Part shown: piece after piece, positions 1-49,140 of the stretch
How positions within the stretch are numbered: the first letter of the stretch is position 1
Layout of the letters: each line of letters opens with the position of its first letter
Assembly: GCA_008081395.1 (NCBI GenBank)
Contig: VMCJ01000031.1
Coordinates: 1-49,140 of the forward strand
DNA length: 49,140 nt
Source of the DNA: Rhodospirillales bacterium
GTDB taxonomy: Bacteria > Pseudomonadota > Alphaproteobacteria > Bin95
Reading direction: 5' to 3'
Translations under genes and position numbers: made by a program
Notes under the pieces: generated by a model
The model's input: the letters and a program-made list of their open reading frames with translations, nothing else
What the model was told of the DNA's origin: nothing
Database searches by the model: none

Positions 1-427
1 CAACTTTTAGACCAAGGTCCCATAGCAGGTAGAGCATATGCTCTACCATTTGCTCCACCCGGGATGCCCTCTTGTAAGGAGTAAGGAACAGAAGGTCGAT
101 ATCGGAGAAGGGTGCCAACAAGCCACGGCCGTAACCGCCCACAGCAATTACAGCAAAACGCTCCCCTGTCGTTGGATTAGCGGCAGGAAAAACATGCTTG
201 TTAGCATGGTTAAGTAAGGCGGTGATAACAGCATCCATTGCAGCCGAACGCTCACCCATTACTTTTAGTGCTGGTTCTCCTTCAACAAACATTTGCTCTA
301 GCTCCTTAGCTGCAATGGCTAAGTTTTTTTTAGCTAAAGCTAGAACCTCCTTTCGGGCTTCACCGCCGAGGTCATCCATGCCAGACAGGTCACCAAGTTT
401 CTCTGATATGAGAGCAGTTGCGCCCAT
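1..427 (-). CDS. glnD: [Protein-PII] uridylyltransferase GlnD, N-terminal part (cut by window edge)
   Basis: GlnD uridylylates and de-uridylylates the PII signal proteins in response to glutamine, and so controls nitrogen assimilation. Only the first ~142 residues are in the window; the gene runs off the left edge. The nucleotidyltransferase signature is clear: GGYGRG at about residues 97-102 followed by SDIDLLF about seven residues later, the Gly-rich turn and the Asp-x-Asp metal ligands of this fold. The ATG at 427 is preferred because AAGGA lies 9 bases upstream on the minus strand; the frame stays open back to a stop at 491-493 with no other good start. It is divergent from the gene at 511. 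The HD and ACT domains expected further on cannot be seen. Confidence 0.9.
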   Translation of the reverse strand, partial: MGATALISEKLGDLSGMDDLGGEARKEVLALAKKNLAIAAKELEQMFVEGEPALKVMGERSAAMDAVITALLNHANKHVFPAANPTTGERFAVIAVGGYGRGLLAPFSDIDLLFLTPYKRASRVEQMVEHMLYLLWDLGLKV

Positions 428-510
428 TAGTGCCAATCCTTCATCATGAACTATAGTGTGATAGCACAACAATCTTGGGCATATGGATATTTAAAGTGGG
501 GAAATCAAAT

Positions 511-1134
511 ATGACTGACGCTGTTCTGATAACGCAAATGAATATTCCAGTTGAAATGGAAGCCGAGTTCAATGATTGGTACACGAACGAACACGTGGCA
601 GAACGCGTTGATTTGCCAGGATTTAAATCTGCATTTCGTTTTGTGGCAGCTGATGCATCCCCAAAATACTTTGCGTACTACGAAACCGAGAGCATAGATT
701 CTCTGACAACGCCAACCTACAAGGCGATTTTGGCCGACCAGAGTGATTGGTCAAAAAAGGTAATGGCAAAATTTCGTGACTTTGGGCGATTTTGTGGCCC
801 TTTAATCTGTCGAGTTGGTAGAGGGCACGGAGCCAATGCTCTGGTAGTGCGCGCAAAAGGTGGAGATAAATTGACCACTTTGCTGACAGAAATTTTAAAT
901 ACTTCGATAGATGTTCCGCTTGCTGTAACTGGTTATCTCTGGCGTGCTGATGCCGAGGCAACTGGAGATACAAACGTCACTGGACAGCACATTATGGTTA
1001 TTGAGGCACTTGATGAGGAAACCTTACGCGACATTGCTGCGAACCAATTACGCCCATCAGTGTTTGCAGGTCTAAGCTCTGAAAAGGATCTGAATGTTGG
1101 GTTTTATCGCCTAATTTCATTTATGGAACGCTAG
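511..1134 (+). CDS. Dimeric alpha/beta-barrel-like (EthD/ABM-like) protein of unknown function
   Basis: This 207-residue protein appears to hold two ferredoxin-like alpha+beta repeats. The first begins with a strand (AVLITQMNIP) and continues into FNDWYTNEHVAERVDLPGF, a layout typical of EthD/DUF4286-type dimeric alpha-beta barrels in which a W-Y-x-x-E-H segment lines the pocket. The second repeat, from about residue 110, is weaker. Such proteins are small cofactor-free oxygenases, isomerases or binding proteins, so no reaction can be named. The frame is open from a TTG at 475, but the ATG at 511 is preceded by GGGGA at proper spacing and starts right before the first strand. It is convergent with the CoA-transferase at 1177-2394 and divergent from glnD. 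Confidence 0.6.
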   Translation: MTDAVLITQMNIPVEMEAEFNDWYTNEHVAERVDLPGFKSAFRFVAADASPKYFAYYETESIDSLTTPTYKAILADQSDWSKKVMAKFRDFGRFCGPLICRVGRGHGANALVVRAKGGDKLTTLLTEILNTSIDVPLAVTGYLWRADAEATGDTNVTGQHIMVIEALDEETLRDIAANQLRPSVFAGLSSEKDLNVGFYRLISFMER

Positions 1135-1176
1135 GAAGTCTTCGGATTCCCGCTGCCCCAGTCAGTAATTTTCTTC

Positions 1177-2394
1177 TTAGGCTACGGAACCCGTAGCCTT
1201 CAAGGCCATTGTCTCGTCATGGGATAGACCTAACCAATCGGCAAGTATCTCCTCTGTATGCTCACCAATCTTTGGATTGGGCCGCCATGTTGGACGAGGC
1301 GAACCATGAAAACGGAGGGGTGAACCAGGAACTGTGGCTTCCCCTAATTCATCATCAGTGATGTCAAAAAGAGCTCCACGCTCATGCAAAGGCACATCTT
1401 TGATAACCTCGGGCATTTCACGAACGGGTGCTGCGGGCACTCGTTGCTCTTTACATATACGAGCAACTTCGTATTTCGATAATTTTGCTGTCCATGATCC
1501 AATAATAGAGTCTACCTCTGCTTCGCGTTGCGCTCTATCTGGACCAAGCTGATAACGTGGATCATCCGCAAGATCGGGAAGACCGGCTGCCTTAACCAGA
1601 GATTGCCAATGGCTGTCACGCACCACAATAATTGCGACATGACCATCGGCGCAGGGGTAAACATTATATGGTGCACCCGTTCCTGCGGGATGGTTATTGC
1701 CACGACGGGGTGGTTGAGAACCTCCAGCCATTTGCATAGCAGTGAAAGAAGTGGCAAGCGCTGTAAGTGCAGTTTCCTGCATTGCCACCTCTACAACTCG
1801 TCCCTTTCCAGAAATTGAGCGCTCATAAAGCGCTGTTACCAAAGCACTGTACAGGTGTACCCCACCTAGAAAATCAACAACTGCTAGGCCTGCTTTAAGT
1901 GGAGGACCGTCAGAGGGGCCATTTATACTCATTATTCCCGAGTACGCCTGTATCGTAAGATCCATAGCTAAGTTATTCATGTCTGGCCCCCAAGCACCGT
2001 ACCCAGTTGAAGAGCCATAAATTAAGCGCGGATTATGCTGAAGCAGGGTCGCGGACCCAAGTCCTAAACGCTCCATGGCGCCTGGTGCAAAATTTTCCAA
2101 AAGCACATCAGATTTTTTAACAAGATCTAGGAATACCGCGCGTCCTTTATTAGATTTCAAATCAATAGCTACGCCTCGCTTCCCAGCATTAAGCATCACA
2201 TGAGCCAACGGTGTTTTACCGCCACCGCGAGACCTAAGCGCCTCTCCTTCTAATGGCTCAACCTTTACAACATCGGCTCCTGCTTGTGCCATCAGCATTC
2301 CTGCATAAGGCCCGTTGTACACCTGGCCCATATCAAGCACTTTCACTCCCTTGAGTGGCCAGGTGCCAGCATCATCGAACGGAGCATTCATCAT
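1177..2394 (-). CDS. Family III CoA-transferase (CaiB/Frc family)
   Basis: Moves CoA between carboxylic acids through aspartyl-CoA anhydride intermediates (family knowledge). The 405-residue length is typical. The N-terminal segment PLKGVKVLDMGQVYNGPYAG followed by GADVVKVEP is the family hallmark. The aspartate that carries CoA is present as Asp145 in AMDLTIQAYSG, eight residues before the conserved Gly. The C-terminal PNPKIGEHTEEIL motif is also present. The ATG overlaps the stop of the upstream acyl-CoA dehydrogenase by four bases (2391-2394), so the two are translationally coupled. With the dehydrogenase and the neighbouring tricarboxylate-type transporter it probably activates an imported organic acid. 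The substrate cannot be read from the sequence. A 9-bp hairpin at 1179-1199 spans the stop codon but lacks a U-tract. Confidence 0.9.
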   Translation of the reverse strand: MMNAPFDDAGTWPLKGVKVLDMGQVYNGPYAGMLMAQAGADVVKVEPLEGEALRSRGGGKTPLAHVMLNAGKRGVAIDLKSNKGRAVFLDLVKKSDVLLENFAPGAMERLGLGSATLLQHNPRLIYGSSTGYGAWGPDMNNLAMDLTIQAYSGIMSINGPSDGPPLKAGLAVVDFLGGVHLYSALVTALYERSISGKGRVVEVAMQETALTALATSFTAMQMAGGSQPPRRGNNHPAGTGAPYNVYPCADGHVAIIVVRDSHWQSLVKAAGLPDLADDPRYQLGPDRAQREAEVDSIIGSWTAKLSKYEVARICKEQRVPAAPVREMPEVIKDVPLHERGALFDITDDELGEATVPGSPLRFHGSPRPTWRPNPKIGEHTEEILADWLGLSHDETMALKATGSVA

Positions 2395-3557
2395 CGGAGA
2401 CCAGCCCCTAAAATATCACGAGCAATTACATGTTTTTGAACTTCGCTAGGTCCTTCACCAATGCGTCTAATTCGCATTTCCCGGAACCAGCGCTCAAATG
2501 GGAGGTCTTTTGCAACCCCAAGACCACCATGAATTTGCATAGACCGATCAACAACACGGAAGGAACTCTCTGCTGCCACATACTTCGCAATTGCCGCCTC
2601 TGTCCGAAATGGTACTCCGGCGTCGGCCTTAGCAGCTGCCTCAAGACACATTAAACGGGCTTGACGGATATCAATTTCATTCTCGACCAACATCCACTGG
2701 ATGCCCTGTCGCGAAGCTAATGTAGCACCAAAGGTTTCTCTAATTTTCGAGTATTCAATCGCACGTTCGTGAGCAGCAATTGCAACAGACACACAAGCAG
2801 CTGCATATGGAATACGCTGACGGGATAGGCGGTCATTTGCGATCGCAAAGCCACCCCCCTCCTCACCTAAAATATTCTCATGCGGGACGCGCATATCCTC
2901 GAACTGCAGCTCAGTTGCATAACGAGATGAACGAAGGGTGTGCACAATGCGCCGAACGTGGAAACCTGGTGTATCCGCATCGACAATAAAACACGTGACA
3001 CCCCCACGGCCTTTACTTGGATCAGTCCTGGCAAAAACTAGGCCATAGTCCGCTTTGTCAGCCCCACTAATCCATAGCTTTTGACCATTAATAATCCAGT
3101 CGTCTCCATCACGCACCGCCCTAGTCTGGATCGCACGTGCAGGATCAGAGCCACCGGAGGGTTCAGACAGACCAAAGAAGACTTTCTTCTCACCACGAAG
3201 CATCGGGTACAAATATTTTTCTTTTTGTGCGTCTGTCGCCTCAAAAAGCTGAGCTTGGCTAGCACCACCAAAAACATTGTAACTTGGGGCATAAAGGCCA
3301 GCCCGATGTTGCGAAATTTCAAAAGCGATCAGCGTCCTGGTTAGCAAGTTGATGTCTGGGCCACCAAATTCAGGTGGAGTATCAAGGCCAAAGAGGCCCA
3401 TATCCTTTGTTATCTGACTGAGGCGAGTAAAATCCTCCGGTTCCAGCTCATCAGCATCAGGATCGAGTTTATCTTCTAGTGGTAAAATTTCTTCCCTAAC
3501 AAATCGACGACACATGTCGACTATCATTTTTTGCTCTTCGCTGAGTTCAAAATCCAT
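2391..3557 (-). CDS. Acyl-CoA dehydrogenase
   Basis: FAD-dependent alpha,beta-dehydrogenation of an acyl-CoA thioester, passing electrons to ETF. At 388 residues it is a normal soluble ACAD: helical N-domain, FGLSEPSGGSDP and WIINGQKLWISGA in the FAD-binding beta domain, and the C-terminal helical domain with QIHGGLGVAKD. The likely catalytic base is Glu368 in IGEGPSEVQ, at the position used by medium- and short-chain dehydrogenases. It is first of a two-gene unit with the CoA-transferase (4-bp overlap). A start at 3557 has AAGGA about 11 bases upstream. The 3' end of the transporter operon lies upstream, separated by a terminator, so it probably has its own promoter within 3558-3661. Substrate unknown; a branched or dicarboxylic acyl-CoA is possible from context only. 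Confidence 0.9.
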   Translation of the reverse strand: MDFELSEEQKMIVDMCRRFVREEILPLEDKLDPDADELEPEDFTRLSQITKDMGLFGLDTPPEFGGPDINLLTRTLIAFEISQHRAGLYAPSYNVFGGASQAQLFEATDAQKEKYLYPMLRGEKKVFFGLSEPSGGSDPARAIQTRAVRDGDDWIINGQKLWISGADKADYGLVFARTDPSKGRGGVTCFIVDADTPGFHVRRIVHTLRSSRYATELQFEDMRVPHENILGEEGGGFAIANDRLSRQRIPYAAACVSVAIAAHERAIEYSKIRETFGATLASRQGIQWMLVENEIDIRQARLMCLEAAAKADAGVPFRTEAAIAKYVAAESSFRVVDRSMQIHGGLGVAKDLPFERWFREMRIRRIGEGPSEVQKHVIARDILGAGLR

Positions 3558-3661
3558 TGGTGCGCTGATCCTTGTGCTTTAATGATTTAATCCTAGGGCA
3601 ACTTTAAAATTTGGTCAGCCCCCTAAAGCGTCTGAACCGGAAGTTTGATTTTCTAAATACT

Positions 3662-3695
3662 AAATAAAAAAAGTCCGGGCCTGACGACCCGGACT
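3662..3695 (-). terminator. Rho-independent terminator of the tctBAC operon
   Basis: An 8-bp perfect GC-rich stem (AGTCCGGG / CCCGGACT, 3672-3679 with 3688-3695) with an 8-base loop is followed on the minus strand by TTTTTTATTT. It sits 25 bases after the stop of tctC and before the start of the acyl-CoA dehydrogenase, so it separates the two transcription units. Confidence 0.85.
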
Positions 3696-3719
3696 CTAAA
3701 CATCATATGATGATGATTT

Positions 3720-4688
3720 TTACTGGAAGAGTGGGAGGTACTTTTTAGCTTCGTCTAGTACTTCCTGATATTGCGCCTGAGCCTTATCGGGCCCGACATA
3801 AACAACATCCTCACCTATCTTACCAATCAACTTAGAAACTGCTTTATTTTTTAGCAGCTCGCCAATCTTTTCACCCATCATTTTGACCTGATCATCCGGA
3901 GTATCAGGATGCATCGCCACAAAACGAGGAGGGTTGAAAGGCTTTAAACCAAGAGATTTAGCATTTGGAACACCTGCAAGAGCTTTTTGAGCTGATTTTG
4001 GGTAATCCAAGTCAGTAGAATTCACGATTATTGCATGGTCCTTTGCAAGGCCAGTTGCTGTTGAAGTGGTAACATTCACAAGGGCAATATGACCACCAAG
4101 ATAATCGTTTACCGCCTTACCTGTGCCACTGTAGGGAACCAGAATGACGCGATTTTCAAGCCCTAGCTGAGCTAAAAGGCTAGCCGGCCCTAAAAGCTGG
4201 GTCATGGTACCGCCAATACTGAGCTTCTTGTTATTCTTATCTTTAAGATAAGCTACAAGTCCTTCCCAGGTACTGTATGGCTTATCTTTAGGTCCAACTA
4301 AAGTCGGCTTCATAATTGAATAATACGCAGGCACCTTAATATTAGCCGGATCATATGGAGGTTTTTTCTCCATCAATGCAGCCATAACTGGCGTGGGACT
4401 GGCTAAAAGGATTGAATGGCCGTCAGCCTTTCCGTCCATCATATACTTCCAGCCGATGGTTCCGCTTGCCCCACCTCTATTTTGGACGTGCATACCATGG
4501 CCAAATACATCAAATGCGCCCGATGACATCACCCGAGCCCACCGATCAGTTCCTCCACCGGCACCAAAAGGCACAATGGTTTTGACAGTTGTAGATGGAT
4601 AGCTATCAGCAAATGACAGGCTTGGAGCCGTCATTGCTAAAGTAGTGGCACCAGCTAAGGCAAGAGCTGATCTTGTTAAAAATTTCAT
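3720..4688 (-). CDS. tctC: Tripartite tricarboxylate transporter substrate-binding protein (TctC family)
   Basis: Periplasmic solute-binding component of a TTT-family secondary transporter. The 322-residue protein starts with a cleavable signal peptide (MKFLTRSALALAGA..., predicted cleavage after SLSFA) followed by the family hallmark VKTIVPFGAGGGTDRWAR, whose Gly-rich loop binds the ligand carboxylate. The frame is open 13 codons further, but the ATG at 4688 has GGAGG nine bases upstream and starts exactly at the signal peptide, so it is preferred. It is last of tctB-tctA-tctC; a strong terminator follows. The family binds tricarboxylates, dicarboxylates, aromatic acids and other organic acids, so the ligand is open. 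The adjacent CoA-transferase and acyl-CoA dehydrogenase hint at a carboxylic acid that is metabolised as a CoA ester. Confidence 0.9.
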   Translation of the reverse strand: MKFLTRSALALAGATTLAMTAPSLSFADSYPSTTVKTIVPFGAGGGTDRWARVMSSGAFDVFGHGMHVQNRGGASGTIGWKYMMDGKADGHSILLASPTPVMAALMEKKPPYDPANIKVPAYYSIMKPTLVGPKDKPYSTWEGLVAYLKDKNNKKLSIGGTMTQLLGPASLLAQLGLENRVILVPYSGTGKAVNDYLGGHIALVNVTTSTATGLAKDHAIIVNSTDLDYPKSAQKALAGVPNAKSLGLKPFNPPRFVAMHPDTPDDQVKMMGEKIGELLKNKAVSKLIGKIGEDVVYVGPDKAQAQYQEVLDEAKKYLPLFQ

Positions 4689-4739
4689 AAACTTCTTTCC
4701 TCCATGTTCTAGTGAGGGTCGTGACATTTATGCCCTCAG

Positions 4740-6314
4740 TTAGCCATTGGAACGATTGGCAGAGTCTTTTTCATCCTCTGCCATTTGTTCCTCCGACATC
4801 TCGATCATTCGCTCGGAAATTCGGAGCCGAGACGAAATGTAAGTTAATAATACGACGCCAATAGCCAGCCCAATGGCGAGTGGGCTATTCATCAACGTAG
4901 CGAACCAATCACCTTCATTGATAAGCAATCCCCGTCGAAGGTTTTCTTCTGCCTGAGGCGCCAACAAGAATGTAATGATCAAAGGAGCTTCTGGAATGCG
5001 GAAAGTTCGCATAAAAAGTCCAACGACGCCAAAGAACAGCATGATCAGTACATCGTATGGATTATTTTCATAGGAATATGCTCCTATGACCGCCATCAAC
5101 ATAACAATCGGCACTAAAAGCGGCGCTGGTAATTCTCCCAGCTTTGCATAGACAAATGCAAAAATCCGTCCAATGCCTAGATTGAAAATATTACCAAGCA
5201 ACAAGACTAAAAACAGCGAGTAAATGAGTGCTGGATAAAGCTCAAACATACGCGGCCCAGGAGTAGCACCTTGCAACATAAGCGCTGCTCCAAGCAACGC
5301 GGCGACTGCACTTCCCGGAATGCCAAAGGCTAGTAGCGGTACAAGAGTTGGCCCCACAGTTGCATTATTTCCTGCCTCTGCTGCAGCCACACCCTCGATC
5401 TTTCCTGTACCTATTTTTTTGTGCGGCGATACTTGCTTTGCAATTCCATAAGACAAAAAGGCTCCTACCGTAGACCCTAATCCTGGGAGCATTCCAACAA
5501 AGGTCCCGACGCCAAGTCCAATCGACATTTCTTTCCAGCAGGAGAGATATTCGCGGAATGAGAGGCCTTCCCCTCCCATAGAGAATAAGCCTTTCAGGGT
5601 TCCACCTAAGCGCTGGGCTTTTTGTTTAACACTCGAAAGTTCTACGATCTTTTCAAGCATCGCACCCATTGCAAAGATACCAACAACCAACGGAATTAAG
5701 TGCACCCCATCAGCCAGCCACCAGAGATCAAAGGTATTTCGCGGAATTGAAGAGACAGGATCTGCGCCCACAGTCCCAATGAATAACCCAAGAGCTGCGG
5801 ATAGCATTCCTTTTGCAAAATGTGCGCCCGATAGAGCGCCTAACAGGCAAACGGCCAGCACCATCAGCCAGAAACGTTCAGAAGGTCCAAATTGCAGCGC
5901 TACCAAAGCCAGCATCGGTGCGATCAATATGGTAATAACATCTGAGAGAAAATCTGCTGTTACAGATGCGTAAAGTGCGGTTAATAATGCTTTTTTTCCT
6001 TTTCCACGCCGCATTAGCTTGTGGCCGTCAAACACGGTTGCTGCGGCTTCTGACGTGCCAGGCGTGGCAAAGCTTATTGCTGAAATTGATCCTCCGTAAA
6101 TTGCCCCTTTATAAAGGCCAATTAGAAGTCCTAAAGCGGCAGCCTGGTCCATAGTAAAAGTAAGGGGAAGCATCAGGGCAACACCGGTCGTTGCTGTAAG
6201 GCCTGGCATCGCGCCAACACCAACACCAATCGTTACACCAATCGCTAACCAAAGCATCGTGTTGAATGTGAAGACCATAGATATGGCCTGTTGGAGTGCA
6301 TCAAAATCTATCAT
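4740..6314 (-). CDS. tctA: Tripartite tricarboxylate transporter large permease TctA
   Basis: Large membrane subunit (524 residues) that carries substrate and cation flux in TTT transporters. It shows the TctA signature GAMPGLTATTGVALMLPLTF near residue 33-52 and a second related copy, GMLPGLGSTVGAFLSYG, around residue 275, reflecting the internal duplication of the family. About a dozen hydrophobic segments are visible; the C-terminal tail is charged (SEEQMAEDEKDS) and presumably cytoplasmic. It lies between tctB (18-base gap) and tctC (about 50 bases), all leftward. Length and motifs are fully typical and no key residue appears lost. Confidence 0.95.
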   Translation of the reverse strand: MIDFDALQQAISMVFTFNTMLWLAIGVTIGVGVGAMPGLTATTGVALMLPLTFTMDQAAALGLLIGLYKGAIYGGSISAISFATPGTSEAAATVFDGHKLMRRGKGKKALLTALYASVTADFLSDVITILIAPMLALVALQFGPSERFWLMVLAVCLLGALSGAHFAKGMLSAALGLFIGTVGADPVSSIPRNTFDLWWLADGVHLIPLVVGIFAMGAMLEKIVELSSVKQKAQRLGGTLKGLFSMGGEGLSFREYLSCWKEMSIGLGVGTFVGMLPGLGSTVGAFLSYGIAKQVSPHKKIGTGKIEGVAAAEAGNNATVGPTLVPLLAFGIPGSAVAALLGAALMLQGATPGPRMFELYPALIYSLFLVLLLGNIFNLGIGRIFAFVYAKLGELPAPLLVPIVMLMAVIGAYSYENNPYDVLIMLFFGVVGLFMRTFRIPEAPLIITFLLAPQAEENLRRGLLINEGDWFATLMNSPLAIGLAIGVVLLTYISSRLRISERMIEMSEEQMAEDEKDSANRSNG

Positions 6315-6332
6315 TTTGCGTAACCCCGGCCT

Positions 6333-6812
6333 CTAGAAAAACATGCTTGGCAATTCAATGCCAATCAATTTGAAAAGAAAGAAAATTACACAACCGACAA
6401 TAACCCCTGAGACGATCGCGGATGAAACTGGCCGGACACCCAGCATATAAGTGGAAAACGCCAAAAAGATTGGCGAAATAATCAGAAAATCTATGTTCCA
6501 CGCTAAGTAAAAATAAGCGTAGCATATAACTAGAACAAGCAATGCTCTGAGCCAATGCTTAGCCCTTAATCCTAGTATTTCGGGGGTTGTATCATCTTTA
6601 AACCGGTCAAATATCATCACAACGCTACAGATAAGCATCGCTAGCGCTGCCACCACCGTGAAAAAACCAAGACGAAATCCGTCCCGCTGAGTTTGATAGA
6701 CCCAATCTTGCGAGAAGAGATACCCAAGCAGGACTAGAAAAAATATCGTCATGCACGTGGCAACGCCACGGTTAGTTTTAACCCAAGGGGTCTTGGTGTT
6801 ATCAGAGGCCAT
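6333..6812 (-). CDS. tctB: Tripartite tricarboxylate transporter small subunit TctB
   Basis: A 159-residue membrane protein with four hydrophobic segments (starting near residues 20, 47, 89 and 131), matching the four-helix TctB architecture and its position ahead of tctA. TctB proteins diverge strongly in sequence, so the call rests on topology, length and operon order. The ATG at 6812 is preceded by GGAG at ten bases. It is the first gene of the transporter operon, and the sequence just upstream carries a perfect inverted repeat (6836-6855) that is a candidate operator. Confidence 0.85.
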   Translation of the reverse strand: MASDNTKTPWVKTNRGVATCMTIFFLVLLGYLFSQDWVYQTQRDGFRLGFFTVVAALAMLICSVVMIFDRFKDDTTPEILGLRAKHWLRALLVLVICYAYFYLAWNIDFLIISPIFLAFSTYMLGVRPVSSAIVSGVIVGCVIFFLFKLIGIELPSMFF

Positions 6813-6835
6813 AATGACCCATCTCCAAATATAAA

Positions 6836-6855
6836 CACAAATATAGAGATTTGTG
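6836..6855. promoter_or_regulatory. Inverted repeat upstream of tctB, candidate operator
   Basis: CACAAAT-N6-ATTTGTG is a perfect 7-6-7 inverted repeat that ends 24 bases before the tctB start codon. Its position fits a repressor site for the transporter operon. No regulator gene lies nearby and no known consensus is matched with certainty, so the operator role is inferred. Confidence 0.4.
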
Positions 6856-6900
6856 CCGTTTACAATTAATCAAAAGCTGACATTTTTTGGCGACTGACGC

Positions 6901-7080
6901 AACAATCTATTTATTAATTTAATTAATATTTTTTATTTATAAATATAAAAATTTTTATACTTATCAAAAGTATTTTTATTTATTTACTATACTATAAACG
7001 TAATAAATTTATTTTTCTAATTTAAATATTAATTGATTATTATAAATAATAGAAAATAAAAAATTTCCTACAATTAGATG
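6901..7080. other. Extremely AT-rich intergenic block between polA and tctB
   Basis: By direct count this 180-bp block has 17 G or C bases, about 91% A+T, against roughly even composition in the flanking genes. It lies within the 286-bp gap between the polA stop and the tctB start. It contains many A- and T-tracts (suggesting bent or easily melted DNA) but no long ORF, no convincing hairpin terminator and no clear tandem repeat. It may hold the promoter with UP-like elements for tctBAC or a nucleoid-protein binding zone. Confidence 0.6.
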
Positions 7081-7098
7081 GTTCTAGTAATACGTTTG

Positions 7099-9882
7099 TT
7101 AATGAGCTTCCGCCCAGGTTTTGGCAACACCAGTCTCAACGAGCAATGGAACAGAGAGACTAACAGCAGACTCCATGACCTCACGCACAACTCTGGCAGT
7201 TTGCTCTACCTCACTATCAGGGGCTTCAAATAACAATTCGTCATGCACCTGTAGGATCATTTTCGCCGCCAAACCCGCACGATCAAGCGCATCCTGCATC
7301 TTGGCCATAGCAATTTTGATGATGTCCGCTGCCGCCCCCTGAAGTGGAGCATTTATAGCCGCTCTCTCCTGGAATCCTCTTCTTGCTGGGTTCTTGTCAG
7401 CAATTCCTGGAGTCCATATTCGCCTACCAAAGCAGGTTGTTACGAAACCATGCTCATGAGCGAAAGACTTAGCCCTATCCATGTAGGCCTTAACCCCAGG
7501 GTATCGGTCGAAGTAAGCTTCTATAAAATCTCGTGCATCTCCCTGTGGAACGCCAAGTTGGCGAGCTAAACCAAAGGCACTAATTCCATAAATAATACCA
7601 AAATTTATTGCCTTTGCCTTTCTCCTGAGATCTGGATCGATTGACTCCGGCTCACCTCCAAACACAAGGGCAGCCGTCGAAGCATGAATATCAACACCTT
7701 CAGAAAAGGCATTCTTAAGTTCCAAAATATCAGCCACGTGTGCCAAAAGCCGTAATTCAATTTGCGAGTAGTCAGCCGATATAAGCATTGAACCTTTTGA
7801 GGCAACAAAAGCACTTCGAAGTTTTCTGCCTTCTTCGGTCCGAATAGGAATGTTTTGTAGGTTTGGGTCACTAGACGAAAGCCGCCCAGTGGCTGCACCT
7901 GTCATAGCAAATGAGGTGTGAATGCGCCCCGTAGTTGGATTGATATACGTTTGTAACGCATCAGCATAAGTTGATTTAAGCTTTTGAATTTGCCGCCAAT
8001 CCAAAACCTGCGTTGGCAATTCATGGCCCTCCGCAGCTAGACTTTCTAAAACATTTGAGTCTGTTGACCAGGCTCCCGTTTTACCCTTTTTGCCGCCCTT
8101 TAGCCCCATTTCATCGAAGAGTATCTCTCCTAATTGCTTGGGACTTCCAACATTAAATTCTCGACCAGCCAGCTTATGAATTTGAGCTTCAAGAGAAATA
8201 AGGCGCAACCCAAAATCGGATGAAAGTTGTTCAAGCCGCGCTTTGTCAACGAGAACACCCTCTGCTTCCATTGAGGCTAAAACTGGCGCTAATGGACGCT
8301 CAATCCCCTCATAAACAAAAGCCAACCTGTCTTTTATAAGACGTGGCTTAAGCAGCTGATAAAGCCTCAAGGTCACATCCGCATCTTCGGCAGCATAGGA
8401 CAGAGCCTTGTCTACGGGAACTTGGTCAAAGCTAACCTGATCCTTCCCTTTACCGGCCACGTCCGTGAATTTAATTGTTTCATAATCAAGGTGAAAGCGG
8501 GCCAACTCATCCATGCCATGGCCATGTAACCCGGCATCTAAGACAAAGGAAAGCAGCATAACATCATCTATTGGACTTAGATTAATGCCATGCTTAGCGA
8601 GAATACCCATGTCATATTTTAAATTTTGGCCAACCTTTAGCACGGAAGAGTCTTCGAAGAGTTCCCTGAGCTTAGGCATTGCAATAGAGAGGGGTATTTG
8701 ATCAGGAAGTTCAGAAAGCTCACCTCCGAGATTAAGCTCACCCTCAGGCAAAGGACCACGATGTCCAAGTGGGATGTAACAGGCTCTTCCAGGAGACAAT
8801 GCTAGACTAACGCCGACAAGACTGGCCTGTTGTGCATCGAGGGAGGTTGTCTCTGTATCGACGGCAATCAGATGCTGTGCGCGGGCTGCAGCAATCCATT
8901 CATCGAGCGCCGCCTCTGTTTGAATAAGTTCATAATTATTTTCAACTGGTTCAGGGTCTCTGGGCTCAGCGACTTCAATCTTTCCTTCACCTGCAAGAAA
9001 AGCCTCGACCTTGGAAAATATTGAATTGAAACCCTGTCTTTTTAAGAAATCTAAGAGCACCTGAGGCTCGGGCTCTCGCTTAGCCATATCGGCAAGACTT
9101 GCTTCAACAGGAGAATGGTCATCTAGCGTCACTAGTTTCCGAGAAATTCTGGCCTGTTCAGCGAAGTCGATTAAATTCTGCCGACGCTTAGGCTGCTTGA
9201 TTTCACCAGCACGCTCCAACAAGGTTTCTAAATCACCAAACTCATTGATGAGTAAAGCAGCTGTCTTTATGCCAATACCAGGCACCCCAGGGACGTTATC
9301 CGTACTGTCACCAGCCAACGACTGAACTTCCACAACCTTGTTTGGACTAACACCAAATTTTTCAACAACTTCAGCGCTCCCAATCATGGTCATTTTCATT
9401 GGATCAAGCATTTGCACTTGATCACCAACCAATTGCATGAGGTCTTTATCGGAAGAAACGATGGTAACTTTAGCGCCTGCCTCTCGCCCCATCCGAGCAT
9501 AGGTGGCAATTAAATCATCAGCTTCGTAACCAGGAAGCTCCAGAGCTGGCAGTCCATACGCTCGGGTGGCTTCTCGAACGATTTCAAACTGGGGAACGAG
9601 TTCTTCAGGAGGAGCATCCCGATTAGCTTTGTAATCGGCATATATCTCATTCCTAAATGTTGTTCGAGCGGTGTCGAAGATGACCGCTATGCAATCAGCA
9701 TCAGCGGTATCGATCATCTTCATGAGCATATTACAAAAGCCAAACACGGCGTTCACAGGCGTGCCATCCTGGCGGCTCATCGGTGGTAAGGCGTGGAATG
9801 CTCTAAAAATAAAGCCCGACCCGTCAATGAGATAAACGTGACGCGGAGCGTCGCTCTTACTCGATGCTCCGACACTAGTCAC
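7099..9882 (-). CDS. polA: DNA polymerase I
   Basis: Fills gaps after excision repair and removes RNA primers in lagging-strand synthesis. The 927 residues carry all three domains. The 5'-3' flap nuclease occupies about 1-290 (GYEADDLIATYA, SSDKDLMQLV, GDSTDNVPGVPGIG). A 3'-5' proofreading domain at about 320-500 has intact DTET (near 342), N-x3-D (QNLKYD) and Y-x3-D (YAAEDAD) motifs. The polymerase domain has motif A DYSQIELRLL (from 704), motif B RRKAKAINFGIIYG (from about 753) and motif C QVHDELL (from 878). So, unlike Taq-type enzymes, it keeps proofreading residues. The start is a GTG at 9882 with GGGAG six bases upstream, one base after the TAA of the upstream oxidoreductase gene, implying co-transcription with that operon. 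Confidence 0.97.
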   Translation of the reverse strand: MTSVGASSKSDAPRHVYLIDGSGFIFRAFHALPPMSRQDGTPVNAVFGFCNMLMKMIDTADADCIAVIFDTARTTFRNEIYADYKANRDAPPEELVPQFEIVREATRAYGLPALELPGYEADDLIATYARMGREAGAKVTIVSSDKDLMQLVGDQVQMLDPMKMTMIGSAEVVEKFGVSPNKVVEVQSLAGDSTDNVPGVPGIGIKTAALLINEFGDLETLLERAGEIKQPKRRQNLIDFAEQARISRKLVTLDDHSPVEASLADMAKREPEPQVLLDFLKRQGFNSIFSKVEAFLAGEGKIEVAEPRDPEPVENNYELIQTEAALDEWIAAARAQHLIAVDTETTSLDAQQASLVGVSLALSPGRACYIPLGHRGPLPEGELNLGGELSELPDQIPLSIAMPKLRELFEDSSVLKVGQNLKYDMGILAKHGINLSPIDDVMLLSFVLDAGLHGHGMDELARFHLDYETIKFTDVAGKGKDQVSFDQVPVDKALSYAAEDADVTLRLYQLLKPRLIKDRLAFVYEGIERPLAPVLASMEAEGVLVDKARLEQLSSDFGLRLISLEAQIHKLAGREFNVGSPKQLGEILFDEMGLKGGKKGKTGAWSTDSNVLESLAAEGHELPTQVLDWRQIQKLKSTYADALQTYINPTTGRIHTSFAMTGAATGRLSSSDPNLQNIPIRTEEGRKLRSAFVASKGSMLISADYSQIELRLLAHVADILELKNAFSEGVDIHASTAALVFGGEPESIDPDLRRKAKAINFGIIYGISAFGLARQLGVPQGDARDFIEAYFDRYPGVKAYMDRAKSFAHEHGFVTTCFGRRIWTPGIADKNPARRGFQERAAINAPLQGAAADIIKIAMAKMQDALDRAGLAAKMILQVHDELLFEAPDSEVEQTARVVREVMESAVSLSVPLLVETGVAKTWAEAH

Positions 9883-9883
9883 T

Positions 9884-10903
9884 TTATACTCCCTGCTTTA
9901 CTTTTGGCATGACCTCTTCCGCCATCATTTGCATACAATCCATAGCTACGGATTTTTCCATACCTGCCCATTCCATAGATAAAATGAGATGGTTAACTCC
10001 AAGTTTTTTATTAATCGTAATCATCTGCTCAGCGACTTCATCTGGTGAGCCGATTAAAAAACGGTCTCCAACGATGGCATCCAGGCCACCCGCGAGGGAC
10101 TCATCCTCAGGCATATCATCGTCTTGTCCCCATGAATGATAAGCCGCGTACTTCTTGGCAACGAACGGGCCAGCAAGCCTAAGCGCCTCTTCCTTTGTTT
10201 TCGCTACAAATGCTTCCCGCCGCATAGGCAATTCAGTTGGAAAGTCCTTACCAGCCTCATCTAAAAAGCCTCTGTAAACATCAAGCTGACGCGCTGTTGT
10301 TTCGAGAGTATTGTGAGGATTGATGTACCAACAATCTCCATGCTCAGCAGCTCGTTTAAGCGCAACGTCGGCATTAGCACCGATCCAGATCGGTGGGTTA
10401 GGCTTTTGAATGGGCTTGGGCCAACACACAGCCTCATCGAGCTCAAAATGCGTACCCTTCATTGATACTTTATCTTCAGACCACAACCTCTTGATTGCAA
10501 TCAGATTTTCTGTCGTTCGCCGTCCACGTTCCTTACGGCTTGTGCCAAATGCTTTGAACTCAACATCGCGATAACCTAAACCAACACCAAAGATCAGGCG
10601 CCCCTTAGAAAGAATATCAATTGTTGCAAGTTGCTCCGCCATATCTAATGGCTTTTGCAGAGGCAGCAGGACTATGCCTGCGTTCAATCTAGCGCGCTTC
10701 ACTTCGCCACTAAGGCGTGCGAGCACAGGAAACTGCTGAAGGGCTTGAAAATCATCAGTAGAAAAATGAGACCCTTTGGTAATTGATGCATATCCAAGAC
10801 GGTCTGCAAAGCACGCCTGCTCAATCATTTCATCAGCTTTAGCCGCCATGTCCGCCCCGTGCTCATACTGACCCCGAAGCATTACACCCAACTGGAATTC
10901 CAT
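9884..10903 (-). CDS. LLM-class (luciferase-like) flavin-dependent oxidoreductase
   Basis: Bacterial luciferase-like TIM-barrel enzyme using reduced FMN or F420. The segment LATIDILSKGRLIFGVGLGYRD is the family signature for the flavin phosphate site, followed by KPNPPIWIGANADVALKRAAEHGD, the usual C-terminal barrel segment. At 339 residues the length is normal. ATG codons at 10912 and 10903 both fit; 10903 has GGAGAGG nine bases upstream, whereas for 10912 that motif touches the start, so 10903 is chosen. It is the penultimate gene of the leftward group 13354-7099: the AroE-like gene ends 42 bases upstream and polA begins one base after its stop. Such enzymes can be monooxygenases on ring or amide nitrogen compounds or F420-dependent dehydrogenases; substrate not determinable. 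Confidence 0.85.
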   Translation of the reverse strand: MEFQLGVMLRGQYEHGADMAAKADEMIEQACFADRLGYASITKGSHFSTDDFQALQQFPVLARLSGEVKRARLNAGIVLLPLQKPLDMAEQLATIDILSKGRLIFGVGLGYRDVEFKAFGTSRKERGRRTTENLIAIKRLWSEDKVSMKGTHFELDEAVCWPKPIQKPNPPIWIGANADVALKRAAEHGDCWYINPHNTLETTARQLDVYRGFLDEAGKDFPTELPMRREAFVAKTKEEALRLAGPFVAKKYAAYHSWGQDDDMPEDESLAGGLDAIVGDRFLIGSPDEVAEQMITINKKLGVNHLILSMEWAGMEKSVAMDCMQMMAEEVMPKVKQGV

Positions 10904-10945
10904 TTTACCCATCCTCTCCGATGTGTTTTACGACCGTTGAAACTC

Positions 10946-11749
10946 TTATATCCTAAAACCGAAATGCTTAACCATCAGATCAAACTGCCCATCAACCATT
11001 TCAAGGCCTGTCTGACAAATACAGCCCTTCTCTTTGGCTTTCTTAAGCCAGGGAGTATCTGCTGGGTTAGTGACAACATCTGCCACTAAAGCTGCCGGCC
11101 GAATGCCCTCAAGGCTTGCAGGCATTTTGCTATCTCCGTTCATGCCAACCGGTGATGCATTTACAACAATATCTAAGGTTTGCATGTCAGCGACCGCGGC
11201 TTTTATTGCAACCTTCGGGAAGATTTGTGATAGCCGAAGCTGCAATGCCTCAGCACGCCCAGCTGCAGAATCAGTAATATTTAAGTGGCTAATTCCTGCT
11301 TCTGCCAGTGCATGAGCAATAGCCGAGCCAGCACCGCCTACGCCAATTACAAATGCAGACTTTCCTTCTGGATCCACACCGTGACGACGCATTGCCTCCA
11401 CACAACCAAGCCCGTCGGTCATATCCCCAACAAGACGGCCATCTTGCTCGCGTCGTATTAAATTAACGGCACCAAGAAAGGCTGCCCGACTTGAAAGCTC
11501 ATCACATGCTGAAGCTGCACGCTGTTTGTGAGGTACTGTAGCAATATATCCCAGCGCATTAGCCATCCCACGAACTGACTGAATGAAAGTATCTGCGGCT
11601 TCATTTTCCAGCTCTAAAGCTGCCATCACACAGTCAATCGACCTTTCCTCAAAAAATCGATTAAACACCATAGGTGCTTTCACTTGCTCAACCGGACGGC
11701 CAATAATTGGAAGCACAGACGTCTGTCCCGAGATTTCTATGCGCCTCAA
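10946..11749 (-). CDS. Shikimate dehydrogenase-like NAD(P)-dependent oxidoreductase
   Basis: Fold and order match AroE: an N-terminal substrate domain with TVPHK (Lys75, the proposed catalytic lysine), AVN, then GDMTDGLG with the conserved Asp112, and a C-terminal Rossmann domain with GVGGAGSAIAHAL and NASPVGMNGD. At 267 residues it has normal AroE length. It departs from housekeeping AroE at the carboxylate site: the usual S-x-S before P-x-x-H-N is replaced by QVKAPMVFN, and the usual G-x-N-T-D-G is GDMTDG. These changes suggest a different substrate from shikimate, as in catabolic SDH-like paralogues. It stands between an amidase and a luciferase-like enzyme, supporting a catabolic rather than aromatic-biosynthetic role. 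Family call firm, substrate unknown. Confidence 0.8.
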   Translation of the reverse strand: MRRIEISGQTSVLPIIGRPVEQVKAPMVFNRFFEERSIDCVMAALELENEAADTFIQSVRGMANALGYIATVPHKQRAASACDELSSRAAFLGAVNLIRREQDGRLVGDMTDGLGCVEAMRRHGVDPEGKSAFVIGVGGAGSAIAHALAEAGISHLNITDSAAGRAEALQLRLSQIFPKVAIKAAVADMQTLDIVVNASPVGMNGDSKMPASLEGIRPAALVADVVTNPADTPWLKKAKEKGCICQTGLEMVDGQFDLMVKHFGFRI

Positions 11750-11795
11750 AACTTTCCCTTTCCACCAGACACAGCAGTTAATTTAAACCTTGTTA

Positions 11796-13196
11796 TCAGT
11801 TAGGTTTTGGACGATGAATGGACCAATCTGCAACACGCTCATAAGCGCGAGCTACGCGGTAAACTGTTGCCTCATCGAAGGCTTTACCAACTACTTGCAT
11901 CGATAATGGCAAGCCCTCGCTTGAAAAACCAGTTGGAATTGCTAGAGCTGGCACACCGAGCAAATTAAATGGTGTACGTGCCTGGCGGCCATATGTGCGG
12001 CCCACTTCCGCTTCGTCGTCTATACGACAGGCTGGATCCATAGAAGATGCACAAATGATCACATCAACTTCTGACATCAGGCGCTTGAAATGCTCACGAT
12101 AAATAGCCCGTCGACGCAAAGCATCAACATAATCTGCAGCACCCATAAAAGCTCCTGGGAGGATACGATCTCGGGTTGCCTTCGCATAGTCTTCAGGTCG
12201 CTCAGCTAACCATTTACGATGAATAGAGTAAGCCTCCGATAACAAGACAATGCGATTAGCAGCAGCAAGTTCCGAAAGAGGGACGAAAGAAACATCCCTG
12301 ACTTCCGCCCCTTCATTTTTTAAGACATCAACTGCATCGTCTAGGGACTTTGCCATTTGCTCATGCGCCGGAGAATCAACTTCATGGAAATGTCTCAGAT
12401 ACCCTATCTTTAAACCCTTAACTCCATCCTCGATTTTTACTGTAAAGTCAGGCACTGCAGCATTTGCAGATGCTGGATCACGTTGATCTGACCCTGAGAT
12501 TGCCTGCAACATCAGGGCATTATCAACGACTGTTCTAGTCATCGGCCCAATGTGGTCTAAGCTGAAGGATAATGGGAATACGCCTGCTCGACTAACCCTG
12601 CCGTATGTAGCTTTCATGCCAACAATCCCGCAACATGAAGCTGGATTGCGCACACTTCCACCAGTATCTGTGCCAATAGCCATGGGCAGCATACCTGCCG
12701 CAACTGCCGCACCAGATCCCGACGAAGAACCTCCCGGATGGTGGTTAGGGTTCCAAGGATTTCGAGCTGGCGGCCATGGCAAGTCAAATGCAGGACCTCC
12801 AAGCGCAAACTCATGGGTCGAAAGTTTACCCATAAGAATTGCACCAGCAGCCTTCAGTTTAGCCGCAACGGTTGCGTCCCTTTGTGGGATATTGTCGGCA
12901 AGTATTTTTGAATGGCAGGTAGTTCTGAGACCCGCTGTATCAACTATATCTTTGAGGCCGAATGGAACACCATGAAGAGGACCCAGCTTTCTTCCGCCAA
13001 AAATTGCTTTTTCTGCCGCCTGTGCTGCAGCAATAGCTTTGTCAGCATCTTTAAGGAGATAGGCGTTTAGCTTTGTATCTAATTCCTCAGCCCTGCGAAG
13101 GAGCGCTTCCGTAAGTTCAACTGGAGACAACTTTTTAAGGGCTATTTTCTCGCTAGCATCGGCGATTGACAAAAAGCCAAGATCTTCGTCATTCAT
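11796..13196 (-). CDS. Amidase (amidase-signature family)
   Basis: Serine hydrolase of the amidase-signature family, 466 residues. The Ser-cisSer-Lys triad is visible: Lys82 in GLKDIVDT, Ser157 in HHPGGSSSGSG, and nucleophile Ser181 in GTDTGGSVRNPA. The Gly/Ser-rich core (about 140-200) is canonical. Its ATG overlaps the stop of a 53-residue ORF upstream (ATGA, 13193-13196), an arrangement seen where a GatC- or AtzG-like small subunit partners a GatA/AtzE-like amidase. It is therefore probably not GatA itself, since no gatB is adjacent, but a catabolic amide or carbamoyl hydrolase working with the downstream AroE-like and luciferase-like enzymes. Exact substrate unknown. Confidence 0.88.
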   Translation of the reverse strand: MNDEDLGFLSIADASEKIALKKLSPVELTEALLRRAEELDTKLNAYLLKDADKAIAAAQAAEKAIFGGRKLGPLHGVPFGLKDIVDTAGLRTTCHSKILADNIPQRDATVAAKLKAAGAILMGKLSTHEFALGGPAFDLPWPPARNPWNPNHHPGGSSSGSGAAVAAGMLPMAIGTDTGGSVRNPASCCGIVGMKATYGRVSRAGVFPLSFSLDHIGPMTRTVVDNALMLQAISGSDQRDPASANAAVPDFTVKIEDGVKGLKIGYLRHFHEVDSPAHEQMAKSLDDAVDVLKNEGAEVRDVSFVPLSELAAANRIVLLSEAYSIHRKWLAERPEDYAKATRDRILPGAFMGAADYVDALRRRAIYREHFKRLMSEVDVIICASSMDPACRIDDEAEVGRTYGRQARTPFNLLGVPALAIPTGFSSEGLPLSMQVVGKAFDEATVYRVARAYERVADWSIHRPKPN

Positions 13197-13354
13197 GATG
13201 CGAGATCCGCCTTGTAAATAAGAGCAGGCTCATCTGAGGGATTTAGGTCTTTAGGCATAGCGCCGATAAGTCGTGCCGCGTCAGCACTAGCACGCTCTAT
13301 CAATGTTTGATCCAAAGCATTTGCTTTTTTTAAATCCCTGTTGATCTCAGACAT
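13193..13354 (-). CDS. Small GatC/AtzG-like protein, putative amidase partner
   Basis: A 53-residue frame beginning MSEINRDLKK and ending DEPALIYKADLAS. Its TGA overlaps the amidase ATG as ATGA, strong evidence of real coupled translation. It is charged, mostly helical in appearance up to ARLIGAMP, then has an extended acidic tail with D-x-P/E-P-A plus an aromatic residue. That resembles GatC and the AtzG (DUF4089-type) proteins that wrap around GatA- or AtzE-like amidases and stabilise them. The similarity is of architecture and context, not of a diagnostic motif. It is shorter than typical AtzG. Upstream sequence before the ATG at 13354 carries no strong Shine-Dalgarno site. Confidence 0.55.
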   Translation of the reverse strand: MSEINRDLKKANALDQTLIERASADAARLIGAMPKDLNPSDEPALIYKADLAS

Positions 13355-13503
13355 GACTTACACATTCCTATCTTTTCTATTCGCTACAGTATCAGACTCT
13401 AAATGATGTTATGTCTACCCGCGTGATTGGGCCGCAATTGCCTTTCATATCTGCCGAAATATCTTTGGGAATTAAATCTGGTTCTTTTGTCTTGAGGAAA
13501 AGA

Positions 13504-15156
13504 ATGACTGACAGTCTGGCGTCAACCAAACAACTATCAGCCGCCCTTGCCGGAGCTGAAAAAGTTTTAACCACCGCTGAAGAACGGGTGAACTTAAAAC
13601 TTAGAAATAGTTCAGGGAAAATCGATGCCGCTTTGCTAGAGCAAGAACAGTTAGCTGCGCATGGGTTTGCTTGGCTTTCAACCTACGTTGCTGGATTACG
13701 AGAAACACTCGGATGGGCACAGCGATTAGAGTCTGCAGGCAAATTTCGTGAAGTCGAACAGAGAATAGCAGCAGCAGCATTTGCTGAATATTTAAACCAG
13801 ATTAGTGGCGGTATTTCGATATCTCAGGGGGAAATCGTTCGACCGAGTGATCTGGGACTAACTTTCTCTGATCTTGCACCAATCGAAACACCGGAAATTA
13901 TGGCCATACGTGAGACCGGCTGGTCTGCAAAAGCGCGTATCGCTCTTGCCGAGGCCATAATGGACGGCGACTTCGGAGACCTCGGGCTGGATGACGAGAC
14001 CTTAGAACTCATTCAACAGCAATTTAGAAGGTTTGTTGACGAAAAGATTATTGGCCCAGCACACGAATGGCATCTCAAAGACGAATTGATCCCAATGGAA
14101 ATCGTCGACGAAATGGCCGAACTCGGAGTTTTTGGTCTCACGGTCCCCGAAGAGTTTGGCGGTCTTGGAATGGGCAAAGTTGCAATGTGCGTAGTAACCG
14201 AAGAGTTATCACGCGGTTACATTGGGGTTGGTTCCCTAGGCACTCGGTCAGAAATTGCCTCAGAACTAATTCGACTTGGTGGCACACAGGGGCAAAAAGA
14301 AAAATGGCTCCAACCAATCGCCAGCGGCGAAGTTCTTCCCACAGCGGTATTTACGGAGCCTGATACGGGATCTGATTTAGGTTCTCTTCGAACTCGTGCA
14401 GTCCAAAATGGAGATACTTACGAGGTTACAGGTAACAAGACCTGGATAACGCATGCCGCTCGAGCGGATGTTATGACACTGCTTGCGCGCACAAACCCAG
14501 ATGCACCTGGATATCGTGGCCTTTCAATGTTCATTGCTCCTAAATCTAGAGGGACAGATGCCGATCCTTTCCCAAGCCAAGGAATGTCAGGTGGTGAAAT
14601 CAAAGTACTCGGTTATCGAGGAATGAAAGAGTACGAGATTGCCTTCGACGGGTTTAAAATTGAAAGTGAGAACCTTCTGGGACAAGAAGAGGGCCAAGGT
14701 TTCAAGCAACTTATGGCCACATTTGAAAGTGCCCGTATCCAGACTGCAGCTCGCTCTGTTGGTGTTGCAGCAAGAGCTTTGGAAGTAGCGCTTACCTACG
14801 CGAATGAAAGACGACAATTTGGTAAATCTATTGTTCATTTCCCTCGCGTCGCCGGTAAACTTGCCTGGATGGCTGTTGAAACAATGGTCTCTAGGCAACT
14901 CACCTACTTCTCTGCAAGGCAAAAGGATTCCGACCGACGCTGCGATATAGAAGCAGGCATGGCAAAACTGTTAGCTGCCCGTACGGCTTGGTCAAATGCC
15001 GACAATGGTGTGCAAATACACGGTGGTAATGGCTATGCCGAGGAATATGAAATGAGCAGATTACTGTGTGATGCCCGGATATTGAATATTTTCGAAGGTG
15101 CTGCGGAAATTCAGGCTCAGGTTATAGCCAGAGGTCTGTTAGATCGTCGGAATTAA
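13504..15156 (+). CDS. mcd: (2S)-methylsuccinyl-CoA dehydrogenase
   Basis: Flavoprotein of the ethylmalonyl-CoA pathway that oxidises (2S)-methylsuccinyl-CoA to mesaconyl-CoA. The call rests on the long N-terminal extension that sets Mcd apart from other acyl-CoA dehydrogenases: residues 1-170 include LEQEQLAAHGFAWLSTYV and the stretch GISISQGEIVRPSDLGL. A full ACAD domain follows (FTEPDTGSDLGS, WITHAARAD, VQIHGGNGYAEE) and the likely catalytic Glu531 in IFEGAAEIQ. The frame is open from 13411, but the ATG at 13504 has GAGGA five bases upstream and gives 550 residues, the usual Mcd size; the extra 31 residues are unlikely to be translated. It is divergent from the amidase operon. Electrons would go to ETF. 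The other dedicated pathway genes (ccr, ecm) are not in the window. Confidence 0.85.
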   Translation: MTDSLASTKQLSAALAGAEKVLTTAEERVNLKLRNSSGKIDAALLEQEQLAAHGFAWLSTYVAGLRETLGWAQRLESAGKFREVEQRIAAAAFAEYLNQISGGISISQGEIVRPSDLGLTFSDLAPIETPEIMAIRETGWSAKARIALAEAIMDGDFGDLGLDDETLELIQQQFRRFVDEKIIGPAHEWHLKDELIPMEIVDEMAELGVFGLTVPEEFGGLGMGKVAMCVVTEELSRGYIGVGSLGTRSEIASELIRLGGTQGQKEKWLQPIASGEVLPTAVFTEPDTGSDLGSLRTRAVQNGDTYEVTGNKTWITHAARADVMTLLARTNPDAPGYRGLSMFIAPKSRGTDADPFPSQGMSGGEIKVLGYRGMKEYEIAFDGFKIESENLLGQEEGQGFKQLMATFESARIQTAARSVGVAARALEVALTYANERRQFGKSIVHFPRVAGKLAWMAVETMVSRQLTYFSARQKDSDRRCDIEAGMAKLLAARTAWSNADNGVQIHGGNGYAEEYEMSRLLCDARILNIFEGAAEIQAQVIARGLLDRRN

Positions 15157-15278
15157 AAATACCAATTTACTAGCTTCAAATAGTCCCAATTGAGCCGCTT
15201 TTTCCCTTGTTATTCGGTTTGTTTATCAGTGCATACTTGCACAGTAGCAGCCGAGCGGTTAGAAAGCTTTTTTTCGAG

Positions 15279-15298
15279 GGCCAGCCTTGTTGCTGGCC
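15279..15298 (+). promoter_or_regulatory. Hairpin in the rpmF leader
   Basis: GGCCAGC-CTTGTT-GCTGGCC forms a 7-bp GC-rich stem with a 6-base loop, followed by GTCTTGTTTTGG. It lies between mcd and rpmF, 21 bases before the rpmF ATG. It could terminate mcd transcription or act as a leader structure of the L32 mRNA; the interrupted U-rich tail makes a strong terminator doubtful. Confidence 0.45.
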
Positions 15299-15319
15299 GT
15301 CTTGTTTTGGATAATAGAC

Positions 15320-15505
15320 ATGGCCGTTCCAAAGAAGAAAACATCACGCATGCGCCGCAATATGCGCCGCTCCCACCACGCACTTAAGCCTGAAGGGGTT
15401 GTAGTGGATAAGGAAACCGGAAATATCCGTCGCCCTCATCACGTCGATCTCGAGTCCGGCACCTATCGTGGTCGGCAAGTACTTGACGCCAAGGATGACG
15501 AGTAA
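15320..15505 (+). CDS. rpmF: 50S ribosomal protein bL32
   Basis: A 61-residue basic ribosomal protein. [20 protein letters not shown] followed by [20 protein letters not shown] is the alphaproteobacterial L32 pattern. The Cys pairs of zinc-binding L32 are absent, as in most proteobacterial versions. The frame is open from 15287, but the family always starts at MAVPK, so the ATG at 15320 is right. It follows mcd by 163 bases, with a hairpin in the leader, and precedes the FNR gene by 42 bases. In many bacteria rpmF stands with fatty-acid/phospholipid genes (plsX); that neighbour is absent here. Confidence 0.97.
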
Positions 15506-16893
<1,388 letters not shown>

Positions 16894-16898
16894 AAGAG

Positions 16899-16927
16899 AG
16901 CAGCGGCAAATTTTTATCACCGCTGCT
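16899..16927. terminator. Bidirectional terminator between convergent genes
   Basis: AGCAGCGG (16899-16906) pairs with CCGCTGCT (16920-16927) around a 13-base AT-rich loop. GAATTTT follows on the plus strand and CTCTTTTA on the minus strand. It lies exactly between the ferredoxin gene and the convergent luciferase-like gene. Confidence 0.65.
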
Positions 16928-16939
16928 GAATTTTAACTC

Positions 16940-17776
16940 CTAAACAAGCAATTTTGCGTACTCATCAAGCCGGCGAAGGATATCATCACGGCTTTCATCT
17001 TTAATTTCTAAAAGCGCTCGAGTAATGCCGGCATCAGCATACTCCGCCAGTGATTGTGCATCTGCTTTTGCACGAAAAGTTGTAATCGAGAGTGTCGACA
17101 TATCCCGACCAGCCTCATCTGCAAAACGCTTAAGTCTCGCGACTGCTTCAGCGGGGTCAAATCCCTGCCAAGGGCGAGGATACCACCCATCGCAATACTC
17201 CACGACACGCTTAAGGGTATAATCAGTCTCGCCACCTAGGAGGATTGGAGGATGCGGGTCCTGCACTGGCTTTGGCCATGACCACGAAGGCGGAAATTTA
17301 ACAAATTCACCATCAAAACTCGCCTCCTCTTGGGTCCATAGCTGTTTCATCGCAAGAATATGCTCACGCATAATGGCAAAACGGGTTTTATAGGTGGCGC
17401 CATGGTCCTCCATTTCCTCCACATTCCATCCTCCTCCAATGCCAAACATAAAGCGACCGCCGGAGATTTGATCGACACTGGCAATGGCTTTTGCCGTAAC
17501 TATTGGTTCATGCTGTGGTACCAGACAAATACCAGTCCCAATTTTCAGTTTCTCAGTGACAACAGCAGCAGCTGTGCAAGCCACAAATGGGTCATGAGTA
17601 TGGCTGTAGCACTTGGGAAGCTCACCACCACCTGGCCACGGTGACTGGCGACTTGTGGGTATATGTGTGTGCTCAGGGAAGAAGAGGCTCTCAAAACCCC
17701 GATCTTCCATTGCTCGGGCAAGCTCCCTGACATCAATGCCGTAATCAACGGGAAAGTAGAAACAACCTATTTGCAC
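16940..17776 (-). CDS. LLM-class F420/FMN-dependent oxidoreductase
   Basis: Luciferase-like TIM-barrel protein of 278 residues, of the compact F420-type subfamily. Visible hallmarks are ESLFFPEHTHIP near residue 29, SVDQISGGRFMFGIGGGWNVEEMEDHG around 105-130, and HPPILLGGETDYTLKRVVEYCDGW around 175-200. The ATG at 17776 starts directly at the first beta strand (MQIGCFYFP). It stands alone, divergent from dinB and convergent with the ferredoxin gene. It differs from the other two LLM proteins in the window in length and motifs, so it is not a recent duplicate. No substrate can be assigned, and no F420-biosynthesis gene is visible, so FMN use is equally possible. Confidence 0.83.
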   Translation of the reverse strand: MQIGCFYFPVDYGIDVRELARAMEDRGFESLFFPEHTHIPTSRQSPWPGGGELPKCYSHTHDPFVACTAAAVVTEKLKIGTGICLVPQHEPIVTAKAIASVDQISGGRFMFGIGGGWNVEEMEDHGATYKTRFAIMREHILAMKQLWTQEEASFDGEFVKFPPSWSWPKPVQDPHPPILLGGETDYTLKRVVEYCDGWYPRPWQGFDPAEAVARLKRFADEAGRDMSTLSITTFRAKADAQSLAEYADAGITRALLEIKDESRDDILRRLDEYAKLLV

Positions 17777-17802
17777 AGCTTAACCTTTCGAATTGGAGAA
17801 TT

Positions 17803-17816
17803 GGTAGAACTCTACC
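17803..17816. promoter_or_regulatory. 14-bp palindrome between divergent LLM and dinB genes
   Basis: GGTAGA-AC-TCTACC is a perfect palindrome apart from its centre, lying in the 88-bp divergent gap. It could be an operator shared by both promoters. It does not match the alphaproteobacterial LexA site (GTTC-N7-GTTC direct repeat), so SOS control of dinB is not indicated by it. Confidence 0.3.
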
Positions 17817-17864
17817 CCGTTACAAGGATAATCACTATGCTCTCTTTAAAAAGGCAATTAACTG

Positions 17865-19133
17865 ATGGCTAGGCTATGCCGAGATTGTGGACGTCTAGAT
17901 TATGAGAGGGATGTACTGCGCTGCCCTGATTGTGCCTCACCACGTCAAGTTACTCACAGTGAGTTAACTGAACTCACTATCGCTCACATTGATTGCGATG
18001 CCTTCTATGCTTCAGTGGAAAAACGCGACAATCCAGAACTGCAAGGCAAACCTCTTATAATAGGTGGTGGCCGACGTGGTGTGGTCGCGACCGCGTGTTA
18101 CGTGGCCAGGAGATTTGGCATAAAGTCAGCGATGCCTATGTTCAAGGCGCTACGCGCATGCCCACAAGCAGTAGTCCTTCGCCCTGATATGGCAAAGTAT
18201 GCTGCCGTAGGGCGAGAAGTTAGAGCAATTCTTGAAAGCACCACTCCGCTTGTGGAAGCCATATCAATTGATGAAGCCTTCTTAGATCTTCAGGGTTCGG
18301 CGCGCCTTCACTCCAAGCCACCAGCAGCAGTACTTGCGGGTATTGCGAAAAGGATTGAGGAAGACTTAGGCATAACCGTTTCAATCGGCCTTTCATATGC
18401 AAAATTTCTGGCAAAGCTCGCATCTGATCTTGATAAGCCAAGGGGGTTTTCAATCATTGGAAGAACGGAGGCAAAGGAATTTTTAGCCCGACTACCCGTA
18501 TCAGAACTCCCGGGCGTCGGCGCAAAATTTAGACAGCTACTCACAAGGGATGGCTTTAAAACAGTTGGAGATCTTGCTCGCTCACCTATGGGCGTTCTCG
18601 AAGCCAAATATGGTGCATCAGGAGCTCGCCTTGCGAATTTTTGTAAGGGCAAAGATCCTCGTATAGTGAGTGCAAACAGACAAACTAAAAGTATTTCATC
18701 CGAAATAACTCTTGAACATAATTTACATGACCCTGATGACTTAAAACCATTATTGTGGCGTCACGCAGAGAAAGTTGCGCGACGCCTTAAAGAAAAACAG
18801 TTATCAGCAAGCACTGTAGTTTTGAAATTAAAAACTGAAAAATTTCGAACAATCACTCGTCAATGTACAGTTTCACCACCTACACAATTAGCTGAACGGC
18901 TCTATCAGGTAGCTGAAGGAATACTTCTTGATGAGGTGGGTAAAGACCGATATCGGTTAATAGGCCTAACAGGAACGGGCTTGGGTGCAGAGACAGATGC
19001 AGACACAGCAGATCTACTTTCAACAGAAGACATAGCACGTGCAGCTAAAATAGAGGATGCGATTGCCTCTATTAGGTCAAAGTCTGGAAATCAAGTGATC
19101 TATAAAGGTCGTTCTATTATCAAAAAAAGCTAG
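17865..19133 (+). CDS. dinB: DNA polymerase IV (Y-family) with N-terminal four-cysteine extension
   Basis: Translesion polymerase, 422 residues. The Y-family palm begins at TIAHIDCDAFYASVE (Asp43 metal ligand), with VVATACYVARRFGIKSAMP, and SIDEAFLDL carrying the second acidic pair. The thumb contains helix-hairpin-helix segment LPGVGAKFRQLL, and the little-finger domain runs to about residue 360. Ahead of the palm is an extra segment with Cys5, Cys8, Cys20 and Cys23 (CRDC...CPDC), a zinc-knuckle-like pattern not found in E. coli Pol IV but seen in some alphaproteobacterial homologues. Translation from the ATG at 17865 includes it in frame. The C-terminal tail (about 370-422) lacks an obvious canonical beta-clamp motif by eye. 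Confidence 0.93.
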   Translation: MARLCRDCGRLDYERDVLRCPDCASPRQVTHSELTELTIAHIDCDAFYASVEKRDNPELQGKPLIIGGGRRGVVATACYVARRFGIKSAMPMFKALRACPQAVVLRPDMAKYAAVGREVRAILESTTPLVEAISIDEAFLDLQGSARLHSKPPAAVLAGIAKRIEEDLGITVSIGLSYAKFLAKLASDLDKPRGFSIIGRTEAKEFLARLPVSELPGVGAKFRQLLTRDGFKTVGDLARSPMGVLEAKYGASGARLANFCKGKDPRIVSANRQTKSISSEITLEHNLHDPDDLKPLLWRHAEKVARRLKEKQLSASTVVLKLKTEKFRTITRQCTVSPPTQLAERLYQVAEGILLDEVGKDRYRLIGLTGTGLGAETDADTADLLSTEDIARAAKIEDAIASIRSKSGNQVIYKGRSIIKKS

Positions 19134-19157
19134 TTCTTCGACACACTTCTATAGGAC

Positions 19158-20165
19158 TCAAACTCTCGGAACTCTTCCTTCAATAGGATATGCTGGGTCG
19201 TTGAAGCCTGGGGTTGATGGGTGACCAGGAGCAACTAGGTCATTGCAAAATGTTTCATCCTCTTCCGTAAATCGATAAGAGGTAGCGCCAGCATAATCCC
19301 TCCATTGCTCAATGGTTCGCGGACCAGCTACAAGGCCAGTAATTAAGCTATTGTTGAGAACCCAGGCTGTTGCAAATTGCCCTGGCGTGACTCCGACTGC
19401 AATCGCTCTTTCAGCCATCTTAGCAGCTACATGCAATGATTCTTGTCGCCACTCTGTTTCCATCATCCTCTTATCACCACGCGCAGCTCGACTTCCCGCA
19501 TCAGGATCTGCGCCTGGTTTGTATTTACCTGTAAGTACTCCTCGAGCTATCGGACTGTATGGAAATACGCCCAACCCAAAATGATTACAGGCTGGTAACT
19601 GCTCAGTCTCTGGCATTCGATTGACCAGGTTGTAGTAAGGCTGACTTATGATTGGTCTATCAATGTTGAGGCTATCCGAAATTCTACAAACTTCAGCAAC
19701 GCGCCAAGACCGATAGTTGGACAATCCGAAATAGCGAATTTTCCCATCACGCTGCAAATCAGCTATTGCCCTAACAGTTTCTTCAAGTGGGGTCGTGTGA
19801 TCTTCTTTGTGCAGGTAGTAAATATCGATGTGATCTGTTCCCAAACGCTTCAAGCTAGCTTCACAGGCCTGCATCACCCATTTTCTATTTGTCCCTCCAC
19901 CATTCGGACCGCTACCAAGGGGATTGGCAAATTTTGTTGCTAGCACCCACTCATCTCTGCGGTAACTAATAAGCCGCCCCACCATTTCCTCAGACTTTCC
20001 ACCGGCGTAACTATCGGCCGTGTCAATAAAATTCACACCTTGATCAGCCGCCTCTCTAAGAATTTGGTTGGCCTCAGTTTCGCTAGTAGCTCCGCCAAAA
20101 AGCATTGTCCCAATGCAAAGCTCTGAGACCTTAAGGCCAGAGCGGCCCAATTGCTGAATGCGCAT
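19158..20165 (-). CDS. Aldo/keto reductase
   Basis: NAD(P)H-dependent (alpha/beta)8-barrel reductase of 335 residues. The catalytic tetrad is complete: Asp48 and Tyr53 (FIDTADSYAGGKSEE), Lys78 (LATKFANP) and His119 (YYLHKEDH). The cofactor region is at ALA-type positions near 215-240 (FPYSPIARGVLTGKY). It most resembles the YajO/general-stress AKR branch acting on carbonyls of small aldehydes or sugars, but the natural substrate is not readable. It is convergent with dinB (24-base gap) and lies downstream of the ATP-grasp gene on the opposite side of a 181-bp gap in which I see no gene or clear signal. Confidence 0.9.
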   Translation of the reverse strand: MRIQQLGRSGLKVSELCIGTMLFGGATSETEANQILREAADQGVNFIDTADSYAGGKSEEMVGRLISYRRDEWVLATKFANPLGSGPNGGGTNRKWVMQACEASLKRLGTDHIDIYYLHKEDHTTPLEETVRAIADLQRDGKIRYFGLSNYRSWRVAEVCRISDSLNIDRPIISQPYYNLVNRMPETEQLPACNHFGLGVFPYSPIARGVLTGKYKPGADPDAGSRAARGDKRMMETEWRQESLHVAAKMAERAIAVGVTPGQFATAWVLNNSLITGLVAGPRTIEQWRDYAGATSYRFTEEDETFCNDLVAPGHPSTPGFNDPAYPIEGRVPRV

Positions 20166-20346
20166 CGTTTTATTCCATCTTGAGGCACTGATGCCAAGTC
20201 TAAGTAACCAGATTGGTGAAGATCAAACTAACTCTCAACTCAAAATGTTTTTAGAGACTAAAACAGCTGAGTAGAACTGTCGATTTAGAGCAAAGAAAAC
20301 GTAACCATGGCTGATCGCACAGATAGCCGCAAAAACTAGGCTCCTG

Positions 20347-21252
20347 CTAACACAAAGAATCAATAAATCTTGCAAGAGCCATTGGTCCTGGCTCAACTCC
20401 AGCTCGCTCTTCTGCGTCTCTATTATAGTTGGTGTTAGTATTAATATCGTAAACAAGCTGTTGGCCATTTGGTGTTTTCAAGTATTCAACGCCGGCAACT
20501 TCCACTCCACTCATTTTAAGAAAATCACCAATTTTATTTACTAAATCCTGGTCCTCAACAGGCCCAATCTCAAACATTGGCGGGGCTCCGGGAAGCGCGC
20601 ATGCCTCAGCAGGACAAAGTTCGAAATCACCACCTGTATGGACGCGAACAGCGTAATGCAAGCTTCCACCAATAAACTCCAAGCGAGTAATTGTTTGGTC
20701 GGGCGACGGACAATATTCCTGTATCAGCCACACATTGTCGGCACTGGGTTCATCAGCAACACGCGAAATACTGGAGCGAAGATCATCTAAATCCTGCAAT
20801 AGTCGAACCCCAAGACCTTTCCCACCACGATTTGGTTTCAGCACAAAGGGCTTACACGCAAACTGCGCATCAATTACAGCAGCCTCAAGACGATCGCTTC
20901 CAACAACTGCAATTGTTCTAGGCGTTGCTATGCCTGCAGCCGCGAGCGAGGCGTGCTGCGAAACTTTGCTCATTTCCAATCGAAGGGCTCCAGCCCCATT
21001 TATTACGCGGCGTCCATGCAAGCCGAGAAAGTCAAATATGGCAGCAGCTGTAGCTGCTGCTAATTCGTGACCACGAGATAATGCTGATGCACTCACACGG
21101 CTCCAATAAATCCCATCGGAAGGAATAGAGCCTAAATCAAATGCCCCTCCATTCATGAATATTTCACGAGTTTCTAATCCCATCAGCGAAAATGCTGCAC
21201 GGTAAGGCTCGATCCACTCAGGATTTTCATGAAGGATATGCACTAATTTCAT
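20347..21252 (-). CDS. RimK-like ATP-grasp ligase, substrate unknown
   Basis: A 301-residue ATP-grasp protein. The N-terminal pre-ATP-grasp Rossmann-like domain spans about 1-95. Then come FVLKPNRGGKGLGVRLL (ATP-binding lysine and Gly-rich flap, about 135-152), WLIQEY (adenine-binding hinge, about 173-178) and VYDINTNTNYN (metal-binding D-x-N-x-N, about 272). This is the layout of RimK/DdlA-type carboxylate-amine ligases, which make an acyl phosphate and join it to an amine or thiol. No peptide, cofactor or cell-wall gene neighbours it, so the substrate is unknown. It sits downstream of the groEL terminator and has only a weak Shine-Dalgarno site. The family call is firm from motifs. Confidence 0.78.
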   Translation of the reverse strand: MKLVHILHENPEWIEPYRAAFSLMGLETREIFMNGGAFDLGSIPSDGIYWSRVSASALSRGHELAAATAAAIFDFLGLHGRRVINGAGALRLEMSKVSQHASLAAAGIATPRTIAVVGSDRLEAAVIDAQFACKPFVLKPNRGGKGLGVRLLQDLDDLRSSISRVADEPSADNVWLIQEYCPSPDQTITRLEFIGGSLHYAVRVHTGGDFELCPAEACALPGAPPMFEIGPVEDQDLVNKIGDFLKMSGVEVAGVEYLKTPNGQQLVYDINTNTNYNRDAEERAGVEPGPMALARFIDSLC

Positions 21253-21280
21253 TTCTAAAGAATTCCATCAATCAAGCAAA

Positions 21281-21316
21281 AAGAAGGGTCGTGCGGATAT
21301 CCACACGACCCTTCTT
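21281..21316 (-). terminator. groEL terminator
   Basis: A 13-bp perfect stem (AAGAAGGGTCGTG with CACGACCCTTCTT) closes a loop that itself contains the palindrome GGATATCC; TTTGCTT follows on the minus strand. It lies 43 bases after the groEL stop and before the ATP-grasp gene, so it ends the groESL transcript. Confidence 0.85.
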
Positions 21317-21358
21317 ACCGATACTATCATACCGGAAAAGGCTATAGTTGGCCTAGAC

Positions 21359-23017
<1,659 letters not shown>

Positions 23018-23043
23018 CTAGCTCCTATTCTTTAATGTTAGAT

Positions 23044-23064
23044 TTACGTCAATTATTGACGTAA
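23044..23064 (-). repeat. Perfect inverted repeat in the groES-groEL intergenic region
   Basis: TTACGTCAAT-T-ATTGACGTAA is a 10-1-10 palindrome lying 30 bases before the groEL ATG. In RNA it would fold into a stem of about 8 bp with a 5-base loop. It may set the groES:groEL ratio through mRNA processing or stability, or be a DNA-binding site; no T-tract follows, so it is not a terminator. Confidence 0.5.
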
Positions 23065-23109
23065 GAAATTCTCTCAAGGTGTGAGAAATCGAAGGACCGG
23101 CAATCCGGA

Positions 23110-23427
23110 TTACTTCTTCTTCTTAGCACCCTTATTTTCGATGATTCCGAGGATATCGCTTTCCTTCATAATGAGGAGATCCTCGCCACCAACCTTAACC
23201 TCTGTACCGGACCATTTTCCGAATAAGATTAGATCGCCAGCTTTTACGTCAAGCGCATGCACGCCGCCATTGTCATCGATACGACCACCACCTACGGCGA
23301 TGATCTCACCTTCGGATGGTTTTTCCTGAGCAGTGTCAGGGATGATGATGCCACCGGAACTCTTTTGATCCTGATCAACACGACGGACCAAAACACGGTC
23401 ATGCAGCGGCCGGAAATTCACAGCCAT
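23110..23427 (-). CDS. groS: Co-chaperonin GroES (10 kDa)
   Basis: Heptameric lid of GroEL, 105 residues. [33 protein letters not shown] covers the N-terminal strand and the GroEL-binding mobile loop (SSGGIIIPD, about residues 22-30). [20 protein letters not shown] closes the fold. The C-terminus carries an extra lysine run (KKKK). The frame is open further upstream, but the ATG at 23427 has AGGAGGG at proper distance and matches the family start [11 protein letters not shown]. First gene of the groESL operon, with promoter and CIRCE about 120-190 bases upstream. Confidence 0.97.
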
Positions 23428-23548
23428 GGAAGCCCTCCTAAATATTTGGCTATAAACAAAAATACCTTGCATAAATTCCAGGCAATCAGCCAGGACATGC
23501 TTGGATTGAAGGGATATAGGAAATCTGCCTTAGAGGTTCAAGGAAAAA

Positions 23549-23575
23549 ATAGCACTCTAACACGAAGAGTGCTAA
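23549..23575 (-). promoter_or_regulatory. CIRCE element (HrcA operator) of groESL
   Basis: On the minus strand TTAGCACTC-N9-GAGTGCTAT matches the CIRCE consensus TTAGCACTC-N9-GAGTGCTAA at 17 of 18 arm positions. It lies at the predicted start of the groESL transcript, 122 bases before the groES ATG. HrcA binding here would repress transcription until heat shock. Confidence 0.93.
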
Positions 23576-23584
23576 CAATTTTAA

Positions 23585-23612
23585 ATTGTATTAACTTTTA
23601 AGTTTATTTAAA
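23585..23612 (-). promoter_or_regulatory. Probable sigma-70-type promoter of groESL
   Basis: On the minus strand TTTAAA-N16-TACAAT resembles -35 and -10 boxes and places transcription start just ahead of the CIRCE element, the usual arrangement. The surrounding DNA is AT-rich, so the exact boxes are uncertain. I do not see a clear RpoH-type promoter. The remaining bases up to 23800 hold no gene that I can support. Confidence 0.45.
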
Positions 23613-23800
23613 TTATATAAATTATTGTTTTATATTGATTTATTTTTTTATTTCGTGAAAAAACCACAAAGATAGCCTTATTTAAAGGGTGATCAACGGT
23701 AAACTTTGGTTGGATGGCCGCCGATCTGTACTTGCTTCCTATCCAAGCCGTGGTTAAGCGTATCCGAACGTATGATTTAAAATGTAAGGGAATGATAACT

Positions 23801-25006
23801 ATGGCCCGTCGTGGGATGCGTTTTGGTATTTTTCTAGCCCCTTTCCATGCTGTTGGAGAAAACCCAACTCTTTCAATGGATCGAGACATGGAACTGATCG
23901 AATGGCTCGATCATCTGGGCTACGACGAAGCTTGGATCGGCGAACACCATTCTGCAGGCTGGGAAACCATCGCTTCTCCAGAGATATTTATTGGCGCCGC
24001 AATCCAGAGAACAAAAAATATTCGCCTTGGTTCAGGCGTGACCTCCCTTCCCTACCATCACCCTTTTCTTGTCGCTCAGCGGTTTGTTCAGCTTGATCAC
24101 ATGAGCAAAGGCCGCGTTATGCTTGGCTGTGGACCAGGAGCTCTGCCATCAGATGCCTACATGATGGGCATAAACCCAGTGGACCAACGCAGGCGAATGG
24201 TCGAAGCGCTTGACGCAATAATGGGCCTTCTTAAGTGTGAAGAGCCAGTGACCATGGAAACTGACTGGTTCACTCTTAGAGAGGGCCAACTTCACCTCGC
24301 TCCCTGGTCCAGTGAGCTTCCAGTGGCAGTTGCCTCAACAATTACTCCCTTTGGAATGATGGCTGCAGGCAGGCATGGTATTGGAGTGCTCTCCATCGGC
24401 GCAGGAATTCCTGGAGGGCCAGAGATGCTCTCTAAACAATGGGGTATTGCAGAAGACGAAGCCGCTAAGCATGGCAAAACCATGGACCGAAATAATTGGC
24501 GGGTCGTAGTTAATATGCATTGTGCGGAGGACGACGAAGAGGCTCTAAGGCAAGTTAAAGCCGGCGAGCGATTAGAAACAGTTACCTACTTCGAAGAGAC
24601 CCTCGGGCGCCCACCTGGCCGATCAGATGACCCTCTGCGAGACGGAGTTAAAATGGGCACAACTCTCATAGGTTCACCAGATACAGTGGCAAAAGGCATT
24701 GATTATCTGCTTGAGCTTTCAAAAGGTGGTTTTGGCGCGATGACTTTTCGTGCCAATGAGTGGGCTAATCGTGAGCAAATTATGAAGAGCTACGAACTCT
24801 TTGCCCGCTATGTTGCTCCACGTTTTCAAGGGCAATTAGAGACAATCAATAAGTCTAATGCCTTCGTTAAAGCCAACAGGACCACCGTACTGGCTGGGAA
24901 TGTAGAAGCAGTTAAAAAAGCCTTTACTGATACTGGTCGGGAGGTGCCCGAAGAATTTGCTGCGCGGACCCTCGGCGCCAACGATGTAAAAGAGGCCATC
25001 AAGTGA
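23801..25006 (+). CDS. LLM-class flavin-dependent monooxygenase-like protein
   Basis: Luciferase/limonene-monooxygenase-like TIM-barrel protein of 401 residues. MRFGIFLAPFHAVGENP is the first strand; WIGEHHSAGWE carries the conserved E-H-H near the flavin pocket; VQLDHMSKGRVMLGCGPGALPSD is the phosphate-binding signature. A C-terminal extension past residue 350 includes FVKANRTTVLAGNVEAVKKAF. The frame is open from 23714, but the ATG at 23801 has AAGGGA nine bases upstream and starts just before the first strand, so it is preferred. Its stop overlaps the GTG of the epimerase gene (GTGA, 25003-25006), giving translational coupling. Its closest likeness is to the longer FMNH2 monooxygenases that act on terpenoid- or alkyl-type substrates; the actual substrate is unknown. 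Confidence 0.85.
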   Translation: MARRGMRFGIFLAPFHAVGENPTLSMDRDMELIEWLDHLGYDEAWIGEHHSAGWETIASPEIFIGAAIQRTKNIRLGSGVTSLPYHHPFLVAQRFVQLDHMSKGRVMLGCGPGALPSDAYMMGINPVDQRRRMVEALDAIMGLLKCEEPVTMETDWFTLREGQLHLAPWSSELPVAVASTITPFGMMAAGRHGIGVLSIGAGIPGGPEMLSKQWGIAEDEAAKHGKTMDRNNWRVVVNMHCAEDDEEALRQVKAGERLETVTYFEETLGRPPGRSDDPLRDGVKMGTTLIGSPDTVAKGIDYLLELSKGGFGAMTFRANEWANREQIMKSYELFARYVAPRFQGQLETINKSNAFVKANRTTVLAGNVEAVKKAFTDTGREVPEEFAARTLGANDVKEAIK

Positions 25007-25407
25007 TAGGGCGCCTTAACCACATTGCAATAGTTGTTCCGGATCTAGAAGCCGCAGCCAATCAGTACAGAACAGTTCTTGGGGCTTCAGTAACGGAACC
25101 AGAAAACCTACCAGAACATGGCGTCACAGTTGTTTTTGTGGAGCTTCCCAACACTAAAGTGGAGTTATTACATCCCTTCGGAGATAGATCTCCTATCGAA
25201 GCCTTTTTAGACAACAATGCTTCAGGCGGAATGCACCACGTTTGCTATGAGGTGGATGATATCATAGTTGCGAGGGATAAACTAAAATCCGAGGGAGCAA
25301 GGGTCCTTGGTGATGGTGAGCCGAAGATTGGCGCTCACGGAAAGCCAGTGCTATTTCTCCATCCAAAAGATTTCTGTGGCACTTTAGTCGAATTGGAACA
25401 AGCTTAG
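25003..25407 (+). CDS. mce: Methylmalonyl-CoA epimerase
   Basis: VOC-superfamily metalloenzyme that interconverts (2R)- and (2S)-methylmalonyl-CoA (and ethylmalonyl-CoA in the ethylmalonyl-CoA pathway). The 134 residues match family length. Likely metal ligands are His7 (LNHIAIVV), a glutamate in the KVELLHP segment, His in GGMHHVCYEVDD and Glu131 in GTLVELEQA. FLHPKDFCGTLVELEQ is close to the classical FLHPKxxxGVLIEL ending. Translation starts at GTG 25003, overlapping the stop of the luciferase-like gene. Mutase genes are not in the window, but mcd at 13504 belongs to the same wider pathway. A different VOC function cannot be excluded given the unusual partner gene. Confidence 0.83.
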   Translation: MIGRLNHIAIVVPDLEAAANQYRTVLGASVTEPENLPEHGVTVVFVELPNTKVELLHPFGDRSPIEAFLDNNASGGMHHVCYEVDDIIVARDKLKSEGARVLGDGEPKIGAHGKPVLFLHPKDFCGTLVELEQA

Positions 25408-25453
25408 GATATTTTGTGTTACATCATCTGCAAATTGCGTCCTCTGATGCCTC

Positions 25454-26011
25454 ATGAGAAAGTTACTAAAAGCCTTAGCACTAGTAACCGCAATATTTGT
25501 GCACTCGCAAAGCGTTTCTGCAGACCAAAACGACCCAAGACTTAATTATCTATTTTCGCAGCTAAAAGCTGCTGAAAATGCTGCCACAGCAAGTGAGCAT
25601 GAAGATGAAATCTGGCGAATTTGGCTAGAACATCCGGATAAACGCACGAGAGAAGTAACACTTATCGGTATTGCTTTTATGAATAGGGGTGAGGCTCGAC
25701 TTGCTGAATTAGCATTTTCGGAAGCGTTAGAGAGGAACCCTGAATTTGCGGAAGCATGGAATAAGCGAGCAACTCTCAGGTATATGGTTGGAGATTTAGA
25801 AGGTTCCGTTGCTGATTGTGCCAATGTTCTAAAACTCGAACCAAGGCACTATGGCGCTATGGCCGGCCTAGGTATGATTTCAGCCAGCCGAAAGAACTGG
25901 AGGCGCGCCACAGAATGGTACAAGCGTGCTCTTGAAATCCATCCTCATTTTACTGGTGCAAAAATTGGCCTTGAGAACGCACTGGAAAATCTTAACGCTG
26001 GGCGTGTATAG
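25454..26011 (+). CDS. Exported tetratricopeptide-repeat protein
   Basis: A 185-residue protein with a signal peptide (MRKLLKALALVTAIFVHSQ, cleavage probably after SVSA) and about three TPR units. The repeats follow the pattern AFMNRGEARLAELAFSEALERNPEFAEAWNKRA, then ATLRYMVGDLEGSVADCANVLKLEP, then MISASRKNWRRATEWYKRALEIHP. The mature protein is likely periplasmic and acts as a protein-interaction scaffold. Function unknown. It follows the epimerase gene by about 46 bases and precedes the cupin gene by about 30, so it may be part of the same rightward unit. The TPR call is firm; partners are not identifiable. Confidence 0.8.
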   Translation: MRKLLKALALVTAIFVHSQSVSADQNDPRLNYLFSQLKAAENAATASEHEDEIWRIWLEHPDKRTREVTLIGIAFMNRGEARLAELAFSEALERNPEFAEAWNKRATLRYMVGDLEGSVADCANVLKLEPRHYGAMAGLGMISASRKNWRRATEWYKRALEIHPHFTGAKIGLENALENLNAGRV

Positions 26012-26040
26012 TTTGATGATGGATTAAAAGGAGACGAGCG

Positions 26041-26445
26041 ATGACTGAAGGTAACCCTACCCCAAAAGGTACTATTGCCCACGCGACAAAAGAAAACGCG
26101 CCTCTCGTTGATGGTCGCAGGGATTTCTTTAAATATCGTGACCTTGGGGTAATGGCAGCTTCAAATGGAGCTCTTCGCGCCCAAACAATGACTGCTATTC
26201 GCGGCATGACCGAGCCAACTGGGTGGCATTATCATCAATGTGATGGTCAGTTTGTTTACGTTCTTAAAGGTTGGGTTGATTTAGAATTTGAAACTGGTGA
26301 GCAAGTGCGCGTGAAAGAAGGTGAGTCACTTTTCATCCCAGGGGGAATGAAACATAACGAATTTGGTTGCTCGGAAGATCTGGATATTCTTGAGTTATCT
26401 ACACCAGGCGAAATGGGAACAGTCCCCTGCGCTCCTCCGGGCTAG
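26041..26445 (+). CDS. Cupin-domain protein
   Basis: A single-cupin protein of 134 residues. The first cupin motif appears as GWHYHQCDGQFVYVLKG (about residues 61-77), giving H-x-H plus the later Glu-like position, and the second as LFIPGGMKHNEFGCSED (about 97-113) with its histidine. Metal ligands are thus largely present. AGGAG lies seven bases before the ATG. Cupins of this size act as small dioxygenases, isomerases or ligand sensors; no reaction can be assigned. It is the last rightward gene before the convergent methyltransferase. Confidence 0.8.
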   Translation: MTEGNPTPKGTIAHATKENAPLVDGRRDFFKYRDLGVMAASNGALRAQTMTAIRGMTEPTGWHYHQCDGQFVYVLKGWVDLEFETGEQVRVKEGESLFIPGGMKHNEFGCSEDLDILELSTPGEMGTVPCAPPG

Positions 26446-26481
26446 AACAGAGTGTGCTTTGGCCGAAAAATTTAATTCTCG

Positions 26482-27312
26482 CTAGCTAGGCTTACTTCCC
26501 CCTGCAAGAAGAGCTGGCATCTTTAGTGTTAAAATATTACCCCCCTGCTTCTCCATGAGTTCCTTAGCACGCTTCATAATTTCAGCCTCTATTTTTGGCT
26601 TGGCGTGTTCAAGCTGAGCATCAAAAAGAGCTCGGGTGCGCACCGTGGCTTTAGCAAGGTTTGCCAAAAGTGCGTCAGGGCTTGATTGTCTGGTTAAACT
26701 AAGATTAGAGATTGAAATACTTGAAAATCCTGCTGAAGCGAGAGCCCCGGCCGCCTCACCATCCCGACTAAGCCGAAACATATCTGGACCAGGGGGAATT
26801 GGCACATCAAGACTTCCATGTGCAGCAATAGCGCCCCTAAAAATCTGGAAAGTTTCTACTTCTTCGGGCGATCGCCAAACAGTGAACGCGTATCGCCCAC
26901 CAGGTTTTAGTACACGGAAAGCCTCTGCTATCGCCTTATCGGGATACGCAAAATGAAGTAGGCCAAAGGCACATACTACAGCATCAAAACTATTGTTTTC
27001 AAAAGGCAAATTCTCTGCATCACCTTCTTTAAACACTGCCGCAGGGTAGAGCTTAGATGCTTTTTCCACCATAGCAGCAGCGAAGTCGAGACCAAAAGCA
27101 ACAGCCCCTCTCTCAACAGCTAGACCTGCGGAATAGCCAGGACCACACGCAACATCGAGCAATCGAATTTTGGTTGCATTATCGCCTTCACATCCAACAA
27201 ATTTTAGAAGAGTTTCAGCCGCTTTTGAGGTAGAAGTGTGTGTAACCTCGAAATAACTATCTGCTAGTTTTTCCCAACCAGCTTTCTCAAACTCTTTGAA
27301 TTCTTCGTACAT
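26482..27312 (-). CDS. Class I SAM-dependent methyltransferase
   Basis: Rossmann-fold methyltransferase of 276 residues. Motif [14 protein letters not shown] (about 51-63) binds AdoMet; Asp75 or so in GLDFAAAM follows; [25 protein letters not shown] is the methyltransf_11-type motif II/III region; [14 protein letters not shown] closes the core. The C-terminal third (after about 185) is a variable, mainly helical substrate domain ending in Lys/Glu-rich helices. The motifs resemble UbiE/small-molecule methyltransferases, but no ubiquinone gene is adjacent. It is convergent with the cupin gene and divergent from the acyl-CoA synthetase, 69 bases away. Substrate unknown. Confidence 0.85.
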
Positions 27313-27381
27313 CAGTATCTAGCCCCCTCGACGCTTGAAAGCTTCGGCTGCATGATCTTAAAAGGCAAGGGAGGTCAAAGA

Positions 27382-28977
27382 ATGTCTGGAGTCCTAACAC
27401 TAACCAGCCAATTAACTCATGCAGCGGATGTTGCAGGACACCAAACGGCTTTAATTCACGAAAATGGAAAAACCTCTTTTTCTGAACTTGAGGAATTGGC
27501 TCAAAAGTACGCTGCTGGACTAACAGCACTTGGCTTAGGCCGAGGAGACCGGATCGCCCTTTGGCTCCCAAACTCTCCAGAACATTATGCTTTGACGTAT
27601 GCTATATGGCGTATTGGTGCGATTAACGTAGGCGTAAACACTCGCTTTAAATCCAAAGAGGTCGAGGATATCGTTGGTCGATCTGGAGCCAAGCTACTTG
27701 CGTTCGACCCTGGATTTAAAGGTATTGAATTTGATAACATATTGGCTGGTGTAGATAGCAATTCACTTAAATCTCTAGAAAAGGTCTTACTGTTCGGTGA
27801 AAAAGATCAGGGAATAGTACTGGATCGGCCTGCCTTTCCGCTATCAGAGCTCTCTCAAAACGGAACTATGCAAGAGGATAGAGCCACTCCTGACACGCCA
27901 TGCCAGATTTTTACTACTTCCGGTACAACCTCAAAGCCAAAATTTGTTCTACACGCTCAACGTAGCCTTGCATTACACTCCCAACGCCTTCCCCATTTTT
28001 GGGGTTTAGACAGACCAGACGGGGTTGTATTTCAAGCAGCTCCCCTTTGTGGTGTTGTAGGTCTTAATGTTGCAACTTTGGGCATTGCTGCAATTCGGCC
28101 TCAAATAATTCAGTCTGTATTCGAGCCTATCTCAGCTGCTGAATTATTTGTTCGCCACGGCGTCACACACATGATTGGAATGGATGCGATGTACGAACGT
28201 ATGGTCGCAAGTCGTCCCGAAAAAATTCCATTCCCAAAACTTGCGCCCGCACCATCTTTTGGAGCCAATCCGCCTTTGGAACCATTTCGAAAAATTGCTA
28301 GAGACCGAGGTATTCCAATTTGTGCTGTTTATGGCATGAGTGAGGTCTGTGCGCTTTTTGCTTTTCAGGACATGTCTCTTCACGAAGATGATCGCGTAAT
28401 TGGCGGAGGACAGCCGGTTCATCCTGAAACAGAAATTCGTGTAAGTGATCCAGACACCGATGCCCCTCTACCAACCGGACAGGAAGGTGAAATTCAAATT
28501 AAGAGCCCTACAAGAATGTTGGAGTATGCTGACAACCCGGAAGCAACTACCGCATCACTTACCAAAGATGGGTTCTTTAAGACGGGTGACCTTGGTAAAA
28601 TGCGCGAAGATGGAAGTTTTGTTTATCTCGCTCGAATGGGGGACGTACTTCGCCTAGCCGGGTTTCTTACAAACCCAATGGATATTGAAAAAGAATTGGA
28701 GGCGGATCCGGCTATCCTTGAAGCTCAAACAGTACAAACAAGAATTGGAACGCGGGATAAAGCTTTTGCATTTGTTCTTCTGAACGGCACTACTCCTTTT
28801 GATGAACAAAGGGCAATTGCACGTTGCAGAGATCGTCTAGCCGACTACAAGGTTCCTATCAGGGTAGTCCCATTGGACGCTTTTCCAGTCACAGAGAGTG
28901 CCAATGCCATCAAAGTTAGAAAAACAGATCTGCGCCGCATGGCGGAGGAAATCCTGGCTGAGGAGAGTGTAAGTTGA
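27382..28977 (+). CDS. Acyl-CoA synthetase / AMP-dependent ligase
   Basis: Adenylate-forming enzyme (ANL superfamily), 531 residues, that activates a carboxylate to acyl-AMP then acyl-CoA. The P-loop-like A3 motif is TTSGTTSKPKFVLHAQ (about residues 183-198), A5 is AVYGMSEVCALF, A7 is KTGDLGKMREDGSFVY. The final lysine region near the end reads TESANAIKVRK, with Lys before V-R-K as the candidate catalytic lysine. GGGAGG lies before the ATG at 27382, so the in-frame upstream 27352 codon is rejected. The start of the next gene overlaps its stop (TTGA). A medium/short-chain or aromatic acid is possible; the chemical class cannot be told. Confidence 0.87.
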   Translation: MSGVLTLTSQLTHAADVAGHQTALIHENGKTSFSELEELAQKYAAGLTALGLGRGDRIALWLPNSPEHYALTYAIWRIGAINVGVNTRFKSKEVEDIVGRSGAKLLAFDPGFKGIEFDNILAGVDSNSLKSLEKVLLFGEKDQGIVLDRPAFPLSELSQNGTMQEDRATPDTPCQIFTTSGTTSKPKFVLHAQRSLALHSQRLPHFWGLDRPDGVVFQAAPLCGVVGLNVATLGIAAIRPQIIQSVFEPISAAELFVRHGVTHMIGMDAMYERMVASRPEKIPFPKLAPAPSFGANPPLEPFRKIARDRGIPICAVYGMSEVCALFAFQDMSLHEDDRVIGGGQPVHPETEIRVSDPDTDAPLPTGQEGEIQIKSPTRMLEYADNPEATTASLTKDGFFKTGDLGKMREDGSFVYLARMGDVLRLAGFLTNPMDIEKELEADPAILEAQTVQTRIGTRDKAFAFVLLNGTTPFDEQRAIARCRDRLADYKVPIRVVPLDAFPVTESANAIKVRKTDLRRMAEEILAEESVS

Positions 28978-30125
28978 CCGAATGCCGTTATGTCAATCCG
29001 CGCTCGGGGGCGGAATGGAGTATTTCGCAGCCGCTCTGGTCCGCTCCTGATGACGGTAATTATCTAAATCTCACTCAAGCAACCATCTTTGATGCTCAAG
29101 AAATTGAGACTTCAGACCCTTCCATTTGGCGTTATTCAAGAATGCTGCGAATTGAAGCGCCTCCTCTATCTCTGGGTGAGGGTTGGACGCCTCTCATTGA
29201 AGGTGAATGGGATGGGGCCAAAGTAGCTTTTAAATGCGATCATATGATGCCGTCTGGATCGTTTAAAGACCGTGGCGTATCTGTGATGATGGCTTACCTT
29301 AAAGGCCATGGCATACAAAAAATTCTCGAAGATTCCAGTGGAAATGCAGGATCATCAGTAGCGACCTACGCTGCCAGAGCCAATATGGAAGCCACTATTT
29401 TTTCACCTTCTTCCGCCCCACCAGCAAAGCTATCCCAAATGAGAGCAATGGGTGCTGAACTTCGAGCCATCGACGGCCCTCGACAAAATGCTGCTGATGC
29501 TGCTCTTTCAGAAGCTTTGAAAGGCACCTTTTATGCCGGACACAATATTCAGCCCTTCTTCTTGGAAGGCTGCAAAACAGTTGCCTTTGAGCTCTGGGAA
29601 CAACTAGGAGGCGCCCCACCTGATCATGTGGTAGTTGCATGTGGCCAGGGCGGCAACGTGATAGGTCTTCACATTGGATTTAAGGAGCTCTATGCCGCAA
29701 ATCTAATCAATAAGATTCCCGCAATTCATGGCGTACAAGCCATCAATGCGGCGCCCTACCTCGCGTCTTGGGAAAGTAATGGCGAGCCAATAACTATTGA
29801 TCCAAAACCATCTATTGCAGATGGCATAACCTCTTCAAAAGGCGTTCGTGTCAGAGAAGTTCTCTCTGCGTGTCGAGAGAGTGGTGGCAGACTGATTGGT
29901 GTTACCGAACTTGAGATTATAAATGCTATGCGAAGACTTCATGGCAAGGGTTTCTTTGTAGAGCCAACTACAGCGGCCGGTGCCGCAGGGCTTTCAAACT
30001 TAATCTCAACTGGTGTTATTCAGAAAAATGATAGCATCGCCCTACTCCTGACCGGAACTGGCCTAAAGGCCATAAATTCAATTCAGGAAAGTACCAATCA
30101 AAGTCCTAACCCACCATCTACATGA
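28974..30125 (+). CDS. Threonine synthase-like PLP-dependent enzyme
   Basis: Fold-type II PLP enzyme of 383 residues. GEGWTPLIEG precedes the PLP lysine, Lys98 in MMPSGSFKDRG; the phosphate-anchoring loop is EDSSGNAGSSVATYA (about 122-136); a Gly-rich TGTGLKA stands near the end. The overall arrangement and length fit threonine synthase or a close threonine/serine dehydratase-type lyase. Translation starts at TTG 28974, overlapping the acyl-CoA synthetase stop (TTGA), with GGAG about ten bases upstream, so the two genes are coupled. Coupling to an acyl-CoA synthetase rather than to hom/thrB argues that this may not be the housekeeping ThrC. Its last 28 bases overlap the convergent SDR gene. 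Confidence 0.83.
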   Translation: MTECRYVNPRSGAEWSISQPLWSAPDDGNYLNLTQATIFDAQEIETSDPSIWRYSRMLRIEAPPLSLGEGWTPLIEGEWDGAKVAFKCDHMMPSGSFKDRGVSVMMAYLKGHGIQKILEDSSGNAGSSVATYAARANMEATIFSPSSAPPAKLSQMRAMGAELRAIDGPRQNAADAALSEALKGTFYAGHNIQPFFLEGCKTVAFELWEQLGGAPPDHVVVACGQGGNVIGLHIGFKELYAANLINKIPAIHGVQAINAAPYLASWESNGEPITIDPKPSIADGITSSKGVRVREVLSACRESGGRLIGVTELEIINAMRRLHGKGFFVEPTTAAGAAGLSNLISTGVIQKNDSIALLLTGTGLKAINSIQESTNQSPNPPST

Positions 30126-30844
30126 ATAATCTGCCCAGTCACATAGGCTGCTTCGTCTGACAAAAAATAAGCTACGGCGGCCGCACATTCATCGGGTTTT
30201 CCCAGACGAGCAAAGGGAATGCGCTCTATAATCTCCTGCCAGCGTTCTTGTGAAAGAGCAGCATGGGCGCCTTTATCTTTTTGAGTGTAGCCAGGGGCGA
30301 CAATGTTAACCGTGACGTTGGCACCTGCGAGTTCGGATGCAAGGCTAAGCGCCAATGCCTCTAATGCTGCTTTCGCAGCAGCTGATGCAGGAAAATGATC
30401 TCCTGAAGGAGAAAAACGATGAGCAACAAATGACGATATAGCTACCACACGGCCGCGCTCGGATGCTTGCAAGAAAGGCGCCGCCTCTTTTGCCATTCGG
30501 AAAAAGCTATCAGCTATCGGTGTCAAGCTTGCTTGGATACCATCGTCAGGCAAATCAGTAATCAAACGGCTATCCGCAAAACCAGCGTTAGAAATTAGCC
30601 AGTCAATACCTCCCATAAAGTGCACGGCATCTTGAACCAATTTTGCTGCGTTTGACGGATCTGATAAATCGAGAATGGCTGTTTCTGTTTCGGCCCCGGC
30701 TGCTTGAGCTGCTTCCGCCACAGCCAGTAGGCCACTAACATTCTTGCGACTATGCAAAACGAGTTTTACGCCGGGCGCTGCCACTCGGTTTGCAATGGCA
30801 GCCCCTATACCTGAAGCGGCGCCAGTAATTACTGCGGCTGTCAT
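30098..30844 (-). CDS. Short-chain dehydrogenase/reductase lacking the catalytic tyrosine
   Basis: Classical-size SDR of 248 residues with an intact cofactor site (TGAASGIG, residues 7-14), SNAG near 90, the active-site serine region ISS (137-138) and the C-terminal [12 protein letters not shown]. The YxxxK motif is not intact: Lys158 is present, but the residue four before it is Ser154 and no tyrosine occurs between 138 and 158. The insertion between Ser and Lys is also three residues longer than usual. It may be a non-catalytic or altered SDR. The ATG overlaps the gpmA stop (ATGA), so the two are coupled. Its 3' end overlaps the convergent PLP-enzyme gene by 28 bases. Confidence 0.85.
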
Positions 30845-31542
30845 TCGTGAGGCTTTAGGTATCGCGCCTTAGACTTGGGCCTCAAGTTATCATCTAAGTC
30901 ATAAACCAGAGGATTTCCTGTCGGGATTTCAACCTGGGGTATCTCTAGATCAGAGATCCCATCCAGATGTTTCACCAGGCTACGTAAACTATTGCCATGA
31001 GCAGAAATAAGGACTCGCTGTCCAGACCGAATCTTTGGAGCAATCTCAGCTTCCCAATATGGCTGGACCCGCTCAATGGTATCTTTGAGGCTCTCCGTTA
31101 GAGGAATATTCTCCCTTGGTAAATCCCGATAACGAGGGTCATCAATTGGATAACGTTCGTCGTCAGACGCAAGACTTGGTGGAGGAATATCAAAACTACG
31201 CCGCCAAATCATAACTTGGTCAAGGCCATGCTTTTCAGCTGTTTCTGCCTTATTTAATCCCTGCAAACCACCATAACTCCGCTCGTTTAAACGCCAGTCT
31301 TTAACAACCGGCAACCAACGGCGATCCATCTCATCCAATACTATCCAAAGGGTTCGAATTGCACGAGTTAAAACGGATGTGTAACAGATATCAAAATCAA
31401 ATCCCTGTTCACGCAGCAATCTTCCACCTTCTCGAGCCTCTGCCTCACCCGCGTCAGTGAGGTTCACGTCTTTCCAGCCGGTAAAACGATTTTCTAAGTT
31501 CCATTGGCTTTGGCCGTGGCGAATAAGCACCAGGTTCGACAT
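30841..31542 (-). CDS. gpmA: 2,3-bisphosphoglycerate-dependent phosphoglycerate mutase
   Basis: Glycolytic/gluconeogenic enzyme interconverting 3- and 2-phosphoglycerate. The 233 residues show [24 protein letters not shown] (His9 is the phosphorylated histidine), the [11 protein letters not shown] segment characteristic of dPGM, and [17 protein letters not shown] with the second histidine. The C-terminal tail after GNPLVYDLD (about 210) is short but normal. It is followed, with a four-base overlap, by the tyrosine-less SDR. Upstream, 66 bases separate it from the permease pair. The motif set is distinctive enough to exclude the general phosphatase members of the superfamily. Confidence 0.94.
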
Positions 31543-31608
31543 AGTTTCAGTAAAACTCCATAGGGGTAAGAAGGTCCTTATAAAGATAGATACATCATCG
31601 ACTCATAG

Positions 31609-32109
31609 CTAGCGCGCAAGAATAAGCTCGATCAACTCTGCACCAAGGATAGCAAATGGCAATGCTACAAAACCTCCTGCTAAACGGCGCGCTGCCATGC
31701 TCATCCCTACTAGGGGAACCTCCCAGATGATGAAGCGCTGCACGTTAACCAATGTCCATGATGCATAAAGTGTTAAGATTTGCGCAAATCCAGCATCAGC
31801 CTGAAGTAACGCAGCACCGAGGGGCAAAACCACCATAGGTCCAGTTGGGAGAATAGCACCAGCAAAGGCGGCAAGAGCAAAACCTATAATCCCACTCTCA
31901 GGTCCCACTAGACCTGAAACTAGCTCCCTCGGCAAAAGTTCTGCAAGAAATCCTGCAATAAACGCAGCGGGTATTACTATAGGAAGGACTCTTATTGCCT
32001 GGGTTTTTGAAATCTGGAGAGCTTCTTTAAAGCTAACTCCAGGCTTTAACGCTGTGGCAAGCGCAGCCGCTAAAACAAGCAAGATCATGATTATTAGCGA
32101 GGCCGACAT
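31609..32109 (-). CDS. Half-size permease, C-terminal-type repeat (ArsP/YraQ-like)
   Basis: A 166-residue membrane protein with about four to five hydrophobic segments. Its core, LLPRELVSGLVGPES, GAILPTGPMVVLPL and SWTLVNVQRFIIWEVPLVG, lines up residue by residue with the preceding gene's protein (LAPREAVARTLGGNS, GALLPGGPWVIMPL, AWGALGLNRLLVWELPFLG). The two genes therefore look like the two internal repeats of one permease encoded separately. The layout resembles the ArsP/YraQ (DUF318) permeases, but the cysteine motif of that family after the GA-LLP turn is replaced by TGPM. The start at 32109 shares one base with the stop of the upstream gene (TAATG). Transported substrate unknown. Confidence 0.7.
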   Translation of the reverse strand: MSASLIIMILLVLAAALATALKPGVSFKEALQISKTQAIRVLPIVIPAAFIAGFLAELLPRELVSGLVGPESGIIGFALAAFAGAILPTGPMVVLPLGAALLQADAGFAQILTLYASWTLVNVQRFIIWEVPLVGMSMAARRLAGGFVALPFAILGAELIELILAR

Positions 32110-32639
32110 TAACGTACCGCCACGTATGGAAGGAACCGGCGTACAGCTAATCCAGCTATAATTGGCAGTGGCAGCGCGAGTAACCAACGAAGGCCCGCAG
32201 TTTCAAAACCCAAGAAAGGAAGTTCCCAAACAAGCAACCTATTAAGACCAAGAGCACCCCAGGCGATTACAAAAGCAACACACGCGCCAGCATCAGCACC
32301 AGCCCGTGAAATAGTTAGCGCCAAGGGCATAATTACCCAAGGCCCACCCGGCAATAACGCTCCAGCTCCTGTAGCAAGCATTAAGCCCTTCATACCCGAA
32401 TTTCCACCAAGGGTCCTGGCCACTGCTTCACGCGGGGCCAATACTGTTAAAAACCCAACTAAAGCTAAACCAAGTAGGAACCGCGGCGCCATGGTTTCTA
32501 CAATTTCCATGTCTGCCCAAAATGCTCGAATGAAAGCCTGTTCACCCTTGACGAAATAGCAAATCACCGCGAGAGAGATCGCCAAACTCCAGATGAACAG
32601 CGCCGGTCCATGACCACCAAAGCGCTTACCTTTGCCCAT
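32109..32639 (-). CDS. Half-size permease, N-terminal-type repeat (ArsP/YraQ-like)
   Basis: A 176-residue membrane protein, first of the permease pair, with a basic N-terminus (MGKGKRFGGHG) and about four to five hydrophobic segments. PREAVARTLGGNSGMKGLML followed by GALLPGGPWVIMPL strongly recalls the ArsP/YraQ repeat, in which the same position reads PFCSCG; here no cysteine is present in the loop (the only ones, Cys22 and a Cys in ADAGACVAF, are in helices). The product would need its partner at 31609-32109 for a complete two-repeat transporter. The ATG at 32639 is the only reasonable start. The 179-bp gap upstream holds no gene that I can support. Confidence 0.7.
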   Translation of the reverse strand: MGKGKRFGGHGPALFIWSLAISLAVICYFVKGEQAFIRAFWADMEIVETMAPRFLLGLALVGFLTVLAPREAVARTLGGNSGMKGLMLATGAGALLPGGPWVIMPLALTISRAGADAGACVAFVIAWGALGLNRLLVWELPFLGFETAGLRWLLALPLPIIAGLAVRRFLPYVAVR

Positions 32640-32818
32640 AACAATACTGCTTGAAAACGAAACTAGAGAAACGAAGATAGTCTTTCTAGATCAACACGGA
32701 AAGCGCTTCCAAACATCAAACTTACAGATCGTCAAAACTGAATAGCATGACATATATTTTGAACAGGGATGCTGACTAAGAAGAGAAGAGAAGCCAGATG
32801 GCGCTCCGCAGAAACGCT

Positions 32819-34198
32819 CTATGTTTTAGCGCCAATATCCCAGAAGAGCCCCGTCATTAAACCCAATCCCTCTCTTAAGATTGGAGCCAATGCATGCTCA
32901 TCCGGGGCATGTTGCTGGCATCCCGAATATGAATGAGGAACCCAAACAGTCGGCATGCCGAGAATATCTGTAAAAACATCATTTGGTATGGAACCACCTA
33001 AGCTAGGAAGAATAGCTGGCCTGTTACCAGAGGTTTTCTCGAATGAATTAACAGTGCGTGCTACCCAAGGCTCATCTAATTCCGTCCTGGTTGCTAACAT
33101 TGCCCCTCGAGAAGGTTCAACTTTAACCATGGCATATCCATTAACTTTTAGGTGGTCACGGATTGCTTCCAAGAAGCACTCATGATCTGAACCAGCAACG
33201 AAACGTATCTGACATACAGCAAACGCATGTCCTGGAATTGCATTAACCGGTGCAGATGGATTTCCAGTCTCCATCGCAAGAATTTCTAAAGTGTTCCAAG
33301 CAAAAACACGTTCATTTGGTGTGAGGTCTTTAGCACCCCAGTCTCTATCAATCGCTGGTGCATCTGGACCGCCATCTACACTTAAATCGGCCAAAGCTGC
33401 ACGGACTGCGTTAGATATTGGAGGAGGCTTCAATCCTTCAACCAAAAGCTGACCTCGTCCATCAACCAAAGTGGAAATTGCGTTCACTAGCTGTACGGCG
33501 GGATTAGAGATTAGACCACCCCAGTTGCCAGAGTGATGTGCGCCATCACGCGCATTTATAGAAAGTGTAAAATTTAAATTACCTCTGCTACCAAGAAATA
33601 CGGTTGGCCGTTCGGCCTGTACGCGAGGACCATCAGAAGCAATGAGAACATCTGCTTTGAGACGTTCCTTGTTTGCTTGAGCAAACTCTCGCAAACCTTT
33701 GGAGCCCATCTCTTCCCCGGTTTCGATAAGGACGCGAAGGTTGAACCCAAGCTCTCCCCGCTCCGCTAAAACAGCCTTTAAAGCCTCAAAATTAGTTGTG
33801 TGTTGACCTTTATTATCTGCTGTACCTCGCCCATACCAGCGCTTACCCTCAACAGTTATTTTCCAAGGAACGAGGCCATCTCTCCAAAACTCCTCTTGGC
33901 CGCGAACTGTGTCTCCATGGCCGTATACAAGGATAGTTGGCAAATCTGCCCCCTCATGGCGTTCACCTATCAGAATTGGGCCCGCATCGAGAGGGTTTGG
34001 ATGAACATCCCAAACAACTCCTAGATCAGCCGCGAGACTAGGGCCAATTTCCTCGAAAAGGTATCTATCCAATTCCGAAGCCTGCGACGGTTCTTGGCTA
34101 GTACTCTGTATTTCCACTCGCCTGTTAAGCACGCTGAAAAATTCGCCGTTGTCGAAGCCGTCTATGGCGCGAGAGATAGCTGCGGAACGATCAGTCAC
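32819..34198 (-). CDS. M20-family metallopeptidase
   Basis: Di-zinc M20 peptidase of about 459 residues. Metal-binding motifs are in order: VYGHGDTV (about residue 96) with His and the adjacent Asp, WYGRGTADNKGQ (Asp bridging the zinc ions, about 132), IETGEEMGSKGL (catalytic and metal glutamates, about 163), then a late histidine in WVPHSYSGCQQHAPDEH. A dimerisation domain lies between about 190 and 320. GTG at 34198 is preferred as start: GAGG/AGGG lies upstream and it overlaps the preceding stop by eight bases (GTGACTGA). The more upstream TTG at 34222 is less likely. It would hydrolyse dipeptides or N-acyl amino acids in the cytoplasm. Third gene of a peptidase/CoA cassette. Confidence 0.88.
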   Translation of the reverse strand: MTDRSAAISRAIDGFDNGEFFSVLNRRVEIQSTSQEPSQASELDRYLFEEIGPSLAADLGVVWDVHPNPLDAGPILIGERHEGADLPTILVYGHGDTVRGQEEFWRDGLVPWKITVEGKRWYGRGTADNKGQHTTNFEALKAVLAERGELGFNLRVLIETGEEMGSKGLREFAQANKERLKADVLIASDGPRVQAERPTVFLGSRGNLNFTLSINARDGAHHSGNWGGLISNPAVQLVNAISTLVDGRGQLLVEGLKPPPISNAVRAALADLSVDGGPDAPAIDRDWGAKDLTPNERVFAWNTLEILAMETGNPSAPVNAIPGHAFAVCQIRFVAGSDHECFLEAIRDHLKVNGYAMVKVEPSRGAMLATRTELDEPWVARTVNSFEKTSGNRPAILPSLGGSIPNDVFTDILGMPTVWVPHSYSGCQQHAPDEHALAPILREGLGLMTGLFWDIGAKT

Positions 34199-35072
34199 GT
34201 GCCCTAGCCTCTGGTTCAACAATATCTAAAATCTTACGGGTCATCTCTTTGACCTCGCGGCGCCGCTTTTCAACATCTTTTCCATGCCAGTTGTAAAAAC
34301 CTCTTCCAGCATCGGCCCCGGTGAAACCCTGTTTTGGCAAATTTTGGACAAAAGGTGCTGGCTCTTTACTTAGGGTAAGCTTAGGTATGATTTCAGACTG
34401 CGAGGCAGCATGAACTACTAATCCTCCAAGGTCCTTTACTTCAATAAGGCCTCCAGCACACATGCGCGGCCCCATGGCGAGCCTGGCAAATTTGTCTACA
34501 TCTTCAACTGAACACAGACCCTGCTCTATCATCCAATAAGCTTCATGCAGCATCGCATGCTGCAAACGATTAAATAAAGCACCTATAATCGGCCGATTAA
34601 GGAGGACAACTTCTTTATCAGTACGCTTTAAAGCCTCGACTACTCTGTCTTTTGTTTCATCGGAGGTGGCCGAAATCCGAATGGCTTCCACACATGCAAA
34701 TGCATCAGCAGGTTGTAAATAATGGACACCCATAAACATATTTTTGTGCTGCAACGGTGCTGCTAAGTCTTCTAAGTCGAGACCAGAGGTATTAGATGCA
34801 ATAATGCTTGCACCACCCCATTTGGCTTCGATAGCTGCAAATAAGTCCTGCTTTGGCGCAATTTCTTCTGGGTAGTTTTCAGAAATATAGTCTGGCGGTT
34901 CATCTGGTAACGACGATACTGCTTTAACTCCCGCTGGCGCATTAGCCAAAGCCTTCGCGGGATCTCTCGTAAGGATAGTGACGTCAAAGCCGCCAGCATG
35001 AAAGGAGGCGGCAACGCCTTTGCCCATAACCCCATAACCGGCAACAAGAATGGTTTGAATTTTATCAATCAA
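34191..35072 (-). CDS. 3-hydroxyacyl-CoA dehydrogenase family protein
   Basis: NAD-dependent dehydrogenase of the 3HCDH family, about 293 residues. The Rossmann domain begins at ILVAGYGVMGKGVAASFHAGGFDV; IIASNTSGLDLEDLA holds the conserved N-T-S segment, then MGVHYLQPADAFACVEAI with the catalytic His (normally H-F-F-N-P, here H-Y-L-Q-P). The C-terminal domain includes NRPIIGALFNRLQHAMLHEA. Substitution of F-N-P by L-Q-P around the active histidine marks it as divergent from fatty-acid beta-oxidation enzymes. A TTG at 35072 fits a start, with GGGAG eight bases upstream and only four bases after the stop of the M81 gene; a TTG at 35087 is also in frame. Likely a hydroxy-acid or hydroxyacyl-CoA dehydrogenase of unknown substrate. 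Confidence 0.82.
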   Translation of the reverse strand: MIDKIQTILVAGYGVMGKGVAASFHAGGFDVTILTRDPAKALANAPAGVKAVSSLPDEPPDYISENYPEEIAPKQDLFAAIEAKWGGASIIASNTSGLDLEDLAAPLQHKNMFMGVHYLQPADAFACVEAIRISATSDETKDRVVEALKRTDKEVVLLNRPIIGALFNRLQHAMLHEAYWMIEQGLCSVEDVDKFARLAMGPRMCAGGLIEVKDLGGLVVHAASQSEIIPKLTLSKEPAPFVQNLPKQGFTGADAGRGFYNWHGKDVEKRRREVKEMTRKILDIVEPEARARD

Positions 35073-35076
35073 CAAA

Positions 35077-36570
35077 TTAACTCCCAATCTGAGCGCCGGC
35101 AGGGCTTAATTTTACACCAGGACGCAACTTGGTAAATTTTAAATTCGCCGGGTTCGCTGACATTGCACCTGGTGCCACAACATCGATCACAGCTTCAGCT
35201 ATGGGCTGGAAGTGCCCACGGAAATGCGCGGAACTTTTAAGCGCCAACAGTTTTGTTTCTGCTGGTTCGATACCAAAATGACGAAAACTTTCTTGATCAG
35301 CAGCTTGCACCCTCTTGCCAATAACAACGATATCCAACCCACCAATCCGAAGACGTGCAGCTGGCGAAAGATCCATCCGTGCGCCTTTATAAAGAGGACC
35401 GGATCCAATCATTTTCCCATCCGAAGCAACAATAACCTTGAATTGGCCGGCTAGGGGATTGTCACCAGCAACTCCGTGCTTTCCGCCTAGGGCCACCGCA
35501 ATTTCTGCCCCTTCTCCAGCCTTCAACGCAATCGTGGCTACATGAGGGTCATAGACTAGCCCAGCTGCTGAACCCGACACACCAGCATCGAGCATGGCGC
35601 GAATCAAACCCATAGTATCACCGGTGCCGCCAGCTCCAGGGTTATCTTGGATATCAGCTAGAACAATGGGCCTAGAAGCCCCTTTTGAAAGTTTTATAGC
35701 CTTCGAGACAGCTGCTTCTGGCGTTAGTATATCCCCCCCCCAAGTGGACTCTAAAGCCTCAACCATATCTGCAATTCGATTCACCGCATCAGAAGCGGAT
35801 GGCCCGTAACCATAAACACTCGGGGCGCAATCAAGAATATCAGCCGCTGGAAAGCCACCTGCAAATGAAAGTAATACATTGGTTTCAGCTTCAACCGCAG
35901 CAACAGCGGCAACCACATCGGACGCTGGCTGGCGCATAGTACACCCTGCAAACAGTGGGATAAGAAATGGTATTTGGCGAAGCGAAGCTTCGGTTTTAAC
36001 TGCACCATTTGCGAGGTGCATATCTAACCACTGAGCCATACGACTGCCCGTTTCCGCCATATCCGCATGCGGATAAGAGCGATATCCGGTGATAGCAGTT
36101 GCAAAATCCAATGCCGCTTGGCTCATATTTGCATGATAATCAAGAGTTACAACGATTGGTAAATTAGGGCCAAATTTCTGGCGAAGACGACCTAAAAGCT
36201 CTCCTTCACCATCTTCAATGTGCTCCGCCACCATAGCTCCGTGAAGAGCCAGATAAAGCGCATCAAAATCACCTACACCCGCCAACTCTTCGAAAAGCAT
36301 TGCAACAATGGTCTCATAAGCATCCTCAGTGACTTCAGCTGATGGGGCTGCCGAAGCGAAAAGCAGAGGTAAAATTTCATGACCTTGAGCAGAAGCAGTT
36401 TCAATGAAACCAGAAATTGCAAGATTAAAGCCCTTTACTGCTGCGGGCATCTCTTCGCCCCTCACTAAAGATGGCCAACTATATCCGGTCTCAAAATCTT
36501 GCATTGTTGCTTTATGTGGCGCGAAAGTATTGGTCTCGTGTCTAAAACTGGCAACAGCTATACGTGCCAT
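35077..36570 (-). CDS. M81-family metallopeptidase (MlrC-like)
   Basis: A 497-residue protein of the M81 family, named after MlrC, which finishes degradation of linearised microcystin; most homologues act on other, unknown small amides. Visible hallmarks are ASFRHETNTFAP (residues 7-18, with the conserved His-Glu), LYLALHGAMVAEH, VTLDYHANMS (metal-binding Asp/His, about 142-151), GYRSYPHADMAETG and the second-domain ADIQDNPGAGGTGDTMGLI. GGGAG stands eight bases before the ATG at 36570. It leads the leftward cassette M81 - 3HCDH - M20 and is divergent from the second CoA-transferase across 93 bases. Catalytic family call is strong, substrate open. Confidence 0.9.
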   Translation of the reverse strand: MARIAVASFRHETNTFAPHKATMQDFETGYSWPSLVRGEEMPAAVKGFNLAISGFIETASAQGHEILPLLFASAAPSAEVTEDAYETIVAMLFEELAGVGDFDALYLALHGAMVAEHIEDGEGELLGRLRQKFGPNLPIVVTLDYHANMSQAALDFATAITGYRSYPHADMAETGSRMAQWLDMHLANGAVKTEASLRQIPFLIPLFAGCTMRQPASDVVAAVAAVEAETNVLLSFAGGFPAADILDCAPSVYGYGPSASDAVNRIADMVEALESTWGGDILTPEAAVSKAIKLSKGASRPIVLADIQDNPGAGGTGDTMGLIRAMLDAGVSGSAAGLVYDPHVATIALKAGEGAEIAVALGGKHGVAGDNPLAGQFKVIVASDGKMIGSGPLYKGARMDLSPAARLRIGGLDIVVIGKRVQAADQESFRHFGIEPAETKLLALKSSAHFRGHFQPIAEAVIDVVAPGAMSANPANLKFTKLRPGVKLSPAGAQIGS

Positions 36571-36663
36571 TGGATTATCTCCCGCCCAAATTCAGTGCAA
36601 AGCATAAACGCCGTTCCCGCATTCGCAATCCAAGGCATATACTGTTCAACAAGGAGTCTGTTG

Positions 36664-37875
36664 ATGGAATACCAACCAAGTGCTGAGTGCCCACTAGACG
36701 GCGTGCGTGTTCTCGATCTTTCACGGCTTGTGGCCGGCAATATGACGACGCACGTGCTCGCAGATAATGGTGCCGAGGTCATAAAAGTCGAACCGCCAGG
36801 AAAAGGCGATCCTCTGCGTGACTGGGGAGCGGATGGCATTAGCGTTCAATGGAAAATATATGCGCGAAATAAAAAAAGCATTGTTTTGAACCTTAGAGAA
36901 GAGAAGGCCAAAGCTATCCTTCTGGACTTGGTCGAAGGCGCTCAGGTTTTTGTAGAAAATTTTCGCACTGGCGGCCTCGAGAAGATGGGCCTGGCGCCTG
37001 AGACGTTATGGGCACGCAACCCAAAGTTGATCATTTTGCGCGTCACTGGATTTGGTCAGACGGGTCCCTACAGCCATAAACCAGGTTTTGGCACCCTCAT
37101 AGAGGGGATGAGTGGCTTTGCCATGAAGACCGGTTCAGCGGACAGGCCACCTTCACTACCAAACATGGCGCTGGCCGACATGGTAGCTGGTCTTTATGGA
37201 GCTTTTGCCTGCATGACAGCACTTCGAGAAGTAGAAACTAAAGGTGGAGACGGACAGATTATTGACCTATCCCTACTCGAACCTTTGGTATCAATTCTTG
37301 GCGGAGACGCAGCCATTCATCACGTGACAGGCAAAGCACCTATGAGGTCTGGGAACCGGTCGATGACTGCAAGCCCACGGAATACCTACAGGACCAAAGA
37401 CGGCCACTGGCTAGCAATTTCAGGCTCGATGCAAGCAATGGCCATGCGTCTCTTTCGTGCCATTGGACGTGGAGATATGTGCGATGACCCACGATACTCT
37501 ACAAACGCCGCCAGAGTGGCTCATGCCGATGAAGTAGATGGTATTGTTCAAAAATGGGTTGGAGAACGAACATTGGCAGAAAACCTAAAATTCTTTGAAG
37601 AAACAGAGGTTACGGCAGGACCTGTTTACGATGCCGGACAGCTCCGAGAGGACCCTCATATTTTAGGGCGCGAGGCAATTGTTAATATTACCGATAACGA
37701 TGCTCCTGATGGCTACCTGCCTATGCACAATATAGTTCCAAGACTATCAAAAACTCCTGGAGCTATAAGGACACCTGCACCAAAACTTGGAGAACATACA
37801 GATGCAATCCTGAGTGAGGTTGGATTAACAAAGCAAGAAATATTGGACCTTAAAAGCGCAGGTATCGTTGCGTAA
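36664..37875 (+). CDS. Family III CoA-transferase-like protein with variant active site
   Basis: CaiB/BaiF-type protein, 403 residues from the ATG at 36664 (AAGGAG eight bases upstream; the longer open frame from 36499 overlaps the divergent M81 gene and is rejected). DGVRVLDLSRLVAGNMTTHVLADNGAEVIKVEPP and the C-terminal APKLGEHTDAIL are family hallmarks. At the place of the catalytic aspartate (Asp145 in the paralogue at 1177-2394) the sequence reads KPGFGTLIEGMSG, with Gly143 eight residues before the conserved Gly and a Glu four later. I recall this FG-x3-E form from other family members, so it may mark a subfamily rather than loss of function. It leads a rightward pair with the SnoaL-like gene. 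Confidence 0.88.
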   Translation: MEYQPSAECPLDGVRVLDLSRLVAGNMTTHVLADNGAEVIKVEPPGKGDPLRDWGADGISVQWKIYARNKKSIVLNLREEKAKAILLDLVEGAQVFVENFRTGGLEKMGLAPETLWARNPKLIILRVTGFGQTGPYSHKPGFGTLIEGMSGFAMKTGSADRPPSLPNMALADMVAGLYGAFACMTALREVETKGGDGQIIDLSLLEPLVSILGGDAAIHHVTGKAPMRSGNRSMTASPRNTYRTKDGHWLAISGSMQAMAMRLFRAIGRGDMCDDPRYSTNAARVAHADEVDGIVQKWVGERTLAENLKFFEETEVTAGPVYDAGQLREDPHILGREAIVNITDNDAPDGYLPMHNIVPRLSKTPGAIRTPAPKLGEHTDAILSEVGLTKQEILDLKSAGIVA

Positions 37876-37918
37876 CTAATCGCAGGATCGAAAAGAACTT
37901 GAACAGGAGTTGTATCTT

Positions 37919-38416
37919 TTGAGCTCAATTAACCAAGCCAATTTATTGGCTATAGCGGAAATCCAACATTTAAAATCGCGCTATTGCAGGTTCGTAGACC
38001 TAAAAGCTTGGGATCGCCTGAAGCAATTATTTACTCCTGACGCCAAGCTATCAGGATTTGGAGCTGTCCCTGATGGCATCTCACCGGGAGGTTTTGTTGA
38101 CGGAATTGCCAGTAATTTAGCCAATGCCGTTTCCATTCACCATGTACATCAGCCTGAAATTATTATGGTTGATCAAGAAAGAGCTCGCGGCACTTGGGCG
38201 ATGATGGACTACGTGGAATTCCCCCCTGACGAACCAAGTCCATACGGTGCTCGCGGATGGGTGGGCTGGGGTTTTTATGAGGAAGAGTACGTTTTAAGAG
38301 AAGGTGTTTGGCTAATCGATGTCATGAGACTGGCTAGGCTACGTATGGACGACCTAGACCCAGCTCGTCCCCCTATAAAACTAGGACGCTTAGCACCAAA
38401 CCCGGATTGGATATAA
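37919..38416 (+). CDS. SnoaL/NTF2-like protein
   Basis: A cone-shaped alpha+beta-barrel protein of about 165 residues. AIAEIQHLKSRYCRFVDLKAWDRLKQLFTPDAKLSGFG is the typical opening of SnoaL_4-type domains (three helices with conserved Tyr/Asp/W, then the first strand), followed by VSIHHVHQPEIIMVDQERARGTWAMMDYV, a histidine plus strand pattern also typical. Members are dehydratases, isomerases or ring hydroxylase small subunits. AGGAG fits a TTG start at 37919 (spacing nine); the in-frame TTG at 37910 touches the site. It follows the CoA-transferase gene by 43 bases. No substrate can be inferred, although a CoA-ester dehydratase or isomerase would suit the neighbour. Confidence 0.75.
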   Translation: MSSINQANLLAIAEIQHLKSRYCRFVDLKAWDRLKQLFTPDAKLSGFGAVPDGISPGGFVDGIASNLANAVSIHHVHQPEIIMVDQERARGTWAMMDYVEFPPDEPSPYGARGWVGWGFYEEEYVLREGVWLIDVMRLARLRMDDLDPARPPIKLGRLAPNPDWI

Positions 38417-38467
38417 ACTGCTGAAAAGATCTCTGGAAAATCTAGACATCATTTAGAGGGATAGTTC

Positions 38468-38755
38468 TTAAAGGTTGCAGATTGTTATCGTCCGCCCAAC
38501 AATTAGGTCTTTGTAACGTTCACGAACATTTGCCAAGCGTGAAGACCGAGCATGAAGCTCGTATGCCTCATCATCCACATATACCTCGTGTAGGTGTACC
38601 GCGTTGGTCCGATCTCTTGAAGTCATAACGTCAAAACGCTCGCAACCAGGCTCTTCTGCCAAAGTACCTGCAGCATGATCGCGAATTATCTCTAGAAAAC
38701 ACTCCATTTTGTCTGCTTTCACTTCAAAAGCGACAAGAACAACGGTTTTAGTCAT
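38468..38755 (-). CDS. Antibiotic biosynthesis monooxygenase (ABM)-domain protein
   Basis: A 95-residue ferredoxin-like alpha+beta protein of the ABM/YgiN group. VVLVAFEVKADKMECFLEII is the first strand and helix, EEPGCERFDVMTSRDRTNAVHLHEVYVDDEAYELHARS is the conserved E-P-G-C-x-x-F/Y, strand, E-x-Y and A-x-x-x-H block seen in quinol monooxygenases and (4S)-4-hydroxy-5-phosphonooxypentane-2,3-dione isomerases. These act as homodimers without cofactor. Function here unknown. It is convergent with the SnoaL-like gene and lies about 80 bases downstream of the 71-residue gene. Confidence 0.82.
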   Translation of the reverse strand: MTKTVVLVAFEVKADKMECFLEIIRDHAAGTLAEEPGCERFDVMTSRDRTNAVHLHEVYVDDEAYELHARSSRLANVRERYKDLIVGRTITICNL

Positions 38756-38835
38756 AGGTTTAATTTCCTAAATCTCTATCGATGGCCCGAGAAACAATTC
38801 TGAATCTTTAATCTGTGCCGATCGGATAACCACTA

Positions 38836-39051
38836 TTACTTTCCCGACGCTTCAGGAAAGATCGCCTCCTCCAGCATGTGGAATTCACTTTCGACTTCGT
38901 GATTGTTTCCAGTTTCATCCTCGTAATCCCAGAGAGCTTCACGAAGATCTATCAGTAGGTCTACACATTCGACAGTAGGTTTATTCAACTTTATAGAGGC
39001 GGCCAGTTCTGCCCTAATCATTGTGATACGAGCTTCCTGAGATACGTTCAT
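38836..39051 (-). CDS. Small acidic helical protein, unknown function
   Basis: A 71-residue frame with no recognised family. It is acidic (many Glu/Asp), apparently all-helical, with segments ARITMIRAELAASIKLN and VDLLIDLREALWDYEDE, ending in EEAIFPEASGK. It lies in a 432-bp interval between the ABM gene and the VWA gene, in the same direction as both. Its ATG lacks a strong Shine-Dalgarno site, and no homologue can be recalled, so coding status rests on length, composition and lack of any overlapping gene. Confidence 0.5.
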   Translation of the reverse strand: MNVSQEARITMIRAELAASIKLNKPTVECVDLLIDLREALWDYEDETGNNHEVESEFHMLEEAIFPEASGK

Positions 39052-39187
39052 TAGTTTTTCCTCGCTCGTACTGACGACTTTCCACTCTAGTCAATTAGCG
39101 CACACACGCTGATAAAAAAGGGGGAAATCAGTCAAATCTTTCAGTTACGATGAAGGAGCAAAAGAAAGGTAAGTTGCAGTCAGATAC

Positions 39188-40582
39188 TTAGCTAGACGCC
39201 TTAACAACCTTAACTAAATCATTAACTATTCTCTCTAAATGGCTGAGAGTATTCACTTCACGCATCAAATTGCAGTATGGCTTATAGCGATATATTTCGC
39301 TATCGCCCGTCCCCCAAAGAGGCGGCGGTTCCGGATTCAACCAAAGCAAACGTTTAGATCGTTCAGACAATTCTTTGAGAATATCAGATCTAGGCTCTGT
39401 ATTATTTGATCTACCATCGCCAAGAATGACGATGGTAGTTCGTTTATCGACGTCCTCGAGCCAGCCCTCACGGAAATCTTCTAAGCTTTTACCATAATCT
39501 GTTGACATATAACCAACTGAATTCATGACATGGTCAACAGCCGTTTCAACATCATTATGCTTAAAAAATTCTGATGTTTCTATAAGCTTTCCAGAAAAGG
39601 CAAAGCTGCGAACATCATTTAAAATATCATGAAGTGCATACAGAAACTGAAGTAAGAAGCGCGCCACTGCAGCGACAGAGCCAGAAACATCACAAATAGC
39701 CATCACCTTAGGCTTTGCTATTTTTTTACGTTTCCATTCTAGGTCAAACATAATCCCATCATTCGCATAATTCTTGCGCATAGTTCGCCGCAGATCTAGC
39801 ATCCCCCGGTTTCTGCGCTTTGGCTTACGTGAGTGAAGAGCAGCCAAACGCTTAGCTATACGAGCTACAAGCCGACGCATTTCTTCCTGATCGCGACGAT
39901 CCAAATTACCAAGCTTCGAGCGCCTTAGTCTTCCTTCCCTCAAGTCTCGACTAGTCTCTGCCCCATAAATTGAAAGACGTCTCTCAACGAGATCCCGTGT
40001 GGCCTCAAATAATTTGGCTCGGGCAGCCTCAAGCTCCCCTGCAAGGCCTACCTGCTGTCCAGTGCCTTGGCCATTTCCCTGACCATCACCAGCTCCACCC
40101 CCTTGCTGAGCCTCACGAATTGCTGCATCGAGCCCCTCCACACCCATTTCGCGTAAGATACGCTGTGTATAGAGACCACGTTGGGTGAAAAACTTAATTT
40201 CGTTCAAATTTACAGCTGCTGCAGCCTCTTCGAGAGCGGCAATCAACTCTGCTCTATCACCGTCAAGAAGCAGCTGGGACAGACTATCGGTTACATCCTG
40301 TGAGAAATTTTTATCGATATCTTCATCAAGTTCTGCTTCATCCCCAAAGGTGTCAGCGACTGCTGAGAAAAAAGCATCAAAGGTCGCATCGAACCGAGCT
40401 TTTTCCTCAACTGTTTTAGCTAGCGCAAGACCGAGACCTTGTTTTAACGACGCTCGGTCTTCCCAGCCAATAAATTTGGCTACTTCTACAGCGTCAAGAG
40501 TTTCTGCAACAGACACACGAACGTCTGCCCCCCTTACAGCACGCAAAAAGTTAACGAGGGTCCGGTCAATCTCTCCAGGCAT
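39188..40582 (-). CDS. CoxE-like von Willebrand factor A domain protein
   Basis: A 464-residue VWA protein of the CoxE group. The N-terminal half is helical and acidic, with a Gly/Gln-rich linker (GGGAGDGQGNGQGTGQQ, about 161-177) and a very basic stretch (SRKPKRRNRG, about 251). The VWA domain shows the MIDAS D-x-S-x-S as Asp298-Ser300-Ser302 in ICDVSGSV, a Thr in MSTDYGKSL (about 365) and Asp in VILGDGRSN. It follows the MoxR gene by eight bases. MoxR/VWA pairs act as ATP-driven chaperones that insert cofactors or remodel partners, as for CO dehydrogenase and Rubisco activation; no such client gene is near, so the target is unknown. Confidence 0.88.
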   Translation of the reverse strand: MPGEIDRTLVNFLRAVRGADVRVSVAETLDAVEVAKFIGWEDRASLKQGLGLALAKTVEEKARFDATFDAFFSAVADTFGDEAELDEDIDKNFSQDVTDSLSQLLLDGDRAELIAALEEAAAAVNLNEIKFFTQRGLYTQRILREMGVEGLDAAIREAQQGGGAGDGQGNGQGTGQQVGLAGELEAARAKLFEATRDLVERRLSIYGAETSRDLREGRLRRSKLGNLDRRDQEEMRRLVARIAKRLAALHSRKPKRRNRGMLDLRRTMRKNYANDGIMFDLEWKRKKIAKPKVMAICDVSGSVAAVARFLLQFLYALHDILNDVRSFAFSGKLIETSEFFKHNDVETAVDHVMNSVGYMSTDYGKSLEDFREGWLEDVDKRTTIVILGDGRSNNTEPRSDILKELSERSKRLLWLNPEPPPLWGTGDSEIYRYKPYCNLMREVNTLSHLERIVNDLVKVVKASS

Positions 40583-40590
40583 CTGACTGC

Positions 40591-41553
40591 CTATTTATCC
40601 ATCGCAACGGGTGCTGCCTTTTCTGCCTGTCTAACAAGATCCAAGACCTGGCGATCTACAGCTGCAATGTCTTCCTCAAACTTCAAGATAACATTTAATG
40701 TTTCACGCACTAAGTCACCATCAAGCTCAGAGGCATTGAGCAACATGAGTGCCTTCGCCCAGTCGATAGTTTCGGAGACACTAGGGTGCTTTTTCAGATC
40801 AAGTTCCCTGACCCCTTGAACAAAAGAAACGAGTTGGCGCATCAAATGTTCCGTAATTTCTGGCACTCTAGCCTTGAGAATATTTCTCTCCAGAGCAGCA
40901 TCGGGAAACGGCACGTAAAGATGAAGGCAGCGACGTTTTAAAGCGTCGGATAGCTCTCGAGTGTTATTAGAGGTTAGAAAAACAATAGGCCGTTTCTTGG
41001 CTTTAATAGTCCCTAGCTCGGGGATCGATACCTGAAATTCAGATAATATTTCTAGCAAAAAAGCTTCAAATTCATGATCAGACTTATCAATCTCATCAAT
41101 CAGAAGAACACATCCATTTTCTTCACGAAGGGCTTTTAAGAGGGGCCTGGGAGCAACAAACTCTTCGGAAAAAAATAGATCTGCATGATTATGCAGCCTG
41201 TCCATAGAGGCTTGGAGCGTTTTTGCATCTCCTAAAACTTCTCCAATTTTGTCCCGAAGAATTTGTGTATAAAGAAGCTGTTTAGCGTATCGCCATTCAT
41301 ACAGTGCTTTTGCTTCATCCAGCCCCTCATAACACTGCAACCGGATCATTGGGAGGTCAGCGAAAGTAGCCATAGTATTAGCAAGTTCAGTTTTACCAAC
41401 ACCTGCAGGCCCTTCAACCAACAAGGGTTTACCTAAATTACCCGCGATGTATAGCGCTGTCGCAATTGACTTGGAACAAATATACCCAAGCTCGGCAAAG
41501 CCTTCGGTAATCGTGTCAACATCTGAAAGTTTTGTGGAAAGCTCAGGGATCAT
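40591..41553 (-). CDS. MoxR-family AAA+ ATPase
   Basis: A 320-residue AAA+ ATPase. Walker A is GPAGVGKT (48-55), Walker B VLLIDEID (149-156), sensor 1 FLTSNNTREL (about 190), and the arginine-finger segment ALKRRCLHLYVPFPD (about 199-215). Length and motifs place it in the MoxR/CoxD-like group that pairs with VWA proteins. The stop is eight bases before the CoxE-like VWA gene, so the two form an operon and probably a complex. A client such as a molybdenum hydroxylase or methanol-dehydrogenase-like enzyme is not encoded nearby. Upstream (59 bases) stands a gene for a small exported protein in the same direction. Confidence 0.92.
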   Translation of the reverse strand: MIPELSTKLSDVDTITEGFAELGYICSKSIATALYIAGNLGKPLLVEGPAGVGKTELANTMATFADLPMIRLQCYEGLDEAKALYEWRYAKQLLYTQILRDKIGEVLGDAKTLQASMDRLHNHADLFFSEEFVAPRPLLKALREENGCVLLIDEIDKSDHEFEAFLLEILSEFQVSIPELGTIKAKKRPIVFLTSNNTRELSDALKRRCLHLYVPFPDAALERNILKARVPEITEHLMRQLVSFVQGVRELDLKKHPSVSETIDWAKALMLLNASELDGDLVRETLNVILKFEEDIAAVDRQVLDLVRQAEKAAPVAMDK

Positions 41554-41612
41554 TGGAATTCCATAGTTACGTGTAAGTCTGAGTGTGCGATGTTGCTATC
41601 TTAGGTGCAAGT

Positions 41613-42020
41613 TCATCGCTGAGGTTCTACTAAAGGCCCCTTTTCCTGGGTGAAATATTTTGCCCGGTAAGATTCTATAGCAGCGCGTGTGCGTTCAAGA
41701 TCTTGAAGTGCCTCGGCCCGAGATTGCCCCATTCCATTTTCTAAAACTTTTCTCATAGCTTCATAATCCTGATTACCTTCTGAACCCACGCATTCCATGA
41801 AAGTTTTCATTTGGCCAAAATACTTATTAAATGCGTCAACAGTCAGGTTGTAAGAGCGGGCATCTGAGACCTCTAACGGGGGCGGTAGTGGCTTATAGCA
41901 TCGGGTAGATCGCCAAACTCGGAAATCAGCGATTTCTGGACCATCCAATGATCCTGCCAATGTTGTGCTGGCTAGAGTGGCGGCCACCAAAAACATAAGG
42001 CTTTTAATTAAAATTTTCAT
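41613..42020 (-). CDS. Small exported protein, unknown function
   Basis: A 135-residue protein with a clear signal peptide (MKILIKSLMFLVAATLASTTLAG; likely cleavage after TLA). The mature part contains two cysteines (CYKP and MECVG) that could form a disulfide, a proline-rich patch PLPPPLEV, and a predicted C-terminal helix of arginine-containing heptads (AEALQDLERTRAAIESYRAKYF), hinting at coiled coil. No known family is recognised. It is the first gene of the leftward run with MoxR and the VWA protein, though the 59-base gap means co-transcription is likely but not certain. Divergent from the long-chain acyl-CoA synthetase. Confidence 0.7.
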   Translation of the reverse strand: MKILIKSLMFLVAATLASTTLAGSLDGPEIADFRVWRSTRCYKPLPPPLEVSDARSYNLTVDAFNKYFGQMKTFMECVGSEGNQDYEAMRKVLENGMGQSRAEALQDLERTRAAIESYRAKYFTQEKGPLVEPQR

Positions 42021-42079
42021 TGAAATCGCACGGCAGTCACACGGGAAGGTCTCAACACCCTAATATACAGGTAAGACAA

Positions 42080-42125
42080 CATGCTAGAGAAAATGCAAAT
42101 GAAAATAATATCCTGTGCTAGCATG
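42080..42125. repeat. Inverted repeat in divergent promoter region
   Basis: CATGCTAG (42080-42087) and CTAGCATG (42118-42125) are perfect inverse copies 30 bases apart in the 149-bp gap between the exported-protein gene and the long-chain acyl-CoA synthetase. The spacing of about four helical turns centre to centre would suit looping by a regulator. Short arms make chance occurrence possible. Confidence 0.3.
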
Positions 42126-42169
42126 GTTCGGGAAAGTGTTTAACAGAATATTTGTCGAGGAAACCTGAT

Positions 42170-43984
42170 ATGGGAATCCCCTCTGCCGAAAAGACGCATC
42201 TCCTCTCTCGATACGATAGTTGGTCAAGCATACCAGCAATGGCAATGGACATGCTTCTAAGAGGCGGAAACAAACCGTTTTTGTGGTGGAAGCCCGATGG
42301 AAAAAGAGAATACGAACAATTTACCCATGCTCAAATTCGTGAGCTAATTTTATCTCTATCTCATGGGTTGATTGCAGCTGGCCTTAAACCCGGTGAACGT
42401 GTTGTTTTAGCATCTGAAAACCGCCCTGAATGGTTGATCTCGGATATTGCAATAATGCTTGCGGGAGGTGTTTCAGTACCGGCCTACGCTACTAATACCG
42501 AAAAAGACCATACTCATATAATCACGGACTCTGGAGCTGTTGGCTTAATCACATCAGGCGGAAAAGTGGCAGAGCAGGCCCTAGCAGCAGCAGCTGTATC
42601 AGACCAAGTTCGATTTACTATTGCATTCGACAGGAACAACCAGGATGCACAATTGTTAGCTGAAATTTGCGCACGACATAAAGAGAACATCGATCCCCCC
42701 TCTACTCTCAACAACATTCGCCGCAGCGACTTATCAAGTCTTATTTATACCTCAGGAACTGGAGGATCTCCTAAGGGAGTGATGTTGTCTCATCGGGCAA
42801 TTTTAGCAAACTGCAAGAGCGCTCTTGATTTGGTGTTTGACCTCGATGAGATAGATGATCTGCAGAATGAATGTTTTCTGAGCTTTCTGCCCCTTTCGCA
42901 TGCCTATGAACGAACGTGCGGCCAATTCTTCCCATTATCTGCCGGCTGCCAAATTTACTATGCTGAAGGATTAGACAAACTTGCTGCCAATCTTTTGGAA
43001 GCAAAACCAACAATTATGACTGCAGTTCCAAGACTATATGAAAGTTTACATGCACGTATCCTGCAAGGTCTAAAAAAAGAGTCCAAACTAAAACAAAGGC
43101 TATTCCAACGAGCAGTGCACCTAGGCCGAAAAAAAGTTGAAAATTTACCTCTAAGCATCCTCGAGAAAATAGAGAACTTTTTTCTTAACAAGCTTGTCAG
43201 AAAAAAGGTCCAAGGGCGTTTTGGCGGAAAATTGAAAGCGTTAATTTCTGGTGGTGCGCCATTAAATTATGATGTCGGCATATTTTTTGCCGGCTTAGGC
43301 CTTCGTTTATTGCAAGGTTATGGTCAAACAGAAGCGGCGCCGGTTATTTCCTGCAATAGGCCAGGCAATTTAAATCTGGAAACAGTTGGACCGAAGCTTT
43401 TGGGAGTTGAATTAAAATTAGCGTCAGATGGAGAAATACTAGTAGCAGGCGACCTACTAATGGATGGCTACTGGAACCGACCGGCTGAGACAGCGGAAAC
43501 TATCAAAGATGGGTGGCTATATACAGGAGACATTGGGGAATTTGACGAGCTAGATCGCCTGAAAATCACTGATCGGAAGAAGGATCTAATTGTAAATGCA
43601 GGCGGAGATAACATCTCCCCCCAACGTGTAGAAGGTGTGTTAACTCTTCATGAGGCGATTGATCAAGCCATGGTCTTTGGAGATAAAAAACCGCATTTGG
43701 TTGCTTTGATTAACCCAGCAAAGGATTTTGCAGAACTCTGGGCAGAATCTAACGGTGTTAGTCGAGATATTTTGTTAGCTAATGACAAATTCCGGCAAGT
43801 AATTTCAGAGGCAGTTGATGAGGCCAACATGCAATTATCGCCGATAGAACGCATTCGACGCTTTATTTTGGTGAATGAAGCATTCACGATCGAAAATGGC
43901 CTTTTAACTCCAACTATGAAGATCCGAAGGCGTTTCATCACAGATCTTTACAGGGAACAGCTGGAATCCCTATATCCTCGATAA
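42170..43984 (+). CDS. Long-chain acyl-CoA synthetase (AMP-binding)
   Basis: Adenylate-forming ligase of 604 residues, the size of the FadD15/eukaryotic ACSL branch. The A3 motif is YTSGTGGSPKGVMLSH (about 192-207); A5 LLQGYGQTEAAPV; A7 YTGDIGEFDELDRLKITDRKKDLIV; A8 and the GGDNISPQRVE segment follow. The lysine of the C-terminal domain is in the MKIRRRF region near the end. Activates long-chain fatty acids to CoA esters for beta-oxidation or lipid synthesis. The ATG at 42170 has GAGGA eight bases upstream; an in-frame TTG at 42152 overlaps that site and is rejected. It stands alone, followed by a 181-bp gap before the protease gene in which I see no gene. Confidence 0.92.
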   Translation: MGIPSAEKTHLLSRYDSWSSIPAMAMDMLLRGGNKPFLWWKPDGKREYEQFTHAQIRELILSLSHGLIAAGLKPGERVVLASENRPEWLISDIAIMLAGGVSVPAYATNTEKDHTHIITDSGAVGLITSGGKVAEQALAAAAVSDQVRFTIAFDRNNQDAQLLAEICARHKENIDPPSTLNNIRRSDLSSLIYTSGTGGSPKGVMLSHRAILANCKSALDLVFDLDEIDDLQNECFLSFLPLSHAYERTCGQFFPLSAGCQIYYAEGLDKLAANLLEAKPTIMTAVPRLYESLHARILQGLKKESKLKQRLFQRAVHLGRKKVENLPLSILEKIENFFLNKLVRKKVQGRFGGKLKALISGGAPLNYDVGIFFAGLGLRLLQGYGQTEAAPVISCNRPGNLNLETVGPKLLGVELKLASDGEILVAGDLLMDGYWNRPAETAETIKDGWLYTGDIGEFDELDRLKITDRKKDLIVNAGGDNISPQRVEGVLTLHEAIDQAMVFGDKKPHLVALINPAKDFAELWAESNGVSRDILLANDKFRQVISEAVDEANMQLSPIERIRRFILVNEAFTIENGLLTPTMKIRRRFITDLYREQLESLYPR

Positions 43985-44165
43985 TTGGCCACCATGACAC
44001 CAAGGAAAATTTAGGTTGAAAACTATCTTGTGTGTTACCCTCTCGAACACGGAGTTAATAGGATTCAGCCAAAACGAGGTTTAATTTCTCTTGGATGCTG
44101 GCCTACTAAACTCCAATAACGTCATTTTTCTTATTGACCCTAGATTTGAGTAGACGCAAACCAAT

Positions 44166-45581
44166 ATGGGATTGTTGTTCAAAACTTGCTTAATCACCGC
44201 AGTTATCGCGCTTGACTTCGTAAGTACGGTAGCTTCAGCCGAAACTCGGTCAGTTCCGTCAACTCAGGCGGAAGTTCAGCTGTCATTTGCTCCTTTAGTC
44301 CAGCGTGTTGCACCCGCCGTGGTAAACATATTTACGCGGACTATCGTGAGAGAGCGACGTATTTCGCCGCTATTCAACGATCCTTTCTTTAGGCAATTTT
44401 TTGGTGACCGTTTACCGGGCGGTCGTACAAGAGAACGCGAAGAGAGCTCTCTTGGTTCCGGCGTTATTGTTGATGGGAGTGGCATTATCGTCACCAATCG
44501 ACATGTCATTGAAGGAGCTGATCAAATACGCGTGGTTCTGAATGATCGACGTGAATTTGAAGCAGAAGTCCTGCAAGAGGACGAAAGATCAGACTTAGCT
44601 GTACTCAGGATAAATACAGAGGGCTCAACAATACCGTCTGCGATTCTTGCTCCAGAAGACACAATCCAAGTTGGAGACCTTGTAATAGCGATTGGAAATC
44701 CCTTCGGCGTTGGGCAGACAGTTACAAGTGGAATTGTTTCTGCTCTTGCCCGTTCGCGCCGCGGGCTAACAGATTTTGGTGTTTTTATTCAGACTGATGC
44801 TGCCATTAACCCAGGTAATTCTGGGGGTGCTTTAGTAGACATGCGGGGTCGCGTTGTCGGAGTGAACACGGCAATTTACTCAAAATCTGGAGGAAGCCTT
44901 GGGATTGGCTTTGCCATTCCTTCCAGCTTAGTAACTCGTATGGTCCAAGCCGCCAAAGATGGAGGGCGCATTGTTCGTCCTTGGCTTGGAGCCCATGGCC
45001 AAGAAGTAACTGCCGAAATTGGCGAGGCCATTGGACTATCACCACCACGTGGAGTTTTGATCGACTCTTTAAGTGAAGGCGGTTCTTTAATGAAGGCCGG
45101 TTTAAAACAGGGCGATGTGGTGCTAGCGGTTGACGGCAAACCTATTGAAGACCCTCTGGAGTTGCGTTTCAGAGTTTCAACTAAACCAATTGGCAGCAGT
45201 GTAGAATTTGACTTTTGGCGAGCAGGCGAGACCCTCCATACTAAAGTGAGACTTGAGGCTCCGCCAGAAGACCCTCCTCGAAATATAACTGTCATTCAAG
45301 AAGGTTCTCCCATTGATGGAGCCGAAGTGGCAAATTTATCACCCGCAATCAAAGAAGAGTTTAACCTCAGCATTCGTGGAGGTGGCGTCGTGGTCTTGCG
45401 GCTTCTTAGCCGTGGATTTGCCCGAAGGCTTGGCCTCCGTCAGGGAGATGTAATCACATCGATCAATGGTCAAGATATTCGTCGCGTGCAGGACCTAATT
45501 ACCTCAGCAAAAACTCGTCCAAGAACATGGAAGATAGTTATTCTAAGAGGAGGGAGACAAATCTCTCTGGAGGTTGGTTAG
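44166..45581 (+). CDS. Deg/HtrA-type serine protease
   Basis: Periplasmic quality-control protease of the Do (DegP/DegQ) family, 471 residues. A signal peptide (MGLLFKTCLITAVIALDFVSTVASA) is followed by the trypsin-like domain with catalytic His113 (TNRHVIEG), Asp143 (ERSDLAVLRI) and Ser219 (NPGNSGGALVD). Two PDZ domains follow: about 270-360 (GVLIDSLSEGGSLMKAGLKQGDVVLAVDG) and about 385-470 (GVVVLRLLSRGFARRLGLRQGDVITSING). The segment RISPLFNDPFFRQFFGDRLPGG, the LA loop region of Do proteases, is present but short. First gene of a rightward block with rarA, crcB, the pseudouridine synthase, HAD and ATP12. Whether it is DegP or DegQ cannot be decided. Confidence 0.94.
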   Translation: MGLLFKTCLITAVIALDFVSTVASAETRSVPSTQAEVQLSFAPLVQRVAPAVVNIFTRTIVRERRISPLFNDPFFRQFFGDRLPGGRTREREESSLGSGVIVDGSGIIVTNRHVIEGADQIRVVLNDRREFEAEVLQEDERSDLAVLRINTEGSTIPSAILAPEDTIQVGDLVIAIGNPFGVGQTVTSGIVSALARSRRGLTDFGVFIQTDAAINPGNSGGALVDMRGRVVGVNTAIYSKSGGSLGIGFAIPSSLVTRMVQAAKDGGRIVRPWLGAHGQEVTAEIGEAIGLSPPRGVLIDSLSEGGSLMKAGLKQGDVVLAVDGKPIEDPLELRFRVSTKPIGSSVEFDFWRAGETLHTKVRLEAPPEDPPRNITVIQEGSPIDGAEVANLSPAIKEEFNLSIRGGGVVVLRLLSRGFARRLGLRQGDVITSINGQDIRRVQDLITSAKTRPRTWKIVILRGGRQISLEVG

Positions 45582-45584
45582 GTC

Positions 45585-46898
45585 GTGTCTAATCTCTTCG
45601 AAGCTGCCGGAATAGCTGGAGCAAGCACAAAACCACTTGCAGAACGACTAAGACCTAAATCCTTATCCGAGGTCGTTGGTCAGGATGACTTATTGGGGGA
45701 GAACGCGCCTCTAACCAGAATGCTAAAAAATGGGAGATTAGCCTCTCTGATTTTTTGGGGGCCACCAGGTTGCGGAAAGACAACAATAGCTCGCTTACTC
45801 GCGGCAGAGACAGATCTTGAGTTTGTATCTCTTTCAGCTGTTTTTTCAGGTGTTGCTGACCTGAGAAAAGCTTTTGATGACGCCCGTAGTCGTAGAGAGT
45901 TAGGTCGTGGCACACTTTTATTTGTGGACGAAATACACCGATTTAATCGTTCCCAACAGGACGCTTTCTTACCTGTTGTGGAGGAAGGCATCGTTGTATT
46001 GGTCGGGGCAACCACAGAAAACCCATCATTCGAATTGAACGCAGCATTGCTCTCAAGATGCCAAGTCTTGGTATTATCGCGGCTCTCCGACAAAGCTTTG
46101 GAAACATTAATCTCAAAAGCAGAAGATGTTTCAAAATCTCCATTACCAATTGACACAAGCGCGCGAAAATCTTTGAAAGAATTAGCAGATGGCGATGGGC
46201 GTTACCTCCTCAACCTTGTTGAGGAACTGATTTACCTCCCAAGCACGCCAATACTGGATAGTGCTGACCTCAGTCGAGTGATACAAAAACGATCCCCTGT
46301 CTACGACAAAGCTCAAGAAAGCCATTACAATCTTATCTCAGCCTTGCATAAATCTATGCGAGGCTCAGACCCGGACGCTGCTCTGTATTGGCTGGCTCGT
46401 ATGTTATCTGGTGGCGAAGATCCAAAGTATATTGCTCGTCGCATAGCTAGATTTGCTGCAGAGGATATAGGCCTTGCAGACCCACAAGCTTTGCCTTTAG
46501 CGCTTGCAGCTTGGGAACATTACGAACGCCTTGGCTCACCGGAGGGAGAGTTAGCACTGGCTGAGGCCGCGGTTTATTTAGCTCTAGCCCCTAAATCGAA
46601 TGCGATATACACAGCCTTTAATGCTGCGATGCTAGCGGCCAAGGCTAACGGTTCACTGATGCCTCCTAAACATATATTAAATGCTCCTACAAAACTTCTA
46701 GAGGAGCTGGGTTACTCCGAGGGGTATGCCTACGACCACAACCAAGAGGAAGGTTTTTCGGGACAAAACTATTTCCCCGATGGAATGGAACGCGAAGTTT
46801 TCTATAAACCGGTAGAGCGTGGCTTCGAACGGGAGGCTATAAAGCGTCTCTCTTACTGGGCCAACCTCCGAGATAAAAGAAAAGATAAAGACAAGTGA
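45585..46898 (+). CDS. rarA: Replication-associated recombination protein A (MgsA/WRNIP1 family)
   Basis: AAA+ ATPase acting at stalled replication forks. In 437 residues: an N-terminal segment KPLAERLRPKSLSEVVGQDDLLG, Walker A GPPGCGKTT (59-67), Walker B LLFVDEIHRFN (about 109-119), sensor 1 GATTENPSF (about 141-149), and the tetramerisation domain with SALHKSMRGSDPDAALYWLARML and ending HNQEEGFSGQNYFPD. All family hallmarks are present. Translation starts at GTG 45585, three bases after the protease stop. Its stop overlaps the crcB GTG by four bases. The cluster order protease-rarA-crcB-pseudouridine synthase is common in alphaproteobacteria, which supports the assignment. Confidence 0.96.
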   Translation: MSNLFEAAGIAGASTKPLAERLRPKSLSEVVGQDDLLGENAPLTRMLKNGRLASLIFWGPPGCGKTTIARLLAAETDLEFVSLSAVFSGVADLRKAFDDARSRRELGRGTLLFVDEIHRFNRSQQDAFLPVVEEGIVVLVGATTENPSFELNAALLSRCQVLVLSRLSDKALETLISKAEDVSKSPLPIDTSARKSLKELADGDGRYLLNLVEELIYLPSTPILDSADLSRVIQKRSPVYDKAQESHYNLISALHKSMRGSDPDAALYWLARMLSGGEDPKYIARRIARFAAEDIGLADPQALPLALAAWEHYERLGSPEGELALAEAAVYLALAPKSNAIYTAFNAAMLAAKANGSLMPPKHILNAPTKLLEELGYSEGYAYDHNQEEGFSGQNYFPDGMEREVFYKPVERGFEREAIKRLSYWANLRDKRKDKDK

Positions 46899-47284
46899 AA
46901 GCTTTGCTGCTTGTAATGATAGGAGGAAGCCTAGGTGCGGGGCTACGATATGGTTTTAGTCTTGCTGCCTCAAAGATATTTGGGCTTGGTTTTCCATGGG
47001 GCACAATGCTTTGCAATTTGACGGGCTCTCTTCTAATGGGTGCATTAGTTGGGGCAGCTGCGATTGGATTAATCGGTGACAGCAAAGAAGCCGAGCAAAT
47101 TCGGTTACTCATTGGTGTTGGTGTGTTGGGTGGTTTTACCACTTTCTCCAGTTTTTCCCTTGAAGCCATAAGCCTCTGGCAAAGAGGCGAGACCATACAA
47201 TTTGCTATGTATATCTTTCTATCTGTGGCATTGGGCCTTACCGGTTTTGTAATTGGCGAAAAATTACTGCGGGGGCTTACGTGA
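46895..47284 (+). CDS. crcB: Fluoride efflux channel CrcB/Fluc
   Basis: Small four-helix dual-topology fluoride channel, 129 residues. GGSLGAGLRYG (helix 1), PWGTMLCNLTGSLLMG (helix 2, with the conserved Asn), and GVLGGFTTFSSFSLEAI (helix 3 with the Phe box and the Thr/Ser-rich break) are the Fluc signatures. Starts at GTG 46895, overlapping the rarA stop (GTGA). No fluoride riboswitch precedes it; it is embedded in the operon. One copy is present, so it would form a homodimer. Confidence 0.95.
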   Translation: MKALLLVMIGGSLGAGLRYGFSLAASKIFGLGFPWGTMLCNLTGSLLMGALVGAAAIGLIGDSKEAEQIRLLIGVGVLGGFTTFSSFSLEAISLWQRGETIQFAMYIFLSVALGLTGFVIGEKLLRGLT

Positions 47285-48279
47285 CTAGTGTCGAAAACAA
47301 GAGTGTATCGGCTGATGAAGATGGCCTTCGTCTAGATCGATGGTTTAAGAAACACTTTCCTAACTTGCCTCATGGCCGGCTGCAGAAGTTAACGAGAACG
47401 GGCCAAATTCGTGTCGATGGAAAGAGAGTAAAGACAGCTGATAGATTGTTATCAGGTCAGAATGTGCGTGTCCCCCCGATGGGGCTAGATACAAATGAAA
47501 TCAACCGAATTCCAAAGCCTAAAAAGATCACAGCTAATCCTGAAGATCTTGCGATGATACAAGCGAATATCATTTATGAAGATATCATGGCAGTTGCGAT
47601 CAATAAGCCATCTGGATTGGCTAGCCAGGGCGGTACTGGCACCTCAAGACATGTGGACGGGTTAATGGCTGCGCTAGCCGATGATCATGAGCGTCCCAAA
47701 CTAGTACATAGGTTGGATCGGGATACATCCGGGGTTTTGCTATTGGCTAAAACCAGTAAATCTGCAGCATCTCTGGCTAAATCTTTCAGAGACCGGTCAG
47801 CGAGAAAGGTATATTGGGCAATAATCGCCGGGGTACCCAAAGTGGAGCGTGGACGCATAGACCTGGCACTCAAAAAAGCGGGTTCTCGGGGTTCTGAGCG
47901 CATGGTCTGGGATGACCAAGAACATGGAGATAAAGCATCAACCGACTACGCCGTTCTAGAGAAGGCTGGCCGCTTTGCTAGTTTGGTAGCAATGATGCCC
48001 TTAACAGGTCGCACCCATCAGCTGAGAGCACACATGGCCGCAATTGGCCATCCTATATTGGGAGACGGGAAATATGGCGGTGAGAAGTCTATATTACCAG
48101 GGATGTCATTACCGCGCGGCATGCTTCTTCATGCGCGTAGTTTGGATCTACCCCACCCAAGTGGCAAAGGGCGTTTATTTATAGAGGCTGACCCGCCTAA
48201 AGCCTTCACTGAGGCTTTATTGACCTTTAATTTTAACCCATCCGAGCTGCGAGATCCTTTTATTGAGGCAGGTCGATGA
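47281..48279 (+). CDS. rluC: RluA-family 23S rRNA pseudouridine synthase (RluC-like)
   Basis: A 332-residue pseudouridine synthase. An N-terminal S4-type RNA-binding domain (RLDRWFKKHFPNLPHGRLQKL... RVDGKRVK, about 15-65) is followed by the catalytic domain with HRLDRDTSGVLLLAK; Asp146 in RLD is the nucleophile. LTGRTHQLRAHMAAIGHPILGD is the second RluA-family motif. S4 plus RluA domain and the gene neighbourhood fit RluC (positions 955, 2504 and 2580 in E. coli 23S rRNA), although RluD cannot be fully excluded from sequence alone. GTG start at 47281 overlaps the crcB stop; its own stop overlaps the HAD gene ATG. Confidence 0.9.
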   Translation: MTSVENKSVSADEDGLRLDRWFKKHFPNLPHGRLQKLTRTGQIRVDGKRVKTADRLLSGQNVRVPPMGLDTNEINRIPKPKKITANPEDLAMIQANIIYEDIMAVAINKPSGLASQGGTGTSRHVDGLMAALADDHERPKLVHRLDRDTSGVLLLAKTSKSAASLAKSFRDRSARKVYWAIIAGVPKVERGRIDLALKKAGSRGSERMVWDDQEHGDKASTDYAVLEKAGRFASLVAMMPLTGRTHQLRAHMAAIGHPILGDGKYGGEKSILPGMSLPRGMLLHARSLDLPHPSGKGRLFIEADPPKAFTEALLTFNFNPSELRDPFIEAGR

Positions 48280-48944
48280 CCTACCTTGCAGTGTTTGACT
48301 GCGATGGCACTCTCGTTGATAGCCAACGCCGCATAATTAGAGCGATGGAAATGGCATTCGAAGATCTAGGCCTATCGCCTCCTTCGGCTGCCGCTACCCG
48401 GCGTTCAGTTGGACTTGCTCTACCTAACGCAGTAGCTGCTGTAGCTCCTGAAGAAACTGATCCTGAACAACTTTTACAGCTCACCGATAACTTTCGTGAT
48501 TCTTATAGAAGTCTGCTAACAGATCCGGAATACGAGGAACCATTGTTTCCCGGGGCTGTAAATGCCCTAGACAAAATTGCAGAAGCTGGAATTCTTTTGG
48601 CAATCGCAACAGGTAAAGGCCGAAGAGGTCTCGAGCTCACGCTGGAGCGCCACAACCTCCGAGATCGCTTTGCAGGTTTAAAAACAGCAGACGATGGTCC
48701 AAGCAAGCCAAACCCGAAAATTCTTCTAGATGTTATGGCAGAACTAGGTGCCTCTGATGATTGTACGATAATGCTTGGAGATACGAGCCATGATATGGCA
48801 ATGGCGAGAACAGCGAGAGTTCCATCAATTGGTGTTGCCTGGGGCTACCACCCTCCAGAAGAATTAAAGATCTATGGCGCCGCCGAGATCATAAACTCAT
48901 ACGAGCAAGCTCCTTCGGCAGTGATTAAAATTTTGGGGTGCTGA
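48276..48944 (+). CDS. HAD-family phosphatase (Gph-like)
   Basis: A 222-residue HAD superfamily hydrolase. Motif I is FDCDGTLVDS (Asp8 nucleophile, Asp10 acid), motif II is IATGKGRRG (about 108-116), motif III the lysine of SKPNPKILLD (about 143-152), and motif IV MLGDTSHDMAMA (about 166-177). A helical cap domain lies between motif I and II. The layout matches phosphoglycolate phosphatase-like enzymes. The substrate is not certain. ATG overlaps the upstream stop by four bases and the ATP12 gene starts three bases after its stop, so the block is a tightly packed operon. Confidence 0.9.
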   Translation: MTYLAVFDCDGTLVDSQRRIIRAMEMAFEDLGLSPPSAAATRRSVGLALPNAVAAVAPEETDPEQLLQLTDNFRDSYRSLLTDPEYEEPLFPGAVNALDKIAEAGILLAIATGKGRRGLELTLERHNLRDRFAGLKTADDGPSKPNPKILLDVMAELGASDDCTIMLGDTSHDMAMARTARVPSIGVAWGYHPPEELKIYGAAEIINSYEQAPSAVIKILGC

Positions 48945-48946
48945 GG

Positions 48947-49140
48947 ATGAAACGTTTTTACAAATCTGCCTCTACTCACCTGAGCGATGAAGAGTACGAG
49001 GTACACCTCGACGGCAAACCAGTGCGCACTCCAAACCGAAATTTACTAAAATTCCCAACATTAGCTTTGGCAGAGGCTTCGGCGTCAGAATGGAACGGAC
49101 AAGCTGAGAAACTTGAAATTACCGAAATGCCCATGACGGC
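48947..49140 (+). CDS. ATP12-family F1-ATPase assembly chaperone (partial)
   Basis: Only the first 64 residues are visible; the gene runs off the right edge. MKRFYKSASTHLSDEEYEVH, then DGKPVRTPNRN, and ALAEASASEWNGQAEKLE match the N-terminal pattern of ATP12-like chaperones, which bind the F1 alpha subunit in mitochondria and alphaproteobacteria. The ATG follows the HAD stop by two bases with GAGG overlapping it. Placement after rarA-crcB-pseudouridine synthase-HAD is the usual alphaproteobacterial order, which raises confidence in the family call. Confidence 0.87.
   Translation, partial: MKRFYKSASTHLSDEEYEVHLDGKPVRTPNRNLLKFPTLALAEASASEWNGQAEKLEITEMPMT

Follow-up and report, generated by a model that had tools for sequence, protein, structure and literature searches.

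Two adjacent half-size ArsP-family genes most likely encode one heterodimeric inverted-repeat transporter

The window, meaning the whole stretch of DNA analyzed here, comprises 49,140 nucleotides of a Rhodospirillales bacterium contig (VMCJ01000031.1, positions 1 to 49,140). At 31609-32639 it contains two adjacent genes on the minus strand, encoding membrane proteins of 176 aa (gene A, 32109..32639) and 166 aa (gene B, 31609..32109, ATG start). The original prediction had noted their TAATG junction (32109..32111, minus strand), in which the stop codon of A and the start codon of B share one base, and had aligned the two products with each other. Both observations were correct. By BLASTP, A and B share 34% identity across 130 columns (E 1e-13), identifying them as paralogues. 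Codon differences from a same-genus genome were mostly silent (73 silent and 16 replacement in A, 86 silent and 8 replacement in B), so we regard both as real genes. In this one comparison, where dS was near saturation, the NG86 estimates of dN/dS were ~0.055 for A and ~0.018 for B, showing purifying selection on both.

Gene order around the pair (MlrC, 3-hydroxyacyl-CoA dehydrogenase, M20 peptidase, A, B, phosphoglycerate-mutase-like protein, SDR) was conserved in two same-genus records, one of which had an extra gene inserted between the M20 peptidase and A. Promoter- and terminator-like sites around the pair were no more frequent than in shuffled sequences. The surrounding region, 26041-37875, looks like an uncharacterised acyl-CoA catabolic cluster, with members whose Pfam names include acyl-CoA synthetase, PLP enzyme, SDR, 3HCDH, M81 MlrC peptidase, class III CoA-transferase, and cupin.

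As the original prediction anticipated, both proteins matched the ArsP_1 family (PF03773), scoring 34.1 bits (A) and 33.0 bits (B) against a curated Pfam cut-off of 32.3 bits. ArsP_1 also matched 50 of 50 members of the A alignment and 13 of 14 members of the B alignment at 1e-3. Of the 294 profile positions, each protein covered just the first half (A, 15-133; B, 2-123), so that neither has in one chain the two repeats spanned by profile positions 1-294. There was no further ArsP_1 match in the same genome besides A and B. The SO_0444 Cu/Zn efflux model NF033936, with an equivalog cut-off of 300 bits, gave A just 46.8 bits (positions 2-125 of 351) and did not match B.

With the ArsP permeases of PF03773 (TC 2.A.119), A and B have in common the Pfam family, the order of the halves, and the predicted orientation. 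ArsP permeases differ in being single chains of ~320-400 aa and in having a C(S/T)C turn, the motif of those ArsP proteins that export trivalent organoarsenicals. This motif is placed at the equivalent turn of ArsP in the available portion of PMC4435449, and the ArsP sequences that we examined also carry it. Unlike these, one single-chain ArsP relative from Omnitrophota (L163) has CCW at its first tip and CAT at its second.

In A and B the motif is absent, with PGGP and PTGP in its place, and the turns read PGGPW (A) and PTGPM (B) exactly as originally reported. The PGGP tip of A (residues 97-100; 32340..32351, minus strand) coincides with a break between helices 79-95 and 100-112 of the AlphaFold model, and the PTGP tip of B (residues 88-91; 31837..31848, minus strand) aligns with it. 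Both tips are conserved. Among 61 A proteins the four positions were P in 59, G in 61, G in 61, and P in 61; among 61 B proteins they were P in 61, G in 47, G in 60, and P in 56. After the tip comes a broken helix. In A its motif runs from W127 to G144, includes R134 and E139 (32208..32261, minus strand), and contains a helix break in the model; in B it runs from W118 to G135 with R125 and E130 (31705..31758, minus strand). These residues are invariant or close to it in A and conserved in B (A and B respectively: W in 61 and 56, R in 60 and 59, and E in 61 and 60, each of 61). Cysteine was found close to the tip in 1 of 61 A proteins and 3 of 61 B proteins. The description of the pair as cysteine-free is thus accurate for the turn and for B, which has no cysteine, but not for A, which has Cys27 and Cys120. 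As the turn lacks cysteine, ArsP-type soft-metal chemistry appears unlikely for this pair.

The adjacent arrangement seen in the window is recurrent. A profile of A matched 17 of 289 sampled Alphaproteobacteria genomes at 1e-20, with exactly two adjacent matches in all 17, and B as a query matched 12 of 190 genomes with two matches apiece. Among 60 relatives, 11 were matched, 8 with a pair and 3 with a single chain; in one of the 8, gene A was broken into two frames. Scanning named genomes gave 62 confirmed loci (two of which, L085 and L094, derive from one MAG). A was followed by B in 59 of these, while the remaining three (L097, L105, and L107) held one half gene only. Going by record titles, carriers include Acetobacteraceae, Rhodobacteraceae, Hyphomicrobiales, and Burkholderiales. 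Intergenic bases were absent in 48 of 60 pairs, with a 4-base overlap of A and B in 36 pairs and a one-base overlap in 6 others, which points to translational coupling.

Among 72,556 plasmid records, 2 matched, both from Agrobacterium larrymoorei and one of them a Ti plasmid. On this plasmid (pTiAF3.44, L047) the pair adjoins genes for a rhodanese, DmoA/NtaA-type and LLM monooxygenases, and an ABC transporter, with trb genes beside them. A second, remote type of adjacent half-size pair was observed at three loci (L157, L146, and L172). These have other tips (LMPGFIAFP or similar; TTVGG or QAGP) and a reversed gene order, the B-like half preceding the A-like half. Several large Alphaproteobacteria genomes of family f147, genus g171, gave two weak PF03773 hits each (E ~1e-11), possibly representing another pair lineage.

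We next consider membrane orientation, an aspect absent from the original prediction. For jointly aligned A and B proteins, charge bias was calculated as the number of Lys and Arg residues in the N-terminal end, loop 2-3, loop 3-4, and the C-terminal end minus the number in loop 1-2 and loop 4-5. The window's proteins have biases of +7 (A) and -3 (B). Across 61 pairs the bias was positive for every A (mean +8.4) and negative for every B (mean -4.5); for this count the loop borders were set after viewing the consensus, and the pairs are related and so do not represent independent events. With the borders fixed, 14 further pairs were collected, of which 4 were identical to sequences already used. 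The 10 new pairs all agreed (A, +4 to +11; B, -2 to -8). Internal loops alone separated the two proteins on average (A, -1 to +4, mean 1.0; B, -7 to -3, mean -5.2). A five-TM topology without a re-entrant hairpin was set aside, as it split the charges less well (A positive in just 42 of 61). From these sequence counts, A and B are predicted to insert in opposite orientations, A with both termini inside (N-in/C-in) and B with both outside (N-out/C-out).

Single-chain ArsP had the same polarity. In all 12 chains examined, drawn from 33 loci that were read (L110-L139 and the L011-L013 group), the N half had a bias of 0 to +6 and the C half of -6 to -1. Given these opposite charges, ArsP itself looks like an inverted repeat. 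The opposite loop charge of its halves conflicts with the 4+4 topology published for ArsP within the TOG superfamily (available portion of PMC7176098).

To examine the fold, we used AlphaFold2 to model a related pair (L053) rather than the pair in the window; in L053 the B gene is in frame with A, and the intervening stop was read as Gly. Of the 51 rows in the underlying alignment, 8 covered both halves; B-only rows were included and A-only rows were not present, leaving the A half with 8 rows. The read-through chain formed one compact fold (pLDDT 85.2, pTM 0.80), and the halves packed as one two-repeat permease in this related pair, as the original prediction had supposed for its own. Each half consisted of two long helices, a short helix, and a pair of helices joined at the PxGP turn; then come a helix interrupted close to a conserved Gly and a kinked final helix. 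Modeling A from the window by itself gave the same elements (AlphaFold, pLDDT 90).

A Foldseek search with the joint L053 model returned nothing below E 0.12. When the candidates were realigned, the 40 leading rows were all elevator transporters, which we take to comprise 36 members of the IT superfamily and 4 of CNT. Read with the caution that helical models without a clear match typically reach a best Z of 14, the top Z scores were 17.5 for a MleN-MetQ model, 16.5 for ArsB (315 residues, 4.6 A), 16.5 for NaS1, 15.5 for Pho90, 15.0 for NaDC3, 13.3 for LaINDY, 10.9 for YdaH, 10.8 for TRAP SiaQM, and 9.7 for CNT, with the next rows at 5.6 or below. Given Foldseek values of at least E 0.12 and the typical no-match Z of 14, the IT assignment rests on the consistency of the list and on coverage. 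Half A alone gave no IT match in the fold search, only weak matches. The best of these was the Gut sorbitol transporter (PDB 9x2m; Z 6.9, 142 residues), which belongs to another class; the resemblance may reflect no more than a common arrangement. The failure of A alone would fit a fold completed solely by both halves together, yet it is also a caution. Searches for solved relatives by sequence found none for profile A6 and none for a full-length ArsP.

ArsB and the other IT elevators (DASS, Pho90, YdaH, and TRAP QM) are built from inverted repeats with a hairpin and then a broken helix in each half, which is the arrangement predicted for A and B. In the available text of PMC13381914, the ArsB half shows this order of hairpin then discontinuous helix. 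IT elevators differ from A and B in being single chains or larger, with five TM helices plus the hairpin per half in ArsB and about four in A and B. No sequence-level match was found between A/B and the IT superfamily.

Thirteen single half genes of 165-178 aa, including those at L097, L105, and L107, were found in Sumerlaeota and Omnitrophota. When the phyla of the single-half loci were searched at 1e-15, 12 of 40 and 22 of 145 genomes matched, many with single chains or other types. The bias of these singletons lay between those of A and B (-1 to +4, n=13), with start-codon choice shifting some by a few charges. So small a bias is as expected of dual-topology proteins, which would form homodimers of subunits inserted both ways up.

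In a FastTree phylogeny of 164 halves, A was monophyletic (0.956), and A, B, and the singletons formed one group (0.951) separate from the two ArsP halves, which clustered with each other (0.98). AU tests were performed on 44 and 52 of these sequences (168 columns). Fission of a single-chain ArsP, which groups A with the N halves and B with the C halves, was rejected both without singletons (p 0.001) and with them (p 0.0002); forcing this grouping cost 39-44 log units, and a common half-size origin was accepted. Since fission was rejected and a half-size origin accepted, the sequences are best read as a duplicated half gene rather than a broken ArsP. The "split" permease of the original prediction accordingly stands as a recurrent two-gene architecture, but not as a broken ArsP. 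Twelve of the 13 singletons formed one clade (0.973). The tests accepted B monophyly, A+B monophyly, and attachment of the singles to either A or B alike; with all of these accepted, the trees favour no particular position for the singletons, ancestral or other.

Our data suggest that A and B probably each supply half of a single secondary transporter of the elevator type, being oppositely inserted and derived from a duplicated half-size gene. Each half would form a bundle of about four TM helices and a re-entrant hairpin tipped by P-x-G-P, followed by a broken helix with conserved Arg and Glu. A would have both ends in the cytoplasm and B would lie upside down relative to it, so that an A:B heterodimer in the cell would rebuild the inverted-repeat architecture of single-chain ArsP and of IT-superfamily transporters. 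If ArsB and the DASS family are a guide, the substrate would be held mid-membrane, where the two tips and two broken helices would meet, and the hairpin domains would glide past the outer helices in an elevator motion that may be coupled to ions. The ancestor would have been a half-size gene whose product perhaps inserted both ways up, which was duplicated and whose copies were then each locked in place by opposite charge bias.

Other explanations account for part of these observations. If the pair were a broken single-chain ArsP, of recent or old fission and still doing the job of ArsP, one would expect both halves to match ArsP_1, with A oriented as the N half, B as the C half, and the two in like order, all of which is seen. 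The rejected tree grouping, the closer relationship of A to B than of either to the ArsP halves, and the absent C(S/T)C turn make this account very improbable. The existence of single half genes in Sumerlaeota and Omnitrophota is compatible with A and B acting separately, as homodimers or as a regulator and a transporter, with adjacency reflecting merely co-expression. We consider this quite unlikely in view of the orientation bias, which is strong in A and B and not in the singletons, the adjacency of both halves in 17 of 17 positive genomes, and the confident joint model of the related pair.

A further alternative concerns how the halves pack. ArsP has been assigned to the TOG superfamily with 4+4 TM repeats (in the portion of PMC7176098 available), and because such repeats are even-numbered, parallel halves are implied for ArsP. 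A and B might then likewise pack as parallel, TOG-like repeats. Against this stand the opposite Lys/Arg bias in all 61 pairs and all 12 ArsP chains examined and the resemblance of the model to inverted-repeat IT folds. Together, charge pattern and predicted fold indicate that the halves are probably not parallel, the structural comparison having been one with IT folds alone. We hold the parallel arrangement to be very unlikely, and favor oppositely inserted halves of one transporter.

Genomic context was examined for indications of substrate. Among 131 close co-directional neighbours at 60 pair loci, there was no constant neighbour that would name one. These neighbours were taken from our own gene calls, which at the annotated locus L047 recovered 17 of 18 genes, missing trbK and differing in some starts. 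The most frequent families were RibD_C (13), isochorismatase (10), UbiD (8), and MFS (6), followed by ornithine cyclodeaminase (4), aldehyde oxidase/xanthine dehydrogenase (4), TctA (3), and TctB (3). The leading families look like lineage-bound catabolic clusters, and the neighbours overall hint weakly at catabolic or sulfur contexts.

One specific candidate is the transport of sulfur compounds, e.g. sulfite or some other sulfur oxyanion that desulfonation releases. A rhodanese lies directly upstream of the pair in L047 and L050, with a DmoA/NtaA-type monooxygenase in L047; TauE/SafE and sulfatase genes occur beside the Sumerlaeota single half gene in L107, and a sulfatase in L105. NaS1 is also among the fold matches, though a fold match shows no function. 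Most loci, however, have other neighbours, such as the UbiD, isochorismatase, and RibD_C genes counted above, and no sulfur gene lies near the pair in the window, so that we consider a sulfur substrate unlikely. Otherwise, a small organic or inorganic anion would be our guess. At L107, the TauE/SafE gene (4204-4692) is itself half-length (163 aa, profile 3-114 of 237) and immediately precedes the single half gene; the sulfatase is farther upstream.

Paired SMR transporters and Fluc channels are antiparallel dimers, some of them encoded as adjacent gene pairs. Their small folds are unrelated to A and B and are without re-entrant elevator hairpins. A closer parallel is UPF0016, for which the available portion of PMC4067407 describes weakly biased singletons, adjacent pairs whose members have opposite biases set by gene position, and antiparallel proteins with the two domains fused. 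These three stages recur here as ArsP-family singletons, A/B pairs, and single chains. We found adjacent paralogous halves with opposite Lys/Arg bias by gene position (61 of 61 and 10 of 10 pairs), 13 singletons of little bias (-1 to +4), and inverted halves in 12 of 12 ArsP chains. UPF0016 differs in being another family, with three TM helices per half, an E-x-G-D motif, and putative cation transport, according to the same portion of PMC4067407.

Half-size ArsP members are already known, as a "4" TM topology is noted among ArsP members in the available part of PMC7176098. We found no description of paired half-size ArsP proteins in the open-access literature searched. Neither the family nor the principle of antiparallel pairing is new; their combination with singletons and fusions in one family was not found described in that literature.

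The pair is recurrent and conserved, and most likely constitutes a single ArsP-family transporter, a heterodimer of inverted repeats with an elevator-type fold. This reading would explain a pair annotated in one record merely as "permease" and "hypothetical protein", and, as a two-gene system, would allow the halves to be mutated or tagged separately. We propose more tentatively, as a possibility we would not yet back over its converse, that the ArsP family is a minimal IT-type elevator family showing all stages of inverted-repeat evolution and that the TOG placement of ArsP is wrong. If so, the stages would be half genes inserting both ways in Sumerlaeota and Omnitrophota, locked pairs in Alphaproteobacteria, Burkholderiales, and this window, and fused ArsP, which would move into a structurally understood class. 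Arguments on inverted-repeat origins have usually drawn on SMR, Fluc, UPF0016, and similar small families. Unfused elevator halves with unpaired and fused relatives would make the path from homodimer to heterodimer to fusion testable for an elevator with re-entrant hairpins. The pair in this window would then be an extant elevator in two pieces, and may retain a stage of the evolution of two-part transporters.
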